Assembly: GCA_902582165.1 (NCBI GenBank)
Contig: CACHQZ010000001.1
Span: forward strand, 62,001-126,000
DNA length: 64,000 nucleotides
Direction of reading: 5' to 3'
Source of the DNA: an uncultured Pelagibacteraceae bacterium
Lineage (GTDB): Bacteria > Pseudomonadota > Alphaproteobacteria > Pelagibacterales > Pelagibacteraceae
This document shows, piece by piece, positions 1 to 64,000 of the stretch; position 1 is the stretch's first letter; each line of letters opens with the position of its first letter. The notes under the pieces are model-generated. The model was not told the origin of the DNA and ran no database searches. It saw only the letters and a program-made list of their open reading frames with translations. Position numbers and translations under genes: made by a program.

Positions 1-372
1 GGCGCAGATAGCGTTGTCTCATTAAATAATGAGTTAATTAACAAACCAAAAAATAGAAATGAGGCATTAAGAATCCTCAAAAAACTAAATAACTCAAAAC
101 ATTTCTTAATTAGTTCAGTTTGTTTTTCAAAGAATGGCTCAATGTTGTGGAATCATAGCGACTCCTCCGAATTAAAAATGAAAAATCTGTCAGAGAAGGA
201 ATTATTGAATTATTTAGATAAAATTAGTACGGAAACTTTGATGTCTTACGGTGTTTACCAGGTTGAGGCAGAAGGACTCGAGTTATTCGAGTATATTAAA
301 GGTGATCATGAATCGATAATGGGTTTGCCTATTAAAGATATAATCAATTATATTACTCAATATAAAAAATGA
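1..372 (+). CDS. maf: Maf-family nucleotide pyrophosphatase, 5' end outside window
   Basis: Frame 1 is open from the first base to the TGA at 370-372, giving the last 123 residues. The opening residues GADSVVSLNNELINKPKNRN match the Maf motif in which a GAD-T/S-V segment is followed by a G/N-KP segment, and a later DK-x-G-like tail is typical of the family. Maf proteins hydrolyse non-canonical or modified nucleoside triphosphates in the cytoplasm. The stop overlaps the aroE start (ATGA), so the two are probably translationally coupled. The maf-aroE-coaE-dnaQ order is standard in alphaproteobacteria. The true start lies upstream of the window; an internal ATG at 142 is not the start. Confidence 0.85.
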   Translation, partial: GADSVVSLNNELINKPKNRNEALRILKKLNNSKHFLISSVCFSKNGSMLWNHSDSSELKMKNLSEKELLNYLDKISTETLMSYGVYQVEAEGLELFEYIKGDHESIMGLPIKDIINYITQYKK

Positions 373-1190
373 AAAAAAAATTTGGTATTATAGGTGATCC
401 AATAAAACACTCTTTGTCACCAGTACTACATAATTATTGGTTTAAAAAATATAATATTAACGCAAAATATTCTTTAATTAATATTAAAGAAAATGAGTTT
501 CCTAATATTATTAAAAAAATTAAACATAGAGAATTAGATGGTATTAATGTCACTTTACCTTATAAGCAAAAAATTGTTCCTTACCTCGACAGGTTAGTTA
601 ATGATGCTGAAGTTGCTAGCTCGGTGAATACAATTTTCTTAGATGAAAATAATATGCTCATAGGTGAAAATACTGATGTCTTTGGTGTGCAAGCAGCTTA
701 TCTCAAAGAAGTCGATAACATTAAATCTAAAAAAGCCTTAGTGCTAGGAGCTGGAGGTGTATCACCTTCAATTTTATTATCATTGATAAAGTCAGGTATA
801 AAACAAATTGCAATATCAAATAGAACTTCAGAGAAATGTTTTTTTTTGAAGAATAAATTTAAGCAGCTTAAGATTATTGAGTGGAAAAGCTTTAGAGAAA
901 ATTTAAAAGAATATGATATTATTATCAATGCAACTAGCCTAGGTTTAAAAAACGGAGAAGATTACAATTTTAACTTTGAGACAACCAGAGAAGACTCAAT
1001 TTTTATTGATACAATTTATAATCCATTAGAGACAAAAACATTCAAATACTTAAAGGAAAAGGGTTTAAAAGTTTTTAATGGTCTGGATATGTTTATATAT
1101 CAAGGACAGAAATCGTTTTATTTATGGACAAAAATTAATCCTGAAATAGATCAAAAATTAGTGGAAACGTTATTATCAGAATTAAAATGA
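369..1190 (+). CDS. aroE: Shikimate dehydrogenase (NADP+)
   Basis: The 273-residue product has the usual AroE length. It reduces 3-dehydroshikimate to shikimate in aromatic amino-acid synthesis. Visible motifs: the substrate-binding SLSP at residues 15-18, NVTLPYK at 60-66 with the catalytic Lys66, NTD at 101-103 with the catalytic Asp, and the NADP-binding glycine loop GAGGVS near 127-132. A C-terminal GLDMFIYQG segment is also typical. It overlaps maf by 4 bases and coaE by 4 bases, so the cluster reads as one operon. Confidence 0.97.
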   Translation: MKKKFGIIGDPIKHSLSPVLHNYWFKKYNINAKYSLINIKENEFPNIIKKIKHRELDGINVTLPYKQKIVPYLDRLVNDAEVASSVNTIFLDENNMLIGENTDVFGVQAAYLKEVDNIKSKKALVLGAGGVSPSILLSLIKSGIKQIAISNRTSEKCFFLKNKFKQLKIIEWKSFRENLKEYDIIINATSLGLKNGEDYNFNFETTREDSIFIDTIYNPLETKTFKYLKEKGLKVFNGLDMFIYQGQKSFYLWTKINPEIDQKLVETLLSELK

Positions 1191-1753
1191 AGAAAATTGG
1201 AATAACTGGTTCTTTAGCTTCTGGCAAAACAACAGCAAGTAAGATACTTGCGGAAAGAAGAGGCCCGCTTTTTAGCGCTGATAAAGAGGTAAAAAGATTA
1301 TATAATAATAGTAATTTCAAAAAACTTATTTCAAAAGTATTTAAAATTAAGAGAAGTTCAAACGTCAAAAAAGAAATAATAAGAAAAATATTAGAAAAAA
1401 AATCTAATATTCGTAAATTAGAAAAAATTATTCATCCAATAATACGAAAAAAAATGAACTATTTCATTAAAGAAAATAAAAATAAAAAATTTATTTTTCT
1501 TGAAATTCCTTTGCTTATTGAAAGTAGATTAATGAAAAAATTTAATATGATTTTTTTTATTAAAGCAAAAAAAAAGCTTAGACTTAAAAGGTTTAAACTA
1601 AAGGGTGGAAATGAAAAACTTTTCAATATTCTTGATAAAAAACAACTTAGTTACAAAAAAAAAATTGGATATTGTGATGAAGTTGTTGTTAATGAAAAGA
1701 ATTTAAAGATATTAAAAAAAAAACTATCGGATATATTAAGTAAATATGAGTGA
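1187..1753 (+). CDS. coaE: Dephospho-CoA kinase
   Basis: The 188-residue protein catalyses the last step of coenzyme A synthesis, ATP-dependent phosphorylation of dephospho-CoA. The P-loop GSLASGKTT lies at residues 8-16, followed by a DKEVKRLY segment (CoaE proteins carry an Asp-Ala-Asp-like motif here) and an E-x-PLLIES segment in the middle. It is extremely Lys/Ile-rich, as are neighbours with AT-rich codons, and slightly shorter than the usual 200 residues. It overlaps aroE by 4 bases and dnaQ by 8 bases. Confidence 0.93.
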   Translation: MKKIGITGSLASGKTTASKILAERRGPLFSADKEVKRLYNNSNFKKLISKVFKIKRSSNVKKEIIRKILEKKSNIRKLEKIIHPIIRKKMNYFIKENKNKKFIFLEIPLLIESRLMKKFNMIFFIKAKKKLRLKRFKLKGGNEKLFNILDKKQLSYKKKIGYCDEVVVNEKNLKILKKKLSDILSKYE

Positions 1754-2408
1754 AATTTTTCTTGATACAGAGACAACAGGTTTATCATTTAGAGAAGGTC
1801 ATAAAATAGTAGAAATAGCCTGCATAGAAACAAAAGATCTAATAGCCACTGGAAATATCTTTCATAAGTTAATTAATCCACAAAGAGATATGCCGCTGGA
1901 AGCTTTCAAAGTACATGGTTTCTCAAAAGAATTTTTAAACGATAAAGAGATATTTAGTGATGTAGCAGAAGATTTCTTAAATTTCATAAAAGGAAAAAAA
2001 ATTATTATTCATAATGCACCTTTTGATTTAAGCTTTTTAAATGGAGAGCTAGATCTGATAAAAAAGAATCGAGTAGATGAAAAATTAGTTATTGATTCAT
2101 TGGAGATAGCTAGGAACAAATTTCCAGGTTCTTCCAATTCTTTAGACGCTTTATGTAAAAAATTTAATATTGATATTTCAAAAAGGACTAAACACAATGC
2201 TTTACTCGACTGCGAGTTATTGAGAGAAGTTTATATAAATCTTTTAGACGTTAAAGAACCAAAATTTAATTTATCTTCTACAAATGATGGTGAAAAAAAT
2301 TTCTTAGCAGAAAAAACTTATAACAAAAAAGTATTAAAAATTCCACAAGATGAAATGAAGGCGCATGAAGCATTTTTAAAAAAAGAACTTAAAAAAAATT
2401 ATTACTGA
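1746..2408 (+). CDS. dnaQ: DNA polymerase III epsilon subunit (3'-5' proofreading exonuclease)
   Basis: The 220-residue DEDDh exonuclease proofreads the replicative polymerase. Exo I is FLDTETTGL at residues 5-13 (Asp7, Glu9), Exo II is HNAPFDLSFL near residue 90, and Exo III has the HNALLDCELL segment with the catalytic His and Asp near residue 155. A poorly conserved C-terminal tail would contact the alpha subunit. It is the last gene of the maf-aroE-coaE-dnaQ run and converges on secB with a 7-base overlap. Confidence 0.95.
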   Translation: MSEIFLDTETTGLSFREGHKIVEIACIETKDLIATGNIFHKLINPQRDMPLEAFKVHGFSKEFLNDKEIFSDVAEDFLNFIKGKKIIIHNAPFDLSFLNGELDLIKKNRVDEKLVIDSLEIARNKFPGSSNSLDALCKKFNIDISKRTKHNALLDCELLREVYINLLDVKEPKFNLSSTNDGEKNFLAEKTYNKKVLKIPQDEMKAHEAFLKKELKKNYY

Positions 2409-2821
2409 ACTTTTCTATCGTCATATAGTTTTTTAAAATCAATTTGATCACTTATCTTTATATCTTTGAATCCAGAATTCTCAAATAAATTGACGAATAA
2501 TGACCTTAACTCACCATAAATCTCAGATGGAACACTAATAAGTATAATTTTTTCTAATTCATCTTTTTCTAATTTTTTTTCAGATATCTCAATTAATGTT
2601 GAGAGTATTATCTTAGCTTCAATTTTTTCAGTAACATCAGATGATGGTGTTAAACTTAAGCAAGTTAGCACTTCAAGAATATTTTGTTTTACCTGATTGC
2701 TTTTTATCTCAATATTAACTTTGTAGTTTTTTATACTACTTGAAAGTAAAAAAAAAACTTTGGGATTTGGAATACTAAATTTTAAATCTTTTATATATTT
2801 TCCAACAATTTTATAGCTCAT
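2402..2821 (-). CDS. secB: Protein-export chaperone SecB
   Basis: The 139-residue protein has SecB length and topology. The N-terminal IVGKYIKDLKFSIPNPKVFF resembles the SecB start in which a YxKDxSFExPN segment leads into beta strands, and alternating strands are followed by C-terminal helices. SecB keeps presecretory proteins unfolded and hands them to SecA. Overall similarity is weak, so the call leans partly on position: alphaproteobacteria typically have secB convergent with dnaQ and next to fxsA. It overlaps fxsA by 11 bases. Confidence 0.75.
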   Translation of the reverse strand: MSYKIVGKYIKDLKFSIPNPKVFFLLSSSIKNYKVNIEIKSNQVKQNILEVLTCLSLTPSSDVTEKIEAKIILSTLIEISEKKLEKDELEKIILISVPSEIYGELRSLFVNLFENSGFKDIKISDQIDFKKLYDDRKVQ

Positions 2822-3233
2822 CTTTATTTTTATCTACAATTTCACCATCAATAGTTTTTGTTTCTTTACTTGGTTCCTCAAATTTTTTTTTGTTTTTCAT
2901 TGTGATTTTAAAAATTATATTTCTTGTAAAAGGAATTAACAAAAGAAAACCAATTGCGTCAGTAAAAAAACCAGGCACAATTAATAATAATGCTGCGATA
3001 GCTATAGAAGCTCCAGACATAATTTCATAGATTGGAGCTTTATTTTGATAAAGATTAAGTATACCAGATCTTAATGTTTGAATACCTTGAATTCTTGCGT
3101 AATAAATACCGATTATCGCTGTTAGAAATATTAGAGCTATTGTGTTTAGTGCGCCAATTTCCCCTCCGATTTTAATCATTAAAAAGATCTCTAGAGCTGG
3201 TAAACCTATAAATATTATGAAAAATGTGTTCAT
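2811..3233 (-). CDS. fxsA: FxsA-family inner-membrane protein
   Basis: The 140-residue protein has an N-terminal helix (residues about 4-22, including PALEIFLMIKIGG), a second near 30-46, the signature IGIYYARIQG, and a hydrophobic hairpin containing ALLLIVPGFFTDAIGFLLLIP near residues 85-105. These match FxsA (suppressor of F exclusion of phage T7), a cytoplasmic membrane protein with no defined biochemical activity. The tail is charged and cytoplasmic. It is transcribed toward secB and is divergent from the Tim44-like gene. Confidence 0.9.
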   Translation of the reverse strand: MNTFFIIFIGLPALEIFLMIKIGGEIGALNTIALIFLTAIIGIYYARIQGIQTLRSGILNLYQNKAPIYEIMSGASIAIAALLLIVPGFFTDAIGFLLLIPFTRNIIFKITMKNKKKFEEPSKETKTIDGEIVDKNKDEL

Positions 3234-3277
3234 TTGTCTGATACAAAATTATATTATTCATGTATATTTATCAAATA

Positions 3278-3880
3278 ATGAGTAACAGTTTTGGCTATTT
3301 AGATATTATTTTATTAGGAATGATTGCAGGATTCATCATTCTAAGACTTAGAAGTATTTTGGGGAGAAAAACCGGGCACGAGTCTAAGGTTTACCCTAAC
3401 TTCGCAGAAAAAAAATTTAGTATGCCTCAACAAGAGTCTGAGCCAATAAAACAGAATCTTGAAGTTCTGGAAGGTAAGGATAAAAAAGAATTTTTAAAAG
3501 GAGCTGAAATTGCTTATGAGAGTATCCTAACCTCATTCGCCTCAGGAGATTTAATTAAGTTAAAAGCTTTACTTTCATCTAATATGTTTTCAAATTTTTC
3601 TGATGCAATAAAATCTAGAAATAAAGAAAGTATAAAATCAGAATTCACATTTATTGGAGTAAAAGAGTCTTCAGTTGAAAAATATGAAAAAATTAAAGAT
3701 AACCTTTTTGCAACAGTGAAATTTGTAGCTGAAGTCATTTCAGTGAAAAGAGATAAGGACAATAAAATTATAGAGGGAAATCCTGATAAAATTAAATTTG
3801 TTACAGACAGCTGGAAATTTACTAAAAATATTAATAATAAAAGCCCGAATTGGTATTTATCTGAAATTATCAGTCAGTGA
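3278..3880 (+). CDS. Tim44-like domain protein
   Basis: About 200 residues: one N-terminal transmembrane segment (FGYLDIILLGMIAGFIILRL), a Lys/Glu-rich linker, then a Tim44-like domain beginning around LKGAEIAYESILTSFASGDL and ending with a WYLSEI-like strand. It is related to mitochondrial Tim44, and bacterial TimA members are membrane-anchored proteins of poorly known function. I chose the ATG at 3278 (MSNSFGYL) rather than an in-frame ATG at 3260, because the membrane segment then follows directly. It lies between fxsA and the Smr gene, the usual alphaproteobacterial place; the mltA often found between them is absent. Confidence 0.8.
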   Translation: MSNSFGYLDIILLGMIAGFIILRLRSILGRKTGHESKVYPNFAEKKFSMPQQESEPIKQNLEVLEGKDKKEFLKGAEIAYESILTSFASGDLIKLKALLSSNMFSNFSDAIKSRNKESIKSEFTFIGVKESSVEKYEKIKDNLFATVKFVAEVISVKRDKDNKIIEGNPDKIKFVTDSWKFTKNINNKSPNWYLSEIISQ

Positions 3881-4293
3881 TTAAAAAAAAGAGTCTCTCA
3901 AAGGAAGATCAAAAAGTCTGGGAGGACTATACTCGCAATCCTTCAGACATTATTGATAAAGATAAAAATTATTCTAGAACTGCCAGCAAAGAAAGATTCA
4001 AATTCGATCTTCATGGATATACGTTAGATGATGCCAACAAAAAGGTTAGAGAAATCATACTTTCTTGCAAAGAAAACAATTATAAAGAAATATTATTAAT
4101 TACTGGGAAAGGCTTACATTCAAAAAATAAAAAAGATATCTATGTTTCAAAAAATTTTGGAACACTTAGGTATTCAGTTCCCGAATTTATAAAATCTGAA
4201 AAAGAGTTAAGTAATTTTATCATCTCTATAAACGAAGCTGAAATCAGAGATGGCGGTGCAGGCGCCTTATTAATTAAATTAAAAAATTTATAA
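3877..4293 (+). CDS. Smr-domain protein (putative endonuclease)
   Basis: The 138-residue protein starts at a GTG that overlaps the preceding TGA (GTGA), so it is coupled to the Tim44-like gene. The Smr domain is visible as [11 protein letters not shown] near residues 43-53, TGKGLHS near 84-90 and [11 protein letters not shown] at the C-terminus. Smr domains are found in MutS2 and in small nucleases that act on DNA or stalled-ribosome mRNA; which applies here cannot be told. It converges on hslU with a 6-base overlap. Confidence 0.85.
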
Positions 4294-5664
4294 TATAAAT
4301 TTCGATAGATCTGTATCTTTTACTAAATTTCCTAGATTGTCTTGAACAAACTTTTTATCAACTGTTATAGTTTCACCAGCTTTATCAGTTGCATTAAAAC
4401 TTATATCATCTAAAACTTTTTCGATGATTGTATGAAGTCTCCTTGCACCAATGTTTTCTACTGAGGAGTTTACTTCTGCAGAAATTTTAGCAAGCATATC
4501 AATACCGTCCTCTGAAAATTCAAGATTTACATTCTCTGTTTTTAATAAAGCCTTGTATTGCTTAATTAAACTGTTGTCTGGCTCTTTTAAAATTCTTTTA
4601 AAGTCCTCTTCATTCAGAGCGTTTAATTCGACTCTTATAGGTAATCTTCCTTGTAATTCAGGCAATAAGTCAGATGGTTTGGCTAATTGGAAAGCACCCG
4701 AGGCGATAAATAAGATATGGTCAGTTTTAATAGGTCCATGTTTTGTACTTACCGTTGTCCCCTCAATTAAAGGTAATAAATCCCTTTGAACACCCTCTCT
4801 AGAAACGTCTCCTCCAACTCTGTCACTTCTTGCAGAAACCTTATCAATTTCATCTAAGAATACTATTCCATTTTCCTCAGTAGCTTTCTTGGCTTCTTTT
4901 ATAATCTTATCTTCCTCAATCATTTTATCCGACTCTTGAGCGACTAAAATTCCATGGGACTCCTTAACACTCATTTTTTTCTTTTTACCTTTTTTATTTC
5001 CCATAGATTTTCCAAGAATATCTCCTAGATTGACCATACCAACATTTCCTCCGGGCATACCTGGTATTTCAAAACTTTGTAATCCAGAGGATGTATCCTG
5101 CACTTCTATTTCAATTTCGTTATTGTCTAAGTCTCCATTTCTTAGTCTTTTTCTAAAACTTTCTCTTGTAGCAACACTTGCCTTATTTCCAACTAAAGCA
5201 TCTAAAACTTTTTCCTCTGCCTTTAATTCAGCTTTAGCTTTAACTTCTTTTCTTTTTCTCTCTCTTTCCATCGCTATTGCAATTTCAATCAAATCTCTGA
5301 CGATTTGCTCAACATCTCTACCTACGTACCCAACTTCAGTAAATCTTGTTGCTTCAACTTTTATGAAAGGTGCTTCAGCTAATCTGGAAAGTCTTCTTGA
5401 TATTTCAGTTTTTCCTACTCCTGTTGGACCGATCATGAGTATGTTCTTCGGCAATACTTCATCCCTCATTTCATCAGTAAGAGCTTGTCTTCTCCATCTA
5501 TTTCTTAATGCAACTGCAACAGCTTTTTTTGCTTCCTTTTGACCGATTACATATCTATCTAGCTCTGAAACTATTTCTCTTGGGGAAAGAGCGCTGACCT
5601 TTGAGCTATCAGCTTTAGATCCTTTGACTAGTTTTAAATTTGTATCTTTTTTTGATTTAGACAT
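4288..5664 (-). CDS. hslU: HslU ATPase subunit of the HslUV protease
   Basis: The 458-residue AAA+ unfoldase feeds substrates to HslV. Walker A GPTGVGKT is at residues 79-86, Walker B VFLDEIDK near 270, the intermediate domain lies between them (it has a Gly/Lys-rich stretch), and a sensor 2 GARRLHTI motif comes near the C-terminus. The tail ends in FIL; hydrophobic HslU C-termini insert into HslV. An extra stretch of about 20 mostly polar residues precedes the canonical start. It begins directly after the hslV stop, so the two form an operon. Confidence 0.97.
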
Positions 5665-6204
5665 TTAAATTTTTTCCATTGTTACATTATTATTTGTAAA
5701 TACGCAGATATCTGATGCAACTTTTAATGCTTTTTTTGCTATCTCTTCAGCTTTCATGTCAGTCTCAATTAAAACTTTAGCAGCTGCAAGAGCATAGTTT
5801 CCTCCTGATCCAATTCCAATAATCCCATCCTCTGGTTCTAAAACATCGCCAGTTCCAGAAATTATAAAGCTATGATCTTTATCTGCAACTGCCATCAATG
5901 CTTCTAATCTTCTTAAAAATTTATCACTTCTCCAATCTTTAGCTAATTCAACAGCTGCTCTTTGCAAGTTACCAGCATGCTTTTCTAATTTTGCTTCGAG
6001 TCTTTCAAATAAAGTTAGAGCGTCTGCAGTTGAGCCGGCAAATCCTGCGATTACTCCTCTGTTCTCAATTTTTCTAACCTTCTTGGCTTTGCTTTTTAAA
6101 ACTGTATTGCCAAGACTTACTTGACCGTCGCCTGCTACAATGGTCTCCCCGCCCTTTCTAAGTAGGACAATTGTAGTACCGTGCCATTTTTCAGCTGTAT
6201 TCAT
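5665..6204 (-). CDS. hslV: HslV peptidase subunit of the HslUV protease
   Basis: The 179-residue Ntn-hydrolase is a proteasome-beta-type threonine peptidase. The catalytic N-terminal Thr is exposed by removal of a short propeptide: WHGTTIV at residues 7-13 matches the alphaproteobacterial form, making Thr10 the likely nucleophile. [11 protein letters not shown] and [17 protein letters not shown] are family signatures, and [11 protein letters not shown] lies near residue 125. It heads the hslVU operon, divergent from hisB across 96 bases that hold a possible heat-shock promoter. Confidence 0.97.
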
Positions 6205-6208
6205 AAAG

Positions 6209-6239
6209 TTATATGTGGAGATTATTTTGAGATCTTCAA
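6209..6239 (-). promoter_or_regulatory. Possible RpoH-type promoter for hslVU
   Basis: On the minus strand TTGAAG (6239-6234) is followed after 16 bases by CACATATAA (6217-6209). This resembles the alphaproteobacterial heat-shock promoter pattern and the element seen before dnaK. The -10-like box lies only about 5 bases before the hslV ATG, so transcripts would be nearly leaderless. AT-rich DNA gives such matches by chance. Confidence 0.3.
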
Positions 6240-6255
6240 TAGTGATTTATTGATA

Positions 6256-6267
6256 AAATGATCATTT
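6256..6267. repeat. 12-bp perfect palindrome between hslV and hisB
   Basis: AAATGATCATTT is self-complementary and is nested between TTGATA (6250-6255) and TATCAA (6275-6280), which pair as an outer inverted repeat. It sits 34 bases before the hisB ATG in the divergent region. It could be an operator or just AT-rich symmetry. Confidence 0.35.
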
Positions 6268-6300
6268 AAATATATATCAAAGGTAAATCAGGCATAGTTT

Positions 6301-6891
6301 ATGAGTAGAAAAGCAAAAATTACCAGAAAAACAAAAGAGACTAGTATTTCTGTCGCGGTTAATCTAGACGGAAAAGGAAAGTATAAAATTCAAACTGGAA
6401 TAGGTTTTTTAGACCACATGTTGGAGCAACTTTCAAAGCATTCTCTTATAGACCTAGATGTTAAAGCAAAAGGTGACACGCATATAGATTTACACCATAC
6501 TACTGAGGATACCGGTATAGCTATTGGTGAAGCTATTAAAAAAGCAGCAGGTAATCGAAAAGGAATTACACGATATGCATCAACAATGATTCCTATGGAT
6601 GAAACTCTAAGCCGAGTTTCAATAGATGTATCGAATAGACCTTATTTGATCTGGAAAGTAAATCTACCAGTTGAGAAACTTGGTGAGATGGATACAGAAT
6701 TATTTAAAGAGTGGTTCCAAGCATTTTCACAATCAGCTGGAGTTACTTTACACATAGAAAATATTTATGGTGAAAATAGTCACCACAAGATTGAGTCGTG
6801 TTACAAAGGTTTAGCTAGATCATTGAAAGATGCTTTAGCGATAGATAAAAGAATAAAAAACTCGGTACCTTCGACAAAAGGCTCTATTTAA
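6301..6891 (+). CDS. hisB: Imidazoleglycerol-phosphate dehydratase
   Basis: The 196-residue monofunctional IGPD carries out the sixth step of histidine synthesis. It has the duplicated metal-binding His motifs: [14 protein letters not shown] near residues 35-48, [16 protein letters not shown] near 63-78, and [16 protein letters not shown] near 160-175. It lacks the phosphatase domain of the E. coli bifunctional HisB, as expected in alphaproteobacteria. It heads the hisBHAFE run. Confidence 0.98.
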
Positions 6892-6896
6892 AATTG

Positions 6897-7523
6897 ATGA
6901 ACGTCACAATTGTTGACTACCAATCGGGCAATATTAGCTCTGTCATAAATTCTTTTACAGAGGTAGCTAAAGGTAAAGTTAATATAGAAGTAACCTCAGA
7001 TATAAAAAAAATTAAATCCAGTGACAAAATTGTTTTACCAGGACAAGGATCATTTAAAAGCTGTGTAGACTCTCTCAATAGTATTAACGGATTAGTTAAT
7101 ACGCTTAAAGAATTCGCAATAACAAATAAGAAGCCTTTATTAGGTATTTGCGTGGGCTTACAAATGTTTGCTGATATTGGTTATGAAGAAGCAGAAACAA
7201 GGGGATTAGGTTGGATTACAGGGAAAGTTTCTAAAATTGATAATCAAAAAGGGAAATTTAAGCTTCCGCACATCGGTTGGAATGAAATTGAAATTCAAAA
7301 GGAAAGTAAAATATTTAAAGACATAAAAAATAAATCTCATATGTATTTCGTACACAGTTACGAGTTTATCCCCGAAGACAAAGCAGTCATTTCAGCAATA
7401 ACAGACTATTCCTCAAAAATTGTATGCGCAGTTGAGAAAGATAACTTGTTTGGAACACAGTTTCACCCTGAGAAGAGTGATAAAATCGGATTAAAAATAA
7501 TTGATAACTTTTTAAAATTATAA
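6897..7523 (+). CDS. hisH: Imidazole glycerol phosphate synthase, glutaminase subunit
   Basis: The 208-residue class-I glutamine amidotransferase supplies ammonia to HisF. The oxyanion region LPGQGSF is near residue 50, the nucleophile Cys85 lies in LLGICVGLQMF, and TQFHPEKS near 190 contains the catalytic His and Glu. I prefer the ATG at 6897 over the TTG at 6894. It lies 5 bases after hisB and overlaps the hisA start by one base. Confidence 0.97.
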   Translation: MNVTIVDYQSGNISSVINSFTEVAKGKVNIEVTSDIKKIKSSDKIVLPGQGSFKSCVDSLNSINGLVNTLKEFAITNKKPLLGICVGLQMFADIGYEEAETRGLGWITGKVSKIDNQKGKFKLPHIGWNEIEIQKESKIFKDIKNKSHMYFVHSYEFIPEDKAVISAITDYSSKIVCAVEKDNLFGTQFHPEKSDKIGLKIIDNFLKL

Positions 7524-8248
7524 TGAAAATATTCCCTGCTATAGACATAAAAGATCGGAAATGCGTAAGATTAATTAAAGGAGATTTTGAAAATAAAACT
7601 GAATATGAAACTTCACCAATTGATCAAGCAGCTAAATATAAAGATCATGGTTTTAAAAACTTGCATATCGTTGATCTAGACGGAGCTTTAACTGGTAAAA
7701 CAGTCAATTTAGATATTATTGAAGAGATAGTTAGCAAATACGATTTTAAAATCGAGATAGGTGGTGGTGTAAGAAAAACAGAAAGCATTAAACAATATAT
7801 AGATGCTGGTGTAGAAAAAGTAATTTTGGGTAGCGGAGCGATTAAAAATAAAGAATTTTTAAAAGACTCTTGTGAAAAGTTTAAAGGCCAAATTGCGTTA
7901 GGTTTAGATGCAAAAGATGGAAATCTCTCTGTGTCAGGTTGGAAAGAAAATTTAAATGTTAAAACCATAGACTTTCTTAAAGAAGTAAATAACTATGGAG
8001 TGAGCAGAATAATTTATACGGATATTAACAGAGATGGAATGAAAACTAGTCCTAACTTTGACGAGACTGTAAAGATTGCAGAACTATCTAATTGTCCTAT
8101 TTTGATTTCAGGAGGTGTTTCTTCAATAAATGATATTAAGAAAGCCAGAGAATTAAATAATAAAAAAATTGAAGGTATCATTGTTGGCAAAGCTATTTAT
8201 GATGGTGATATTAAGCTTGATGAGTTAGCAAAGGAGATTAATGCTTAA
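7523..8248 (+). CDS. hisA: ProFAR isomerase (1-(5-phosphoribosyl)-5-[(5-phosphoribosylamino)methylideneamino] imidazole-4-carboxamide isomerase)
   Basis: The 241-residue (beta/alpha)8 barrel opens with [18 protein letters not shown], which holds the catalytic Asp8, and has GGGVRK near residue 80 and ISGGVSS near 195 as phosphate-binding loops. A second acid-base Asp follows YTDINRDGM near 170. It performs the Amadori rearrangement in histidine synthesis. It overlaps both hisH and hisF, indicating coupled translation. Confidence 0.97.
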
Positions 8249-8999
8249 AAATAGAATTATACCTTGCCTTGATGTTAAAGACGGAAGAGTTGTTAAAGGT
8301 ATAAACTTTGTTGAATTAAAAGATGCTGGAGATCCAGTAGAACAAGCTAAAATTTATAGTGATGGTGGCGCTGACGAGATCTGTTTTCTTGATATTACCG
8401 CTTCAAACGAAAATAGAGAAACGATTACTGATATTGTTAGAAAAACTGCGAAAGAATGTTTCGTTCCTTTAACTGTCGGAGGTGGAGTTAGAACTATTCA
8501 AAATATTACTGATTTATTGTTAGCTGGTGCAGATAAAGTTTCTATTAATACTTCCGCTGTAAAAAATGTCGACTTCGTTAAGGAAGCTTCAAAAAAATTT
8601 GGATCTCAATGTATTGTGGTTGCGATTGATGCAAAAAAAGTTTCAGATAATAAATGGGAAGTATTTACACACGGTGGAAGGAATAAAACTGGTATCGATG
8701 CAGTAGAGTTTGCTAAAAAAGTAGAAGAAAATGGAGCCGGAGAAATTTTATTAACTTCAATGGATAAAGATGGAACTAAATCTGGTTACGATGTTGATTT
8801 ATTAAAAACAATTACGAATAACACCAATATTCCTGTAATAGCTTCTGGTGGAGTTGGAACTCTAGATCACTTATATGATGGTATAGTCAAAGGTGGAGCG
8901 AGTGCAGTTTTAGCGGCTTCTATATTTCATTATGGTGAATATAAAATCAAAGACGCTAAAGAATATTTGAATTCTAAAAATGTATCGGTAAGGTTATAA
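8241..8999 (+). CDS. hisF: Imidazole glycerol phosphate synthase, cyclase subunit
   Basis: The 252-residue barrel opens with [16 protein letters not shown], where Asp11 is catalytic, and continues with [15 protein letters not shown] and ITSGGVGT-like phosphate loops (here [11 protein letters not shown]). A mid-protein Asp follows [14 protein letters not shown]. With HisH it forms IGP and AICAR. It overlaps hisA by 8 bases and is followed after one base by hisE. Confidence 0.98.
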
Positions 9000-9000
9000 A

Positions 9001-9273
9001 ATGTTTGAAAACTTAGAACAATTAATTAAAACAATCAGAGAGAGAAAAAATTCTTCTCCAGATAAGTCTTATACCAATAAACTTTTGAACGATAAGAACC
9101 TAAGTGTCTCAAAAGTTAAAGAGGAAATAAGCGAATTAATAGAATCTGTGGAAAAAAACTCAAATAAGATACACGAAGCTGCTGATGTGGTTTATCATTT
9201 GATGGTTTACTTAGAGGCTAACAACATAAAAATTGAAGATGTGATGAGCGAACTTAAGAAGAGACAGAAATGA
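9001..9273 (+). CDS. hisE: Phosphoribosyl-ATP pyrophosphatase
   Basis: The 90-residue all-alpha enzyme has the MazG-like metal-binding helices: SKVKEEISELIE near residues 36-47 and EAADVVYHLMVYLEANNI near 59-76. It hydrolyses PR-ATP to PR-AMP, the second step of histidine synthesis. It is separate from hisI, which is not in this window. The HIT gene overlaps its last 4 bases. Confidence 0.95.
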   Translation: MFENLEQLIKTIRERKNSSPDKSYTNKLLNDKNLSVSKVKEEISELIESVEKNSNKIHEAADVVYHLMVYLEANNIKIEDVMSELKKRQK

Positions 9274-9626
9274 GTTACGACAAAAATAATATATTTGCTA
9301 AAATTCTAAGGGGTGAAATTCCGTGTAAAAAAATTTATGAAAATGATCATGTTTTAGCTTTTCATGATATTAATCCTCAAAAGAAAGTTCATGTTTTAGT
9401 TATTCCTAAAGGTGAATACGTAGATCTTAATGATTTCAACAACAAAGCTTCAGATAAAGAGATTGTAGAGTTAAACAAAGCAGTGACGCATGTCTCAAAC
9501 TTATTGGGCGCAAAAGATAAAGGATATCGAGCTTTAACTAATATTGGAAGTGATGGTGGACAGGAGGTTCCTCATTTACACTTTCATATTTTTGCAGGCG
9601 AAAAGATTGGAAAGATGGTCAGCTGA
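9270..9626 (+). CDS. HIT-family nucleotide hydrolase (HinT type)
   Basis: The 118-residue protein has the histidine triad HLHFHIF at residues 102-108 and the N-terminal IFAKILRGEIPCKK of HinT proteins. HinT hydrolyses purine nucleoside phosphoramidates such as AMP-lysine. A HIT gene after hisE is common in alphaproteobacteria. Its TGA overlaps the ATG of the next gene by one base. Confidence 0.93.
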   Translation: MSYDKNNIFAKILRGEIPCKKIYENDHVLAFHDINPQKKVHVLVIPKGEYVDLNDFNNKASDKEIVELNKAVTHVSNLLGAKDKGYRALTNIGSDGGQEVPHLHFHIFAGEKIGKMVS

Positions 9627-10132
9627 TGGTTTCAAGAGTAAAAAGATATTTTTTAGAAATTAGAGATTTTTCAAAAACAGTTGATTTAAATCTTCCAGAA
9701 AATTTTCAAATTATTTTGGACCATAAAGATAATTTTCATTTAAATAGATTTTTTTATAAACAAATAGGCGTAGATCATTACTGGAGAGATAGATTACTTT
9801 GGTCTGATAGCGAATGGGTAAAGTATGTTACAAATAAAAATTTAGAAACACATGTTATAAAAAAAGGTGAAGATCTAGTAGGATATTACGAACAAGAATA
9901 TCATCCCGGATCAAATGAAGTAGAGCTTATTAATCTAGGGGTACTAAAAGAATTCAGAGGTTTGAAGCTTGGCTCAACACTTGTAAATCATGCTATTGCA
10001 AGTGCATCAAGAAAAAATCCTAGTAGAATGTGGGTTCACACTTGTAGTTTAGACCACAAACACGCGTTACAAAATTATAAATCTAAAGGTTTTGAAATTT
10101 TTAAAGAAGAAGAAATTGATTTTGTAGCTTAG
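9626..10132 (+). CDS. GNAT-family N-acetyltransferase
   Basis: The 168-residue protein has a GNAT fold. After an aromatic-rich N-terminal half, the acetyl-CoA binding region appears as INLGVLKEFRGLKLGSTLVN (residues about 107-126), whose R-G-x-x-L-G-S corresponds to the Q/RxxGxG/A pyrophosphate loop. SLDHKHALQNYKSKGFEIF near the C-terminus is the usual A-x-x-x-Y-x-x-x-GF segment. The substrate is unknown. It is the last gene of the histidine operon and converges on lolA with a 4-base overlap. Confidence 0.85.
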   Translation: MVSRVKRYFLEIRDFSKTVDLNLPENFQIILDHKDNFHLNRFFYKQIGVDHYWRDRLLWSDSEWVKYVTNKNLETHVIKKGEDLVGYYEQEYHPGSNEVELINLGVLKEFRGLKLGSTLVNHAIASASRKNPSRMWVHTCSLDHKHALQNYKSKGFEIFKEEEIDFVA

Positions 10133-10698
10133 TTAATTTCAGGCACCTTAAAGGTACCTTTTTTAAAAATATCATTTTTAGCAACAATGTTAAGGTAGAA
10201 ATTTATATTATTGTTGTATTGATCTTTAATCTCCCATCCTTTCAAATCCAGATTTTTTTTATCAAAGAAAACTGTAATTTCGTTATCACCAAAATAAACA
10301 AGCCTAATTATCTCATCAGTTGACTCTAATTTCCCTGATTCCACAATTTCTAAAAGTTTATCTTTATATAAAATATTTAAGAATGGAGATTTAGAAATAG
10401 GATAATGATAAGTTTTATTGTACCTTTTTTGCGTTATTGCTAACTTCTTATTATTAATAACCAGCTCTTTTTTCTTGTCATCAAAGTAATTGCATTTTAA
10501 TTTTCCAGGGAACTCTAGAAGACAACTACCTTTTTCTGTTTTTTCATTAATTAATTGATCAAATGTAAATTCTAAAGATTTCAAGTCATTTAATTGAGCA
10601 ACTATTTGATCCTTTTCATTGGCTAGTAAACTCGTTGATATTAATAAAAAAAACGAGATTAAAAATGTTTTTTTAAAGTACTTCACGTTTACCAACAT
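10129..10698 (-). CDS. lolA: LolA-like outer-membrane lipoprotein carrier
   Basis: From the ATG at 10698 the product has about 189 residues with a signal peptide (KKTFLISFFLLISTSLLAN, cut after about residue 27) and a LolA beta-barrel fold. Visible are a LKSLEFTFDQ-like strand, LEFPGKLKCNYFDDKKKELVIN and a GWEIKDQYNN segment near 155. It ferries lipoproteins across the periplasm. An upstream in-frame ATG at 10716 would add six residues but lies deeper in ftsK. It overlaps the end of ftsK by 26 bases. The lolA-after-ftsK order is standard in alphaproteobacteria. Confidence 0.88.
   Translation of the reverse strand: MLVNVKYFKKTFLISFFLLISTSLLANEKDQIVAQLNDLKSLEFTFDQLINEKTEKGSCLLEFPGKLKCNYFDDKKKELVINNKKLAITQKRYNKTYHYPISKSPFLNILYKDKLLEIVESGKLESTDEIIRLVYFGDNEITVFFDKKNLDLKGWEIKDQYNNNINFYLNIVAKNDIFKKGTFKVPEIN
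10142..10164 (+). terminator. Probable intrinsic terminator of the his-HIT-GNAT operon, inside lolA
   Basis: GGCACC (10142-10147), loop TTAAA, GGTACC (10153-10158) forms a 6-bp stem with one C-A mismatch, followed by TTTTTT (10159-10164). It lies 10 bases after the GNAT stop and within the last codons of the opposing lolA gene. On the opposite strand the stem has a G-U pair but no U tract. Confidence 0.55.
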
Positions 10699-12754
10699 GA
10701 TTTGCTTTACTAACAATACCTTTTTCTTCCATCATATCAATAATTCTAGCAGCTCTATTGTAACCGATCTGTAATTTTCTCTGTAAAAAGCTTGTAGATG
10801 CTTTTCCCTCAGCTTTTATAATTTCTATAGCCTGATTAAATAATTCGTCTTCATCTCCTTCACTTCCAGACGTTAATGAGCTTTCAGTTGTTTCTTGGGA
10901 AGTAATCTCTTCCATATAATCAGGCTCTCCTTGTGCTCTTAATGAATTTGTAATTTTCTCAATTTCTTGTTCAGAAACATATGGGCCATGAATTCTAACT
11001 ATTCTGTTAGCTGATGACATAAATAACATATCTCCTTTTCCGAGCAATTGTTCAGCACCCTGCTCCCCTAAGATAGTTCTGCTATCAATTTTTGAACTTA
11101 CTTGAAAAGATATTCTTGTTGGAAAATTTGCTTTGATTGTGCCAGTTATCACATCAACACTTGGTCTTTGTGTTGCCATGATAATATGAATACCTGCAGC
11201 TCTTGCCATTTGGGATAATTTTTGAATGTAGTTTTCAATTTCTTTTCCAGCTACAAGCATTAAGTCTGACATCTCATCAACTACTACAACGATGTAAGGC
11301 ATTTTAAGTTTATGCTTAGCATTATAACCATCAATGTTTCTTACCCCTACCTTGCTCATCAATTTATATCTGCTGTTCATTTCCTTAACTGTCCACGATA
11401 AAGCCGATGTTGCTTTTTTAGCATCAGTAATAACTGGAGTTAATAAATGAGGTATTCCTTCGTAAGTGGATAGCTCTAACATTTTTGGATCTATTAAAAT
11501 AAACTTACAAAGGTCTGGGTTTAATCTGTAAAGCAGTGAAACAATGATTGTATTTATACATACAGACTTCCCTGAACCTGTGGTACCTGCAATTAAAAGA
11601 TGAGGCATCGAAGTTAAATCACCCACAATCGGCATCCCAGAAATACTTTTCCCTAATGCTATCGGAAGTCTCACATCTTTTTTTTGAAACTTCTCGTTAG
11701 AGATTATTTCTCTTAGCGTTACGCTTTCTCTCTCTTCATTGGGAATTTCTATTCCAACAGTGTTTTTACCCGGAATGACCGAAACTCTTGTAGAAGTTGA
11801 GCTTGTATTTCTGGCTAAATCCTCAGATAGATTTATAATTTTTGATACTTTAACACCAGGTGCTGGCTCAAATTCATAAAGGCTCACTACTGGGCCATTA
11901 TTAATCGTTTTAATTTTTCCATCTATACCAAAGTCTAATAAAATTTTTTCCATAAACTCAGCGTCAGGACGATTTTTGTTTCCATCAGTACTTAGTTTAA
12001 TTAAGTTTTTTTCCAAATAATTTATATCAGGTAATTTATATTTACTTTTTAAAACGCTTTGTTGTTTTTCAATATTTTGTTTAGATTCAAATGAAAAAGA
12101 TTGCTGAGGTTTTTCTAAAGTCTGTGGTCGATCAACTTCATTAATTGTACTAAAATCAGGTGCATGGCGTTCCACAGGTTTCATTCTAAAAAGTGAAATA
12201 AATATTTGAAAAACTTTTTTATAACTAATCTCCGCAGATAGAGAAAAAAATACTATAGTCAATACTAACAATCCATAAACAGAATACGTGTTATTAATCC
12301 ATGGAACCCACGTATTTAAAAATTCGTAGGTAATTTTTCCAACAAAACCAGAATTTCCGTTATCGATTAGCCAAAATGAACCATCAAATGTAAGATAAAT
12401 AAATACAGTCCCAGCTATTAAATATGAAATAACTAAAAACAATTTTAAAATTATTTTTTTAAGTTCTTTTTTTATAATTAAATCTAATCCCCAGAAAAAA
12501 AAATTCAGAAGTAGTAAAAACGAGGTTAAGCCAAAACTTTGTAACAAAAAATCTGCGACACTACTTCCATAAATTCCAAAAAAATTTTGAATTTCAAAAT
12601 TTCTGTCTCCATATATGAAAGACGGATCTTCTGGCGAATAAGTAGAAAATGATATAGCAAGTGCGACACTTGTTAAAACAAGCAACAAACCTAATAATTC
12701 AAAGGTTCGTTTCTTCAAAAAATTTGTTAAACTATCAAAAAAGTTTGTATTCAT
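10673..12754 (-). CDS. ftsK: DNA translocase FtsK
   Basis: The 693-residue protein couples septation to chromosome dimer resolution. Four or so transmembrane segments fill residues 15-180, then a short polar linker, then the RecA-like motor with Walker A GTTGSGKS (near residue 390) and VVVDEMSDLML as Walker B. The C-terminal gamma winged helix (SFLQRKLQIGYNRAARIID) would read KOPS sites. The linker is short compared with E. coli FtsK, giving a compact protein. It is divergent from the UbiH-like gene. Confidence 0.97.
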   Translation of the reverse strand: MNTNFFDSLTNFLKKRTFELLGLLLVLTSVALAISFSTYSPEDPSFIYGDRNFEIQNFFGIYGSSVADFLLQSFGLTSFLLLLNFFFWGLDLIIKKELKKIILKLFLVISYLIAGTVFIYLTFDGSFWLIDNGNSGFVGKITYEFLNTWVPWINNTYSVYGLLVLTIVFFSLSAEISYKKVFQIFISLFRMKPVERHAPDFSTINEVDRPQTLEKPQQSFSFESKQNIEKQQSVLKSKYKLPDINYLEKNLIKLSTDGNKNRPDAEFMEKILLDFGIDGKIKTINNGPVVSLYEFEPAPGVKVSKIINLSEDLARNTSSTSTRVSVIPGKNTVGIEIPNEERESVTLREIISNEKFQKKDVRLPIALGKSISGMPIVGDLTSMPHLLIAGTTGSGKSVCINTIIVSLLYRLNPDLCKFILIDPKMLELSTYEGIPHLLTPVITDAKKATSALSWTVKEMNSRYKLMSKVGVRNIDGYNAKHKLKMPYIVVVVDEMSDLMLVAGKEIENYIQKLSQMARAAGIHIIMATQRPSVDVITGTIKANFPTRISFQVSSKIDSRTILGEQGAEQLLGKGDMLFMSSANRIVRIHGPYVSEQEIEKITNSLRAQGEPDYMEEITSQETTESSLTSGSEGDEDELFNQAIEIIKAEGKASTSFLQRKLQIGYNRAARIIDMMEEKGIVSKANHVGKREVL

Positions 12755-12810
12755 TTCGAATCAATTTACATACTTTTTACCATTTTTATGAAAGTGTTAA
12801 AATTTTTAAT

Positions 12811-13917
12811 ATGACCAAACAACAAATATGCATAGTAGGAGATGGCCTTTCCGGCTTAATGACAGCAGCTGTGATAAGTAAAATGTCAGGCGTACATGTG
12901 AGTCTAGTGACAAAAAACACATTAAAAGATCGTGACAAAAGAACAACCGCAATTTCAGAGTCAAATTTTAAATTCTTTAAAGAAAATATTACGAGCTTTA
13001 AAAGCAATCTTTTTTGGCCTTCTAAAAATATAGAACTTTATTATGAGTCATCTAAAGAGAACATTAATTTTCTTAATTTAAATGAAAAAAAAAATAATTT
13101 AATGTATGTCTTTGAAAATCAAAAGATTAAAGATCTCCTCTATAAAGAAATAGTAAAAAACAAAGTAAAAATAATCAGAAAAGAAATAAACGATATCAAG
13201 CAACTTAAAAACTTTGAATTAATAATTCTTTGTCTAGGTGGTAAGTCAAAAATTTATAACAATTTATTAAAAAAAAGATCTATTAAAAAAGATTATAAAG
13301 AAATAGCAGTAACTGGACATGTAAAACACAAATTTAAGAATTTAAATACAAGTCAATTTTTTTTAAAAGAAGGTCCATTAGCTATTTTACCTTATTCCAA
13401 GGATTGTTTCTCATTCGTTTGGAGTCTGAAAAAAAGTTTCTACGACAACAATTCAAAAAAAATTAATAATTTAGTTAAAATTAAAATTTTAGAGATATTA
13501 AATGCAAAAGAAAACTTGATTTTAAGTAATTTACAATCTTACCCAATATTTCTTGTTTTAAAAAGACAATATCACGAAAAGAATATTTTAGTTTTAGGAG
13601 AAGGACTTCATGTTATTCATCCTATAGCGGGACAAGGTTTTAATTTGGTAATTAGAGATATTAAAAAATTAAAAGAAATTTTAAAATATTATTTGGATCT
13701 TGGTGTTTCAATAAATAACAGTTATGCGCTAAATGATTTTTATAAAAATAGAAAATCAGAAAACGTGATTATGGGTTTAGGTATTGATGCAACACATAAT
13801 TTTTTTAAGCATAATAAATTCTTAGATCCAATAAAAAAAACAATTTTAAAACAGGTTTCTAAATTTGAATTACTGTCAAATTTAAGCAAGAGAATTTCTG
13901 ATAAAGGATTGTATTAA
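12811..13917 (+). CDS. UbiH/UbiF-type FAD monooxygenase (probable ubiquinone-ring hydroxylase)
   Basis: From the ATG at 12811 the product has 368 residues. The Rossmann motif is CIVGDGLSGLMTAA near residues 6-19, and HPIAGQGFNLVIRDI near 270-284 is the second FAD motif characteristic of ubiquinone hydroxylases. It would hydroxylate a quinone-ring precursor. An upstream in-frame ATG at 12661 lies inside ftsK and is rejected. It is Lys/Asn-rich and divergent in the middle, so the ring position hydroxylated cannot be assigned. It converges on the methyltransferase with a 4-base overlap. Confidence 0.8.
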   Translation: MTKQQICIVGDGLSGLMTAAVISKMSGVHVSLVTKNTLKDRDKRTTAISESNFKFFKENITSFKSNLFWPSKNIELYYESSKENINFLNLNEKKNNLMYVFENQKIKDLLYKEIVKNKVKIIRKEINDIKQLKNFELIILCLGGKSKIYNNLLKKRSIKKDYKEIAVTGHVKHKFKNLNTSQFFLKEGPLAILPYSKDCFSFVWSLKKSFYDNNSKKINNLVKIKILEILNAKENLILSNLQSYPIFLVLKRQYHEKNILVLGEGLHVIHPIAGQGFNLVIRDIKKLKEILKYYLDLGVSINNSYALNDFYKNRKSENVIMGLGIDATHNFFKHNKFLDPIKKTILKQVSKFELLSNLSKRISDKGLY

Positions 13918-14753
13918 TTAACCGATATTAAGTAGTAGCCCCAACATATGAATGTTTCATCATTATCTGCATCAAATTCCCTAGAGACATTATGAAATTT
14001 TTCTAGACTATTACCTTTATATTCTTTTTTAATTTTATAATTAAAATCATTAAATAATTTTCTATAATCTTGGTGTCTAAGCCTATTTTGGTATAAGTAT
14101 TCATTGTTATACTTTTTCCAATTAGATTCATCGAACTTTAAAAAATTAAGTGAAATAATGTTATTGTCAGTGTGAGAGTAATGATCGCTATAATCAATTA
14201 AAGATGAAATTAATCCATTTAGATTTAGATTTTTTTTTACGTTGTTTAGAAAGTTTTTCAAATCATCTAATGTGAAATGTTCAAGAGTAGTTGTTGAAAC
14301 ACAAATATCAAATTTCTTGTCATTTAAATCTTCTATTTTACATGGAGCTAAGTATTTTATGTTGTACTGATCTGTAATATCTTCCTGATTGGAAACATTA
14401 CCTTTGAATTTAAGATTTAATAAGTCTGAGATTTGCTTACTTGCCTCATTAAAAAGTTGAAAATCAATCATTTTACTAATGTCAATTACAGTTTGATCTA
14501 ATTGACCATTAAAAATATATGAAAAATAAACGTTTTGCTCTAAAGATTTACCAGCGCCAATTTCTAATAAATTTTTACAACTGTTGTTTTTAATTGATGT
14601 TTCGTGTCTTATCCAGTGAGGATTTATTTCTTGGATATTAACTCTTGATCTTCTTGTAATGTATTTTTGTATAAAATAAAAAGTTCTTTTTAATTTAAAA
14701 AACTGGAAAACTTTGTATAGAAAAGCTTTTAATTTCCAGTTAATTTGAAACAT
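13914..14753 (-). CDS. Class-I SAM-dependent methyltransferase-like protein
   Basis: From the ATG at 14753 the product has 279 residues. NLLEIGAGKSLEQNVYFS near residues 77-94 resembles SAM motif I, and FDICVSTTTLEHF near 165-177 resembles motif IV of small-molecule methyltransferases. The N-terminus is basic with aromatic residues and could touch a membrane. The substrate is unknown. Two upstream in-frame ATGs would overlap the divergent mnmE, so I prefer 14753. It is not part of the standard ftsK-mnmE neighbourhood and may be an accessory gene. Confidence 0.6.
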   Translation of the reverse strand: MFQINWKLKAFLYKVFQFFKLKRTFYFIQKYITRRSRVNIQEINPHWIRHETSIKNNSCKNLLEIGAGKSLEQNVYFSYIFNGQLDQTVIDISKMIDFQLFNEASKQISDLLNLKFKGNVSNQEDITDQYNIKYLAPCKIEDLNDKKFDICVSTTTLEHFTLDDLKNFLNNVKKNLNLNGLISSLIDYSDHYSHTDNNIISLNFLKFDESNWKKYNNEYLYQNRLRHQDYRKLFNDFNYKIKKEYKGNSLEKFHNVSREFDADNDETFICWGYYLISVN

Positions 14754-14776
14754 AAAATAATAATAGGCTTTTATAG

Positions 14777-16105
14777 ATGAATATTTATGCATTATCAACG
14801 GGACGTGGCCCTTCTGGAATAGCTATTGTTAGAATATCAGGAAAAGAAACTCTTAAGATTTGTCAAACTTTGACTAAGTTAAAAAATATAAAGTCTAATG
14901 AAGTTAACTTTTGTAAATTTTATGATCCTAAAAACGATAATGTAATAGATCCAGAGGCTCTATTACTATGGTTTCCCGGGCCAAATAGCTATACTGGTCA
15001 AGACTTAGCAGAATTACAAATTCATGGCAGTAATGCAGTTATAAACGCCTTATTGAGAGTTCTGTCAGAGCAAAAAAACTGCAGATTAGCTGAACCAGGT
15101 GAGTTTACTAAAATTGCTTTTCAAAATGATAAAATTGACTTGCTTAAAGCAGAAAGCATAGGAGATCTTATCCATTCTGAAACAGAACTACAAAGACAGC
15201 AAGCAATAAAATTAGTTCAGGGTAACGCATCAAATTATTATAATGATCTGAGGGAAAAAATTGTAAAATCTCTTGCTTTTATAGAAGCAAAAATTGATTT
15301 TGCAGAGGAAGATCTTCCAGAAAAAGTATTAAAAGACGCCCACAAATCAATTAAAGAAATCCATTCAGAAATTACAAAAATTATTGAAGATAATAAAGTC
15401 GGAGAAAAAATTAGAGATGGTTTCAGAGTTTCAATTACAGGAGAAGTTAATGCGGGGAAATCATCTCTATTAAATTTACTTTCAAAAAGAGAAGCAGCAA
15501 TAGTCTCAGACGAAGCTGGCACGACTAGAGATGTTATAGAAACCTATTTAAATTTAGATGGATATCCTGTTCTTCTAGCTGACACTGCTGGTATCAGAGA
15601 TACTAAAAATGAAGTAGAGAAAAAAGGAATTTCATTAGCCCTTGGAAAATCAAAAGAAGCAGATATAAATATAATTGTCATTGATAACTCATCAAAAAAA
15701 ATAAACAAAGAAATACAGAATATGATTAATAGTGATACTGTAATTTTTTTAAATAAATCAGATATTTCAAATAAACAAAATCATAAATTTAACGTTGATA
15801 CTGTTTTAGCCTCAGTAAAAAATAATAAAAATATCGATAAATTAATTGATTTGATTAAAGCTAAGTTAAGCAAAAAATTTACATCCAATAATAGCGCTTT
15901 AATTACTAGAGAAAGGCACAGAGTTAAGCTTAATGACTGCTTAAAAGAAATTGACAAGTTCCTAAAAAAGGATCAAAACAAAGACCTTGAATTAGCAGCT
16001 GAAGACCTAAGAATGGCAACACGCCATCTTGGTAGTATTGTCGGTAAGGTAGATGTAGAAGAAATACTTGGATCTATATTCAAAGACTTCTGTATCGGTA
16101 AATAA
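14777..16105 (+). CDS. mnmE: tRNA uridine-5-carboxymethylaminomethyl modification GTPase
   Basis: The 442-residue protein opens with IYALSTGRGPSGIAIVRISG, the folate-binding N-domain signature. The G domain begins with GEVNAGKSS near residue 220, DTAGIRDT follows near 266, NKSD near 328, and the C-terminus is the invariant CIGK, whose Cys is functionally important. With MnmG it installs the (c)mnm5 group on wobble uridine. It is the first gene of the mnmE-mnmG-rsmG-parAB run. Confidence 0.98.
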   Translation: MNIYALSTGRGPSGIAIVRISGKETLKICQTLTKLKNIKSNEVNFCKFYDPKNDNVIDPEALLLWFPGPNSYTGQDLAELQIHGSNAVINALLRVLSEQKNCRLAEPGEFTKIAFQNDKIDLLKAESIGDLIHSETELQRQQAIKLVQGNASNYYNDLREKIVKSLAFIEAKIDFAEEDLPEKVLKDAHKSIKEIHSEITKIIEDNKVGEKIRDGFRVSITGEVNAGKSSLLNLLSKREAAIVSDEAGTTRDVIETYLNLDGYPVLLADTAGIRDTKNEVEKKGISLALGKSKEADINIIVIDNSSKKINKEIQNMINSDTVIFLNKSDISNKQNHKFNVDTVLASVKNNKNIDKLIDLIKAKLSKKFTSNNSALITRERHRVKLNDCLKEIDKFLKKDQNKDLELAAEDLRMATRHLGSIVGKVDVEEILGSIFKDFCIGK

Positions 16106-16147
16106 AATACTTCTTGTATTCTTAATCTAGAGGTTTACATTCACAGA

Positions 16148-18016
16148 ATGACAAAACAAAGCTATGATGTAGTAGTTGTAGGTGGAGGACATGCTGGATG
16201 CGAGGCAGCAGCTGCTTCCGCTAGAATAGGCGTAAATACTGCTCTTTTTACGCATAAAATCGAGACTATAGGTGAAATGTCTTGTAATCCCGCTATAGGA
16301 GGACTTGGAAAAGGACATCTTGTGAGAGAGATCGATGCTTTAGATGGTGTGATGGGTGTAGTAGCTGATAAATCAGGTATTCAATTTAGATTATTAAATA
16401 GAAGTCGTGGCCCAGCAGTGCAAGGACCAAGGACTCAATCAGACAGAGCTCTTTACAAAGAGCATATGCAAAAGATTTTATTAAATTATGAAAATTTAAA
16501 GGTCGTAGCCGATCCAGTAGTAAAATTCTTATTTGATAACAACAAAGTTATAGGATTTGTTTGTCAGAGCGGCAAAGAAATAAGATCTAAAGAACTAATT
16601 CTTACTACGGGTACTTTTTTGAATGGTTTAATACATATAGGCGAAACACAGATACCAGCGGGTCGTTACGATGAAAAACCATCTACCGGTTTGAGTGAAC
16701 AACTTGCAAAATTTAAAATGCAAATTGGAAGATTAAAAACCGGAACCCCTCCTAGAATTGATGGTGATACAATTAACTATGATGACTTAGAAATGCAGCC
16801 GGCTGATGATGATCATTATTATTTCTCATTCTTGACGAATAAGATCTATAATAAGCAGATTAAATGTGGAATGACTTACACAAATAATAATGTTCATAAA
16901 ATTATTAGTGAAAACATTTCAAGAAGCGCTATGTATTCAGGAAGCATAAAAGGAGTAGGACCTAGGTATTGCCCATCTATAGAGGATAAAATTGTTAAGT
17001 TTAAGGAAAAAGAAAAACACCAAATATTCCTAGAACCGGAGGGGTTAAAGGACAATACTATTTACCCAAATGGTATATCAACCTCTCTTCCAGAGGAGAT
17101 ACAGCTTAAAATATTAAGTAAAATCAAGGGTTTAGAGCAGGCTAAGATGAAGAGAGCTGGATACGCTATTGAGTATGATTATGTGGATCCAAGGGAGTTA
17201 AAAGCAACCCTAGAAACCAAAAAAATTAATTCTTTATTTCTTGCCGGACAAATTAATGGGACTACAGGATATGAAGAAGCTGCAGCTCAAGGTTTGATAG
17301 CAGGGATTAATGCGGCTTTAAAAGTTCGAAATCAAGGTGAGTTTATTTTAGATCGATCAACTTCATATATTGGTGTTATGATTGATGACCTTATTACTAA
17401 AGGAGTTACAGAACCTTACAGAATGTTTACATCTAGAGCCGAATATAGACTAACCTTAAGAGCCGATAATGCTGATCAAAGACTAACTGATTTTGGAATC
17501 AATTTAAATTTAGTTAAGTCTGAAAGAAAAAAAATGTTTAATGAAAAGAAAAAAAATATTTTGGCTCTTAATTCAATTTTAAAAAATAATTCTTTGTCTC
17601 CAAATCAAGCTAAGAAATATGATATTAAAATTGCTATGGATGGAGTAAAAAGATCATGTTTAGAGATTATGGGTCAGCGAAAAGTAAATATGGCAAAAAT
17701 AAGGCAAGTGTTTCCTGATATTCCTAGTTTTCCAAGGCATGTAGAAAACCAAGTTGTAACAGATGCCCATTACATGGGTTACCTGAATAGACAAGATAGA
17801 GATATAGAGTCATTCAAGAAAGACGAGTCCATTATCATACCTGAGAGTATAGATTATGAAAAACTGAGCGGTCTATCTAATGAGATTAAGAGTAAGCTGC
17901 TTCAGGTGAAGCCTAAAACGCTAGGCCAAGCTATTCGTATCGACGGTGTTACGCCAGCAGCTATAATTATTCTTCTTTCACACATTAAAAAACTTAGATA
18001 TAAAGCCTCTGCTTGA
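16148..18016 (+). CDS. mnmG: tRNA uridine-5-carboxymethylaminomethyl modification enzyme, FAD subunit
   Basis: The 622-residue flavoprotein has [10 protein letters not shown] near residues 12-21 as the FAD loop, [20 protein letters not shown] as a signature, and LKTGTPPRI in the mid-region. [17 protein letters not shown] near 367-383 precedes the C-terminal helical domain that binds MnmE and tRNA. Length is normal for the family. Its TGA overlaps the rsmG ATG. Confidence 0.98.
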
Positions 18017-18630
18017 TGCAGCAGCTCGAAGTCATAAATATTCTCAAAAAGAGTCTTAATTTTAGCGACCTTTCAATTGAAAAGCTTAAAAGGTTTACAA
18101 ATTTTGTTTTAAAAGAAAATCAAAATTATAATTTAATTGCTAAAAGCACAGAGAATCAAATTTGGCATAGGCATATACTTGATTCAGCTCAATTGGTTAA
18201 GTTTATAGATTTTAACGTTAATTCCATGGCTGATCTTGGCACTGGCGCAGGATTTCCGGGTCTTGTGATAGAAATATTTAATAAAAATAAGGCTTTTCAC
18301 GTGAAATTATATGAAAAATCACCTGTAAAAAGAAGGTTCTTAATGAGTGTAATTAAGGAATTGAGTTTAAATGCAGATGTTTTAGGAGATGTCAGAGATG
18401 AAGTTATAGATTCGGAGATTATAATTTGCAGGGCTTTTAAAAAATTAGATCAAGTAATACAAGTTTCACGTGAAATCGCTAAAAAACCACATAAATTAAT
18501 GATTCTAAAAGGTCAAAATGCACAGGAAGAAATAAAAAATTCTTTTAAAACAAAAAAATACCCTTATAAATTAGAAAGCAGTATGACAAATAAAGATTCA
18601 AAAATAATTTTGATGGAGATTAGCAAGTAA
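18016..18630 (+). CDS. rsmG: 16S rRNA (guanine-527-N7) methyltransferase
   Basis: The 204-residue RsmG has the SAM motif DLGTGAGFPGL near residues 72-82, preceded by WHRHILDSAQL, the family signature. It methylates G527 of 16S rRNA. I start at the ATG overlapping the mnmG stop rather than the TTG three bases earlier. Two palindromic TTTCACGTGAAA cores, matching parS, lie inside this gene, just upstream of parA. Confidence 0.96.
   Translation: MQQLEVINILKKSLNFSDLSIEKLKRFTNFVLKENQNYNLIAKSTENQIWHRHILDSAQLVKFIDFNVNSMADLGTGAGFPGLVIEIFNKNKAFHVKLYEKSPVKRRFLMSVIKELSLNADVLGDVRDEVIDSEIIICRAFKKLDQVIQVSREIAKKPHKLMILKGQNAQEEIKNSFKTKKYPYKLESSMTNKDSKIILMEISK
18295..18306. other. parS: parS-like centromere site 1
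   Basis: TTTCACGTGAAA is the 12-bp palindromic core of the ParB-binding site parS (TGTTTCACGTGAAACA). It lies in the rsmG coding sequence about 340 bases before parA. The outer bases differ from the consensus. Confidence 0.75.
18474..18485. other. parS: parS-like centromere site 2
   Basis: A second perfect TTTCACGTGAAA core, preceded by the consensus G, lies 179 bases after the first, also inside rsmG and about 150 bases before parA. Having two identical cores next to parAB argues against chance. Confidence 0.78.
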
Positions 18631-19428
18631 ATGTCATCACCTACAACACTAGCGATCATAAATCAGAAAGGTGGCGTTGGGAAAACCACTACCGTAATAA
18701 ACTTAGCTGCTTCACTGTCCATTATGGGTCAAAATAATTTAGTTATTGATTTGGATCCACAAGGTAATGCAACAACTGGGCTAGGTAAAAACAATAATGA
18801 TGAAAATAAAAATATTTACAATCTTTTAATAAAAAAAACTAATATTGAAAATATAATTCAGAAAACTGATATTAAAAATCTAGATTTAATAGGTTCTCAT
18901 GTAAATCTTTCTGGTTTTGAAGTTGAAACTGCAAATGACTCTAATAGAGCATTTGTGTTGAAAGAAATTTTAAATTTGAAGAAAGGTGGTTTATTAAAAA
19001 AATATGATAATATTTTTATAGACTGTCCCCCGTCTCTAAGCTTACTTACTATAATGGCATTAGTTGCTTCAGATGAATTGTTGGTGCCACTTCAAACGGA
19101 ATTCTTTGCATTAGAGGGAATTACTCAACTTGTAAAAACAATAGATCGCATAAAAGAAAATCTAAATCCTGGCCTTAAGATCAGAGGTATATTACTAACA
19201 ATGTTTGATAAAAGAAACAAACTTTCTTCTGAGGTTGACAGAGAGGCAAGAAATTATTTTAAGGAGAAAGTTTATGAAACTGTTATTCATAGAAATGTTA
19301 GATTATCAGAGGCTCCTTCACATGGATTACCCTGTGTTGTTTATGATAAAAATTGTGTTGGCAGCAAATCATATTTTAAATTAGCCGAAGAATTTATAAA
19401 AAATAATACAATAGAAAGCGCTGCGTGA
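18631..19428 (+). CDS. parA: Chromosome-partition ATPase ParA (Soj)
   Basis: The 265-residue deviant Walker ATPase has the motif KGGVGKTTT near residues 13-21, DLDPQGNATTGLG near 42-54 and FIDCPPSLSLLT near 130-141. It binds DNA non-specifically in the ATP form and is driven off by ParB, so pulling the origin region apart. It begins directly after the rsmG stop. No separate promoter is evident. Confidence 0.98.
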   Translation: MSSPTTLAIINQKGGVGKTTTVINLAASLSIMGQNNLVIDLDPQGNATTGLGKNNNDENKNIYNLLIKKTNIENIIQKTDIKNLDLIGSHVNLSGFEVETANDSNRAFVLKEILNLKKGGLLKKYDNIFIDCPPSLSLLTIMALVASDELLVPLQTEFFALEGITQLVKTIDRIKENLNPGLKIRGILLTMFDKRNKLSSEVDREARNYFKEKVYETVIHRNVRLSEAPSHGLPCVVYDKNCVGSKSYFKLAEEFIKNNTIESAA

Positions 19429-19432
19429 GCTT

Positions 19433-20278
19433 ATGAAAAAAAAAGGATTAGGCAGAGGATTGTCAGCTTTATTTGGAGATGAAAAGCCCTTAGATAAGCC
19501 TCTAAAAACAAGTAAACCAAACACTATTTCCATAAGTGATTTAAGTAGGAATCCATTTCAACCAAGACAAAATTTCAGAGAGGAAAAACTTGTTGAACTA
19601 GCTAACTCTATTAAAAAAAATGGGATAATCCAACCAATAGCTGTCAGACCAAATAAGCATGAGCCTGGTAAATTTGAAATTGTAGCAGGAGAACGAAGAT
19701 GGCTAGCAGCACAAAGAGCTGGTTTACATGAGATACCAGTAACTATTTTAGATTTAAGTGATGTCGAGTCTTTAGAGGTTGCAATTGTGGAAAATATTCA
19801 ACGAGATGATCTTAATCCAATTGAAGAAGCCAAAGGTTATAAGAGATTAAATGAGGAGTTTAAGTATGATCACGAAAGCATTTCTAAACTCATGTCTAAA
19901 AGCAGAAGTCATGTTAGTAATACTTTGAGACTCTTAACTTTGCCAAGCGATGTAATTGCAATGTTGGAAGAAGGCTCTTTAACTTCAGGTCAAGCTAGAC
20001 CATTAATTGGTATTTCAAACGCTTCAAGTATTGCTGAAGAAATTGTATCTAAAAATTATAGTGCTCGTAAAGTTGAGTATCTTGTAAAAAACAAGAAAGG
20101 AAATTTAAAAGAAAAAACCATTGACGCAAACATACTTAAAGCGCAAGAAAAAATACAGAAGTCTCTTGGTCTAAAAGTAAATATTCTAAATAAAAAAAAT
20201 AATTCTGGAAAAGTAACCATTGAATATAAAGATTTAGATCAGTTTGAATTAATTTCAAATTTGCTTACTAAGCATTAG
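19433..20278 (+). CDS. parB: Chromosome-partition protein ParB (Spo0J), CTP-dependent clamp
   Basis: The 281-residue protein opens with KKGLGRGLSALFGDE, the N-terminal ParA-interacting segment of alphaproteobacterial ParB. NPFQPRQNF and the CTP-binding GERRWLAAQRAG follow near residues 40 and 84, then VENIQRDDLNPIEEAKGY, an HTH near 145-170 (SKLMSKSRSHVSNTLRLL) that would read parS, and a C-terminal dimer domain. It starts 4 bases after parA. Converges on holA with an 11-base overlap. Confidence 0.98.
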   Translation: MKKKGLGRGLSALFGDEKPLDKPLKTSKPNTISISDLSRNPFQPRQNFREEKLVELANSIKKNGIIQPIAVRPNKHEPGKFEIVAGERRWLAAQRAGLHEIPVTILDLSDVESLEVAIVENIQRDDLNPIEEAKGYKRLNEEFKYDHESISKLMSKSRSHVSNTLRLLTLPSDVIAMLEEGSLTSGQARPLIGISNASSIAEEIVSKNYSARKVEYLVKNKKGNLKEKTIDANILKAQEKIQKSLGLKVNILNKKNNSGKVTIEYKDLDQFELISNLLTKH

Positions 20279-21257
20279 CTAATTCGCAGATATCTATTAT
20301 TAACTTTTTGATTAAAACTCTTTTGTTTATTTCACTTATTGACTTAATCTTAATTTCAATGTTTTGGTTCATTTCCAATATATGATTAATCTTCAACATG
20401 TCCCATTTTTGTGCTTGAATAATCATGCTTGGTTTATCTTTCCAAAAAATTGGGGGTTTTATATTATTTATAGTATTTTCTAAATTTCCTTCTTTTCTAT
20501 TTTTTACTATTTCTTTTAATTTAATCAGTCTTTGATTAATAAGATTCAAATAGTAAACAACCTTATCATCATCTATAACAGTTTCGCTTAATAGATTGTT
20601 AGTTATAATTTTATTACCTTCAAAGGCCTTATCTCTTAAAATATTAAAATTTTCATTAATTTTTGCGTCTAAAATTTTTTCTAATTTTTTATCATTTATT
20701 ATTTTGTCAATAAAAAATGTTTCAATTTTACTTAATTCATTATTGAGTTTAACTCTGTCTAGATTGCTACTATCTAAAATTAAATTAAGCGTGTAATTTG
20801 TCAAACCAGAGTAATTTTTCAATCTATTTTGAATAACTTTTTTTATTGATAGTTCGTTGTCTGGATAGCAAGCAACAGCCTTTAATGCATTGGATTTTTC
20901 AAAAAAACTTCTTAATTTTGACTTCTTATCTAGAACATTCGCAAATATTACTATTTTATGATTGTCTATTTTTTTAATTATTTCTGAAATTTTATCCAAA
21001 ATTCTATCACTAGCTTCATCTATAAAAATTACTTTTTTTTCACCAAAAAGACTATCAGTAAGAAAACTTTCAAGAACACTATCTTTTTTTAAAATTTCAT
21101 CTTGATTTAAATTTACAAATTGTGATCCAGAATTTTCTTCTATTATTTTGTTTTTAAAATCTTTTTTTAAGCCTACATTTTCACCATAAAATAAATAAGC
21201 AGGTGTTGTTTTTAATAATTGATTTTCGCCTTCAACTAAATAACTTTTACAAATCAT
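20268..21257 (-). CDS. holA: DNA polymerase III delta subunit
   Basis: The 329-residue protein fits the delta subunit of the clamp loader. Near the N-terminus it has TPAYLFYGENVGLKKDFKNK (a degenerate nucleotide-binding fold), a middle DNRILDKI-like region, and a helical C-terminal collar. Conservation is low and the protein is Lys/Asn/Ile-rich. The call is supported by the position lptE-holA downstream of leuS, next to parB, as in other alphaproteobacteria. It overlaps lptE by 11 bases. Confidence 0.82.
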   Translation of the reverse strand: MICKSYLVEGENQLLKTTPAYLFYGENVGLKKDFKNKIIEENSGSQFVNLNQDEILKKDSVLESFLTDSLFGEKKVIFIDEASDRILDKISEIIKKIDNHKIVIFANVLDKKSKLRSFFEKSNALKAVACYPDNELSIKKVIQNRLKNYSGLTNYTLNLILDSSNLDRVKLNNELSKIETFFIDKIINDKKLEKILDAKINENFNILRDKAFEGNKIITNNLLSETVIDDDKVVYYLNLINQRLIKLKEIVKNRKEGNLENTINNIKPPIFWKDKPSMIIQAQKWDMLKINHILEMNQNIEIKIKSISEINKRVLIKKLIIDICELANA

Positions 21258-21726
21258 TAATGTAACTAATAATTTTATTTTTAATTATATTTGAAGCTTT
21301 GTCAGCTAAAAATTCTTCTAAATTATTCTGATTGTTAATTGTGTCTGATTGATTTGAAGATACGTTGAAACTACCATTCAAATTTAAATTAAAATTTTTT
21401 TCAACTTCGTGTTTTACAATAGTTACTTTACCATTAACGCTTAGAGAAATATCATATTTTGTAATTTGGTTGGAAATATTTTTTTCTTTAATAGTTTTAG
21501 TTTTTTTACTTTCAAATTCAATTAATAAAATATTATCTGAAATACTATTTGAGAAATTATTGTATAAAGAGTTTTTAATTAAAAAATTGATATTCTTATT
21601 CCCTCTTGTCGTGATTTCTTCAATTTTAAAATTAGATACTTTTGACTTATCTATTATTTTAAAACCGCAACTAGTAATTAAAACAAGTAAAATTAAATAA
21701 AATCTAAATTTTTTGTAATTATTCAT
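21247..21726 (-). CDS. lptE: LptE-like LPS-assembly lipoprotein
   Basis: From the ATG at 21726, which overlaps the leuS stop, the product has 159 residues. A lipoprotein signal ends in LITSC with Cys20 to be lipidated, followed by GFKI, a common start of mature LptE. LptE plugs the LptD barrel in the outer membrane. Similarity is low and the call leans on the leuS-lptE-holA order. A GTG one codon upstream is the alternative start. Confidence 0.78.
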   Translation of the reverse strand: MNNYKKFRFYLILLVLITSCGFKIIDKSKVSNFKIEEITTRGNKNINFLIKNSLYNNFSNSISDNILLIEFESKKTKTIKEKNISNQITKYDISLSVNGKVTIVKHEVEKNFNLNLNGSFNVSSNQSDTINNQNNLEEFLADKASNIIKNKIISYINDL

Positions 21727-24260
21727 CACTTAATTATATAATTTATAATTTTATTTTTTACATAGAAAGTTTTAATAATTTCTTTATTTTCCAAATACTT
21801 CTTAATTTTGATATCTTTAAATGCAGCTTTTTTAATTTCGTTTTCAGTAACGTTTCTTCCCATTTTTAGGACTCCACGAGTTTTTCCATTAATCTGAATT
21901 ACTAAGTTTATTTCAAGATCATCCAAAATATTTTTTTCTACTTTTGGCCAGATGTTTAGAGTTTTAAAACCGCTTGCTTCCAAACATTCACTGGCTAAAT
22001 GTGGTATAAAAGGTAACATTAATCTCATAATTTTTTCTAGACTATTAATAAATTCTTTTTTGTCTATGGGCTCATCCAGGCTGTTGTTTATAAACTTATA
22101 TATTTCGTAAAAGTTTGCTATTGCTACATTAAACTGAAAATTATCTATCAACTCAGTAATTCTTAAAACGTACAAGTCAATTTTATTGACAAAATTCTTT
22201 TTCTTTTTTTCATCAATATCCTTTTTATCTTTTAAATTAATTATATTTTGATTTAGGTTCCAAATTCTTTGTAAAAACTTATTAGCCGCAACAACCCCAG
22301 TGTCTGACCACTGAACATCTTTTTCTGGTGGACTATCAGATAATATAAACCATCTCACAGCATCAGCACCATACATTTTTATCATCATTTCAGGGTCGAC
22401 AGTATTTTTTTTTGATTTTGACATTGACTCAGACGGCCCAACTGTAACTTTACTATTATCTTTTTTTTTGAAAAAGTTTTTATTTTCATCCTTTGTTATT
22501 TCACTTGGATACAACCAATTTCCTTCATTATCTTTGTAGGTTTCATGGCAAACCATCCCTTGTGTAAATAAGTTTTTAAATGGTTCAGAAAAATTAATTT
22601 CATTGTTGCAAGATTTAATTGCTTTCATAAAAAATCTTGAATAGAGCAAATGAAGTATAGCATGTTCAATACCTCCAATATATTGATCAACAGGCATCCA
22701 ATAGTTTACCTTTTTATTTTCAAAAGCCCCATCTTTGAAAGTTGGTGAACAAAATCTTAAAAAATACCAAGAAGAGTCCACAAAAGTATCAAGTGTATCA
22801 GTTTCCCTTATTGCCGGTTTACCAGTTTTTTTATCAATAGTTTTTTTCCACTTAGAATGATTTTCAAGAGGGTTTCCAGGAGTATTTAAATTTATATCTT
22901 TGGGTAGTTTTATAGGAAGTTCATCTTTGCTTACTGGGACACAATCTCCATTTTCTAAATAAATCATAGGTATTGGACAACCCCAGTATCTTTGTCTAGA
23001 AATTCCCCAATCTTTTAACCTGAATAAGGTTTTTTTGTTTCCAATTTTTAATTCTTCTATTTTATTTATAATAATCTTTTTTGCTTCATCAACGTTATAA
23101 TTATTTAAAAAATCAGAGTTAATCATATTACCTGGTCCAACGTAAGCCTCTTTTAGATTAATCGTTTTATCAGAATTTGTTTCTTCTTTTTTAGACACAA
23201 CTTTTATAATTTCTAATTTATATTTTTTTGCAAATTCAAAATCTCTTTGATCATGAGCTGGACACCCAAAAATAGCGCCATTTCCATAGTCCATTAAAAC
23301 AAAATTTGCAAAGAAAATAGGAATTTTTTTATCTTTTATAAATGGATGAACAACGAACAGGCCAGTATCCAAGCCTATTTTTTCTGCATTTGCCAATGCT
23401 TCCTCAGTTGTCCCTGCCTTTGAACATTCTTGTTTGAACTTTTTAAAGTTACTTGTGTTTTTGAATTTTTCACTTAGAGGATGATCAATTGACAAAGCTA
23501 TAAATGTTGCTCCAAAAATAGTGTCAGGTCGAGTTGTAAATATCTTAATTTTGTTATCTGAGTCATGAATTTTAAAAATTATTTCACATCCATAAGATTT
23601 TCCAATCCAGTTTTTTTGCATTAATTTGACTTTTTCAGGCCATCCACTTAACTTTTCCAGATCATTCAAAAGTTCATCTGAAAATTTTGAAATATTAAAA
23701 AACCATTGTGATAATTTTTTTCTTTCAACAGTAGCGTTAGATCTCCAGCCTTTTCCATTGATAACTTGCTCATTAGCTAAGACAGTTTTCTCAACTGGAT
23801 CCCAATTTACGTAGGTTTCTTTTTTAGACACTAACCCAGCATTGAAAAAATCTATGAATAAAGATTGTTGATGTTTATAGTAATTTTCATCACAAGTTGA
23901 AATTTCAAGATCCCAATCAATTGATAAACCCAATAAATTTAGCTGACTTTTCATCACTTTTATATTTTCTTTGGTCCATTTTTCAGGACTAAGTTTGTTT
24001 GAACGTGCAGCATTTTCTGCAGGTAAACCGAAACTATCCCATCCCATGGGATGTAAAACATTATAACCATTCATATATTTGAACCGAGCAATTACATCAC
24101 CAATTGTGTAATTTCTTACGTGTCCCATATGAATTTTACCAGATGGATATGGAAACATTTCAAGACAGTAGTATTTTTGGCCGTTCGGATTAGAAAGTTT
24201 ACTTTTAGAGAATTTTTTTTGCCATTTTTTTTCAATCGCTTGAAAATTTACTCTTTCCAT
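21726..24260 (-). CDS. leuS: Leucyl-tRNA synthetase
   Basis: The 844-residue class-I synthetase has HMGH at residues 44-47 (the HIGH motif), the CP1 editing domain with a [12 protein letters not shown] segment near 242-253, [12 protein letters not shown] near 620 (KMSKS motif) and the anticodon-binding and C-terminal domains. The [10 protein letters not shown] signature is present. It charges tRNA-Leu. It is followed immediately by lptE and preceded after 10 bases by the DUF3576 gene. Confidence 0.99.
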
Positions 24261-24270
24261 TTAAATTATT

Positions 24271-24804
24271 TTAATTTTTTTTCTTTTCGTTTTTTCTATC
24301 ATTTTCAATTAAAGCAGCTTTTCGAATTATAGATGTGGTCAATTCTTTACTGATTGTTGAATTTTCTAAAACTTTAATTGAGCATGATGAATTATTTTTA
24401 CAAATTTTTTTATGAACAATAACTTTTACACTGTCACTCCTTACTTCATTTGATAAAAAACGTACAGAAATCTTAATTGACTCTTCATTCGAAGAGGTAT
24501 TGTTAGTGTACCAATCAGAAATTATCATCCCCCCAGAATAATCGACTGTTGTGAGTGGTAAAAAATCTAAAATTTCAAGAGAGGCTCTCCACATTGGATT
24601 TGAAGTGCTAAATTCATAATTTGTATTTTTATCCCTGTTTAAAATATTTCCGATTGAGTATCCTCTCCCTTCTTCAATGTTTTTTTTCGCCCTTTCTTGA
24701 GCGTTCACTGGCACTTTTCTAGCATCCATTTTGCTTAAGCCACCGCAATTATTCAAAATTAAGAGATAAATCGTTAATAATACTATTTTCGAATATAAAG
24801 GCAT
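24271..24804 (-). CDS. DUF3576-domain lipoprotein
   Basis: The 177-residue protein has a lipoprotein signal ending in LNNC with Cys20 as the likely lipid site, then the DUF3576 pattern: GYSIGNILNR, NPMWRASLEILDFLPLTTVD and GGMIISDWY. The function of DUF3576 is unknown; it sits upstream of leuS-lptE in many alphaproteobacteria, which suggests an outer-membrane role. The tail is Lys/Glu-rich. It is divergent from the porin. Confidence 0.85.
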   Translation of the reverse strand: MPLYSKIVLLTIYLLILNNCGGLSKMDARKVPVNAQERAKKNIEEGRGYSIGNILNRDKNTNYEFSTSNPMWRASLEILDFLPLTTVDYSGGMIISDWYTNNTSSNEESIKISVRFLSNEVRSDSVKVIVHKKICKNNSSCSIKVLENSTISKELTTSIIRKAALIENDRKNEKKKN

Positions 24805-24957
24805 AATTTTACTAGATTAATAACATTGACTAGCAAAATTGACTAATAAAAATGTTGATTTTGCTTGTTTTTTGGCAATTTTTCAATGTTGCATTTTTAC
24901 AACAATATACAAAAAAACAAGGTAAATCAGTAAAATCGATTGGTTTAGAATAGTAGT

Positions 24958-24963
24958 TATAAT
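24958..24963 (+). promoter_or_regulatory. Porin promoter -10 box
   Basis: A perfect TATAAT lies 45 bases before the porin ATG. No good -35 hexamer is found at the usual distance. The leader carries an AAAGGA ribosome-binding site at 24997-25002, one of few clear ones in the window. Confidence 0.5.
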
Positions 24964-24974
24964 ATTTTTCGCTC

Positions 24975-24990
24975 AGTTAAATATTTAACT
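24975..24990. repeat. 16-bp perfect palindrome in the porin leader
   Basis: AGTTAAATATTTAACT is fully self-complementary. It lies 12 bases after the -10 box, so it would be at or just after the transcript start and before the ribosome-binding site. It could be an operator or a 5' RNA hairpin. Confidence 0.6.
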
Positions 24991-25007
24991 AAACACAAAG
25001 GAAAAAT

Positions 25008-26123
25008 ATGAAAAACATAATCAAAATAGCAATCGTTATGTTAACTTCAATTTCTTTATTCGGTTCAGCGTACGCTGGAACTTTAGGTGTAAGTGGTACA
25101 GCAAAAGCAACTTACAACATTAAAGGCGGTGACTCGACGAACACTGGTAAAGGATTAGGTATAACAAACGAATTGAACTTTACTGCTTCAGGTGAGCTTG
25201 ACAATGGTTACACATGGTCATACTCAATGGAGTTAGACCCAGGTGCTGTTAACGCAGCAGGTACTGCACAAGGTACAACTGGAGAAAACCAAGACGCACA
25301 AAACGATGATACTAAACTTACTTTATCGACTCCTTTCGGAACGATCGGTGTGTTTATATCAGAAGGTGGTTTAGATGCTGAAGATGCTGCATCTCAATCA
25401 GTGTACGCTAGACCTACAGATGCAGGTGACCCTTCATCTGGTGCAGGTGATAACTACACTATTGATTCATACAACAACTTCCAATACCACACGCCAGCAG
25501 ACATGCTACCTTTCGGTATTACTGCTAAAGTAGCATACGCTCCAGACTTACATACGTACGGTTCTGGAAATGCTTCTGGTGCAGCGTCAGCAATAACGAC
25601 TTCAGAAGATAATAATACTATCTATGTTGGTCGATCTGCTACGGAATACAGAGTAGATGCAGCTCCAATCGACGGATTAAAAATTGGTGCTTCATACTTT
25701 GAATTCGACGCAGCTGGAAGACCTGGTGCAAAATATAACAATACACCAGAATCTGGTGCATACTACGCAACATATGCAACAGGTCCATTCTCTTTTGGTT
25801 ACTCTAAAGCTTACAAGCAAGTAGGTGCTATAGACGGTGATTTAGGCGACACATCAACAGTTGACTACTATGACCAGACAAACTACTCAATTGCTTACGT
25901 AGCTTCAGATGACCTTTCAATTTCTTACGAAGTTGAGAAAGATGAGAGAAACATGCAAGCTTCAAGTGCAACTGTAATAGAGCAAGAGTCAAAAGGTATC
26001 CAAGTAGCTTATACTATGGGTGGAATGACTATTGCATTACACCACGGTAATTACGATGATACAGGTTACACAGCTAATAAATCTGTGGACCAAACGTTAT
26101 TCGCAGTTACAATGGCGTTCTAA
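25008..26123 (+). CDS. Outer-membrane porin
   Basis: The 371-residue protein has a Sec signal peptide (residues 1-23, cut after SAYA) and then alternating amphipathic beta strands rich in Gly, Tyr, Ser and Asp. It ends in VTMAF, whose terminal Phe is the usual signal for BAM assembly. Strands such as GELDNGYTWSYSMELDPG and IKIGASYFEF-like segments fit a 16-strand general porin. It is acidic and uses more C/G-ending codons than its neighbours, consistent with very high expression. A strong terminator follows. The substrate preference cannot be told. Confidence 0.92.
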   Translation: MKNIIKIAIVMLTSISLFGSAYAGTLGVSGTAKATYNIKGGDSTNTGKGLGITNELNFTASGELDNGYTWSYSMELDPGAVNAAGTAQGTTGENQDAQNDDTKLTLSTPFGTIGVFISEGGLDAEDAASQSVYARPTDAGDPSSGAGDNYTIDSYNNFQYHTPADMLPFGITAKVAYAPDLHTYGSGNASGAASAITTSEDNNTIYVGRSATEYRVDAAPIDGLKIGASYFEFDAAGRPGAKYNNTPESGAYYATYATGPFSFGYSKAYKQVGAIDGDLGDTSTVDYYDQTNYSIAYVASDDLSISYEVEKDERNMQASSATVIEQESKGIQVAYTMGGMTIALHHGNYDDTGYTANKSVDQTLFAVTMAF

Positions 26124-26141
26124 TTATAGTTTAGAATAATA

Positions 26142-26714
26142 TTAAAAAAGCCGGCTAAATATTTTAGCCGGCTTTTTTTTTACCTCAGATAACAAAGCAA
26201 ATCCCTCAGAATTGGTATTTTTAAGACTATTCAAGTTACAAATCGTAATCCCACCTAGCGGTATGATTTTTTTATCAAATAAAAACTTTTTATTAAATTT
26301 TGTTATACCCATGTAAGAGGATTTTGGGTCGTAGCCTACTTTAAAAAGTTTTGATACTAGGATTATCTCGCATCCTTGTTTTTTTTTAAGTTCAATTTCA
26401 CTGTAATTATGAGCTGATCCTATAAAACTAAAATTTTTTCTTCTAAAACATAGATTCTTAAAACTCTTATTATATGATGAAATATAAAGTCCATCAGCCT
26501 TTATCAAAGTAGCTAAATTTGTGTCATTTGCTACAAAAAATTTTACTTTTTTAATCTTACAATCTTTTCTAAATTTATGGAGATCACTGGTTTTTTCTAT
26601 TTTTGATTTATTTCGATAAATAACGATAAATTTATTATATCTTTTTATATTTTTTATGTTTAAGTCTTTTATGCTTTCAATAATTAAATAATATTTATTT
26701 TTGTAGGCAAACAT
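26142..26714 (-). CDS. ThiE/TenI-like protein (thiamine-phosphate synthase superfamily)
   Basis: From the ATG at 26714 the product has 190 residues. It fits the ThiE/TenI barrel: VANDTNLATLIKADGLYISS near residues 75-94, GSAHNYSEIELKKKQGCEI near 112-130, LVSKLFKVGYDPKSSYMGI as the phosphate loop, and IIPLGGITICNL near 160. Motifs are degenerate compared with true ThiE, so catalysis is uncertain. Its final residues (AKIFSRLF) are encoded by the porin terminator. Its ATG abuts the divergent YggS-gene ATG with no intervening base. Confidence 0.65.
   Translation of the reverse strand: MFAYKNKYYLIIESIKDLNIKNIKRYNKFIVIYRNKSKIEKTSDLHKFRKDCKIKKVKFFVANDTNLATLIKADGLYISSYNKSFKNLCFRRKNFSFIGSAHNYSEIELKKKQGCEIILVSKLFKVGYDPKSSYMGITKFNKKFLFDKKIIPLGGITICNLNSLKNTNSEGFALLSEVKKKPAKIFSRLF
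26143..26180. terminator. Bidirectional intrinsic terminator after the porin
   Basis: AAAAAAGCCGGCTAAA (from 26145) pairs with TTTAGCCGGCTTTTTT across a short loop. This gives a GC-rich stem with U tracts on both strands. It serves the porin on the plus strand, and its sequence also encodes the last residues of the opposing ThiE-like gene. Confidence 0.92.
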
Positions 26715-27365
26715 ATGAACACAATAGTTGAACGATTTAAAAAAATACAATTTAATATATCTAATCTCAAGCCCAGAAAGCCAGTAAATATCGTTGCAGT
26801 AAGTAAAACTTTTACAATTGATCATATTAAGCCTTTAATAGACTTTGGACATTTACATTTTGGTGAAAATAAAGTTCAAGAGGCGGTTAGTAAGTGGAAA
26901 GAAGTTAAAAACCAAAAAAACAATATAAATCTTCACATGATTGGGAAGCTCCAAAGTAATAAAGCAAAAGTCGCGATTGATACTTTCGACTATATCCATT
27001 CTTTGGATACCCAGAAACTAGCAGATGTTTTATCTAAATTTGAAAAAGAAAAAAATAAACATTTAAAATATTTTATTCAAGTTAATGTAGGCCAAGAAAT
27101 ACAAAAATCAGGTATTCCCGTAAGGGAACTCGACCCTTTCTTTGACTATTGCACTAAAGAAAAGAAATTAAATGTTATTGGATTAATGGTAATACCGCCT
27201 AATGATGAAAATACAAAAAAATATTTTAAAATTATGAATGATTTGAATAATTCAATTGCTCTTAATGAATTAAGTATGGGAATGTCTAATGATTATTCTG
27301 AGGCGATTAAAGAGAACGCTACTTTTGTGAGAATAGGAAGCCTAATATTCGGAAAAAGGGATTAA
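26715..27365 (+). CDS. YggS-family PLP-binding protein
   Basis: The 216-residue protein has VNIVAVSKTF near residues 22-31, whose Lys carries PLP, then FGENKVQEA near 51-59, HMIGKLQSNKAK near 79-90 and LSMGMSNDYSEAI near the C-terminus, all YggS/PLPBP hallmarks. It is a non-enzymatic PLP homeostasis protein. It converges on the L,D-transpeptidase with a 4-base overlap. Confidence 0.95.
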   Translation: MNTIVERFKKIQFNISNLKPRKPVNIVAVSKTFTIDHIKPLIDFGHLHFGENKVQEAVSKWKEVKNQKNNINLHMIGKLQSNKAKVAIDTFDYIHSLDTQKLADVLSKFEKEKNKHLKYFIQVNVGQEIQKSGIPVRELDPFFDYCTKEKKLNVIGLMVIPPNDENTKKYFKIMNDLNNSIALNELSMGMSNDYSEAIKENATFVRIGSLIFGKRD

Positions 27366-27853
27366 ATTTTTACAATAGTTTTTTTTGAAATCTTTTTGGA
27401 TATATTTTTTAAATCTTTTTTACTTATTGCTATACATCCCTCGGTTTTACTATAGTCTCTTTTTGCAACATGTATAAAAATTGCACTTCCTTTATTTTTA
27501 CGAACTGGGTTCATGTTATAATTAAGAACTAAGATAATATCGTAAGTATTATTTTTTTTATAAAGTTTTTCAGCACTATAATTAAAAGGAAAGCTAATAA
27601 GTTTGTTATATCTCTTCGATCTGGGATCATTGCACCAACCCATATTTTTTTTTAAAGGTATTTTCTTAATTTTCGTGCTAAAATTCTTTATTCTATCCCT
27701 GCGATACAGAATTTTTAAAATTTTAAATGATCCTTTTGGTGTAATAAAGTCGCCTTCTTTTTTTTTTAACTTAATTCCTCTTTTACCTACAGCACTTTTT
27801 ATCTTATAATTGTTGAAAATTAAAAATTGCTTTTTAATTATTATATTATGCAT
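27362..27853 (-). CDS. L,D-transpeptidase (YkuD) family protein
   Basis: The 163-residue protein has an N-terminal KSAVGKRGIKLKKKEGDFIT segment of the alphaproteobacterial YkuD family, then the catalytic region with IFIHVAKRDYSKTEGCIAIS near residues 123-142, holding the His and the nucleophilic Cys. No signal peptide is visible, so export is uncertain; related small proteins form or trim 3-3 peptidoglycan crosslinks. The start ATG overlaps that of the divergent regulator in ATGCAT. Confidence 0.85.
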   Translation of the reverse strand: MHNIIIKKQFLIFNNYKIKSAVGKRGIKLKKKEGDFITPKGSFKILKILYRRDRIKNFSTKIKKIPLKKNMGWCNDPRSKRYNKLISFPFNYSAEKLYKKNNTYDIILVLNYNMNPVRKNKGSAIFIHVAKRDYSKTEGCIAISKKDLKNISKKISKKTIVKI

Positions 27854-28474
27854 AAATTAAATACATTAATTTTTGGTCCAAAAGATTTTTTCTTAACTTT
27901 AAACGAATTAAAACCTTTCTTAAAGTTTAATTTAGTCGAAAGAAAAAAAGATTTGTCCAAAAAAATGCTTGAAAGTTTTGATGTTTTAATTCTTCATGAT
28001 GAATATAAGTTTGAAAAAAATTTTGAGGAGATCTTTTATAGTGCTGAATGTATCAAAATTGTAGCTAAATCAAACTTAAATAAGAAATTTAGCTCTTTTG
28101 ATGGATCTATTAAATTACCGACAACAATCAAAGATTTAAACGATACGATCGAAATAAGTGCTGCAAAAAAAAAATTTAATTTTAATTCATCAATTAAGAT
28201 TAAAAAATATTTTTTAAACAAAAATGAAAAAAAATTAATAAAAGATGAAACATCAATTGTTTTAACAGAAAAAGAAGTTCAATTATTAGATACTTTTATG
28301 AAAAGTAAAAAACCTCTCTCCAAATCAAGTATTTTATCGAAAGTTTGGCATTATTCTTCTTCGGCTGATACACATACTGTGGAAACACATATTTACAGAC
28401 TAAGGAAAAAAATTAGTGAAAAGTTCTTTGATGAGGATTTTATACTTAATAACAAAGAAGGTTATTATCTTTGA
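27848..28474 (+). CDS. OmpR/PhoB-type winged-helix regulator with degenerate receiver
   Basis: The 208-residue protein has an N-terminal region like a response-regulator receiver and a C-terminal winged helix (LTEKEVQLLDTF, ILSKVWHYSSSADTHTVETH, IYRLRKKI, then NKEGYYL). In the receiver, the strand FDVLILHDEY has His where the phosphorylated Asp normally sits one turn earlier, and the acidic pair is absent. It may therefore work without phosphorylation. No kinase gene is adjacent. I use the ATG at 27848 rather than the in-frame one at 27827. Confidence 0.8.
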   Translation: MHKLNTLIFGPKDFFLTLNELKPFLKFNLVERKKDLSKKMLESFDVLILHDEYKFEKNFEEIFYSAECIKIVAKSNLNKKFSSFDGSIKLPTTIKDLNDTIEISAAKKKFNFNSSIKIKKYFLNKNEKKLIKDETSIVLTEKEVQLLDTFMKSKKPLSKSSILSKVWHYSSSADTHTVETHIYRLRKKISEKFFDEDFILNNKEGYYL

Positions 28475-28587
28475 AAAAAAGGAATAAAATAGCAAAAGAT
28501 CTTCTCACAACTAAGTACAGAAAAAGAGTTGTTAAACCAAAAAAAGGTAAAGGAAGTTTTAAAAGAAAAAAATTGTTATATACTTAG
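28471..28587 (+). CDS. arfA: ArfA-type alternative ribosome-rescue factor
   Basis: A 38-residue ORF with a TTG start overlapping the preceding TGA (TTGA). From residue 3 it aligns without gaps to E. coli ArfA over 31 residues as I recall that sequence. The shared hallmark is the KKGKGSFKRK segment at residues 24-33, with a YRKRVVK stretch before it. ArfA binds the empty A site of non-stop ribosomes and recruits RF2. It ends soon after the functional region, so it resembles the naturally truncated active form. It abuts the opposing kinase gene. Confidence 0.8.
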   Translation: MKKRNKIAKDLLTTKYRKRVVKPKKGKGSFKRKKLLYT

Positions 28588-29517
28588 TCAATTAAGTCTA
28601 GCACCTATTATTTGTATGACTTTAGAGGACATTTCTGTTCCTTTCTCTAAACTTTCCTTAGTTGATTTGTTATTAATTAACCCATGAAGAAAACCGGCTG
28701 CAAATAAATCTCCTGCGCCTGTCAAATCTTTAATTTCGAGGTTATTTTTAGCAATGCATTCTACGATTTCATTTTTATTTATTGCAATTGCTCCTTTATC
28801 CCCACGTGTAATAACAATTAGCCTATTTATCTCTTTGGCAAAATTAATTACTTCTTCAAATTGTTTAACATTAATTAAAGACATAATTTCTTGTTCATTC
28901 GCAAAAGTGATATCTAATTTATTTTTAACTAAATTTAAAAAATGAGGTTTATGCCTCTCTACACAAAATAAGTCTGACAATGACATTGCAACTTTATTTG
29001 AATTATCTATAGCTTTTTCGAAAGCCTTCTTTGGCTCACCTTCATCCCAAAGATATCCCTCAAGAAATAATATTTCACTATTTTTCACTGCATTTGCATC
29101 TATATCGTTTTCATTTATTTTTCCTGCAGTTCCAAGAAAAGTTACCATGGTTCTCTCGGAGTCAGGTGTAATTAATATTAAACAAGTTCCGGTAGGAATT
29201 GATTCCTTTTTTTTTGAGTATAAAAATTTCACATTTTCTTTTTTTAAACCTTGTTCATATTTGTTACCTAAATCATCATCACTAACTTTACCAATGAAGC
29301 CTACTTTGTTTCCAAGTTGTGAAAGACCAACAATTGAGTTAGCTACTGATCCACCAGAAACCGTTTCTTCTATTTTAAGTGTAGATAATAGTTTCTTAAA
29401 TTCAGTTTCATCGACGAGCTTCATCGTACTCTTTGTTAAATTATTTTGAGTAATAAATTTGTTCTCAACTTTACAAATTACGTCAACGATAGCGTTGCCA
29501 ATTCCTAAGATTTTCAT
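28588..29517 (-). CDS. PfkB-family kinase, probably adenosine kinase
   Basis: The 309-residue sugar/nucleoside kinase opens with ILGIGNAIVDVICKVE, has GGSVANSIVGLSQLG near residues 55-69, and the catalytic LTGAGDLFAAGFLHG near 265-279, where Asp is the base. The N-terminal pattern and length match the alphaproteobacterial adenosine-kinase group rather than ribokinase or fructokinase. Substrate is inferred. It lies directly after nth on the same strand. Confidence 0.85.
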   Translation of the reverse strand: MKILGIGNAIVDVICKVENKFITQNNLTKSTMKLVDETEFKKLLSTLKIEETVSGGSVANSIVGLSQLGNKVGFIGKVSDDDLGNKYEQGLKKENVKFLYSKKKESIPTGTCLILITPDSERTMVTFLGTAGKINENDIDANAVKNSEILFLEGYLWDEGEPKKAFEKAIDNSNKVAMSLSDLFCVERHKPHFLNLVKNKLDITFANEQEIMSLINVKQFEEVINFAKEINRLIVITRGDKGAIAINKNEIVECIAKNNLEIKDLTGAGDLFAAGFLHGLINNKSTKESLEKGTEMSSKVIQIIGARLN

Positions 29518-30171
29518 TTAAGCTTTTTTTGTTTTAACCGGCTTTTTTCTATTTGGATAACAGCTTTTACAAATTTTACAAGTAATTCCATAACAATCTC
29601 GGGCTTTACAATATTCCCTTCCATACCAAATTATTTGTAGATGAAGTTTATTCCAATATTTTTTTGGAAAGATAACTTTTAAATCTTTTTCTGTTTGAAC
29701 AACATCTTTCCCATTAGTTAAACCCCACCTCTGGGCTAATCTATGGATATGTGTGTCTACCGGAAAAGCTGGAAAACCAAAACCTTGAGACATTACAACA
29801 CTTGCAGTTTTATGACCAACTCCCGGTAATTTTTCTAATTCTTCGTAGGTACTTGGGACTTTACTATTATACTTCTCAACCAATGTTTTTGATAAGTAAA
29901 AAATACTTTTAGCTTTTACTCTGAATATTCCAATTCTTTTAATTAAACGTTCAATTTTTCTTCTACCAAGTTTTACAAAGTGTATTGGTTTATTATACTT
30001 AGGATAAATATCTCTCGTAACATTATTGACATTCACATCAGTGCATTGTGCTGAAAGCAAAACTGAAACTAAAAGTGTGAAAGTATTTTTGTAATTTAGG
30101 GGTATCGGCACCTTTGGATAAGTTTTATTTAAAATTTTTATTATAATTTTAGATTTTTCTTGATTATTCAC
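29518..30171 (-). CDS. nth: Endonuclease III (base-excision DNA glycosylase/AP lyase)
   Basis: The 217-residue enzyme removes oxidised pyrimidines. The helix-hairpin-helix is LEKLPGVGHKTASVV near residues 110-124, with the catalytic Lys, and FPVDTHIHRLAQRWGL near 135-150 holds the catalytic Asp. The C-terminal iron-sulphur loop is unusual: YCKARDCYGITCKICKSC spaces its five Cys as x4-x4-x2-x2 rather than the common C-x6-C-x2-C-x5-C. It overlaps the lipoprotein gene by 8 bases. Confidence 0.93.
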   Translation of the reverse strand: MNNQEKSKIIIKILNKTYPKVPIPLNYKNTFTLLVSVLLSAQCTDVNVNNVTRDIYPKYNKPIHFVKLGRRKIERLIKRIGIFRVKAKSIFYLSKTLVEKYNSKVPSTYEELEKLPGVGHKTASVVMSQGFGFPAFPVDTHIHRLAQRWGLTNGKDVVQTEKDLKVIFPKKYWNKLHLQIIWYGREYCKARDCYGITCKICKSCYPNRKKPVKTKKA

Positions 30172-30622
30172 TCTCTAGAACTTTTTTTTTTGCCTTCACA
30201 AACTCTTCTTTTGTTAAATCACCCGATTTATACATTTCTCTCAAAAAATGTAATTGCCCGACTACTGTTTCAGATAGGTTTTTTACAATTTCTGAATTTA
30301 CAAAGTCAACATTTTTACAATTTTTATTTTTCATAATTTTTAACAAATGATGTGTTCTGTCATTAGCAGCTCTAATAGCTTTATCGGCATTGTAAAAAGT
30401 AGTAGCCATCGCAGGCCAAAAAAGAATCATCCTCGCCATATTGCCACCGGTATTTTCTTTTTCATATAGTGCGTCTCTTTTAAATTTTTGAGTTTCAGCC
30501 ACTAAGTTTTCTAATTCTTCGCAATTTTTCTTTTCATCTAAAGGATCTTTGACAGCTACCACCTCAGGAGTAGCGCATGAAAATAAAAATAAGAAAATTA
30601 GAAATAAGTATACTGCTCTCAC
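30164..30622 (-). CDS. Putative lipoprotein with SHOCT-like C-terminus
   Basis: The 152-residue protein has a lipoprotein signal ending in LFSC (Cys16), a helical middle with two further Cys, and a C-terminal LHFLREMYKSGDLTKEEFVK segment that resembles the SHOCT short helical domain. I do not recognise a family function. It is transcribed with nth. Confidence 0.6.
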   Translation of the reverse strand: MRAVYLFLIFLFLFSCATPEVVAVKDPLDEKKNCEELENLVAETQKFKRDALYEKENTGGNMARMILFWPAMATTFYNADKAIRAANDRTHHLLKIMKNKNCKNVDFVNSEIVKNLSETVVGQLHFLREMYKSGDLTKEEFVKAKKKVLESE

Positions 30623-30642
30623 AGACCGAATTTATTTAAAAT

Positions 30643-31419
30643 TTATTTAAAATTCAAAAGATTTCTCATTGAATAGAGTCCTGGCTTTTTATTAATTAAC
30701 CATTTTGCCGCTGTTAAAGCACCTTCAGAATACAAAGCTCTATCAAAAGACTCATGGTTTAATCTAATTATTTCTTTACCACTGGAAAACATAACTTCGT
30801 GTTCTCCGATAACTTCCCCTTTCCTAATTGAATTGAAATTAATTTTATTTCCATAAGGAAATGATTTTTTGTTAAGATATTTTTTTCCAACCATACTATA
30901 AAAATCTTTATTTTTTCCGTAAGCTATTCCTTTACCTAGCATCAATGCAGTGCCTGATGGATAATCTTTTTTATGTTTATGGTGAACTTCGTAAACTTTA
31001 TTTAAAAATTCTTTTCCGAGAGACTTTGACGCTATTTCAGTAAGATGCATTAATAAATTTATACCTAGGCTCATATTTCCAGCTTTTAATATAGGAACTT
31101 TTTTTGAAAATTTTTTAATTAAATTTTCCTCTTTTTGTGTAAAACCTGTTGTTCCAATCACAACCCTCTTTTTTTGCTTTGAAGCAATTTCAAGGATTTC
31201 TAAAGTACATTTAGGGACTGTAAAATCAATAATCACATTTACATTTTTAAATGCGTTTACTGAGTTTAGCTCAGGATTAATTCCTGCTATTTTTTTATAA
31301 ATTTTTTTATTTTCAGTCAGGGATACAAGTTTAAAATTTCTATTTTTTTTCACAGATTTAATAAGTTGTTGACCCATTCTTCCCATACAACCTGTTATTG
31401 CTAAATTAATTTTTTTCAT
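30643..31419 (-). CDS. dapB: 4-hydroxy-tetrahydrodipicolinate reductase
   Basis: The 258-residue enzyme makes tetrahydrodipicolinate for lysine and peptidoglycan. AITGCMGRMGQQLIKSV at residues 7-23 is the NAD(P) loop, GTTGF lies near 94, and EVHHKHKKDYPSGTALMLG near 143-161 is the substrate site with its His pair and Lys. The end LYSMRNLLNF is typical. Its ATG overlaps the stop of the small membrane gene (TAATG). Confidence 0.97.
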   Translation of the reverse strand: MKKINLAITGCMGRMGQQLIKSVKKNRNFKLVSLTENKKIYKKIAGINPELNSVNAFKNVNVIIDFTVPKCTLEILEIASKQKKRVVIGTTGFTQKEENLIKKFSKKVPILKAGNMSLGINLLMHLTEIASKSLGKEFLNKVYEVHHKHKKDYPSGTALMLGKGIAYGKNKDFYSMVGKKYLNKKSFPYGNKINFNSIRKGEVIGEHEVMFSSGKEIIRLNHESFDRALYSEGALTAAKWLINKKPGLYSMRNLLNFK

Positions 31420-31586
31420 TATTTAATCAAATAAATAATTATAATAATTAGTAGCACAATTATAGTCCAGATAGATAAATTAGTTAAAATTCTTTTAAGT
31501 TTATTATTGGTGGACAAAAAACCAGGTAAGATTAAAGCAAGTACTGCAATTAAAAAAACAGCAGACATTATTTGATCTGTTTCCAT
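31419..31586 (-). CDS. Small two-helix membrane protein (55 aa)
   Basis: A 55-residue ORF lies between dnaJ and dapB. It has two hydrophobic segments (residues about 6-22 and 40-54) joined by a basic loop TNNKLKRILTNL, and an N-terminus METDQIM. Its stop overlaps the dapB ATG by one base, which suggests translation. I do not recognise a family. Its start codon lies 5 bases after the dnaJ stop. Confidence 0.6.
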   Translation of the reverse strand: METDQIMSAVFLIAVLALILPGFLSTNNKLKRILTNLSIWTIIVLLIIIIIYLIK

Positions 31587-31591
31587 TTAAA

Positions 31592-32713
31592 TTATGTCTT
31601 TTTCCAGAATTTCTTCGCTTTTTCAAAAAAGCTTTTAATAACAGGATCCGGTTTATTTGATTCGATCTCATTAAATTCATTTAGTATCTCTCTTTGTCTT
31701 TTAGACAGTGATGTAGGAACCTGAGTTACTATTCTTATATATAAATCGCCATACACGCTTTTTCTTAATATCGGCATACCTTTGCCTTTCAATCTAAATT
31801 GTTTTCCATGTTGAGTCCCAGCAGGAATTTTAATTTTTGATTTACCCCCATCAATTGATGGCACTTCAACTGATACACCTAAAGCTGCATTTGAAAATGA
31901 AATAGGTAATTCATAATATAAATTTTCGTCAGATCTTTTAAAGATGTTATGATTATCTATTGATATAAATAAATATAAATCTCCACTAGATCCACCTTTT
32001 GAACCTGCTTCTCCTTTACCAGTCAATCTAATTCTTGTTCCATCGTCAACTCCTTTTGGTATTTTAACGGTTACATTTTCATTTGCTTGAGTTTTTCCAT
32101 TACCACTACAACTGTTACAAGGAGTGCCAATCATTTCTCCATAACCATTACATTGTGGGCAAATTTGTTGTACTGTGAAAAATCCTTGATTAGTTCTTAC
32201 CTTCCCCCTTCCAGAACAATAATCACATCTTATCGGTTTAGATCCTTTTGCAGCCCCACTTCCAGAACATGATCTGCAAGATTTGTAAGTAGTATATTTG
32301 ACGTTTCTTTCCGCACCCTTGTAGGCGTCTTCTAAACTTATATTTACATCGTATCTTAAATCATTTCCTCTGTTACTTGTTCTTCTTGATGAACTGCCAC
32401 CAAAATCACTAAAAAAATCTTCGAAAATATCAGAGAAAGATGAATTATCAAATCCACCGAAACCTTGAAATCCTCCACCCCCGCCTCCTTCAAAAGCAGC
32501 ATGTCCAAATTGATCATAATTAGATTTTCTTTTGTCGTCAGATAGTATGTGATAAGCTTCACTCGCTTCCTTGAATTTCTCCTCTGAAGCTTTGTCACCC
32601 CTATTTTTATCCGGGTGATATTTTAATGCCAGTTTTCTGTAAGCTTTTTTTATTTCGTCCTTTGAAGCACCTTTTGGGATACCTAAGACATCATAACAAT
32701 CTCTTTTAGCCAC
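31592..32713 (-). CDS. dnaJ: Co-chaperone DnaJ
   Basis: The 373-residue protein starts at GTG, with an AGGAG site 7 bases before it. The J domain carries HPD at residues 33-35, a Gly/Phe-rich stretch follows, and the four zinc-binding repeats are [24 protein letters not shown] and CNSCSGNG. It delivers substrates to DnaK and stimulates its ATPase. It lies 23 bases after dnaK. Confidence 0.98.
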
Positions 32714-32736
32714 AGGACGTCTCCTTTTGTATTATC

Positions 32737-34674
32737 TTAGGCGCTTTTTTCTTTATCTTCTTTTACGTCTTCAAAATCTGCGTCTACTACGTTATCCTTA
32801 TCATTAGGTTTCGAGTCTTTGGATCCACCAGCACCAGTTCCTTTATCATTATCATTGTTACCTGGTTTTTGTTGACTTTTATAAACAGCTTCACCTAACT
32901 TCATTGAAACTTGTATTAAGTTTTGAGTTTTTTTCTTAATATCTTCTACATCCGTTCCATCTAGAGATTTTTTGAGATCTTCGATCCCACTTTCAATAGA
33001 TTTCTTTTCTTCAGCAGAAACTTTATCCCCATGTTCTTTTAAACTTTTCTCGGTTGAAAAAACTAAACTGTCTGCTTGATTTCTAGCATCCACTGTCTCT
33101 CTTTTTTTCTTGTCTGCTTCTTTATTAGCCTCAGCATCTTTTACCATTTTGTTAATTTCTTCCTCCGATAAACCGCCAGAAGCTTGAATTTGAATCTTTT
33201 GTTCTTTTCCAGTTCCTTTATCTTTAGCTGAAACACTCACAATACCATTTGCATCAATATCAAATGTAACTTCAATTTGTGGCGTTCCTCTTGGTGCCGG
33301 TGGTATACCAACAAGTTCAAAGTTTCCTAAAACTTTGTTATCTGCAGCCATTTCTCTTTCACCTTGAAGTACTCTAATAGATACAGCAGGTTGATTGTCT
33401 TCTGCAGTTGAAAAAACTTGACTTTTCTTAGTTGGAATAGTGGTATTTTTCTCGATTAATTTTGTTGATACTCCGCCCAAAGTTTCGATACCTAGAGATA
33501 GAGGTGTCACATCCAATAACAATACATCTTTAACATCTCCCTGTAATACGCCACCTTGAATAGCTGCACCCATTGCGACTACTTCGTCTGGATTTACACT
33601 TTTATTTGGTTCTTTACCAAAAAAGTTTTTAACTGTTTCAATAATCTTTGGCATTCTTGTCATCCCGCCAACAAGAACAACTTCATTTATTTCTGCGGCT
33701 GAAAAGCCTGAATCTTTTAATGCTGTCTTGCAAGGATCAAGCGTTCTATCAACTAAAGTTTGAACTAAAGCTTCTAGTTTTGCTCTCGTAAATTTCAAAT
33801 TAAGATGTTTGGGACCTGTTTTGTCAGCTGTGATAAATGGCAAGTTTATTTCTGTTTGTGCTGCAGAAGAAAGTTCGATTTTTGCTTTCTCAGCAGCTTC
33901 TTTAAGTCTTTGTAACGCAAGTTTGTCTGTTTTTAAGTCTATACCATTATCTTTTTTAAATTCTGATGCAAGGTATTGTACAATTTCATCGTCAAAATCC
34001 TCACCGCCTAAGAAAGTATCACCATTAGTTGACTTAACTTCAAATACTCCATCACCTATTTCTAAAATAGATATGTCAAAAGTACCACCACCTAAATCAT
34101 AAACAGCAATTTTTTTTCCTCCCTTTTTATCAAGTCCGTATGCTAAAGATGCAGCAGTTGGCTCGTTAATAATCCTTAACACCTCCAATCCTGCAATTTT
34201 TCCTGCATCCTTTGTAGCTTGTCTTTGAGAGTCGTTAAAATATGCTGGAACTGTTATTACAGCTTTTGTTACAGCTTGACCCAAATATTTCTCTGCTGTT
34301 TCTTTCATTTTTTGTAAAACGAAAGCAGAAATTTGTGCTGGAGAATATTTTTTACCTTTACCCTCAACCCATGCGTCTCCATTATCTGATTTAACGATCT
34401 TGTACGGGACTTTAGAAATATCTTTTTGTACTGATGGACCATCAAATTTTCTACCTATTAATCTTTTTACAGCGAAAATTGTATCACCAGCGTTTGTTAC
34501 AGCTTGTCTTTTAGCAGGTTGACCTACAAGTTTTTCCTCATTTTCTAAGAAAGCTACTACTGATGGGGTAGTTCTTGCGCCTTCAGTGTTTTCTAATACT
34601 TTAGCTTGTTTACCGTCCATTATAGCTACACAAGAATTTGTTGTGCCTAAATCTATTCCAATGACTTTGCTCAT
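32737..34674 (-). CDS. dnaK: Hsp70 chaperone DnaK
   Basis: The 645-residue protein opens with [14 protein letters not shown] (phosphate 1 loop), has [14 protein letters not shown] near residue 196 and [10 protein letters not shown] near 336, then the substrate-binding domain and a C-terminal Gly/Asp/Lys tail ending in an EExx-like acidic motif. It folds and protects proteins with DnaJ and GrpE. A ribosome-binding AAGGA lies 11 bases before the ATG. Confidence 0.99.
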
Positions 34675-34705
34675 ATTATAGGTTTTCCTTTTTATTTAAT
34701 GTAAT

Positions 34706-34734
34706 TTATATGGGTGTTTTTTTTTCATCTACAA
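34706..34734 (-). promoter_or_regulatory. Possible RpoH-type promoter for dnaKJ
   Basis: On the minus strand TTGTAG (34734-34729) is followed after 14 bases by CCCATATAA (34714-34706). The C-rich -10 resembles heat-shock sigma-32 promoters, and the position leaves a leader of about 25 bases with a ribosome-binding site. Similar to the candidate before hslV. Confidence 0.35.
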
Positions 34735-34741
34735 CCCTATT

Positions 34742-35329
34742 TTAAGTCTTTTTTTCAATATTTTCTTGATTTTTTGAATTATTTTTCTTAGCAATGGCTA
34801 CTAACGAGGGTCTTAGTAATCTTTCACCTAACATATAGCCAGCTTGAATTTCCTGCACTATAGTTCCTGCTTCTACTTTTTCGTCTTCTATTTCACTCAT
34901 TGCCTGATGTAAATTTGGATCAAATTTTTTTCCACTAGTATCAATTCTTTTAATTTTATTTTTTTCAAATATAGAAATAAGGTCTTTTTCAATTATCGTA
35001 ATATTTTCAAGAAACTTATTTAAATCTTTATTTTCTTTTAAAATTTTATCGTTTTTGATTGCCTCTCTAGCTCTTTCCAGATTATCTAATATAGCTAAAC
35101 TCTCTTTTGCAAAATTATAAGAACCAAATTCAAAAGCATCTTTTATTTCTTTTTCAAATCTTTTCCTTTGATTTTCGATTTCAGCTAGAGACCTCAAAAG
35201 TTTATCCTCTGTATCCTTAAGCTTATCTTCAATTGAAGCTTCTTTTACTTGAGCTTCTTTATCTATCTCACTACTCTTCTTTTTTAATAGAGGATCATTT
35301 TTCTCTTGTTTTTTGTTATTATCAGTCAT
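34742..35329 (-). CDS. grpE: Nucleotide exchange factor GrpE
   Basis: The 195-residue protein has a long N-terminal coiled coil (charged residues to about 80), RSLAEIENQRKRFEKE near residues 44-59, the NLERA segment and a C-terminal beta domain with GYMLGERLLRPSLVAIAKK. It releases ADP from DnaK. It lies upstream of dnaK with a promoter-like gap of 67 bases. Confidence 0.96.
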   Translation of the reverse strand: MTDNNKKQEKNDPLLKKKSSEIDKEAQVKEASIEDKLKDTEDKLLRSLAEIENQRKRFEKEIKDAFEFGSYNFAKESLAILDNLERAREAIKNDKILKENKDLNKFLENITIIEKDLISIFEKNKIKRIDTSGKKFDPNLHQAMSEIEDEKVEAGTIVQEIQAGYMLGERLLRPSLVAIAKKNNSKNQENIEKKT

Positions 35330-35352
35330 TGATTGCTATATAGTAAATATTT

Positions 35353-35946
35353 ATGAAATTACCAGTGGGGAAAAAAAATTTTTTAATAGGAACTCATAAC
35401 CGGGGCAAATTCAGAGAAATATCTCAACTAATTTCAAAAAAATATAAGAAAATTTCACCTACTTTTTTAAAAATTCCTAGTCCTAAAGAGACTGGTAAAA
35501 CATTTAGATCAAACTCAATTTTGAAAGTTCAATTTTTCTCTAAATTTGTTGAATGTCCAGTTATATCTGATGACTCTGGCTTATGTATTAAATCTTTAAA
35601 CTATAAACCAGGAATATTTTCGGCGAGATTAGCAAAAAGAGCGGGTGGATTTAATAGCGCAATGAAAAATATTTTAAAAAGAATGAAAAATAAAAAGGAA
35701 CGCTCAGCTTACTTTGTATGTTCATTATCAGTAAAATTTCCTAAGTGTAGGCCTATTACTGTTGAAGGAAAAGTACACGGCCAGATTTCAAAAAAAATCT
35801 TAGGCAAAAAAGGCTTTGGATATGACTCAATTTTTGTACCAATTAATAGCAGCTTAACTTTTGGTCAAATGTCCAGACAGGTCAAATCAAAAATAGATCA
35901 CAGGTATATAGCTTTTAAAAAATTAAAAAAAAAAGTTAGAATTTAA
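35353..35946 (+). CDS. rdgB: XTP/dITP diphosphatase (RdgB/HAM1)
   Basis: The 197-residue enzyme cleans non-canonical purine triphosphates. The nucleotide-binding IGTHNRGKFREI lies near residues 12-23, SDDSGLCI near 72-79 and GKKGFGYDSIFVP near 155-167. It is divergent from grpE across 23 bases, as often in alphaproteobacteria. It converges on the LpoA-like gene with an 11-base overlap. Confidence 0.96.
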   Translation: MKLPVGKKNFLIGTHNRGKFREISQLISKKYKKISPTFLKIPSPKETGKTFRSNSILKVQFFSKFVECPVISDDSGLCIKSLNYKPGIFSARLAKRAGGFNSAMKNILKRMKNKKERSAYFVCSLSVKFPKCRPITVEGKVHGQISKKILGKKGFGYDSIFVPINSSLTFGQMSRQVKSKIDHRYIAFKKLKKKVRI

Positions 35947-37090
35947 CAAATTTATTTTTTTCAGTTTTATAAATTTCTAATTCTTGAGTAACTTTTTTGT
36001 CATTAAAATTAAATGTACCTATCTTACCTTTAATACTATTTTTTAGAGAAAAATTATCAATTGAATTTATTTTTCCTCTCTTTTTCCAAACATAATAAAT
36101 TAACCCTAAAGCATCATAGGTCAGAATTGTAATTTCATTGGGATAGCTATTAAATTTCTTAAAATATTTTTGATTGTATTTTTTAAACTCTTTATAATTT
36201 ATAGAAGGGTAATAAAGATTTTTGATTGTATTTTCATAAAAAATACTTTCATCAAACCATTGGTTTATTGTAGTAAATAATACATCTCCTTGATCAACGT
36301 CTGTGTATACTAAAGATGTCAAAACACTTTTAAGGCTGTTCCCAAAATCAATTATAATAATTGAGTCAAAGTTTACTTTCCCCAAAGTGTAAAGTTGTTC
36401 AAGCTTTTCCAGTTCTTTCAAAGATTGTTCATCTTCTTTATCCTCAAAAATTTTTTTCCTTAACTCAAGATTCCTCTTTCTCTGTGAATAATTTGTAAGA
36501 ACTTCAATTTCTCCTGTAAGTACCTGAGGATCAGGATTATATTTAAATATTTTAAAACTATTTATATTCAATTTATTTAATTTTTTTTCAATAAAACTTG
36601 AGTAATAGTTTTCAGGAAACATTATAATAGTTTTGTTTTTTTTTTGACTTTTTATAAATTTTTGTAATGCTTGTAATTGAGACTCCAGACTAACCCCAAT
36701 ACTAATTATGTTACTATTAAATTCGGGTGAAATGTTGGAAGGTGAAATAAAGATTAAATCAGAATATTTCTTTACTTCCTCAAAGTCCTCGTGCTTGATT
36801 GGACCAATAACTACTTTTACGCCTAATGAGCGCATTTCTTGAATAGCTGAGTTTAACATTTCTTTATTTTCGAAGCCCGTGTCTCTAGGAATAATATAAA
36901 CTTTTCTATCACCTATTTCTTCAAGTGCTAATTGAAGTGAGTATAATAAAGACTCCCCCAAAGCCTTGTATTCACCTGAAAGAGGAGCCAACAATCCTAC
37001 TTTAATATTTTGATTTTCTTCATCACCTCGAAGATTAGAATTAAAAATGACTATTAAATAAGTTAATATAATTAAAGTTATTTTTTTCAT
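35936..37090 (-). CDS. Penicillin-binding-protein activator (LpoA C-terminal-like)
   Basis: The 384-residue protein has a signal peptide of about 22 residues and a periplasmic type-I substrate-binding fold starting KVGLLAPLSGEYKALGESLL near residues 31-50, then GVKVVIGPIKHEDFEEVKKY and, late, LTYDALGLIYYVWKKRG. LpoA activates PBP1A, and this form lacks the N-terminal TPR domain of enteric LpoA. The divergent rsmI and the downstream dolP match the conserved lpoA-rsmI-dolP neighbourhood. Confidence 0.8.
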   Translation of the reverse strand: MKKITLIILTYLIVIFNSNLRGDEENQNIKVGLLAPLSGEYKALGESLLYSLQLALEEIGDRKVYIIPRDTGFENKEMLNSAIQEMRSLGVKVVIGPIKHEDFEEVKKYSDLIFISPSNISPEFNSNIISIGVSLESQLQALQKFIKSQKKNKTIIMFPENYYSSFIEKKLNKLNINSFKIFKYNPDPQVLTGEIEVLTNYSQRKRNLELRKKIFEDKEDEQSLKELEKLEQLYTLGKVNFDSIIIIDFGNSLKSVLTSLVYTDVDQGDVLFTTINQWFDESIFYENTIKNLYYPSINYKEFKKYNQKYFKKFNSYPNEITILTYDALGLIYYVWKKRGKINSIDNFSLKNSIKGKIGTFNFNDKKVTQELEIYKTEKNKFVKF

Positions 37091-37093
37091 ACA

Positions 37094-37933
37094 ATGAAAT
37101 TAAACACAAAAACATTATACATCGTTTCTACTCCCATTGGAAACTTAGACGACATGACTATAAGAGCTGTTGAGGTATTAAAAAAAGTAGACGTCATAAT
37201 TTGCGAAGATACGAGACATTCTATAAAATTACTAAATCATTTTAAAATTAAAAAAAAATTAATTTCCTATCATAAGTTTAATGAAAAAAAACAAATAACA
37301 CCTATAATTGAACACTTTAATCAGGGCAAAATTTTGGCCCTTATATCTGATGCTGGAACACCCACGCTTTCAGATCCTGGTAGCATTCTTCTAAATGAAA
37401 TTATAAGAAGAAATTTAAATATTGTTCCCGTTCCAGGAGTTTCAGCTATTACATCAGCTATGAGTATTTCTGGATTTAGTGATAAATTTTTATTTTATGG
37501 TTTCTTACCCAAAAAAGAAAAAGAGCTTGAGAAAACTATAGAACCTCTGGCAAAGTATCATTTTTCATTAATTTTTTTTATTCCAGCATCAAAAATTAAA
37601 TTTTATTTAAAAAAATTTAAGAAGCATTTCTTTGACAGGAGAATTCTCATAGCTAAGGAAATCACAAAAATTCATGAAACTTTTTTAAGAGGAACCTTAG
37701 GTCAGATTGACATTTCAAGTTTAACTTTAAAAGGTGAATTGACCGTAGTTATTTCAGAAAAACCTTTTAAAAAAGAGCCATTAGATACTATAAAAATTAT
37801 CAACAAAGCTAAAAAATTTTTAAAAAAATATAGCTTAAAAGACACGGTTGATTTAATTATGGAAACTGAACCAGCGAGTAAAAAAAAAATTTATCAAATA
37901 TGCTTAAATCTTAAAAATGAAAAAATTAATTAA
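37094..37933 (+). CDS. rsmI: 16S rRNA (cytidine-1402-2'-O) methyltransferase
   Basis: The 279-residue tetrapyrrole-methylase-fold enzyme opens with LYIVSTPIGNLDDMTIRAVE, then ICEDTRHS near residues 37-44, ISDAGTPTLSDPG near 83-95, and PGVSAITSAMSISGF near 114-128. It methylates C1402 in 16S rRNA. Its start lies 3 bases from the divergent lpoA-like start. It overlaps dolP by 17 bases. Confidence 0.97.
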   Translation: MKLNTKTLYIVSTPIGNLDDMTIRAVEVLKKVDVIICEDTRHSIKLLNHFKIKKKLISYHKFNEKKQITPIIEHFNQGKILALISDAGTPTLSDPGSILLNEIIRRNLNIVPVPGVSAITSAMSISGFSDKFLFYGFLPKKEKELEKTIEPLAKYHFSLIFFIPASKIKFYLKKFKKHFFDRRILIAKEITKIHETFLRGTLGQIDISSLTLKGELTVVISEKPFKKEPLDTIKIINKAKKFLKKYSLKDTVDLIMETEPASKKKIYQICLNLKNEKIN

Positions 37934-38498
37934 TATTTTTATTCTATTTTTAATTACATCGTGCTCGTCAGTAGGGAAATTCGGAGCTGGTGTCGATATC
38001 ACCTTTGATCCTAGAACTATTGGCATGCAAATAGACGATACAATCATGCAAAAAAATTTGTCTGCTAGATTAGCTCTTAAAGACAAAAAATACTTTCTAA
38101 CAATTCAAAATGAAGTAATAGATGGACGGATATTTCTCTCTGGAAAAGTAGATGAACCAGAAGAAAAAATAAAAATTACAAAAATGGCTTGGGAAACTAA
38201 AGGAGTGAGATCTGTGAAAAATGCTATCGTAATTAAAGGACAGACAAATTTTAAATCGACAACAAAAGATATATTAATAACTAGCCAATTACGAACCGCA
38301 TTAATTTTTAACAAAAAGACTAAATCAAGAAATTATACGTTAGAAACAATAAACAAAAATATTTATATTTTTGGCATTGCTATGGATCAAGAAGAAAAAA
38401 AAGAAGTCATTAATGAAGCAAATAAAATTTATGATGTAAAAGAAATTTTTCCCTCAATTTACCTTGCAGCAGAGTTAAGTAGGAATAAGCTCAATTAG
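37917..38498 (+). CDS. dolP: BON-domain lipoprotein (DolP-like)
   Basis: The 193-residue protein has a lipoprotein signal ending LITSC (Cys16), then two BON-like domains (residues about 45-110 and 118-180), with RIFLSGKVDEPEEKIKITKM in the first and IYIFGIAMDQEEKKEVINEA in the second. DolP supports outer-membrane integrity and lipoprotein quality. The yraN gene often between rsmI and dolP is not here. It converges on malic enzyme with an 8-base overlap. Confidence 0.82.
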   Translation: MKKLINIFILFLITSCSSVGKFGAGVDITFDPRTIGMQIDDTIMQKNLSARLALKDKKYFLTIQNEVIDGRIFLSGKVDEPEEKIKITKMAWETKGVRSVKNAIVIKGQTNFKSTTKDILITSQLRTALIFNKKTKSRNYTLETINKNIYIFGIAMDQEEKKEVINEANKIYDVKEIFPSIYLAAELSRNKLN

Positions 38499-40773
38499 AA
38501 TAATCAATAACATCTGAGGAATAAGCTGCTATCGACGCTAAATTTAAAATTTCTGATGTAGACGCCCTCAATGGAGCCACTTCTATAGGCGATCCTAAAC
38601 CTATAAGCAAAGGACCAATCAACTTCCCACCACCAAATACTTTCATTAACTTTGTTGAAATCGCTGCACTGTGTAATGCAGGCATAATTAAAATATTCGC
38701 ATTCCCAACAATTTTTGAAAAGGGATAAATTTCTTGATATACTGGATTTAAAGCTACATCTGGTTGCATTTCACCATCAAAATCAAAATCAACTTTTTCT
38801 TTTCTTAATAATTCAATTGCATCTCTCACATGCTTAGTATTTTTTGAAATTGGCTTACCAAAAGTTGAGTGAGATAGGAAAGCTACTTTAGGGTCAAAAC
38901 CAAATAATCTTGCTACTCTTACACAAGATTTTGATACTTTTACCAATCTTTCTGGCGATGGGAAATCTTGTACATTTGTGTCAGCTACAAGTATAGTTTT
39001 TCCTTTAAGAGTTATCATTGTCATTCCAAATATTTCTTCTCCTGGTCTAGGATCCGTAACTTTTTTCAATTTTTCAATAGATGCAGCATAATGTCTAATA
39101 TTTCCCGTAACCATCGCGTCAGCATCTTTACAAGCAATCATTGATGCGCCCCAAGCTATTCTTTCGTTACGCACTAAACGATCAACATCTCTTTCTAATT
39201 GACCTGCTCGTTGAAGCTTTTTGTATAAGTGTTTAACATATTTATCTCTTTTCTCTTTATTTGTAGAATTAACAATCTCAATTTCTAAATTCTCATCAAA
39301 TCCAATATTTTTTAGTTGTTCTTTTATCCTTTTTTCTGATCCAATTAAAATTGGTGTGCCGAGTTTATTTCTACCAAATTCTATCGCTGCTTTGAGCATA
39401 TTTTCATCTTCTCCCTCAGCAAATATAACTCTTTTTGGATTTTTTCTTACCTTAGCATTGATGCCTTGCATCAAAGACATGGTAGGGTCTAGCCTGTTAG
39501 TTAGCTGATCCTTATAAACTTCTAGATCTTTTATACTCTTTCTTGCTACACCGCTTTTCATAGCAGCGGCCGCCACAGCTGCTGGTATGACGCTTATTAA
39601 TCTTGGGTCAAAAGTTGATGGTATTATATAATCTTTTCCGTATCTTGGTCTATCACCACCGTAAGCAGAAACAACTTCATCGGGCACATTTTCCCTTGCT
39701 AAAAGTGCTATAGCGTTGGCTGCAGCTACTTTCATTTCTTCGTTAATTTCCTTAGCTCTCACATCAAGCGCTCCTCTAAATATGTACGGAAATCCAATGA
39801 GATTATTTACTTGATTAGGATAGTCAGATCTTCCAGTAGCTATTATTGCATCAGATCTTACTTCTTGAATTAACTCTGGCTTAATTTCTGGGTCTGGGTT
39901 CGCGCAAGCAAATATTATTGGATTATCAGACATTGATTTTATCATTTCTTTAGAAACCACATCTTTTGCTGAAAGTCCTAAAAAAACATCAGCCCCTTTA
40001 ATTGCTTCATCTAATGTCCTCAGTTTTGTATCTACTGAGTGAGCTGATTTAAATTGATCTATATTTTTTCGACCCTTATAAATAACTCCTTTGCTGTCGC
40101 ACATAATAATATTTTCTGATTTTACACCTGAACTTTTAAATAAATTTGCACAAGCCTGAGCTGAGGCTCCTGCACCATTAACAACAATTTTCACTTTATC
40201 TATTTTTTTTTTTGATATATCTAATGCGTTTATAAGTGCTGCAGTAGTTATGATTGCAGTTCCATGTTGATCATCATGAAAAATAGGTATATCTAATACC
40301 TCTTTTAATTTTTGCTCAATTATAAAACAATCAGGCGCAGCAATGTCTTCAAGATTTATTCCTCCAAATGTGCCTGCAATATTTTTAATAGTTTCAATAA
40401 TTGACTGAGTATTATTATTGTTAATTTCTATATCAATCGAGTCTATATCTGCAAATCTTTTAAATAAAACTGATTTACCCTCCATAACTGGCTTTGAAGC
40501 TAAGGCACCTAGATTACCAAGACCCAAAATAGCTGAGCCATTACTAATCACCGCCACTAAATTTCCTTTACTAGTGTATTCGTAAGCTAAATCAGGATTT
40601 TTAGATATTTCTTTAACAGGTGCAGCTACACCTGGAGAATAAGCAAGTGAAAGATCTCTTTTTGTTGTTAATGGCTTGCTTGAATTTATCTCAATTTTGC
40701 CTGACTTTCCTTTTAAATGAAAATCGAGTGCCTCTTTATCTGAATAATGATCAATTTCTGTTTTCTTTGGCAT
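38491..40773 (-). CDS. maeB: NADP-dependent malic enzyme with PTA-like domain
   Basis: The 760-residue protein has a malic-enzyme domain (residues 1 to about 430), with [14 protein letters not shown] near 43-56, [11 protein letters not shown] near 167-177 and [14 protein letters not shown] near 201-214. A C-terminal phosphotransacetylase-like domain follows that is regulatory in MaeB. It decarboxylates malate to pyruvate with NADPH. It is alone on its strand, divergent from murJ. Confidence 0.97.
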
Positions 40774-40843
40774 TTATTTTTATGAGTATGTAATATAAAG
40801 AAAATTAATTCACTATAAATTTATGGCTTAATTTAGATAATAC

Positions 40844-42370
40844 ATGAACTTACTTTCCTCAGCTTCAATATTTAGTTTTTTTACGCTAATTAGCAGAATT
40901 TTAGGTTACATAAGAGATATTTTAATAGCTTTTTTCCTAGGAACTTCAATTTACGCTGACGCTTTCTTTGTGGCTTTTAGACTACCAAATACATTTAGGA
41001 GATTATTTGCTGAGGGTACTTTTAATGCAGCTTTTATACCTAGTTACACTGCAGAAAATTTAAAAAACAAAAAAAAGGGCAAAACTTTTGCTGATAATGT
41101 TTTAAGTATTCTTGCAATAATTTTAGTTATGATTGTTACAGTAGTTGAAATATTTACTCCTTATTTAGTTTTTTTGATTGCCCCAGGTTTTATAAGTGAT
41201 GATATTAAATTCAACATAGCTGTCGAGTTTACAAGAATTACTTTTCCATTTTTATTATTTGTTAGTCTCTCATCTTTTTTTTCTGGGATTTTGAATTCTT
41301 ATAATAAGTTTGCGGCAGCAGCTGCAGCCCCTATAATTTTAAATATTATTCTAATACTAAGTATTATAACTTCTTATTTTTTGAATTTAGACATTGCAAA
41401 ACAACTTTCCTATGGTGTTACAATAGCTGGTATTATTCAACTAATTTTTTTAATTTACTTTTCTCTCGATTTTTATCAACCTAATTTAAAAATTAGTTTT
41501 AAGATAACTAACAAAGTAAAATTTTTTTTTAAAAAATTATTGCCAAGTATTTTTTCATCTGGCGTTACTCAAATAAATATTTTAGTTGGAACAATCATAG
41601 CTTCTTTTCAGTCAGGGGCAGTTTCATATTTGTATTATGCAGACAGAGTTTACCAAATTAATTTGGCTATAGCTGGAATTGCCGTAGGTACGGTTTCTCT
41701 ACCAGTTCTCTCAAAAGCGTTTAAATCTAAAAATTATATGAAAGTTTCAAATATTCAAAACAAAGCGATACAATTATCTTTATTACTTTCACTACCTGCA
41801 AGTTTAGGTTTGATAATTGCATCTGAAGAAATTGTGAGTGGATTATTTGGATATGGATCTTTTTCTCTAGATGACGTTAAAATGACAGCAGATGCTTTGA
41901 TGTTTTTTGGTTATGGAATAATTGCTTTCGCACTAGTAAAAATATTATCGAATTTTTTCTTTGCAAGAGATAACACAAAAACTCCTTTTTATATTTCTTC
42001 ATTTATTGTTTTTTTAAATATCGTGTTAAGCTTGAGCTTATTCGATAAAATAGGATTTTTAATAATTCCAATAGCGACATCAATTTCAACTTGGGTAGGT
42101 GTTGTCATCTTTTTATATATTCTTAAGGATAAAAATTATTTACTTTTGCAAAGCGAATTATTTTACAACATCTTTAAGACAGTAATATCAACAACGATAA
42201 TGAGTCTCGTGCTTATGTTTGCGCTTGAGAAGTATTCAAGTTTTCTTGATTATACGTACACCTATAAGTCAATTTATTTATTACTAATTGTAGGTTTCGC
42301 AGGATTTATTTATTTGTTATCTTGTTATCTATTAGGATTATTAAAAATTAAAAGCTATAAAACTGATTAA
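40844..42370 (+). CDS. murJ: Lipid II flippase MurJ
   Basis: The 508-residue protein has about 14 transmembrane segments and opens with LLSSASIFSFFTLISRILGY, then AFRLPNTFRRLFAEGTFNAA near residues 46-65, the MurJ signature. It flips lipid II across the inner membrane. It is followed with zero gap by trpS. murJ-trpS-nfu order is standard in the group. Confidence 0.96.
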   Translation: MNLLSSASIFSFFTLISRILGYIRDILIAFFLGTSIYADAFFVAFRLPNTFRRLFAEGTFNAAFIPSYTAENLKNKKKGKTFADNVLSILAIILVMIVTVVEIFTPYLVFLIAPGFISDDIKFNIAVEFTRITFPFLLFVSLSSFFSGILNSYNKFAAAAAAPIILNIILILSIITSYFLNLDIAKQLSYGVTIAGIIQLIFLIYFSLDFYQPNLKISFKITNKVKFFFKKLLPSIFSSGVTQINILVGTIIASFQSGAVSYLYYADRVYQINLAIAGIAVGTVSLPVLSKAFKSKNYMKVSNIQNKAIQLSLLLSLPASLGLIIASEEIVSGLFGYGSFSLDDVKMTADALMFFGYGIIAFALVKILSNFFFARDNTKTPFYISSFIVFLNIVLSLSLFDKIGFLIIPIATSISTWVGVVIFLYILKDKNYLLLQSELFYNIFKTVISTTIMSLVLMFALEKYSSFLDYTYTYKSIYLLLIVGFAGFIYLLSCYLLGLLKIKSYKTD

Positions 42371-43375
42371 ATGAATAAAAAAAAATTAGTATTCTCAGGT
42401 ATCCAGCCAACTGGAAATTTGCATCTTGGAAATTATCTTGGTGCTCTAAAAAACTTTGTTACATTACAAGATGAAACGGATTGTATTTATTGTGTCGTAG
42501 ACTTACATGCTATAACCACTTTTCAAAATCCCAATGAACTAAAAAAAAATGTTTTAGAAACGGTTGCTAGTTTTGTTGCAACAGGACTAAATCCTGATAA
42601 AAGTATTATTTTTAATCAATCTTCAGTTACAGGTCATTCTGAGTTAGCATGGATTCTAAATTGTGTTTCAAGAATTGGTTGGTTAAATAGGATGACTCAA
42701 TTTAAAGATAAAGCGGGATCAGATAAAGAGAAGGCCAGTGTGGGTTTGTACATATATCCAAATTTGATGGCCGCTGATATTTTACTTTATAAAGCAACTC
42801 ATGTCCCTGTGGGAGCTGATCAAAAACAACATCTGGAATTATCAAGAGATATTGCACAAAAATTTAACAAAGACTTTAATTGTAAAGATTTTTTCCCTTT
42901 GCCAGAGCCGTTGATTCCAAAAAATGTTTCTAGAGTGATGAGTTTAAGAGATGGAACCAAAAAGATGAGCAAATCTGAAGAGTCAGACTACTCAAGAATA
43001 AATTTGAGAGATGAAGCAGATGATATAATTAAAAAGGTTAAAAAAGCTAAATCAGACTCAGAGCAGATACCAGACAATCTTAAAGTTTTAGAACAAAAAC
43101 CTGAAGCATTAAATCTATTAAATATTTATTCAGAAATTTCAAAAAACTCTTTAGATAAAGTTATTAAAGAAATGTCTGGAAAAGAATACTCCCATTTAAA
43201 AACAAAATTAGCGGAACTTCTAATTAGTGAAATTACACCAATTGGAAAAGAAATTGAAAAACTCTTAGGTGATAAGTCGCACCTTCAGCAAATTTTGAAA
43301 AAAGGCACAGAAAAAGCCAATTTTATTGCTGAGGAAAACCTTAAAAATATACGTGAAAAAGTGGGATTGATATAA
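42371..43375 (+). CDS. trpS: Tryptophanyl-tRNA synthetase
   Basis: The 334-residue class-I synthetase has SGIQPTGNLHLGNYLGA near residues 9-25 (HIGH motif variant), and MSKSEESD near 199-206 (KMSKS). The ILLYKATHVPVGADQKQHLE segment near 136-155 is typical. It charges tRNA-Trp. It begins immediately after the murJ stop. Confidence 0.98.
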   Translation: MNKKKLVFSGIQPTGNLHLGNYLGALKNFVTLQDETDCIYCVVDLHAITTFQNPNELKKNVLETVASFVATGLNPDKSIIFNQSSVTGHSELAWILNCVSRIGWLNRMTQFKDKAGSDKEKASVGLYIYPNLMAADILLYKATHVPVGADQKQHLELSRDIAQKFNKDFNCKDFFPLPEPLIPKNVSRVMSLRDGTKKMSKSEESDYSRINLRDEADDIIKKVKKAKSDSEQIPDNLKVLEQKPEALNLLNIYSEISKNSLDKVIKEMSGKEYSHLKTKLAELLISEITPIGKEIEKLLGDKSHLQQILKKGTEKANFIAEENLKNIREKVGLI

Positions 43376-43387
43376 TATAAATTTCTC

Positions 43388-43933
43388 ATGATACAAACAG
43401 AAACTACACCAAATCCTAACTCACTTAAGTTTTTATCTGAGAAAGTAATATCTGCGACAGGAACTGAAGAATTTCAAAAAGACAAACGAAATAATTTAAA
43501 GATACCTTTTATTAAGGAACTTTTGGCATTTAAGGGTGTAGAGCTAGTTCTATTATCAAAAAATTTCTTATCTGTAAAAAAGACTGATGAAGTTTCATGG
43601 GATGAATTAAAACCAATGGTGATCTCACACATTAATGATTACTTTGAAAAAAATAATGAACCAATTTTAAAAGAAAATAAAAAATTAGAAGAAAATTTTG
43701 TAGACGACGAAACTATTAGAAAAATTATAGATGTTTTGGACACTAAAATAAGACCTGCAGTAGCAAGAGACGGCGGGGATATAAAATTTAAATCTTTTGA
43801 AAATGGAGTAGTTAAAGTAGAGTTACAAGGAAGTTGTTCCGGATGTCCAAGTTCATTAATGACACTGAAGCAAGGAGTTCAAAACTTACTTAAACATTAT
43901 GTCAAAGAAGTCAATTCTGTAGAAGCTATTTAA
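43388..43933 (+). CDS. Nfu/NifU-type iron-sulphur scaffold protein
   Basis: The 181-residue protein joins an N-terminal Nfu domain (MIQTETTPNPNSLKFL) to a C-terminal NifU-like domain with ARDGGDIKF and the cluster-binding CSGCPSS. It builds or carries 4Fe-4S clusters for transfer to targets such as MiaB and LipA. It lies 12 bases after trpS and 3 before the glucosaminidase gene. Confidence 0.95.
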   Translation: MIQTETTPNPNSLKFLSEKVISATGTEEFQKDKRNNLKIPFIKELLAFKGVELVLLSKNFLSVKKTDEVSWDELKPMVISHINDYFEKNNEPILKENKKLEENFVDDETIRKIIDVLDTKIRPAVARDGGDIKFKSFENGVVKVELQGSCSGCPSSLMTLKQGVQNLLKHYVKEVNSVEAI

Positions 43934-43936
43934 ATT

Positions 43937-45478
43937 ATGAAAAAAAAATTAAGTTATAGGGATAAATTACTCGAGCTAGCTTATATATATAGTGTAAGGG
44001 AAATACAAGAGTACACAAAGAGAAGAAAAAATCTAACTACTGGCCAGATAGAATTAATTTTAAAAAAAAATAAAATTGTAATTCCAAAAGATTTTAAAAC
44101 AAGTTTTTTTAAAGAAAATTTTTTAAAGCCAATTTCTAAATTAAAGTCTAACATAATTGATTATAAGGAAGAGAAAGTAAAAGATAAAAATAGATTTTTT
44201 AGAAGAGTTGAAAATTATAAATATGACACATCAAGAAAAGTTAATCACGGATTACATAATTTATGGAAAGGGGCAGGAAATGCAGGAATAAATTTTTTAA
44301 ATGTTCTTCCAAAATTAGGATCAACTGTGGGAAATTTTTTTGGAAATCTTTTTACAGATGTTTTTAATTCTATTTACAACCAACAAATTGATCAAAAAAG
44401 CGCTAGAAATGTAATAATTGGTTTTTTTGTTGTAATTGGAGTTACGACAGCTGTAATAGCAGGATTTAATTTTTATAAAGATTATGACCTAACTAAAAGT
44501 AAAATTGAAACAAAAAAACCTGAGATAAAACCAAAAAAAGAAGTAAAAAAACCTGAGATAAAACCAAAAAAAGAAGTCAAAAAACCTGAGATAAAATTAA
44601 AAAAAGAAGTTAAAAAACCTGAGATAAAACCAAAAAAAGAAGTTAAAAAACCTGAACTTAAAGTAAAAAGAAATAGTGTTGCTGAAGTCATTTTACCAGA
44701 TTTGAATTTAAAGACTGAAACAGTTATTCAACTTTTTAAAGATGTAGATTATGATTTAAGAAAAGTAAGAAGTGAAAAATTGGTCAAGCCAATTTATTTT
44801 ACTCAATTTCCAAGAGACCTAGAAAATTTACAAAGTGTACAACTTAAGAAAGAAACATTTATAAAAATTGTTTTACCTTTAGTTGTCGCAGAAAATGAAA
44901 AAATACTTGATGATAGAGAAAAGTTAAATTCTTTATCTAAGAAAAAATATACTTCGGACACTGAGAAACAATGGTTGCGGCAAAAACTTCTAGAATACAA
45001 AGTAAAAAAAGGCAATTTAGATGAATTAATGCTTAAGATGGATATGATTCCAGTTTCAATAGCGCTGGCACAGGCAGCTAAAGAAAGCGGCTGGGGTACT
45101 TCAAGATTTGCATTGGAGGGAAATGCGATTTTCGGTCAGTGGACTTGGGATGGGCAGGGAATAGCTCCTTTAAAAAGAGATGGTGACAAGAATCATAAGA
45201 TTCTAAAGTTTCCGATTTTAAGGGCGTCAGTGAAAGCTTACAAAAATAATTTGAACACACACAAAAGCTATTCCAAATTTAGAGAAAAAAGAAAATTATT
45301 GAGAGATAAAAACAAAGATATTACGGGTTTAGATCTAACAGATACTCTTAAAAATTATGCACAGACAGGTTCAGAATACACAAAGATACTAAATCAAATA
45401 ATTACCCAAAACAGGCTGACAGATTTTGAGCCTGTTAGACTAGTAAATTCAGTAAAACAAGTAGAACTAAATTCTTAA
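43937..45478 (+). CDS. Membrane-anchored Bax-type glucosaminidase-domain protein
   Basis: The 513-residue protein has a basic N-terminal region with a basic-aromatic character, one transmembrane helix (NVIIGFFVVIGVTTAVIAGF, residues about 157-176), a Lys/Pro-rich linker of five near-identical 11-residue repeats (residues about 193-247), and a C-terminal glucosaminidase domain. That domain carries AQAAKESGWGTSRFALEGNA near residues 377-396, whose Glu is the likely catalytic acid. It would cleave peptidoglycan. It converges on the deacetylase gene. Confidence 0.85.
   Translation: MKKKLSYRDKLLELAYIYSVREIQEYTKRRKNLTTGQIELILKKNKIVIPKDFKTSFFKENFLKPISKLKSNIIDYKEEKVKDKNRFFRRVENYKYDTSRKVNHGLHNLWKGAGNAGINFLNVLPKLGSTVGNFFGNLFTDVFNSIYNQQIDQKSARNVIIGFFVVIGVTTAVIAGFNFYKDYDLTKSKIETKKPEIKPKKEVKKPEIKPKKEVKKPEIKLKKEVKKPEIKPKKEVKKPELKVKRNSVAEVILPDLNLKTETVIQLFKDVDYDLRKVRSEKLVKPIYFTQFPRDLENLQSVQLKKETFIKIVLPLVVAENEKILDDREKLNSLSKKKYTSDTEKQWLRQKLLEYKVKKGNLDELMLKMDMIPVSIALAQAAKESGWGTSRFALEGNAIFGQWTWDGQGIAPLKRDGDKNHKILKFPILRASVKAYKNNLNTHKSYSKFREKRKLLRDKNKDITGLDLTDTLKNYAQTGSEYTKILNQIITQNRLTDFEPVRLVNSVKQVELNS
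44513..44677 (+). repeat. Five tandem 33-bp repeats in the glucosaminidase gene
   Basis: Units at 44513, 44546, 44579 and 44612 are nearly identical and encode KKPEIKPKKEV (one has Leu for Pro); the fifth, from 44645, has diverged (KKPELKVKRNS). They form a charged, probably extended periplasmic linker. Copy number may vary between strains. Confidence 0.9.
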
Positions 45479-45479
45479 T

Positions 45480-46535
45480 CTATCTATCACTGACTACATA
45501 TTGGATGCCAAGCCATCTCCAATAACCATCTTTTTCTCTTAAAGAACAATTAATCCTACCTCTTTCCCCAATAAACTTTTCGGCTATCCGAATTTCTAAA
45601 AGATTTTTATTTTTAAAAGAGATTTTTGAATTTCTCCACTTATTCCCTTCATTTGAAAAACAAGTAATTTGTTTAAGATTTTTAATATCCTCATAAAAAT
45701 CTATCTCAATCGTTGGAGGATTATTAGATTGCAAAAGATATCTATCTTCAGGTCTTATAGCCTTAAATTTAAAGGGAAGAGTTTTCATTAAATTTTTGAA
45801 CCTTTTAATTTCTCCATATTTTTCATTAATAGGAAATCTTGGTAATTCATAAAAATTTTTTGTTTCATCTATAACACCCGAGTGTTGACCAAATGCAAAT
45901 TTAAAACCAAGATCCTTAACAATTTGAGTAAACTCAAGGCTGTATTCACCAAATGGATAAGAAAAAAATTCTGAGTTTGTTCCTAACTTATTATTAAAAA
46001 TTTCTATTGATTTTAAAAGATCATCTTTGATTGTATCTTTATTTTCATCAACTAGATATTCATGGGAGTGACTATGATTACCAATTTCTACATTTTTATC
46101 ATTATGCAACTCTAAAATTTGTTCCCAGTTCATATAATTATATGATCCAACCTCTCTTGTATTAACAAATAAAATAAAAGGAATTTTTTTTTCTTTTAAT
46201 AAAGGCCAAGCATTTTTATAAAAAGATAGTAAACCATCGTCGATTGTAAGCAAAATTTTTCTCTCACCTTTTTTAGAAATTATGCTGTTTCTAAAGTTTT
46301 TAGGGTGAATAAACTTTATTCCTTGATTTTCTATAATTTCAAGCTGTTCTTTAAATACCTCTAATGTAATATTTGTCGATGGATATTTATTTTCGTTAAA
46401 TCTGTGATACATTATTGAAATGAGACCAAAGTCATCAAAGTTATTATTTTGAGTAGCAAACAAATTTGATTGGTTTAATCCAAAAGAAATAGAAAAAATC
46501 AATATGATCAAAAATTTTTTAATTATCAAATACAT
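45480..46535 (-). CDS. Polysaccharide deacetylase (CE4 family)
   Basis: From the ATG at 46535 the product has 351 residues with a signal peptide (about 27 residues, IIKKFLIILIFSISFGL core). The NodB domain has LLTIDDGLLSFYKNAWPLLK near residues 100-119, GNHSHSHEYL near 160-169 (metal-binding His) and FSYPFGEYS near 199-207. It would remove acetyl groups from an exported glycan such as peptidoglycan or capsule. A much longer ORF upstream to 46745 overlaps tsaB fully and is rejected. Its 5' end still overlaps the divergent tsaB start by 32 bases. Confidence 0.85.
   Translation of the reverse strand: MYLIIKKFLIILIFSISFGLNQSNLFATQNNNFDDFGLISIMYHRFNENKYPSTNITLEVFKEQLEIIENQGIKFIHPKNFRNSIISKKGERKILLTIDDGLLSFYKNAWPLLKEKKIPFILFVNTREVGSYNYMNWEQILELHNDKNVEIGNHSHSHEYLVDENKDTIKDDLLKSIEIFNNKLGTNSEFFSYPFGEYSLEFTQIVKDLGFKFAFGQHSGVIDETKNFYELPRFPINEKYGEIKRFKNLMKTLPFKFKAIRPEDRYLLQSNNPPTIEIDFYEDIKNLKQITCFSNEGNKWRNSKISFKNKNLLEIRIAEKFIGERGRINCSLREKDGYWRWLGIQYVVSDR
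45500..45535 (+). terminator. Possible terminator-like hairpin after the glucosaminidase gene
   Basis: ATTGGATG (45500-45507) pairs with CAT-CT-CCAAT (45514-45523) with a two-base bulge and a 6-base loop. A TTTTT run follows 7 bases later. It lies in the 3' end of the opposing deacetylase gene. The gap before the T run makes it non-classical. Confidence 0.3.
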
Positions 46536-46887
46536 TGGAAGTGATGATAAATTAGGATTAAGAATAAATAAAGAATTTTTTATCAAAAATTTGAATTCTA
46601 AAACTAGAGGCAGTGAAAGGTTAGTTTTAGATGTGAAAGAGTTTTTGAATTCTAACAAAGCAAAGCTTAATGAAAACTTTACAGTCATTGTAAACCAAGG
46701 ACCAGGGAGTTTTTCAAGTATAAGAATTTGTTTTGCGGTGGCCAAAGGCCTCGAAATTTCGAAAAAAGTAAAGTTATTAGGCTATAAAAATAGTGATCTA
46801 GCAGTGTTTAATAAAGAAAATATAGAAAAATTAATTGATAAAAAATTGATAGAAAAAAAATTGATAAAACCCATATATTTAAGTTAA
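46504..46887 (+). CDS. tsaB: Short TsaB-like protein (t6A synthesis)
   Basis: The 127-residue protein retains the central TsaB motif NQGPGSFSSIRICFAVAKGL near residues 64-83 but lacks the N-terminal DTS nucleotide-binding segment and most of the C-terminal lobe (E. coli TsaB has about 230 residues). TsaB normally pairs with TsaD for threonylcarbamoyladenosine on tRNA. Its place next to fur and miaB is that of tsaB-rimI in other alphaproteobacteria; rimI is missing. The function of so short a form is uncertain. Confidence 0.72.
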   Translation: MIKNFLIIKYIGSDDKLGLRINKEFFIKNLNSKTRGSERLVLDVKEFLNSNKAKLNENFTVIVNQGPGSFSSIRICFAVAKGLEISKKVKLLGYKNSDLAVFNKENIEKLIDKKLIEKKLIKPIYLS

Positions 46888-46895
46888 GTTAAGTT

Positions 46896-47315
46896 ATGAG
46901 TATCATTGAAGAAAAGTGTAAACAAAAGGGTGTAAGATTAACTGATCAAAGAAAAGTGATTGCTAAAATTCTTTCTGAGTCTAAAGCAGTTTACGGTTCT
47001 AAAGATCATCCAGATGTAGATGAATTGCACAAAAGGGTCTCGTCCATAGACGATAAAATTAGCATTGCTACTGTTTATAGAACCGTTAAGCTTTTTGAGG
47101 AAGCAGGAATTTTGGTTAAACACGATTTCAAAGCTGGTAAAGCACGTTACGAAATAAATGATGACCATAATCATTTGATAGATATTAACAGTGGTGAGAT
47201 AGTTGAGTTTGTTGATAAAGACATCGAAGAACTTCAAAAAAAAATTGCAAAAAAATTAGGATATAATTTAGTTGATCATAAACTTGAACTTTACGGTTCA
47301 AAAATAAAAAAATAA
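46896..47315 (+). CDS. fur: Fur-family metal regulator
   Basis: The 139-residue protein has the Fur winged helix (GVRLTDQRKVIAKIL, then IATVYRTVKLFEEAGIL near residues 57-73) and the metal-site segment YEINDDHNHLIDINSGEIVE near 86-105. It ends with DHKLELYGS. It lacks the C-terminal Cys pairs of the structural zinc site, as is common in alphaproteobacterial Fur/Mur. Whether it senses iron or manganese is not shown. It lies 8 bases after tsaB. Confidence 0.92.
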   Translation: MSIIEEKCKQKGVRLTDQRKVIAKILSESKAVYGSKDHPDVDELHKRVSSIDDKISIATVYRTVKLFEEAGILVKHDFKAGKARYEINDDHNHLIDINSGEIVEFVDKDIEELQKKIAKKLGYNLVDHKLELYGSKIKK

Positions 47316-47316
47316 A

Positions 47317-48651
47317 TTGAAAAAAAAAATATTTATAAAAACGTTCGGTTGTCAAATGAATGAGTATGACAGTAATAGAATTTTTGATATAGCAAAAAAT
47401 ATTAATTATGCAAAAACTGATAATCTTAAAGATGCCAATTGTTACATTATCAATACCTGTCATATTCGTGAAAAGGCAACAGAAAAAGTTTATCATGATA
47501 TTGGAAGAGTTAAGAAACAATTTAAAAATAGAAAAAAACCTATCGTAGTTGTAGTTGGTTGCGTTGCTCAAGCTGAAGGCGATCTTTTACTACAAAAAGA
47601 GAAATATATTGATGCTGTGGTAGGTCCCCAGTCGTATCATAAAATTAGTGAGACTATATTAAAAATAGAGGATGAGAAAAAAAGATTAAATAGCACTGAG
47701 TTTGAAGTTGTTGAGAAATTTGATAGTTTAAATCACATAAAAAATTCTTGTAACTCTGTTTCTTCGTATTTAACTATCCAGGAGGGTTGTGATAAATTTT
47801 GTAAATTCTGCGTAGTCCCTTATACTAGAGGAGCAGAATTTTCAAGATCAACCACTGAGTTATTCAAAGAGTGTCAAAATTTAGTCAGCAACGGTGCAAA
47901 AGAAATAATCCTATTAGGACAAAATGTTAATGCATATGAATTCAAAAAAAATAAACTTTCTAATTTAATAAGTGACTTATCTGAAATTAAAAATTTAAAA
48001 AGAATTAGATACACAACATCTCACCCAGTTGACTTTACAGAAGACTTAATAGAGATATATGGTAAATCGACTAAATTGATGCCTTTGATACATCTTCCAG
48101 TTCAAAGTGGTTCAGATAGAATATTAAAAAAAATGAACAGAAAACATACAGTTAAGTTTTATTTAAATCTAATTGATAAATTAAAGAAAAAAAAACCCTC
48201 TCTAAAGTTTTCTAGCGATTTTATTATTGCTTATCCAGAGGAGACAGATAAAGATTTTGAGGATACACTAAAACTTATGGATAAAGTTGAATACATAAAT
48301 ACATATTCTTTTTTATTTAGCGCTAGGCCAGGCACGCCCGCAGCCAAATTGTTAAAAATTGATGAAAAAGTTGCAAAAGAAAGACTTGAAAGATTTCAAA
48401 AAAAAGCCGAAGAAATTAAGATGAATTATCGTAAAACACTCTTTCAAAAAAAATCATCAGTTCTATTTGAAAATAGTATGAAAGAAAAAAATCAATTTTT
48501 TGGTAGAGATCAATTTTCAAATTCTGTGATTGTAAGTTCAAACGAGAATTTAATTGGCCAAATAAAAGAAGTTATGATAACCAAAGGAAATCGAAACACT
48601 TTGTTCGGCGAACTAGATCACAAATTTAAAAGAGAAATTTTTGCTGCTTAA
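47317..48651 (+). CDS. miaB: tRNA-2-methylthio-N6-dimethylallyladenosine synthase
   Basis: The 444-residue radical-SAM enzyme starts at TTG, since no ATG precedes its first motif. IKTFGCQMNEYDS near residues 7-19 holds the first auxiliary-cluster Cys, CDKFCKFCVVPYTRG near 153-167 is the radical-SAM CxxxCxxC, and a TRAM-like C-terminal domain follows. It thiomethylates A37 of tRNA. It starts 1 base after fur and is followed by phoH. Confidence 0.97.
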   Translation: MKKKIFIKTFGCQMNEYDSNRIFDIAKNINYAKTDNLKDANCYIINTCHIREKATEKVYHDIGRVKKQFKNRKKPIVVVVGCVAQAEGDLLLQKEKYIDAVVGPQSYHKISETILKIEDEKKRLNSTEFEVVEKFDSLNHIKNSCNSVSSYLTIQEGCDKFCKFCVVPYTRGAEFSRSTTELFKECQNLVSNGAKEIILLGQNVNAYEFKKNKLSNLISDLSEIKNLKRIRYTTSHPVDFTEDLIEIYGKSTKLMPLIHLPVQSGSDRILKKMNRKHTVKFYLNLIDKLKKKKPSLKFSSDFIIAYPEETDKDFEDTLKLMDKVEYINTYSFLFSARPGTPAAKLLKIDEKVAKERLERFQKKAEEIKMNYRKTLFQKKSSVLFENSMKEKNQFFGRDQFSNSVIVSSNENLIGQIKEVMITKGNRNTLFGELDHKFKREIFAA

Positions 48652-48653
48652 AT

Positions 48654-49658
48654 ATGTCAGAGATAAGTAAGTTTGATCAAAATTTAGTTATAAAAAAGAT
48701 TGATGACGAAACAATGAATGTGCAGATATCTGATAATGAAATGCTCTTATCAATTGTTGGACAATTTGATCAAAACTTAAAGGATTTAGCGAGACTAACT
48801 TCAACTAATGTTTTTTTTAGGGGCAATTCTATTACCTGTAAAGGAGCTAAGGAAAATAATAAAATATTTTGTGAAGCAATTAAATTCTTAACTAATAAAT
48901 ATTTTTTAACTAAAATAATTGAAAAAGACGATATAATTCTCTCAGTGAAAAAAAATATAAAAATAGAGGAGTCTAATGTTAAATCTTTTAAGCAACTTAT
49001 AAAAACTCCTCGAAAATCAGTTATAGCCAGATCTGAAAAACAGTCGGATTATATCAAATCCTTAAAAGAGAAAGATATCACCATGTCTTTAGGCCCAGCT
49101 GGAACCGGGAAGAGTTTTTTAGCGGTTTCCGTAGGAGTATCGTTATTAATGGAAAAAAAAATTGAAAGAGTGATTTTATCAAGGCCAGCAGTAGAAGCAG
49201 GAGAAAAGCTAGGATTTTTGCCTGGAGATATGAAAGAAAAAGTAGATCCATATCTTCGACCTTTATACGACGCACTTTACGAACTGTTTGGGGTTGAAAA
49301 AATAGATAAAAAAATTGAAACTGGAGAAATTGAGATAGCGCCATTAGCTTTCATGAGAGGCAGGACTCTTAAAAACTGTTTTGCGATTTTAGATGAAGCA
49401 CAAAATGCTACTGAAACTCAAATTAAAATGTTTTTGACTAGAATAGGTGAAAATTCAAAATTAGTAGTTAATGGGGACCCATCTCAGATAGATTTAATAA
49501 ATAGATCTCAATCTGGTTTAATTAAATCAAAAAATATTTTAAAAAATATTAAAGAAATTAATATTATAGAATTTGATCATAATGATGTCGTTAGACATCC
49601 TTTGGTTTCGAAAATTATTAGGGCTTATCAAAAGAAAAGCGCCGATGATCAAGATTAA
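48654..49658 (+). CDS. ybeZ: PhoH-like ATPase (YbeZ)
   Basis: The 334-residue protein has an N-terminal KH-like region and the ATPase core SLGPAGTGKSFLAVSVGVSL near residues 144-163, then AFMRGRTLKNCFAILDEAQN near 227-246 (Walker B). It partners YbeY in 16S rRNA maturation. It overlaps the ybeY start by 14 bases, consistent with coupling. Confidence 0.96.
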   Translation: MSEISKFDQNLVIKKIDDETMNVQISDNEMLLSIVGQFDQNLKDLARLTSTNVFFRGNSITCKGAKENNKIFCEAIKFLTNKYFLTKIIEKDDIILSVKKNIKIEESNVKSFKQLIKTPRKSVIARSEKQSDYIKSLKEKDITMSLGPAGTGKSFLAVSVGVSLLMEKKIERVILSRPAVEAGEKLGFLPGDMKEKVDPYLRPLYDALYELFGVEKIDKKIETGEIEIAPLAFMRGRTLKNCFAILDEAQNATETQIKMFLTRIGENSKLVVNGDPSQIDLINRSQSGLIKSKNILKNIKEINIIEFDHNDVVRHPLVSKIIRAYQKKSADDQD

Positions 49659-50106
49659 TACTATTTCTGATAATAAAATTTGGAGTAGATATTTAAAAAA
49701 ACCTGACCGCTATATACAAAATAAAACCGACAAAATTAATAAAAAATTTAATAAATATAAGAAAAATGTAATTTTTTGCACATTACTACTTTCAGATAAC
49801 AATAAAATAAGAAAACTAAATAAAAAATTCAGAAAAAAAAATAAGCCTACCGATGTTCTTTCATTCCCCTTTTATAACCAAAAAGAACTAAAAAAAAAAC
49901 TTAAGACAGAAAAAGAAATTTACTTAGGCGATATAATAATAAATTTAAACGAAATAAAGAATAAAAAAGATAAAAATAAATTTAAATCAGAATTAAACAA
50001 AATTTGGATACACGGTCTTGTTCACCTTTTTGGTTACAATCATAAAAAAGATAAAGATTTTTTTGAAATGAATAAGATAGAAAAAAAGTTCTTATCATTT
50101 ATATAA
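49645..50106 (+). CDS. ybeY: Endoribonuclease YbeY
   Basis: The 153-residue protein has the zinc-binding HGLVHLFGYNHKKDKDF near residues 120-136 (H-x3-H-x5-H) and TDVLSFPF near 62-69. It processes the 3' end of 16S rRNA. I use the ATG at 49645; an in-frame ATG at 49573 lies deep inside phoH. The corC/hlyC gene usually found after ybeY is absent: lnt follows directly. Confidence 0.94.
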   Translation: MIKINTISDNKIWSRYLKKPDRYIQNKTDKINKKFNKYKKNVIFCTLLLSDNNKIRKLNKKFRKKNKPTDVLSFPFYNQKELKKKLKTEKEIYLGDIIINLNEIKNKKDKNKFKSELNKIWIHGLVHLFGYNHKKDKDFFEMNKIEKKFLSFI

Positions 50107-50109
50107 TCG

Positions 50110-51675
50110 ATGCTTGAAAAATATCTAAATAATCGTTTGTATACCTTATACTTTATTCCGTTTCTTCTTGGATTATTATCCGTATTTTCTTTTCAACCTT
50201 TTAACTTATCGATAATCAATTTTTTTTCATTACCTTTATTTTTTTTTATAATTATTTTTATTAAAAAGAAATCAAAAAGCACCTATAGAAAAAAACCTTA
50301 CAAAAAAAATTTATTTATATTTGGTACATTATTTGGTTTTGGATTTTATTTAGGAGGTATACACTGGATAACTAACTCTTTGACATTTGATGAAAACTTT
50401 AAGATTTTAATCCCGTTTAGTTTATTTTTAATCCCAATTTTTTTAAGTTTATTTTTTTCTTTAACTGTTTTGGTTGTTGGACCTTTCTTAAGTTTTAATT
50501 TGTCATCTATACTTATATTGTCGGGCGGGCTAGCTCTCTCTGATTATCTCAGAGCAAAGATTTTGACAGGTTTTCCATGGAATCTATGGGCTTATAGTTT
50601 TTCCTGGAGTGAGGAAATAATTCAAATACTGAATATCTCAGGTTTATTTGCTTTCAATTTGATTACAATTACAATATTTATGCTACCTGCAATATTTTTC
50701 TTCAAAATAACTTTGGCTAAAAAACTTTTTTACATTTCAATCGTGCCTATTACTCTTTTTGCATTTTATATCTATGGCAATTATTCAATAAACCAAAATC
50801 AAAAAAAATTAAATAAAATCGAAAAAAAGTATAATATAAAAGTTGTATCCCCAAATTTTCAGCTAGAGTACGGTTTAAATTTAGATGATATTAAATCAAG
50901 AGCAGAAAAATTAATACGCTATAGCGATCCAGATAAAAACTTAAAAACATTGTTTATCTGGCCAGAGGGTGTTTTTAGTGGATATGATTTTTTTGAAATT
51001 CAGCATTTGAAAAAAATTTTTTCAAAAAATTTTAGTTCTAATCATTTTATTTTATTTGGTGTAAATAGATTTGATGAAAAAGTGAACGGCACTTATAATA
51101 GTTTAGTAGTTGTAAATAATAGATTTGAAATTTTACAAGAATATAAAAAACAAAAACTTGTTCCCTTTGGAGAATTTTTGCCTTTTGAAAAACTGCTTAA
51201 TAAATTTGGTTTTAAAAAAATTACTGAGGGGCATGGATCTTTTTTAAAAGGCAATAATTTTGATTTGTTAAAAGTGGGTGAATTAAAAATTACTCCACTG
51301 ATTTGCTATGAAATTATTTTTACTGAACTACTACAACAAAATGACAAAAATTCAAATTTGATTATTAATATCTCTGAAGACGGATGGTTTGGAAATTCAA
51401 TTGGCCCTTATCAACATTTTGCTAAAAGTATTTATAGAGCAATTGAAAATAATTCCTTTTTAGTAAGATCGGCTAACAAGGGGATAACGGCAATTATTAA
51501 TAATAAAGGACAAATACTAAGAAAACTTAATCCTAAAGAGACAGGAAATATTGAGCTAGAATTACCTTTACTAAAAAGTAATAATAAAAATAAAAATGAT
51601 TTGATATTTTTTGTTCTTTTAATTACATATATTTTAACTTTTTATTTAAATAGAAAAAGAAATGACAAAAAATAG
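50110..51675 (+). CDS. lnt: Apolipoprotein N-acyltransferase
   Basis: The 521-residue membrane enzyme has a multi-helix N-terminal half (about 7 segments) and a nitrilase-like periplasmic domain. The catalytic Glu lies in [12 protein letters not shown] near residue 279, the Lys in [16 protein letters not shown] near 340-355, and the Cys in PLICYEIIF near 397-405. It adds the third acyl chain to lipoproteins, of which several are coded in this window. It overlaps metK by 14 bases. Confidence 0.96.
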
Positions 51676-52825
51676 CTACCTATTTACAAGCGAGTCTGTT
51701 TCAGAAGGTCATCCGGATAAAGTTTGTGATCGAATATCTGATATGGTTGTTGACTCATACTTATCTAAAGATCCTGTTTCGAGAGTAGCGTGTGAGACTT
51801 TAACAACAACTAATAAAGTAGTTTTAGCCGGTGAAACTAGGGGACCAAAGATAGAAAAAGATGAATTGATCAACAAAGTGAGGAACTGCATTAAAGATAT
51901 CGGTTATGACCAAGAAGGTTTTAGCTGGAAGACTGCTAAAATCGAAACATTTTTGCATGAACAATCATCAGATATTGCTATGGGTGTTGACTCTAAAGAT
52001 AACAAAGATGAAGGCGCAGGAGACCAAGGAATTATGTTTGGATATGCTTGCAAAGAAACTGAAGAATTGATGCCAGCTCCAATTTACTTTTCGCATAAAA
52101 TTTTAAGATTGATGGCCACAGACCGTAAAAAAGGATCTCTCACTGGAATAGAACCAGACTCTAAAAGCCAAGTTTCCATGCTTTATGAAAATAATAAACC
52201 TGTTAAAGTTACCTCTGTTGTAATATCTACACAACATTCTAAAGAGTTAAATCAGGAAAAAGTTAGAGAAAAAATTATCCCGTATATCCAAAAATCTATA
52301 CCACAAAAATATCTTGAAGATTTAGATCCAAAAGAAATTTATATTAATCCAACTGGACAATTTATAATTGGAGGACCCGATGGCGATACCGGATTAACTG
52401 GAAGAAAAATCATAGTTGACACATATGGCGGTGCAGCTCCACATGGTGGTGGTGCTTTTTCCGGAAAAGACCCTACAAAAGTTGATAGGTCAGCAGCATA
52501 CGCTTCTAGATATTTAGCTAAAAATATTGTTGCTGCCGGGGTTTCAGAAAAGTGCTTAATCCAACTAGCATACGCAATTGGAGTATCAAAACCACTTTCA
52601 ATATTTATCAAATTAGCAGATAAGGACGAGGCTAAAGTTAAGAAAATTAAAGATTTGATAAATAAAAATTTTGATCTTTCTCCTAGAGGGATAAGAGAAA
52701 TGCTAAATTTAAATAATCCCATTTATGAGGTCACTTCAGCCTACGGACACTTTGGTCGAAAACCCTCTAATAATGGTGAATTTTCTTGGGAAAAAACTGA
52801 TAAAGTCGATTTATTTAAACTGTAA
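51662..52825 (+). CDS. metK: S-adenosylmethionine synthetase
   Basis: The 387-residue enzyme opens with [20 protein letters not shown] (His and Asp of the active site) and has [12 protein letters not shown] near residues 117-128 and [20 protein letters not shown] near 259-278, the loop that binds triphosphate. It makes SAM. I see no SAM riboswitch upstream; the gene starts inside lnt. A terminator follows before nusA. Confidence 0.99.
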
Positions 52826-52827
52826 TC

Positions 52828-52856
52828 TTGAAAAAACCATAAATTTCTTTTAATAA
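52828..52856 (+). promoter_or_regulatory. Possible nusA promoter
   Basis: TTGAAA (52828-52833) is followed after exactly 17 bases by TAATAA (52851-52856), close to sigma-70 consensus. The -10 overlaps the left arm of an 11-bp inverted repeat. The predicted transcript would start at about 52863, before the terminator at 52879. Confidence 0.4.
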
Positions 52857-52874
52857 TGTTTTACATTATTAAAA
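52848..52874. repeat. 11-bp perfect inverted repeat between metK and nusA
   Basis: TTTTAATAATG (52848-52858), loop TTTTA, CATTATTAAAA (52864-52874). The two arms are perfect complements. It lies immediately upstream of a GC-rich terminator hairpin, so two hairpins stand in tandem. Confidence 0.75.
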
Positions 52875-52878
52875 TTTC

Positions 52879-52905
52879 AAAATGGGCACTAGCCCATTTT
52901 TTTTT
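52879..52905 (+). terminator. Intrinsic terminator between metK and nusA
   Basis: AAAATGGGC, loop ACTA, GCCCATTTT (52879-52900) followed by five more T. A strong rho-independent terminator for the metK operon. The nusA ribosome-binding site AGGAG (52906-52910) follows with no gap, so it may also act as a leader attenuator. Confidence 0.9.
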
Positions 52906-52921
52906 AGGAGTATTGAAAATA

Positions 52922-54475
52922 ATGCTAAATAAAGGATTAGATAAGTTAGAACTGTTAAGAATAGTAGAAGCTGTAGCTAACGAGAAATCGATAGATAAAG
53001 AGCTAGTGATCGACTCTATGGAAAGTGCTATCCAAAAGGCTGCATTAACTAAATTTGGAAACGATAATAACATCGAGGTTATGATTGACAGAGAGAGTGG
53101 AGAAATAAAAATACAGAAAGTCTTAAATATTGTAGAAAACGTTGAAGATCCCTTTAGAGAAATAACACTTGGAAGCGCTATAAAAATTAACAAAGAAAAT
53201 TCATCTCTCAAGGTTGGAGATAAAATTTATGAAGAGCTACCACAAATTGATTTCGGGAGAATAGCTGCGCAGAGTGCTAAACAAGTAATTAGTAGTAGAG
53301 TAAGAGAGGCAGAAAAAAATAGACAGTACGACGACTTTATAGATAAACAAGGACAAATATTAAGCGGTATCATTAAAAGGCTTGAATACGGAAATGTTAT
53401 TGTTGACCTTGGAAAAGCAGAGGGAGTTATAAAAAAAGATGAATTAATACCTAGGGAGATTTTAAAAACTGGTGATAGAGTAAAAGCTTACTGCTATGAG
53501 GTTAAAAAGGAGCTTAAAGGTCATCAAATTTTTCTCTCTAGAGCACACCCGCAATTTTTAGCTAAACTTTTTTTTCAAGAAGTGCCAGAAATCTACGAAG
53601 GCACAATTGAAATCAAGTCGGTTGCTAGAGATCCTGGTAGTAGGGCAAAAATTTGTGTTCATTCGCAAGATTCTTCAATAGATCCAGTTGGGGCATGTGT
53701 AGGTATGAGAGGAAGTAGAGTTCAAACAATTGTGAATGAGCTTCATGGAGAAAAAATTGATATTATAAAATGGACAGAAGATCTTCCTACATTAATATCC
53801 GAGTCATTATCACCAGCAGAAATTCAGAAAGTTCTAATTGATCAAGAAAATAAAAGAATAGATATTATTCTTACAGAGGAAAATTTAAGTAAAGCAATTG
53901 GAAGAAGAGGTCAGAATGTGAGACTGGCATCTAAGCTAACCAATTATGAAATTGATATTCTTACAGACAAGGAGGACTCAGAAAGAAGACAAGCTGAGTT
54001 TAAAGAAAGAACTGAAACATTAATAAAAAATTTAGAAGTCGATGAAACACTGGGTCAACTTTTAGTGTCCGAGGGTTTCAATTCAATTGAAGAAATATCT
54101 CAATCGTCCCCAGAAGATATTTCAAAAATAGAAGCTATTGATGAAGAAACTGCAAAAGAACTTATCTCTAGATCTAAAGATACTTTAATTAAAGAGATAG
54201 AAGTAGTTGCAAATAAATTAAAAGAACTCGGTGTGGAAGAAGAATTAATTAATTTAAAAGGTATGACCCAAGGAATGTTAGTTATACTTGGTCAAAAAAA
54301 TATTAAGAGACTGAGTGATTTTGCTGATTTATCATCAGATGAACTAATCGGAGGATTTGACGAGATAAAAGGAAAAAAGATCCGTATCGAAGGATATCTT
54401 GAAGAATTTTCACTCTCGAGAAAAGAAGCAGATGAATTAATAATGGCAGCTAGAGAAATAGCTTACAAACAATAA
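52922..54475 (+). CDS. nusA: Transcription termination/antitermination factor NusA
   Basis: The 517-residue protein has the RNA-polymerase-binding N-domain, an S1 domain (GIIKRLEYGNVIVDLGKAEG near residue 145), KH1 and KH2 (KICVHSQDSS, GACVGMRGSRVQTIVNEL; SKAIGRRGQNVRLASKL) and C-terminal helix-hairpin-helix acidic repeats. I use the ATG at 52922, after AGGAG; an in-frame ATG at 52856 would sit before the terminator. rimP, usually upstream, is absent. infB follows in 4 bases. Confidence 0.98.
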   Translation: MLNKGLDKLELLRIVEAVANEKSIDKELVIDSMESAIQKAALTKFGNDNNIEVMIDRESGEIKIQKVLNIVENVEDPFREITLGSAIKINKENSSLKVGDKIYEELPQIDFGRIAAQSAKQVISSRVREAEKNRQYDDFIDKQGQILSGIIKRLEYGNVIVDLGKAEGVIKKDELIPREILKTGDRVKAYCYEVKKELKGHQIFLSRAHPQFLAKLFFQEVPEIYEGTIEIKSVARDPGSRAKICVHSQDSSIDPVGACVGMRGSRVQTIVNELHGEKIDIIKWTEDLPTLISESLSPAEIQKVLIDQENKRIDIILTEENLSKAIGRRGQNVRLASKLTNYEIDILTDKEDSERRQAEFKERTETLIKNLEVDETLGQLLVSEGFNSIEEISQSSPEDISKIEAIDEETAKELISRSKDTLIKEIEVVANKLKELGVEEELINLKGMTQGMLVILGQKNIKRLSDFADLSSDELIGGFDEIKGKKIRIEGYLEEFSLSRKEADELIMAAREIAYKQ

Positions 54476-54479
54476 TGAT

Positions 54480-56660
54480 ATGGATAAAAAAAAGAAAACA
54501 CTTACAATTTCTTCTAATTTAAAAAAAAAAATAGATCCTAAAACAATACCGACCGACGGAAAAAAATCTTTTTCTGTAGAAAAGAAAAAATCATTTAAAA
54601 CCAATAAACCGTTCAACCGATCAAACAGTGCAAGCAATCTAAGCTTAAATCAAGATAACAGAAAGAAAAATTTTGCTAGGAAAATGATTGAACAGCAAGC
54701 TACTAAAGATTTTATTAAAAAAGATAGTAAACCTTCGGGAAAAAGTAAGTTAAAGCTCAAAAATCCGGTAGATAAGAGAGATTTTAAGCTTACAGTTTCA
54801 AGAGCTTTAAATGTTGAGGAAATTGAAATTAAGCAAAGAAGTTTAGCTTCTGTCAAGCGAGCTAGACTGAAAGATAAAAAAAATAAACCTGAAACAGATG
54901 AAAAGAAAGAATTCAAAAAAGTAATTAAGGAAGTAAAAATACCAGAACAAATAACAATTCAAGAACTTTCAAACAGAATGGCTGAAAAGTCCAACGAAAT
55001 AATTAAGTTTTTGTTAAATATGAAAGTGGTTGCAACAATTAATCACAATATAGATAAAGATACCGCAGAATATATCGTTAAGGAATTTGGACATAAACCA
55101 ATTCTAGAGGAAAATCCCAACCTACAGAGCAATAAGAAAGAAGAAAAGATTGGTGGAGAAGTTAAAATAAGGCCACCTATTGTCACTATAATGGGACATG
55201 TTGATCACGGTAAAACCTCATTATTAGACTCATTAAGACAAACTAATGTCGTATCAAGTGAGCATGGAGGTATTACTCAACATATAGGTGCTTACCAGGT
55301 CAAAGCTGATAATGAAAAATTGATTACATTTATAGACACTCCTGGACACGCAGCTTTCACTGAGATGCGTGCAAGAGGCTCTAAAATAACAGACATAGTC
55401 GTATTAGTTGTTGCTGCTGACGACGGTATAAAGCCACAAACTGTTGAAGCCATAAAACATGCTAAAGCTGCTAACGTACCTATAATAGTCGCTATTAATA
55501 AGTGTGATTTACCAAATAAAAATATTAGCAAAATTAAAAATGAAATGATGCAATATGAACTAATATCAGAGGATTTAAGCGGTGATACGCTATTCGTTGA
55601 AGTTTCAGCCTTGAAAAAATTAAACTTGGATAAACTAAAAGAGAGTATATTACTTCAATCAGAAATATTAGACTTAAAAGCCTCATACTCAGATAGTGCG
55701 CGAGGAATAGTAATTGAGTCTAAAATTGATAAAGGAAAAGGACCTGTTTCTACAGTGCTTATAAGCAATGGAAAACTTAAGAAAGGAGATTTTTTTATCT
55801 GTGGAGATACTATGGGAAAAGTCAGAGCAATGATTAATTATGAGGGAAAAATTATTGATAATGCATATCCATCTATGCCGGTTGAAATATTGGGAATGAA
55901 CAGTTCTGCTTATGCTGGCGCTGAATTTGTTGTTACAAAAGATGAAGAAGAAGCAAAAGAAATGGTAGAATTTAAGAAAAATAATTTGGTAAGCAATAAA
56001 ATTCTCGCTAAAGATAAAACAACACTTTTTGAAAAAGCAAAAGATAAAGACGAATTAAATATTGTAATAAAATCTGATGTACAAGGATCAAGCGAAGCTT
56101 TAAAGATGGCAATAGATAATATAAAGCATGACGAAGTCGAGGCCAAGATTATATTATCAGATATTGGCATGATTAATGAGACTGATGTATCTTTAGCAAA
56201 AGCATCTAATGCGATATTAATTGGATTTAATGTTAAGCCTAATAGAGAAGCAAAGAAACTAGCAGAAGAACAAAAAATTGAAATTAAATATTTCAATATT
56301 ATATATGAAGCAATAGATTTTGTTGAGAAATCTCTATCTGGTCTTTTAGAGCCAGACATTAAAGAAACTGTTTTGGGAAGCGCAGAAATTAAGAAAATAT
56401 TTAAAGTATCAAATGCTGGTAAAATAGCTGGATCAAAAGTTATTAGTGGAGAAATAAAAAGTAAGTCCAAAGCAAGAATTATTAGAGATGGTGTTGTCGT
56501 TTACAACGGTGAGATTTCAACGATTTATAGGGAGAAAAATCAAGTTAAAGAGGTTGGCTCAGGTTTAGAATGTGGGATTAGTGTTAAAGATTTTATCGAT
56601 TTTAAAGAAAAAGACTTAATCGAGTCCTACCTATCTGAGGAAGTCAGGAGGTCAATATAA
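54480..56660 (+). CDS. infB: Translation initiation factor IF-2
   Basis: The 726-residue GTPase brings fMet-tRNA to the 30S subunit. A Lys-rich N-terminal region of about 150 residues precedes an IF2-N-like segment ([20 protein letters not shown]), then the G domain with [14 protein letters not shown] near residue 236 and NKCD near 342, and the C2 domain ending. It is short at the N-terminus compared with E. coli. ylxR between nusA and infB is missing. It overlaps rbfA by one base. Confidence 0.98.
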
Positions 56661-57058
56661 TGGGCCAACATAATACACAAGGATCATTTAGTCAAAGACA
56701 GTTAAGAGTGGGAGAACTAGTTAAACAGAATTTAGGTGAACTGTTTATTAGAAACGAGGCAAAAATTCCAATGATTAATTCAAAACTCATTACAGTGACA
56801 GAAGTTAGAATGACACCAGACCTTAAAACTGCAAGGGTTTACGTAATTCCACTTGGAGGAATAGATACCAAAGAAACAGTAAAAATCTTGACTGAATACT
56901 CTCATCTTGTTAGAAAAGCTCTGTCTAAACGGCTAGATATAAAGTTTCTTCCTAAGCTCACATTTGTCGAAGATAACTCATTTGAATATGCTGAAAAGAT
57001 TGAAAGAATAATAAGAAGAAATAAAAACAATGATAAAGAAAAAAAAAGATACAATTAA
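56660..57058 (+). CDS. rbfA: Ribosome-binding factor A
   Basis: The 132-residue KH-like protein has RQLRVGELVKQNLGELFIRN near residues 13-32 and VTEVRMTPDLKTARVYVIPL near 46-65, the RbfA core. It helps mature the 16S 5' end, important in the cold. It overlaps rpsO by 29 bases, which is unusually long. truB, normally next, is absent. Confidence 0.95.
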   Translation: MGQHNTQGSFSQRQLRVGELVKQNLGELFIRNEAKIPMINSKLITVTEVRMTPDLKTARVYVIPLGGIDTKETVKILTEYSHLVRKALSKRLDIKFLPKLTFVEDNSFEYAEKIERIIRRNKNNDKEKKRYN

Positions 57059-57290
57059 AAGTCTGGGCATCCATGATAGAGACGTTGGATCGGCCGAAAT
57101 ACAAATTGGTCTACTTACAGATAAGATAACCAAATTATCTGATCATTTTAAAAAGTTTAAAAAAGATAAACACTCAACTTTGGGTTTGACAAAGTCAGTA
57201 AATAAAAGAAAAAAACTTCTCGCTTATCTAAAAAAGAATAATACTGAGTCTTACCAAAAAGTTATAAAACAACTTAACTTAAGGAAATAA
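57030..57290 (+). CDS. rpsO: 30S ribosomal protein S15
   Basis: The 86-residue protein has the S15 pattern: [20 protein letters not shown] near residues 18-37, [23 protein letters not shown] and LNLRK at the end. It binds 16S rRNA helix 22. Its ATG lies inside rbfA in another frame, and the length matches S15. It overlaps pnp by one base (TAATG). Confidence 0.97.
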
Positions 57291-59362
57291 TGTTTAAAAT
57301 ACATAAGGAAGAATTAGATGTTAATGGTAATAAATTAACTCTGGAGACAGGTAAAATCGCACGCCAAGCTGATGGAGCAATAATTGCTACACTAGGTGAG
57401 ACAGTAGTAATCGCAACAGCAGTTGGAGCAAAAAAAGTTGCTGAGGGTCAAGATTATTTTCCACTATCAGTGAATTATCAGGAAAAATATTATGCAGCTG
57501 GAAAAATACCTGGGGGATATTTTAAAAGAGAAGCTAGGCCAACCGAAGCCGAGACTTTAATATCTAGATTAATAGATAGACCTATTAGACCTTTGTTCCC
57601 ATCAAGCTTTATGAATGAAGTTCAGGTTCTTCCTACAGTTCTATCCTATGATGGTAAAAACCAACCAGATATATTATCGATTATCGCGTCTTCTGCTGCT
57701 TTAGCTATTTCAGGGTTACCATTTATGGGACCTATAGCTGCAAGTAGAGTTGGTTACAAAGACGGAAAATATTTGTTAAATCCTTCAACAGAAGAATTAA
57801 AAGACTCCGAATTAGACTTAGTAGTTGCTGGAACTAAAGATGCTGTTCTTATGGTCGAATCAGAAACATCAGGATTATCTGAAAAGATTATGTTAGATGC
57901 TGTAAAATTTGGGCATGAAAAATTTGTACCAATAATCGAAGTAATTGAAAAGTTAACGAAAAAAGCTGGAAAGCCAAAGTGGGATGTTGAAGAGCTAGAT
58001 CACTCTGAGATCAAAAAGAAGATAGCTGGGAAATTTGAAAGCAATTTAAGAAGTGCATTTAAAGAAATTGATAAGAAAAAAAGGTCTACAGCTATTTCTG
58101 AAATAGAAACTCAGTGTAAAGAAATGTTTGCAGAGGATGAAACTGTGACTGAAAATCAAGTAATGAGTCAGTTAAAATCTTTAGAAAAGGATATTGTCAG
58201 AACAGCAATTTTAAAAGAAAAGAAAAGAATTGACGGACGAGGTCTAGCTGATGTGAGACAAATAAAATGTGAAGTGGGTGTTTTACCAAGAACCCATGGT
58301 TCTGCTCTTTTTACCAGAGGAGAAACCCAAGCTCTTGTTGTCACTACACTTGGTATGACAGATGATGAACAAAGATTAGAAAGTCTTGAGGGTATGCAGA
58401 GATCAAATTTTATGTTGCATTATAATTTTCCTCCATTTTCAGTTGGAGAATGTGGTAGAATAGGTACAGGAAGAAGAGAAATCGGTCATGGTAAACTTGC
58501 TTGGAGAGCGATAAACTCATCTTTACCAAAAAAAGAAAATTTTCCGTATACATTAAGAATAGTTTCAGAAATAACGGAGTCTAATGGTTCCTCATCAATG
58601 GCAACCGTTTGTGGAACCTCCTTGTCATTAATGGATGCGGGAGTTCCGATAAAGGAACCTGTTGCTGGAATTGCAATGGGATTGATTAAAGAGGGTAAGG
58701 ATTTTTCAGTGTTATCAGACATCTTAGGAGATGAAGACCACTTAGGAGATATGGATTTTAAAGTAGCTGGTACAAAAGATGGCATAACCTCACTTCAGAT
58801 GGACATCAAAATTACAGGTATTACATTTGAGATAATGGAAAAAGCCTTAGACCAAGCCAAAGCAGGCAGGGAACACATTTTAATTGAAATGAATAAAGCT
58901 ATAAAAACATCAAGAAGTGAATTTTCAAAGCATACACCAAAAATGGAAACGATTAAAGTTGACAAGAAAGATATAGCCACAGTAATTGGGAAAGGCGGAG
59001 CAACAATTAGAGAAATTGTTGAAACATCAGGAGCTAAAGTTGACGTCAAAGATACAGGAGAGGTAACTGTTGCTGCTCCAGATGAAGCTTCAAGAAACAA
59101 AGCTATAGACTTCATTAAAAATTTAATCGCTAAACCAGAAATGGGTAAAATTTATAAAGGCAAAGTTGTAAAGGTTATGGAATTTGGAGCTTTCGTGAAC
59201 TTTTTAGGAAAGCAAGATGGTCTTGTTCATATATCTGAGCTAGCTGACAAAAGGGTAGCAAAAGTTGGTGATGTTGTGAAAGAGGGCGATGAAGTTTCAG
59301 TAAAAGTCGTTGGATTTGATAGGGGTAAAGTAAAACTTTCTATGAAACAAGCTTCGGCTTAA
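57290..59362 (+). CDS. pnp: Polynucleotide phosphorylase
   Basis: The 690-residue exoribonuclease has two RNase PH domains (the first with [20 protein letters not shown]; the second with [20 protein letters not shown]), a helical linker, a KH domain ([20 protein letters not shown]) and an S1 domain ([20 protein letters not shown]). It degrades mRNA phosphorolytically. It follows rpsO in one base. It converges on fabI with a 4-base overlap. Confidence 0.99.
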
Positions 59363-60144
59363 GTCATATTTTTAGGATCTGGCATTCCAACTTTATTATA
59401 ACCTGCATCTACATAATGAATTTCGCCGGTTACGCCTGCGGCTAAGTTACTAAGTAAGTATAAAGCAGAGTTGCCAACATCATGAATATCTACATTTCTC
59501 TTTAAAAATGAGTGGTCTTCATTCCATTTATATAAAAATTTTGCATCACCGATTGCTGAGGCAGCTAGAGTTTTGATTGGTCCTGCACTGATCGCGTTAA
59601 CCCTAATTTTTTTCTTTCCTAGATCTCTAGCTAAATATTTTACACTTGCCTCTAAAGCAGATTTGCAAACACCCATAACATTGTAGTTTGGTATAGCTTT
59701 AGTGGACTCGTATGTAAGAGTTAGCAAACTACCACCTCCATTCATAATTTTTGAAGCTGCATTTGAAACTTCAGTAAATGAAAAACATGAGATAAGCATG
59801 CTTCTAAGAAAATTTTCTCTTGATGTACTTAAATATTCCCCAGATAACTCTGACTTATCTGAGAAAGCGACTGCATGAACAACAAAGTCTAATCCTCCCC
59901 ATTTTGATTTTATATCTTCAAAAAGTTTAACTATTTCCTCTTTTTTTTCTACATCACAGCTAAAAGTAATATTCGAATTTAATTTTTCAGCCAAAGGTAT
60001 TACTCTTTTTTTTAGAGCATCACCTAAGTAAGTAAAAGCTAGTTCTGCACCAGCCTCCGATAATTTTTGAGATATGCCCCAAGCTATTGAGCGTTCGTTT
60101 GCAACACCCATGATCAGACCTTTTTTGCCTTTCATTAAATTCAT
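59359..60144 (-). CDS. fabI: Enoyl-[acyl-carrier-protein] reductase (NADH)
   Basis: The 261-residue short-chain reductase has [20 protein letters not shown] near residues 9-28 (FabI NAD loop) and the catalytic Tyr...Lys pattern with [20 protein letters not shown] near 150-169. [14 protein letters not shown] follows near 190. It completes each fatty-acid elongation round. It overlaps the fabB end by one base. Confidence 0.97.
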
Positions 60145-61358
60145 TATTTTACCTTTTCGAATACTAAAGTAGCATTGGTTCCTCCAAAACCAAAACTATT
60201 AGACATTATAGTATTTAAATTAATATTTTTTTCAACTTTTGTGACAATAGGATACTTCTTTGCTTCTTCATCCATATCATTAATATTTGCTGATGCAGCT
60301 ATAAAATTGTTTTTCATCATAATTAAGCTATAAACTGCTTCGTGCACTGAAGTAGCCCCTAATGAATGTCCAGCTAGAGATTTAGTGGAGCTAATTTTAG
60401 GCTTATAGTCACTGAACACTTCTCCAACTGCTTTTAATTCAGTTATGTCCCCCACAGGTGTAGATGTTCCATGAGTATTTATGTAATCAACCTTATTTTT
60501 TGCAGTGCTTAGTGCCATTTTCATACACCGAACTGCACCTTCTCCCGATGGTGCGACCATATCATATCCATCTGATGTAGCACCGTATCCTGTTAACTCC
60601 GCATAAATTTTTGCTCCCCTTGATTTTGCATGCTCGTACTCTTCTAAAACTAAAACTCCACCTCCACCTGAGATAACAAAACCATCTCTAGTTTTATCAT
60701 ATGGCCTAGACGCTTTTTCAGGAGTGTCGTTATATTTAGAAGATAAAGCCGTCATCGCATCAAACATCGCAGTCATTGCAAAGTGAACCTCATCACTTCC
60801 ACCCGCAAAAATAATTTTTTGTTTACCTAATTGGATTAATTCCATAGCGTTACCAATGCAATGCCCGCTAGTTGCACACGCTGAACTAATAGTATAGTTA
60901 ACTCCTTTTATTTTAAAAGGGACTGCTAAAGTTGCTGAAGCCGTACTTGACATTGTTCGTGGTACTACAAAAGGTCCCATTCTTTTTGGACTTTTTTCTC
61001 TTGTCTTATCTGCTGCTAGTATAACGTTTTCTATTGAGGGACCACCTGATCCCATAATCATTCCAGTCGATGTATTACTTACATCTTTTTCTTCAAGTCC
61101 AGAATCTTTTACAGCTTCATTCATTGAAACATAATTATAAGCAGACCCCGGTCCCATAAATCTTATAAATTTTCTGTCCACATGGTCTTCTAGTTTTATA
61201 TTTGGTTTTCCGTGAACATGGCTTTTTAAATTATATTCCTTATATTCTTCAGAAAATGTAATCCCTGATTTTGCATTAAGTAATGACTTATAAACCTCAT
61301 CTTGATTATTTCCTAAACAAGAAACTATCCCTATACCAGTAACAACAACTCTTTTCAT
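60144..61358 (-). CDS. fabB: 3-oxoacyl-[acyl-carrier-protein] synthase I
   Basis: The 404-residue condensing enzyme has [18 protein letters not shown] near residues 157-174 (catalytic Cys), [12 protein letters not shown] near 294-305 and [15 protein letters not shown] near 327-341 (the two His), and [10 protein letters not shown] at the end. Next to fabA it is part of the anaerobic unsaturated fatty-acid route. It overlaps fabA by 4 bases. Confidence 0.97.
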
Positions 61359-61858
61359 TGTTTGAATAATCCCACCTTTAAATTTTCTGCTGTATAAATT
61401 ATATTACCATCTGCACTTAAAATACCATTAGCTAATCCGACTGTAGTGCCCTCTTTTTTTAAAATTCTTTTCATGTTTATTTCGTAAGTTGCCATTTTAA
61501 CACTTTTTAATACCTCACCTGTGAATTTTACAGAATTTACTCCTAAAGCTCTACCCTTTCCTGGTTCGCCAATCCAGCCTAAATAAAAACCAACTAGTTG
61601 CCACATAGCATCTAGACCAAGGCAACCTGGCATAACTGGGTCTTTTTTAAAATGACAATTAAAAAACCATAGGTTGTCTTTAATATCAAGCTCAGCTTTA
61701 ATAAATCCTTTTTTAAATTCACCTGTATCTTTTCTTATGTCTGTAATTCTATCAAACATTAGCATCGGAGGTAATGGAAGCTTGGCATTTCCTTCACCAA
61801 ATAATTTTCCTTCTCCACAAGAAATTAGTTCATCATAACTGTAACTGTTTTTTTGCAT
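61355..61858 (-). CDS. fabA: 3-hydroxydecanoyl-ACP dehydratase/isomerase
   Basis: The 167-residue hot-dog-fold enzyme has [20 protein letters not shown] near residues 69-88, holding the catalytic His and Asp. It makes the cis-double bond that FabB then extends. First gene of fabA-fabB-fabI, divergent from irr, as in many alphaproteobacteria. Confidence 0.97.
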
Positions 61859-61908
61859 GATTTAGATCTGTTTTACTTGATTTAGTAAAGGTTTCATATA
61901 TATTTGTA

Positions 61909-61925
61909 TTTAGAATGATTATAAA
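61909..61925 (+). promoter_or_regulatory. Irr-type iron control element before irr
   Basis: TTTAGAA-TGA-TTATAAA matches the rhizobial ICE (TTTAGAA-N3-TTCTAAA) at 13 of 14 fixed positions. It lies 25 bases before the irr ATG in the fabA-irr divergent region. Suggests autoregulation by Irr; it could also affect fabA. Confidence 0.65.
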
Positions 61926-61950
61926 GTAAATATAAAAAACTTAATAAAAC

Positions 61951-62358
61951 ATGAAAAAAATAGACATTTTAAAAAAATTAAGGTCATCTAGGTTAAGACC
62001 GACTAAACAAAGAGTTGAAATAGCTAAATTTTTATTCGAAAGAGAAAAAACTTTTCATTTTACAGTCGAAAGTTTAAACAAACTTTTAATCAAAAAATCA
62101 AATTCTAAAATTGCATTAGCTACAATTTATAATACTGTTCACGCTTTCAAAGCGTCTGGACATTTAAGCGAGGTTGAAGTGAGAGGAAATAAAACTTATT
62201 TCGATACAAATGTTTCAAACCATCACCACTTTTATGATAGTGAAACTTCAGAATTAATTGATATTGATGCGAATGATATAGTAATTCAAAAAATTCCTAA
62301 AGCACCCAATGGAAAAAAAATTAAGAATGTGGAGGTATTTATAAATTTGAAAAAATGA
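61951..62358 (+). CDS. irr: Irr-type Fur-family regulator
   Basis: The 135-residue protein has a Fur-like winged helix (RLRPTKQRVEIAKFLF near residues 14-29; IALATIYNTVHAFKASGHLS near 54-73). It carries three consecutive His at 91-93 followed by FYDSETSELIDI, the heme-sensing region of Irr. It has no Cys. Its place beside fabA is the usual place of irr. Irr senses heme/iron status and represses or activates iron-related genes. An ICE-like site precedes it and another precedes katG. Confidence 0.88.
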   Translation: MKKIDILKKLRSSRLRPTKQRVEIAKFLFEREKTFHFTVESLNKLLIKKSNSKIALATIYNTVHAFKASGHLSEVEVRGNKTYFDTNVSNHHHFYDSETSELIDIDANDIVIQKIPKAPNGKKIKNVEVFINLKK

Positions 62359-62380
62359 CAGTTTGTCGCTTGTTTTTCAC

Positions 62381-64000
<1,620 letters not shown>

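Follow-up and report, generated by a model that had tools for sequence, protein, structure and literature searches.

A predicted rimP-leader type attenuator directly before nusA in SAR11 bacteria without detectable rimP

Introduction

What could a terminator do between a promoter and the start of nusA? The question is raised by the metK-nusA spacer of the window, which is the whole stretch of DNA analysed here (64,000 nt of contig CACHQZ010000001.1, assembly GCA_902582165.1, from an uncultured Pelagibacteraceae, or SAR11, bacterium) and part of a 954-kb genome of 33 contigs that is 84.77% complete. An initial annotation had placed a possible promoter, an inverted repeat and a terminator in this spacer and suggested that they could form a negative feedback attenuator at nusA, a main idea that is probably right.

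Attenuators of this kind are already known. The rimP-leader, with its signature GGGc...gCCC stem, was described as an attenuator of rimP-nusA-infB operons, its stem motif being common to Firmicutes and Gammaproteobacteria; NusA was proposed as the effector, RimP was also considered and the choice was left open in 2010 (Naville and Gautheret 2010, PMC2965389). According to a review, transcription into B. subtilis nusA is governed by termination in the nusA leader, which NusA stimulates (PMC12288461). In the S. agalactiae operon gbs0413-0418 (rimP-nusA-infB), RNA-seq showed that one start gives rise to both short and long RNAs and that termination occurs 31 nt downstream of it (PMC4448216). NusA feedback has been proposed for the operons of both E. 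coli and S. agalactiae (PMC2965389, PMC4448216). The new part of the present case is the leader that is kept where rimP is missing.

Results

Parts of the nusA leader in the window

The spacer measures 96 nt, from the metK stop at 52825 to the nusA ATG at 52922. The features of the region were as follows.

51662 to 52825, plus strand: metK, directly upstream of the nusA leader in the window's genus (Pfam)
52828 to 52833, plus strand: -35-like box TTGAAA of the presumed nusA promoter (TTGA conserved in other leaders)
52848 to 52874, no strand: perfect inverted repeat of 12 bp with loop TTT, judged to lie outside the conserved device
52851 to 52856, plus strand: -10-like box TAATAA, 17 nt 3' of TTGAAA (first T and second A conserved in other leaders)
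52879 to 52905, plus strand: leader terminator hairpin and nine-T run, with a GGGC...GCCC stem of the rimP-leader type (conservation)
52906 to 52910, plus strand: AGGAG, presumed nusA ribosome-binding site, directly 3' of the T-run (sequence)
52922 to 54475, plus strand: nusA, with domains NusA_N, S1 and KH (Pfam)
54480 to 56660, plus strand: infB (IF-2), the next gene behind the attenuator (Pfam)

The arms of the terminator, AAAATGGGC (52879-52887) and GCCCATTTT (52892-52900), enclose the loop ACTA, and the nine T occupy positions 52897-52905. The initial annotation had described a strong terminator followed by the nusA ribosome-binding site; the hairpin and the directly adjoining AGGAG were borne out, but the stem is of moderate strength, at -10.4 kcal/mol in the genome scan and -11.9 kcal/mol as a 42-nt RNA. 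For the stretch of about 42 nt from about 52863 to the end of the T-run, the minimum-energy fold was the hairpin alone, at the latter energy.

Taken singly, this sequence is weak evidence, because promoter- and terminator-like sites were no commoner than in shuffled DNA: 18 promoter-like sites were observed in 5 kb against a mean of 19.0 in shuffles, and one terminator-like site against 1.9 expected. The promoter was no better than chance in such AT-rich DNA, and the case therefore rests on comparison.

Conservation across SAR11

A sample of 159 nusA loci of Pelagibacteraceae was compiled, the window included and some genomes being present twice. In 155 of them the sequence covered the start of nusA together with the preceding 110 nt, which gave 126 distinct leaders, including that of the window; four loci were unusable. 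These leaders came from 12 of the 14 sampled genera, nusA being not found or cut off in the other two. Two copies of nusA were themselves irregular, through either a sequencing error or a real break: the gene was apparently split into two frames in G108 (L163 and L166, G108:C9) and had an internal stop in G224 (G224:C3:2653-3936).

In each of the 126 distinct leaders there was a single GGGC-N-GCCC with T after it. Its loop was invariably 4 nt long, in 27 different sequences, and the T-run had nine residues in 125 leaders and ten in one. The pair next outward of GGGC/GCCC was T-A in 121 and mismatched (TT or CT) in five, so that the four-pair core is the constant part. Mean stem energy was -11.1 kcal/mol. 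From the end of the T-run to the nusA ATG there were 10-24 nt in every leader, within the 4 to 130 nt of the rimP-leader criterion. The hairpin was conserved across genera in which NusA identity fell to 62%.

For the promoter, the arrangement TTGAAA-17-TAATAA given in the initial annotation was present between metK and nusA, and TTGA was found in register, 42-62 nt before the hairpin GGGC, in 122 of the 126 distinct leaders, compared with a mean of 22.65 in shuffles. Nearly all TTGA occurrences (120/123) lay 54-58 nt before GGGC. In the hexamer 17 nt downstream of TTGA, T was first in 99 and A second in 106 of 122. As far as sequence comparison can tell, the promoter-like site and the terminator are confirmed as real and conserved. 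Conservation across the 12 readable genera supports the further proposal that a nusA transcript from this promoter would have to read through the terminator.

The inverted repeat fared differently. A perfect repeat overlapping the -10 does exist (arms 52848-52859 and 52863-52874), with a length of 12 bp and not the 11 bp first given; when the 51-nt stretch 52826-52876 was shuffled 5000 times, a repeat of at least 11 bp arose in 23 cases. The 12-bp repeat was absent from the other 125 distinct leaders, in which the longest perfect repeat was 9 bp. Conservation of both hairpins had been named as a check in the initial annotation: it held for the terminator (126/126), but the inverted repeat occurred in the window alone (1/126) and was rejected as a conserved second hairpin. 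It is best read, from its distribution, as a product of chance in AT-rich DNA.

When the entire spacer was folded, its minimum-energy structure offered a candidate antiterminator, in which TCTTGAAAAA, from the 5' part of the spacer, paired with the T-run and AGGA. This pairing was not favoured, because an RNA starting near 52863 would exclude TCTTGAAAAA and because loci with a trmB-type gene before nusA (described below) keep a TTGA- or TTGT-like box without that stretch, as judged by eye.

Match to the rimP-leader class

Thirty rimP loci of other alphaproteobacteria, retrieved from a set of 99 rimP-carrying genomes, were examined over the 200 nt that precede the RimP_N match. A GGGC...G(C/T)CC stem flanked by two outer pairs and followed by a T-rich tail preceded rimP in 22 of the 30, against a background of 2 in 1545 other stretches of the same loci; 17 of the 30 matched a stricter stem pattern. 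In E. coli K-12 the corresponding element reads GGGC-TTTAG-GCCC-T7, with the last T of the run 17 nt upstream of the annotated start of rimP. In 20 aligned alphaproteobacterial leaders, 140 of 140 cells paired, and the fifth pair was U-A, U-G or C-G. The sixth pair was G-C in all 22 of the other alphaproteobacterial leaders versus A-T in 124 of the 126 from SAR11. A loop that is always 4 nt and a T-run of 9-10 also set the SAR11 leaders apart from the published class.

A leader model was built from the 20 alphaproteobacterial rimP leaders, with no SAR11 sequence included. Over 463 kb of the window's own genome the hairpin of the window ranked highest (21.1 bits, E 0.0087), but the model separates poorly, since an ordinary terminator came next at 20.3 bits, just 0.8 bits below. 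Seven of the eight rimP loci that had failed the stem criterion gave a match to this model at E below 1 (12.2 to 30.5 bits); the eighth, L192, gave none. The E. coli leader matched weakly (11.8 bits, E 0.8), at the right place.

With the Rfam model RF01770, which is gammaproteobacterial, the window hairpin scored 13.3 bits against a gathering cut-off of 47. Searches of the window for a riboswitch or other known RNA family returned nothing at Rfam gathering cut-offs, and permissive searches gave sub-cut-off matches only. The assignment made here covers the rimP-leader RNA element and not the rimP operon; rimP belongs to the host operon, from which the class takes its name.

Comparison with other terminators of the same genome

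A scan of 463 kb of the window's own genome, window included, found 31 terminator-like hairpins with an energy of -7 kcal/mol or lower. Of the 18 outside open frames, 16 had energies of -13.0 to -18.9 kcal/mol; the weak nusA stem, at -10.4, is as expected of a NusA-sensitive site.

Two control terminators between co-directional genes were followed through relatives within the genus. The first lies behind a gene for an NMT1-like binding protein and before DctM; the second follows the gene for a periplasmic binding protein and precedes that for a branched-chain amino-acid permease (L237:6434-6459 and L242:18162-18187). The 30 best matches per gene were taken from the 51 and 53 genomes with a match, and hence represent the closest relatives; 29 and 30 control loci were readable, own genome included, one of the first set being cut by a contig end. 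Among these best matches, both control stems were nearly invariant, control 1 mostly with a T9 run, and the control proteins were 95-100% identical and thus more conserved than NusA. Stem invariance within the genus is therefore not special to nusA, and an invariant stem by itself was dropped as a sign of sequence recognition. What seems special to the nusA hairpin, as read from the alignments, is its conservation across genera, its tie to nusA and its match to the rimP-leader.

Several further observations were made on terminators of this genome. The two controls could act as partial terminators, holding the amount of membrane protein below that of binding protein. At L245:7137-7170, after an ammonium transporter gene, a strong hairpin with a long T-run is followed by GGAAAAT. 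The window gene at 25008-26123 was left out as a control, being hypervariable: it had a match in 48 of 61 genomes, own included, and its best relative in the genus sample was 66% identical, most others far less. The bidirectional terminator at 26147-26175 adjoins this fast-changing locus.

The conserved terminators behind binding-protein genes bear on the idea that the nusA hairpin is a constitutive partial terminator, which would fix a low output of the nusA operon without NusA feedback. Such a reading also accords with the lack of a sensor structure and with the near-constant stem and T9, and the sequence offers no proof that read-through is set by NusA and not by a fixed property of the terminator. 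We nevertheless consider it unlikely: the stem is weak, its special motif is one that Firmicutes and Gammaproteobacteria have in common (PMC2965389), and NusA feedback has been reported for B. subtilis and suggested for E. coli and S. agalactiae (PMC12288461, PMC2965389, PMC4448216). NusA-dependent attenuation remains the preferred reading.

Association of the hairpin with nusA

Gene order separated the hairpin from metK. A gene for a methyltransferase that we take to be TrmB stood immediately upstream of nusA in 11 loci from four genera (L149-L152, L155-L161); Pfam Methyltransf_4 was confirmed in both loci tested, L156 and L158 (2 of 11). In L156-L161, the trmB-type loci reaching that far, metK lay further upstream. 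In the window's genus the trmB-type gene is not at the spot directly before nusA. The hairpin was still directly before nusA in all loci preceded by the trmB-type gene and, in staying with nusA, behaves unlike a terminator belonging to metK.

This observation weighs against the view that the hairpin is the ordinary terminator of the upstream metK operon, with nusA transcribed either through incomplete termination or from a start of its own and the closeness of the hairpin explained by the tiny size of spacers. Terminators do lie close before the next co-directional gene elsewhere in the genome, and the two that were followed are also conserved. Such a terminator would, however, have to account for the same stem before rimP in 22 of the 30 other alphaproteobacterial loci, for a conserved promoter-like site upstream of the hairpin and for a distance of just 10-24 nt between T-run and ATG. 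On this evidence an origin as a metK terminator seems improbable, and the hairpin is taken to be part of the nusA leader.

Absence of detectable rimP

Pfam RimP_N (PF02576) was found in 0 of 118 Pelagibacteraceae genomes and in 0 of 117 Pelagibacterales genomes, including 0 of 75 of high quality. Across the class 99 of 115 genomes had the domain, as did 10 of 14 control genomes. There was also no room for rimP between hairpin and nusA in the 126 leaders. From these searches, Pelagibacterales apparently lost rimP, which encodes a 30S maturation factor, and kept the attenuator directly on nusA. A SAR11 rimP may instead be too diverged for detection, though not between leader and nusA.

Sixteen genomes of the class sample were without RimP_N. 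Two were Pelagibacteraceae; of the other 14, 11 had a nusA match, with starts estimated. In three of these 11 a hairpin with G-rich and C-rich arms and a T-rich tail stood shortly before nusA (L309, L311 and L313, with 22.3, 24.1 and 17.3 bits in the leader model), and among the 11 examined the others had no clear hairpin at this place. Retention of the leader without rimP therefore holds in all SAR11 leaders read and is no general rule.

The missing gene narrows the choice of effector. RimP has been considered as a possible effector (PMC2965389), but with RimP_N absent from all 117 Pelagibacterales genomes it cannot be that of SAR11, unless too diverged to detect. More broadly, a different effector (RimP, IF2, S15 or NusG) might act on the leader, or the hairpin might mainly protect the 5' end of the mRNA or tune translation at the adjacent ribosome-binding site, as its position abutting AGGAG could suggest; the conserved T9 run, however, is explained by termination and not by translation control, and these options are very improbable. 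Since a large lineage without detectable rimP keeps the leader, NusA is favoured over RimP as the effector.

Discussion

By computation, the parts of the SAR11 leader, their conservation and their tie to nusA were established, and rimP was not detected. We consider it likely, by analogy with the published systems, that the spacer combines a nusA promoter with an attenuator of the rimP-leader type through which NusA represses its own synthesis. The transcription start, termination and the role of NusA as effector in SAR11 are likewise proposed. The RNA would begin near 52863, some 7 nt beyond the -10, and after about 40 nt it would fold into the GGGC-N4-GCCC hairpin, followed by nine U. NusA on RNA polymerase, in the early elongation complex, would then stimulate release at the T9 run. 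When NusA is plentiful, most transcripts would end as a leader RNA of about 42 nt; when it is scarce, polymerase would continue past the hairpin into nusA, infB and the genes downstream of them. No antiterminator or ligand would be needed.

The proposed scheme is close to that of B. subtilis, where read-through of the leader terminator decides nusA transcription (Mondal et al. 2016, as reviewed in PMC12288461); there autoregulation was shown experimentally, whereas for SAR11 we infer it. The S. agalactiae leader resembles that of SAR11 in a terminator close to the start and differs in that rimP is present and RNA-seq support exists (PMC4448216). With the general form of the rimP-leader as published, the SAR11 element shares a short terminator with a GGGc...gCCC stem and a U-run, its location a short distance ahead of the first operon gene, and the lack of an antiterminator; it differs in that no rimP was found, the leader stands directly before nusA and the score in Rfam is below the cut-off. 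The leader of the E. coli metY-rimP-nusA-infB operon has the same GGGC...GCCC stem and T-run, there before rimP, but differs from that of SAR11 in a second terminator-like hairpin just upstream and in the rimP gene that follows.

Among the matches listed, no paper title dealt with a SAR11 nusA leader or with rimP loss in SAR11, although the supplementary predictions of PMC2965389 may include the present leader. The main text of a paper on structured RNAs of SAR11 (PMC2704228) makes no mention of nus genes or metK.

On balance, we favour the view that the leader outlived rimP, selection having kept hairpin and promoter on nusA through a change of gene order. The lineage would then amount to a natural deletion experiment, suggesting that the device senses NusA and that even a streamlined lineage still pays for NusA feedback. 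The SAR11 leader provides an independent line of evidence, beside the work on B. subtilis, on the effector of the rimP-leader. For SAR11 itself, the predicted leader RNA of about 42 nt adds a concrete, testable candidate regulatory RNA.
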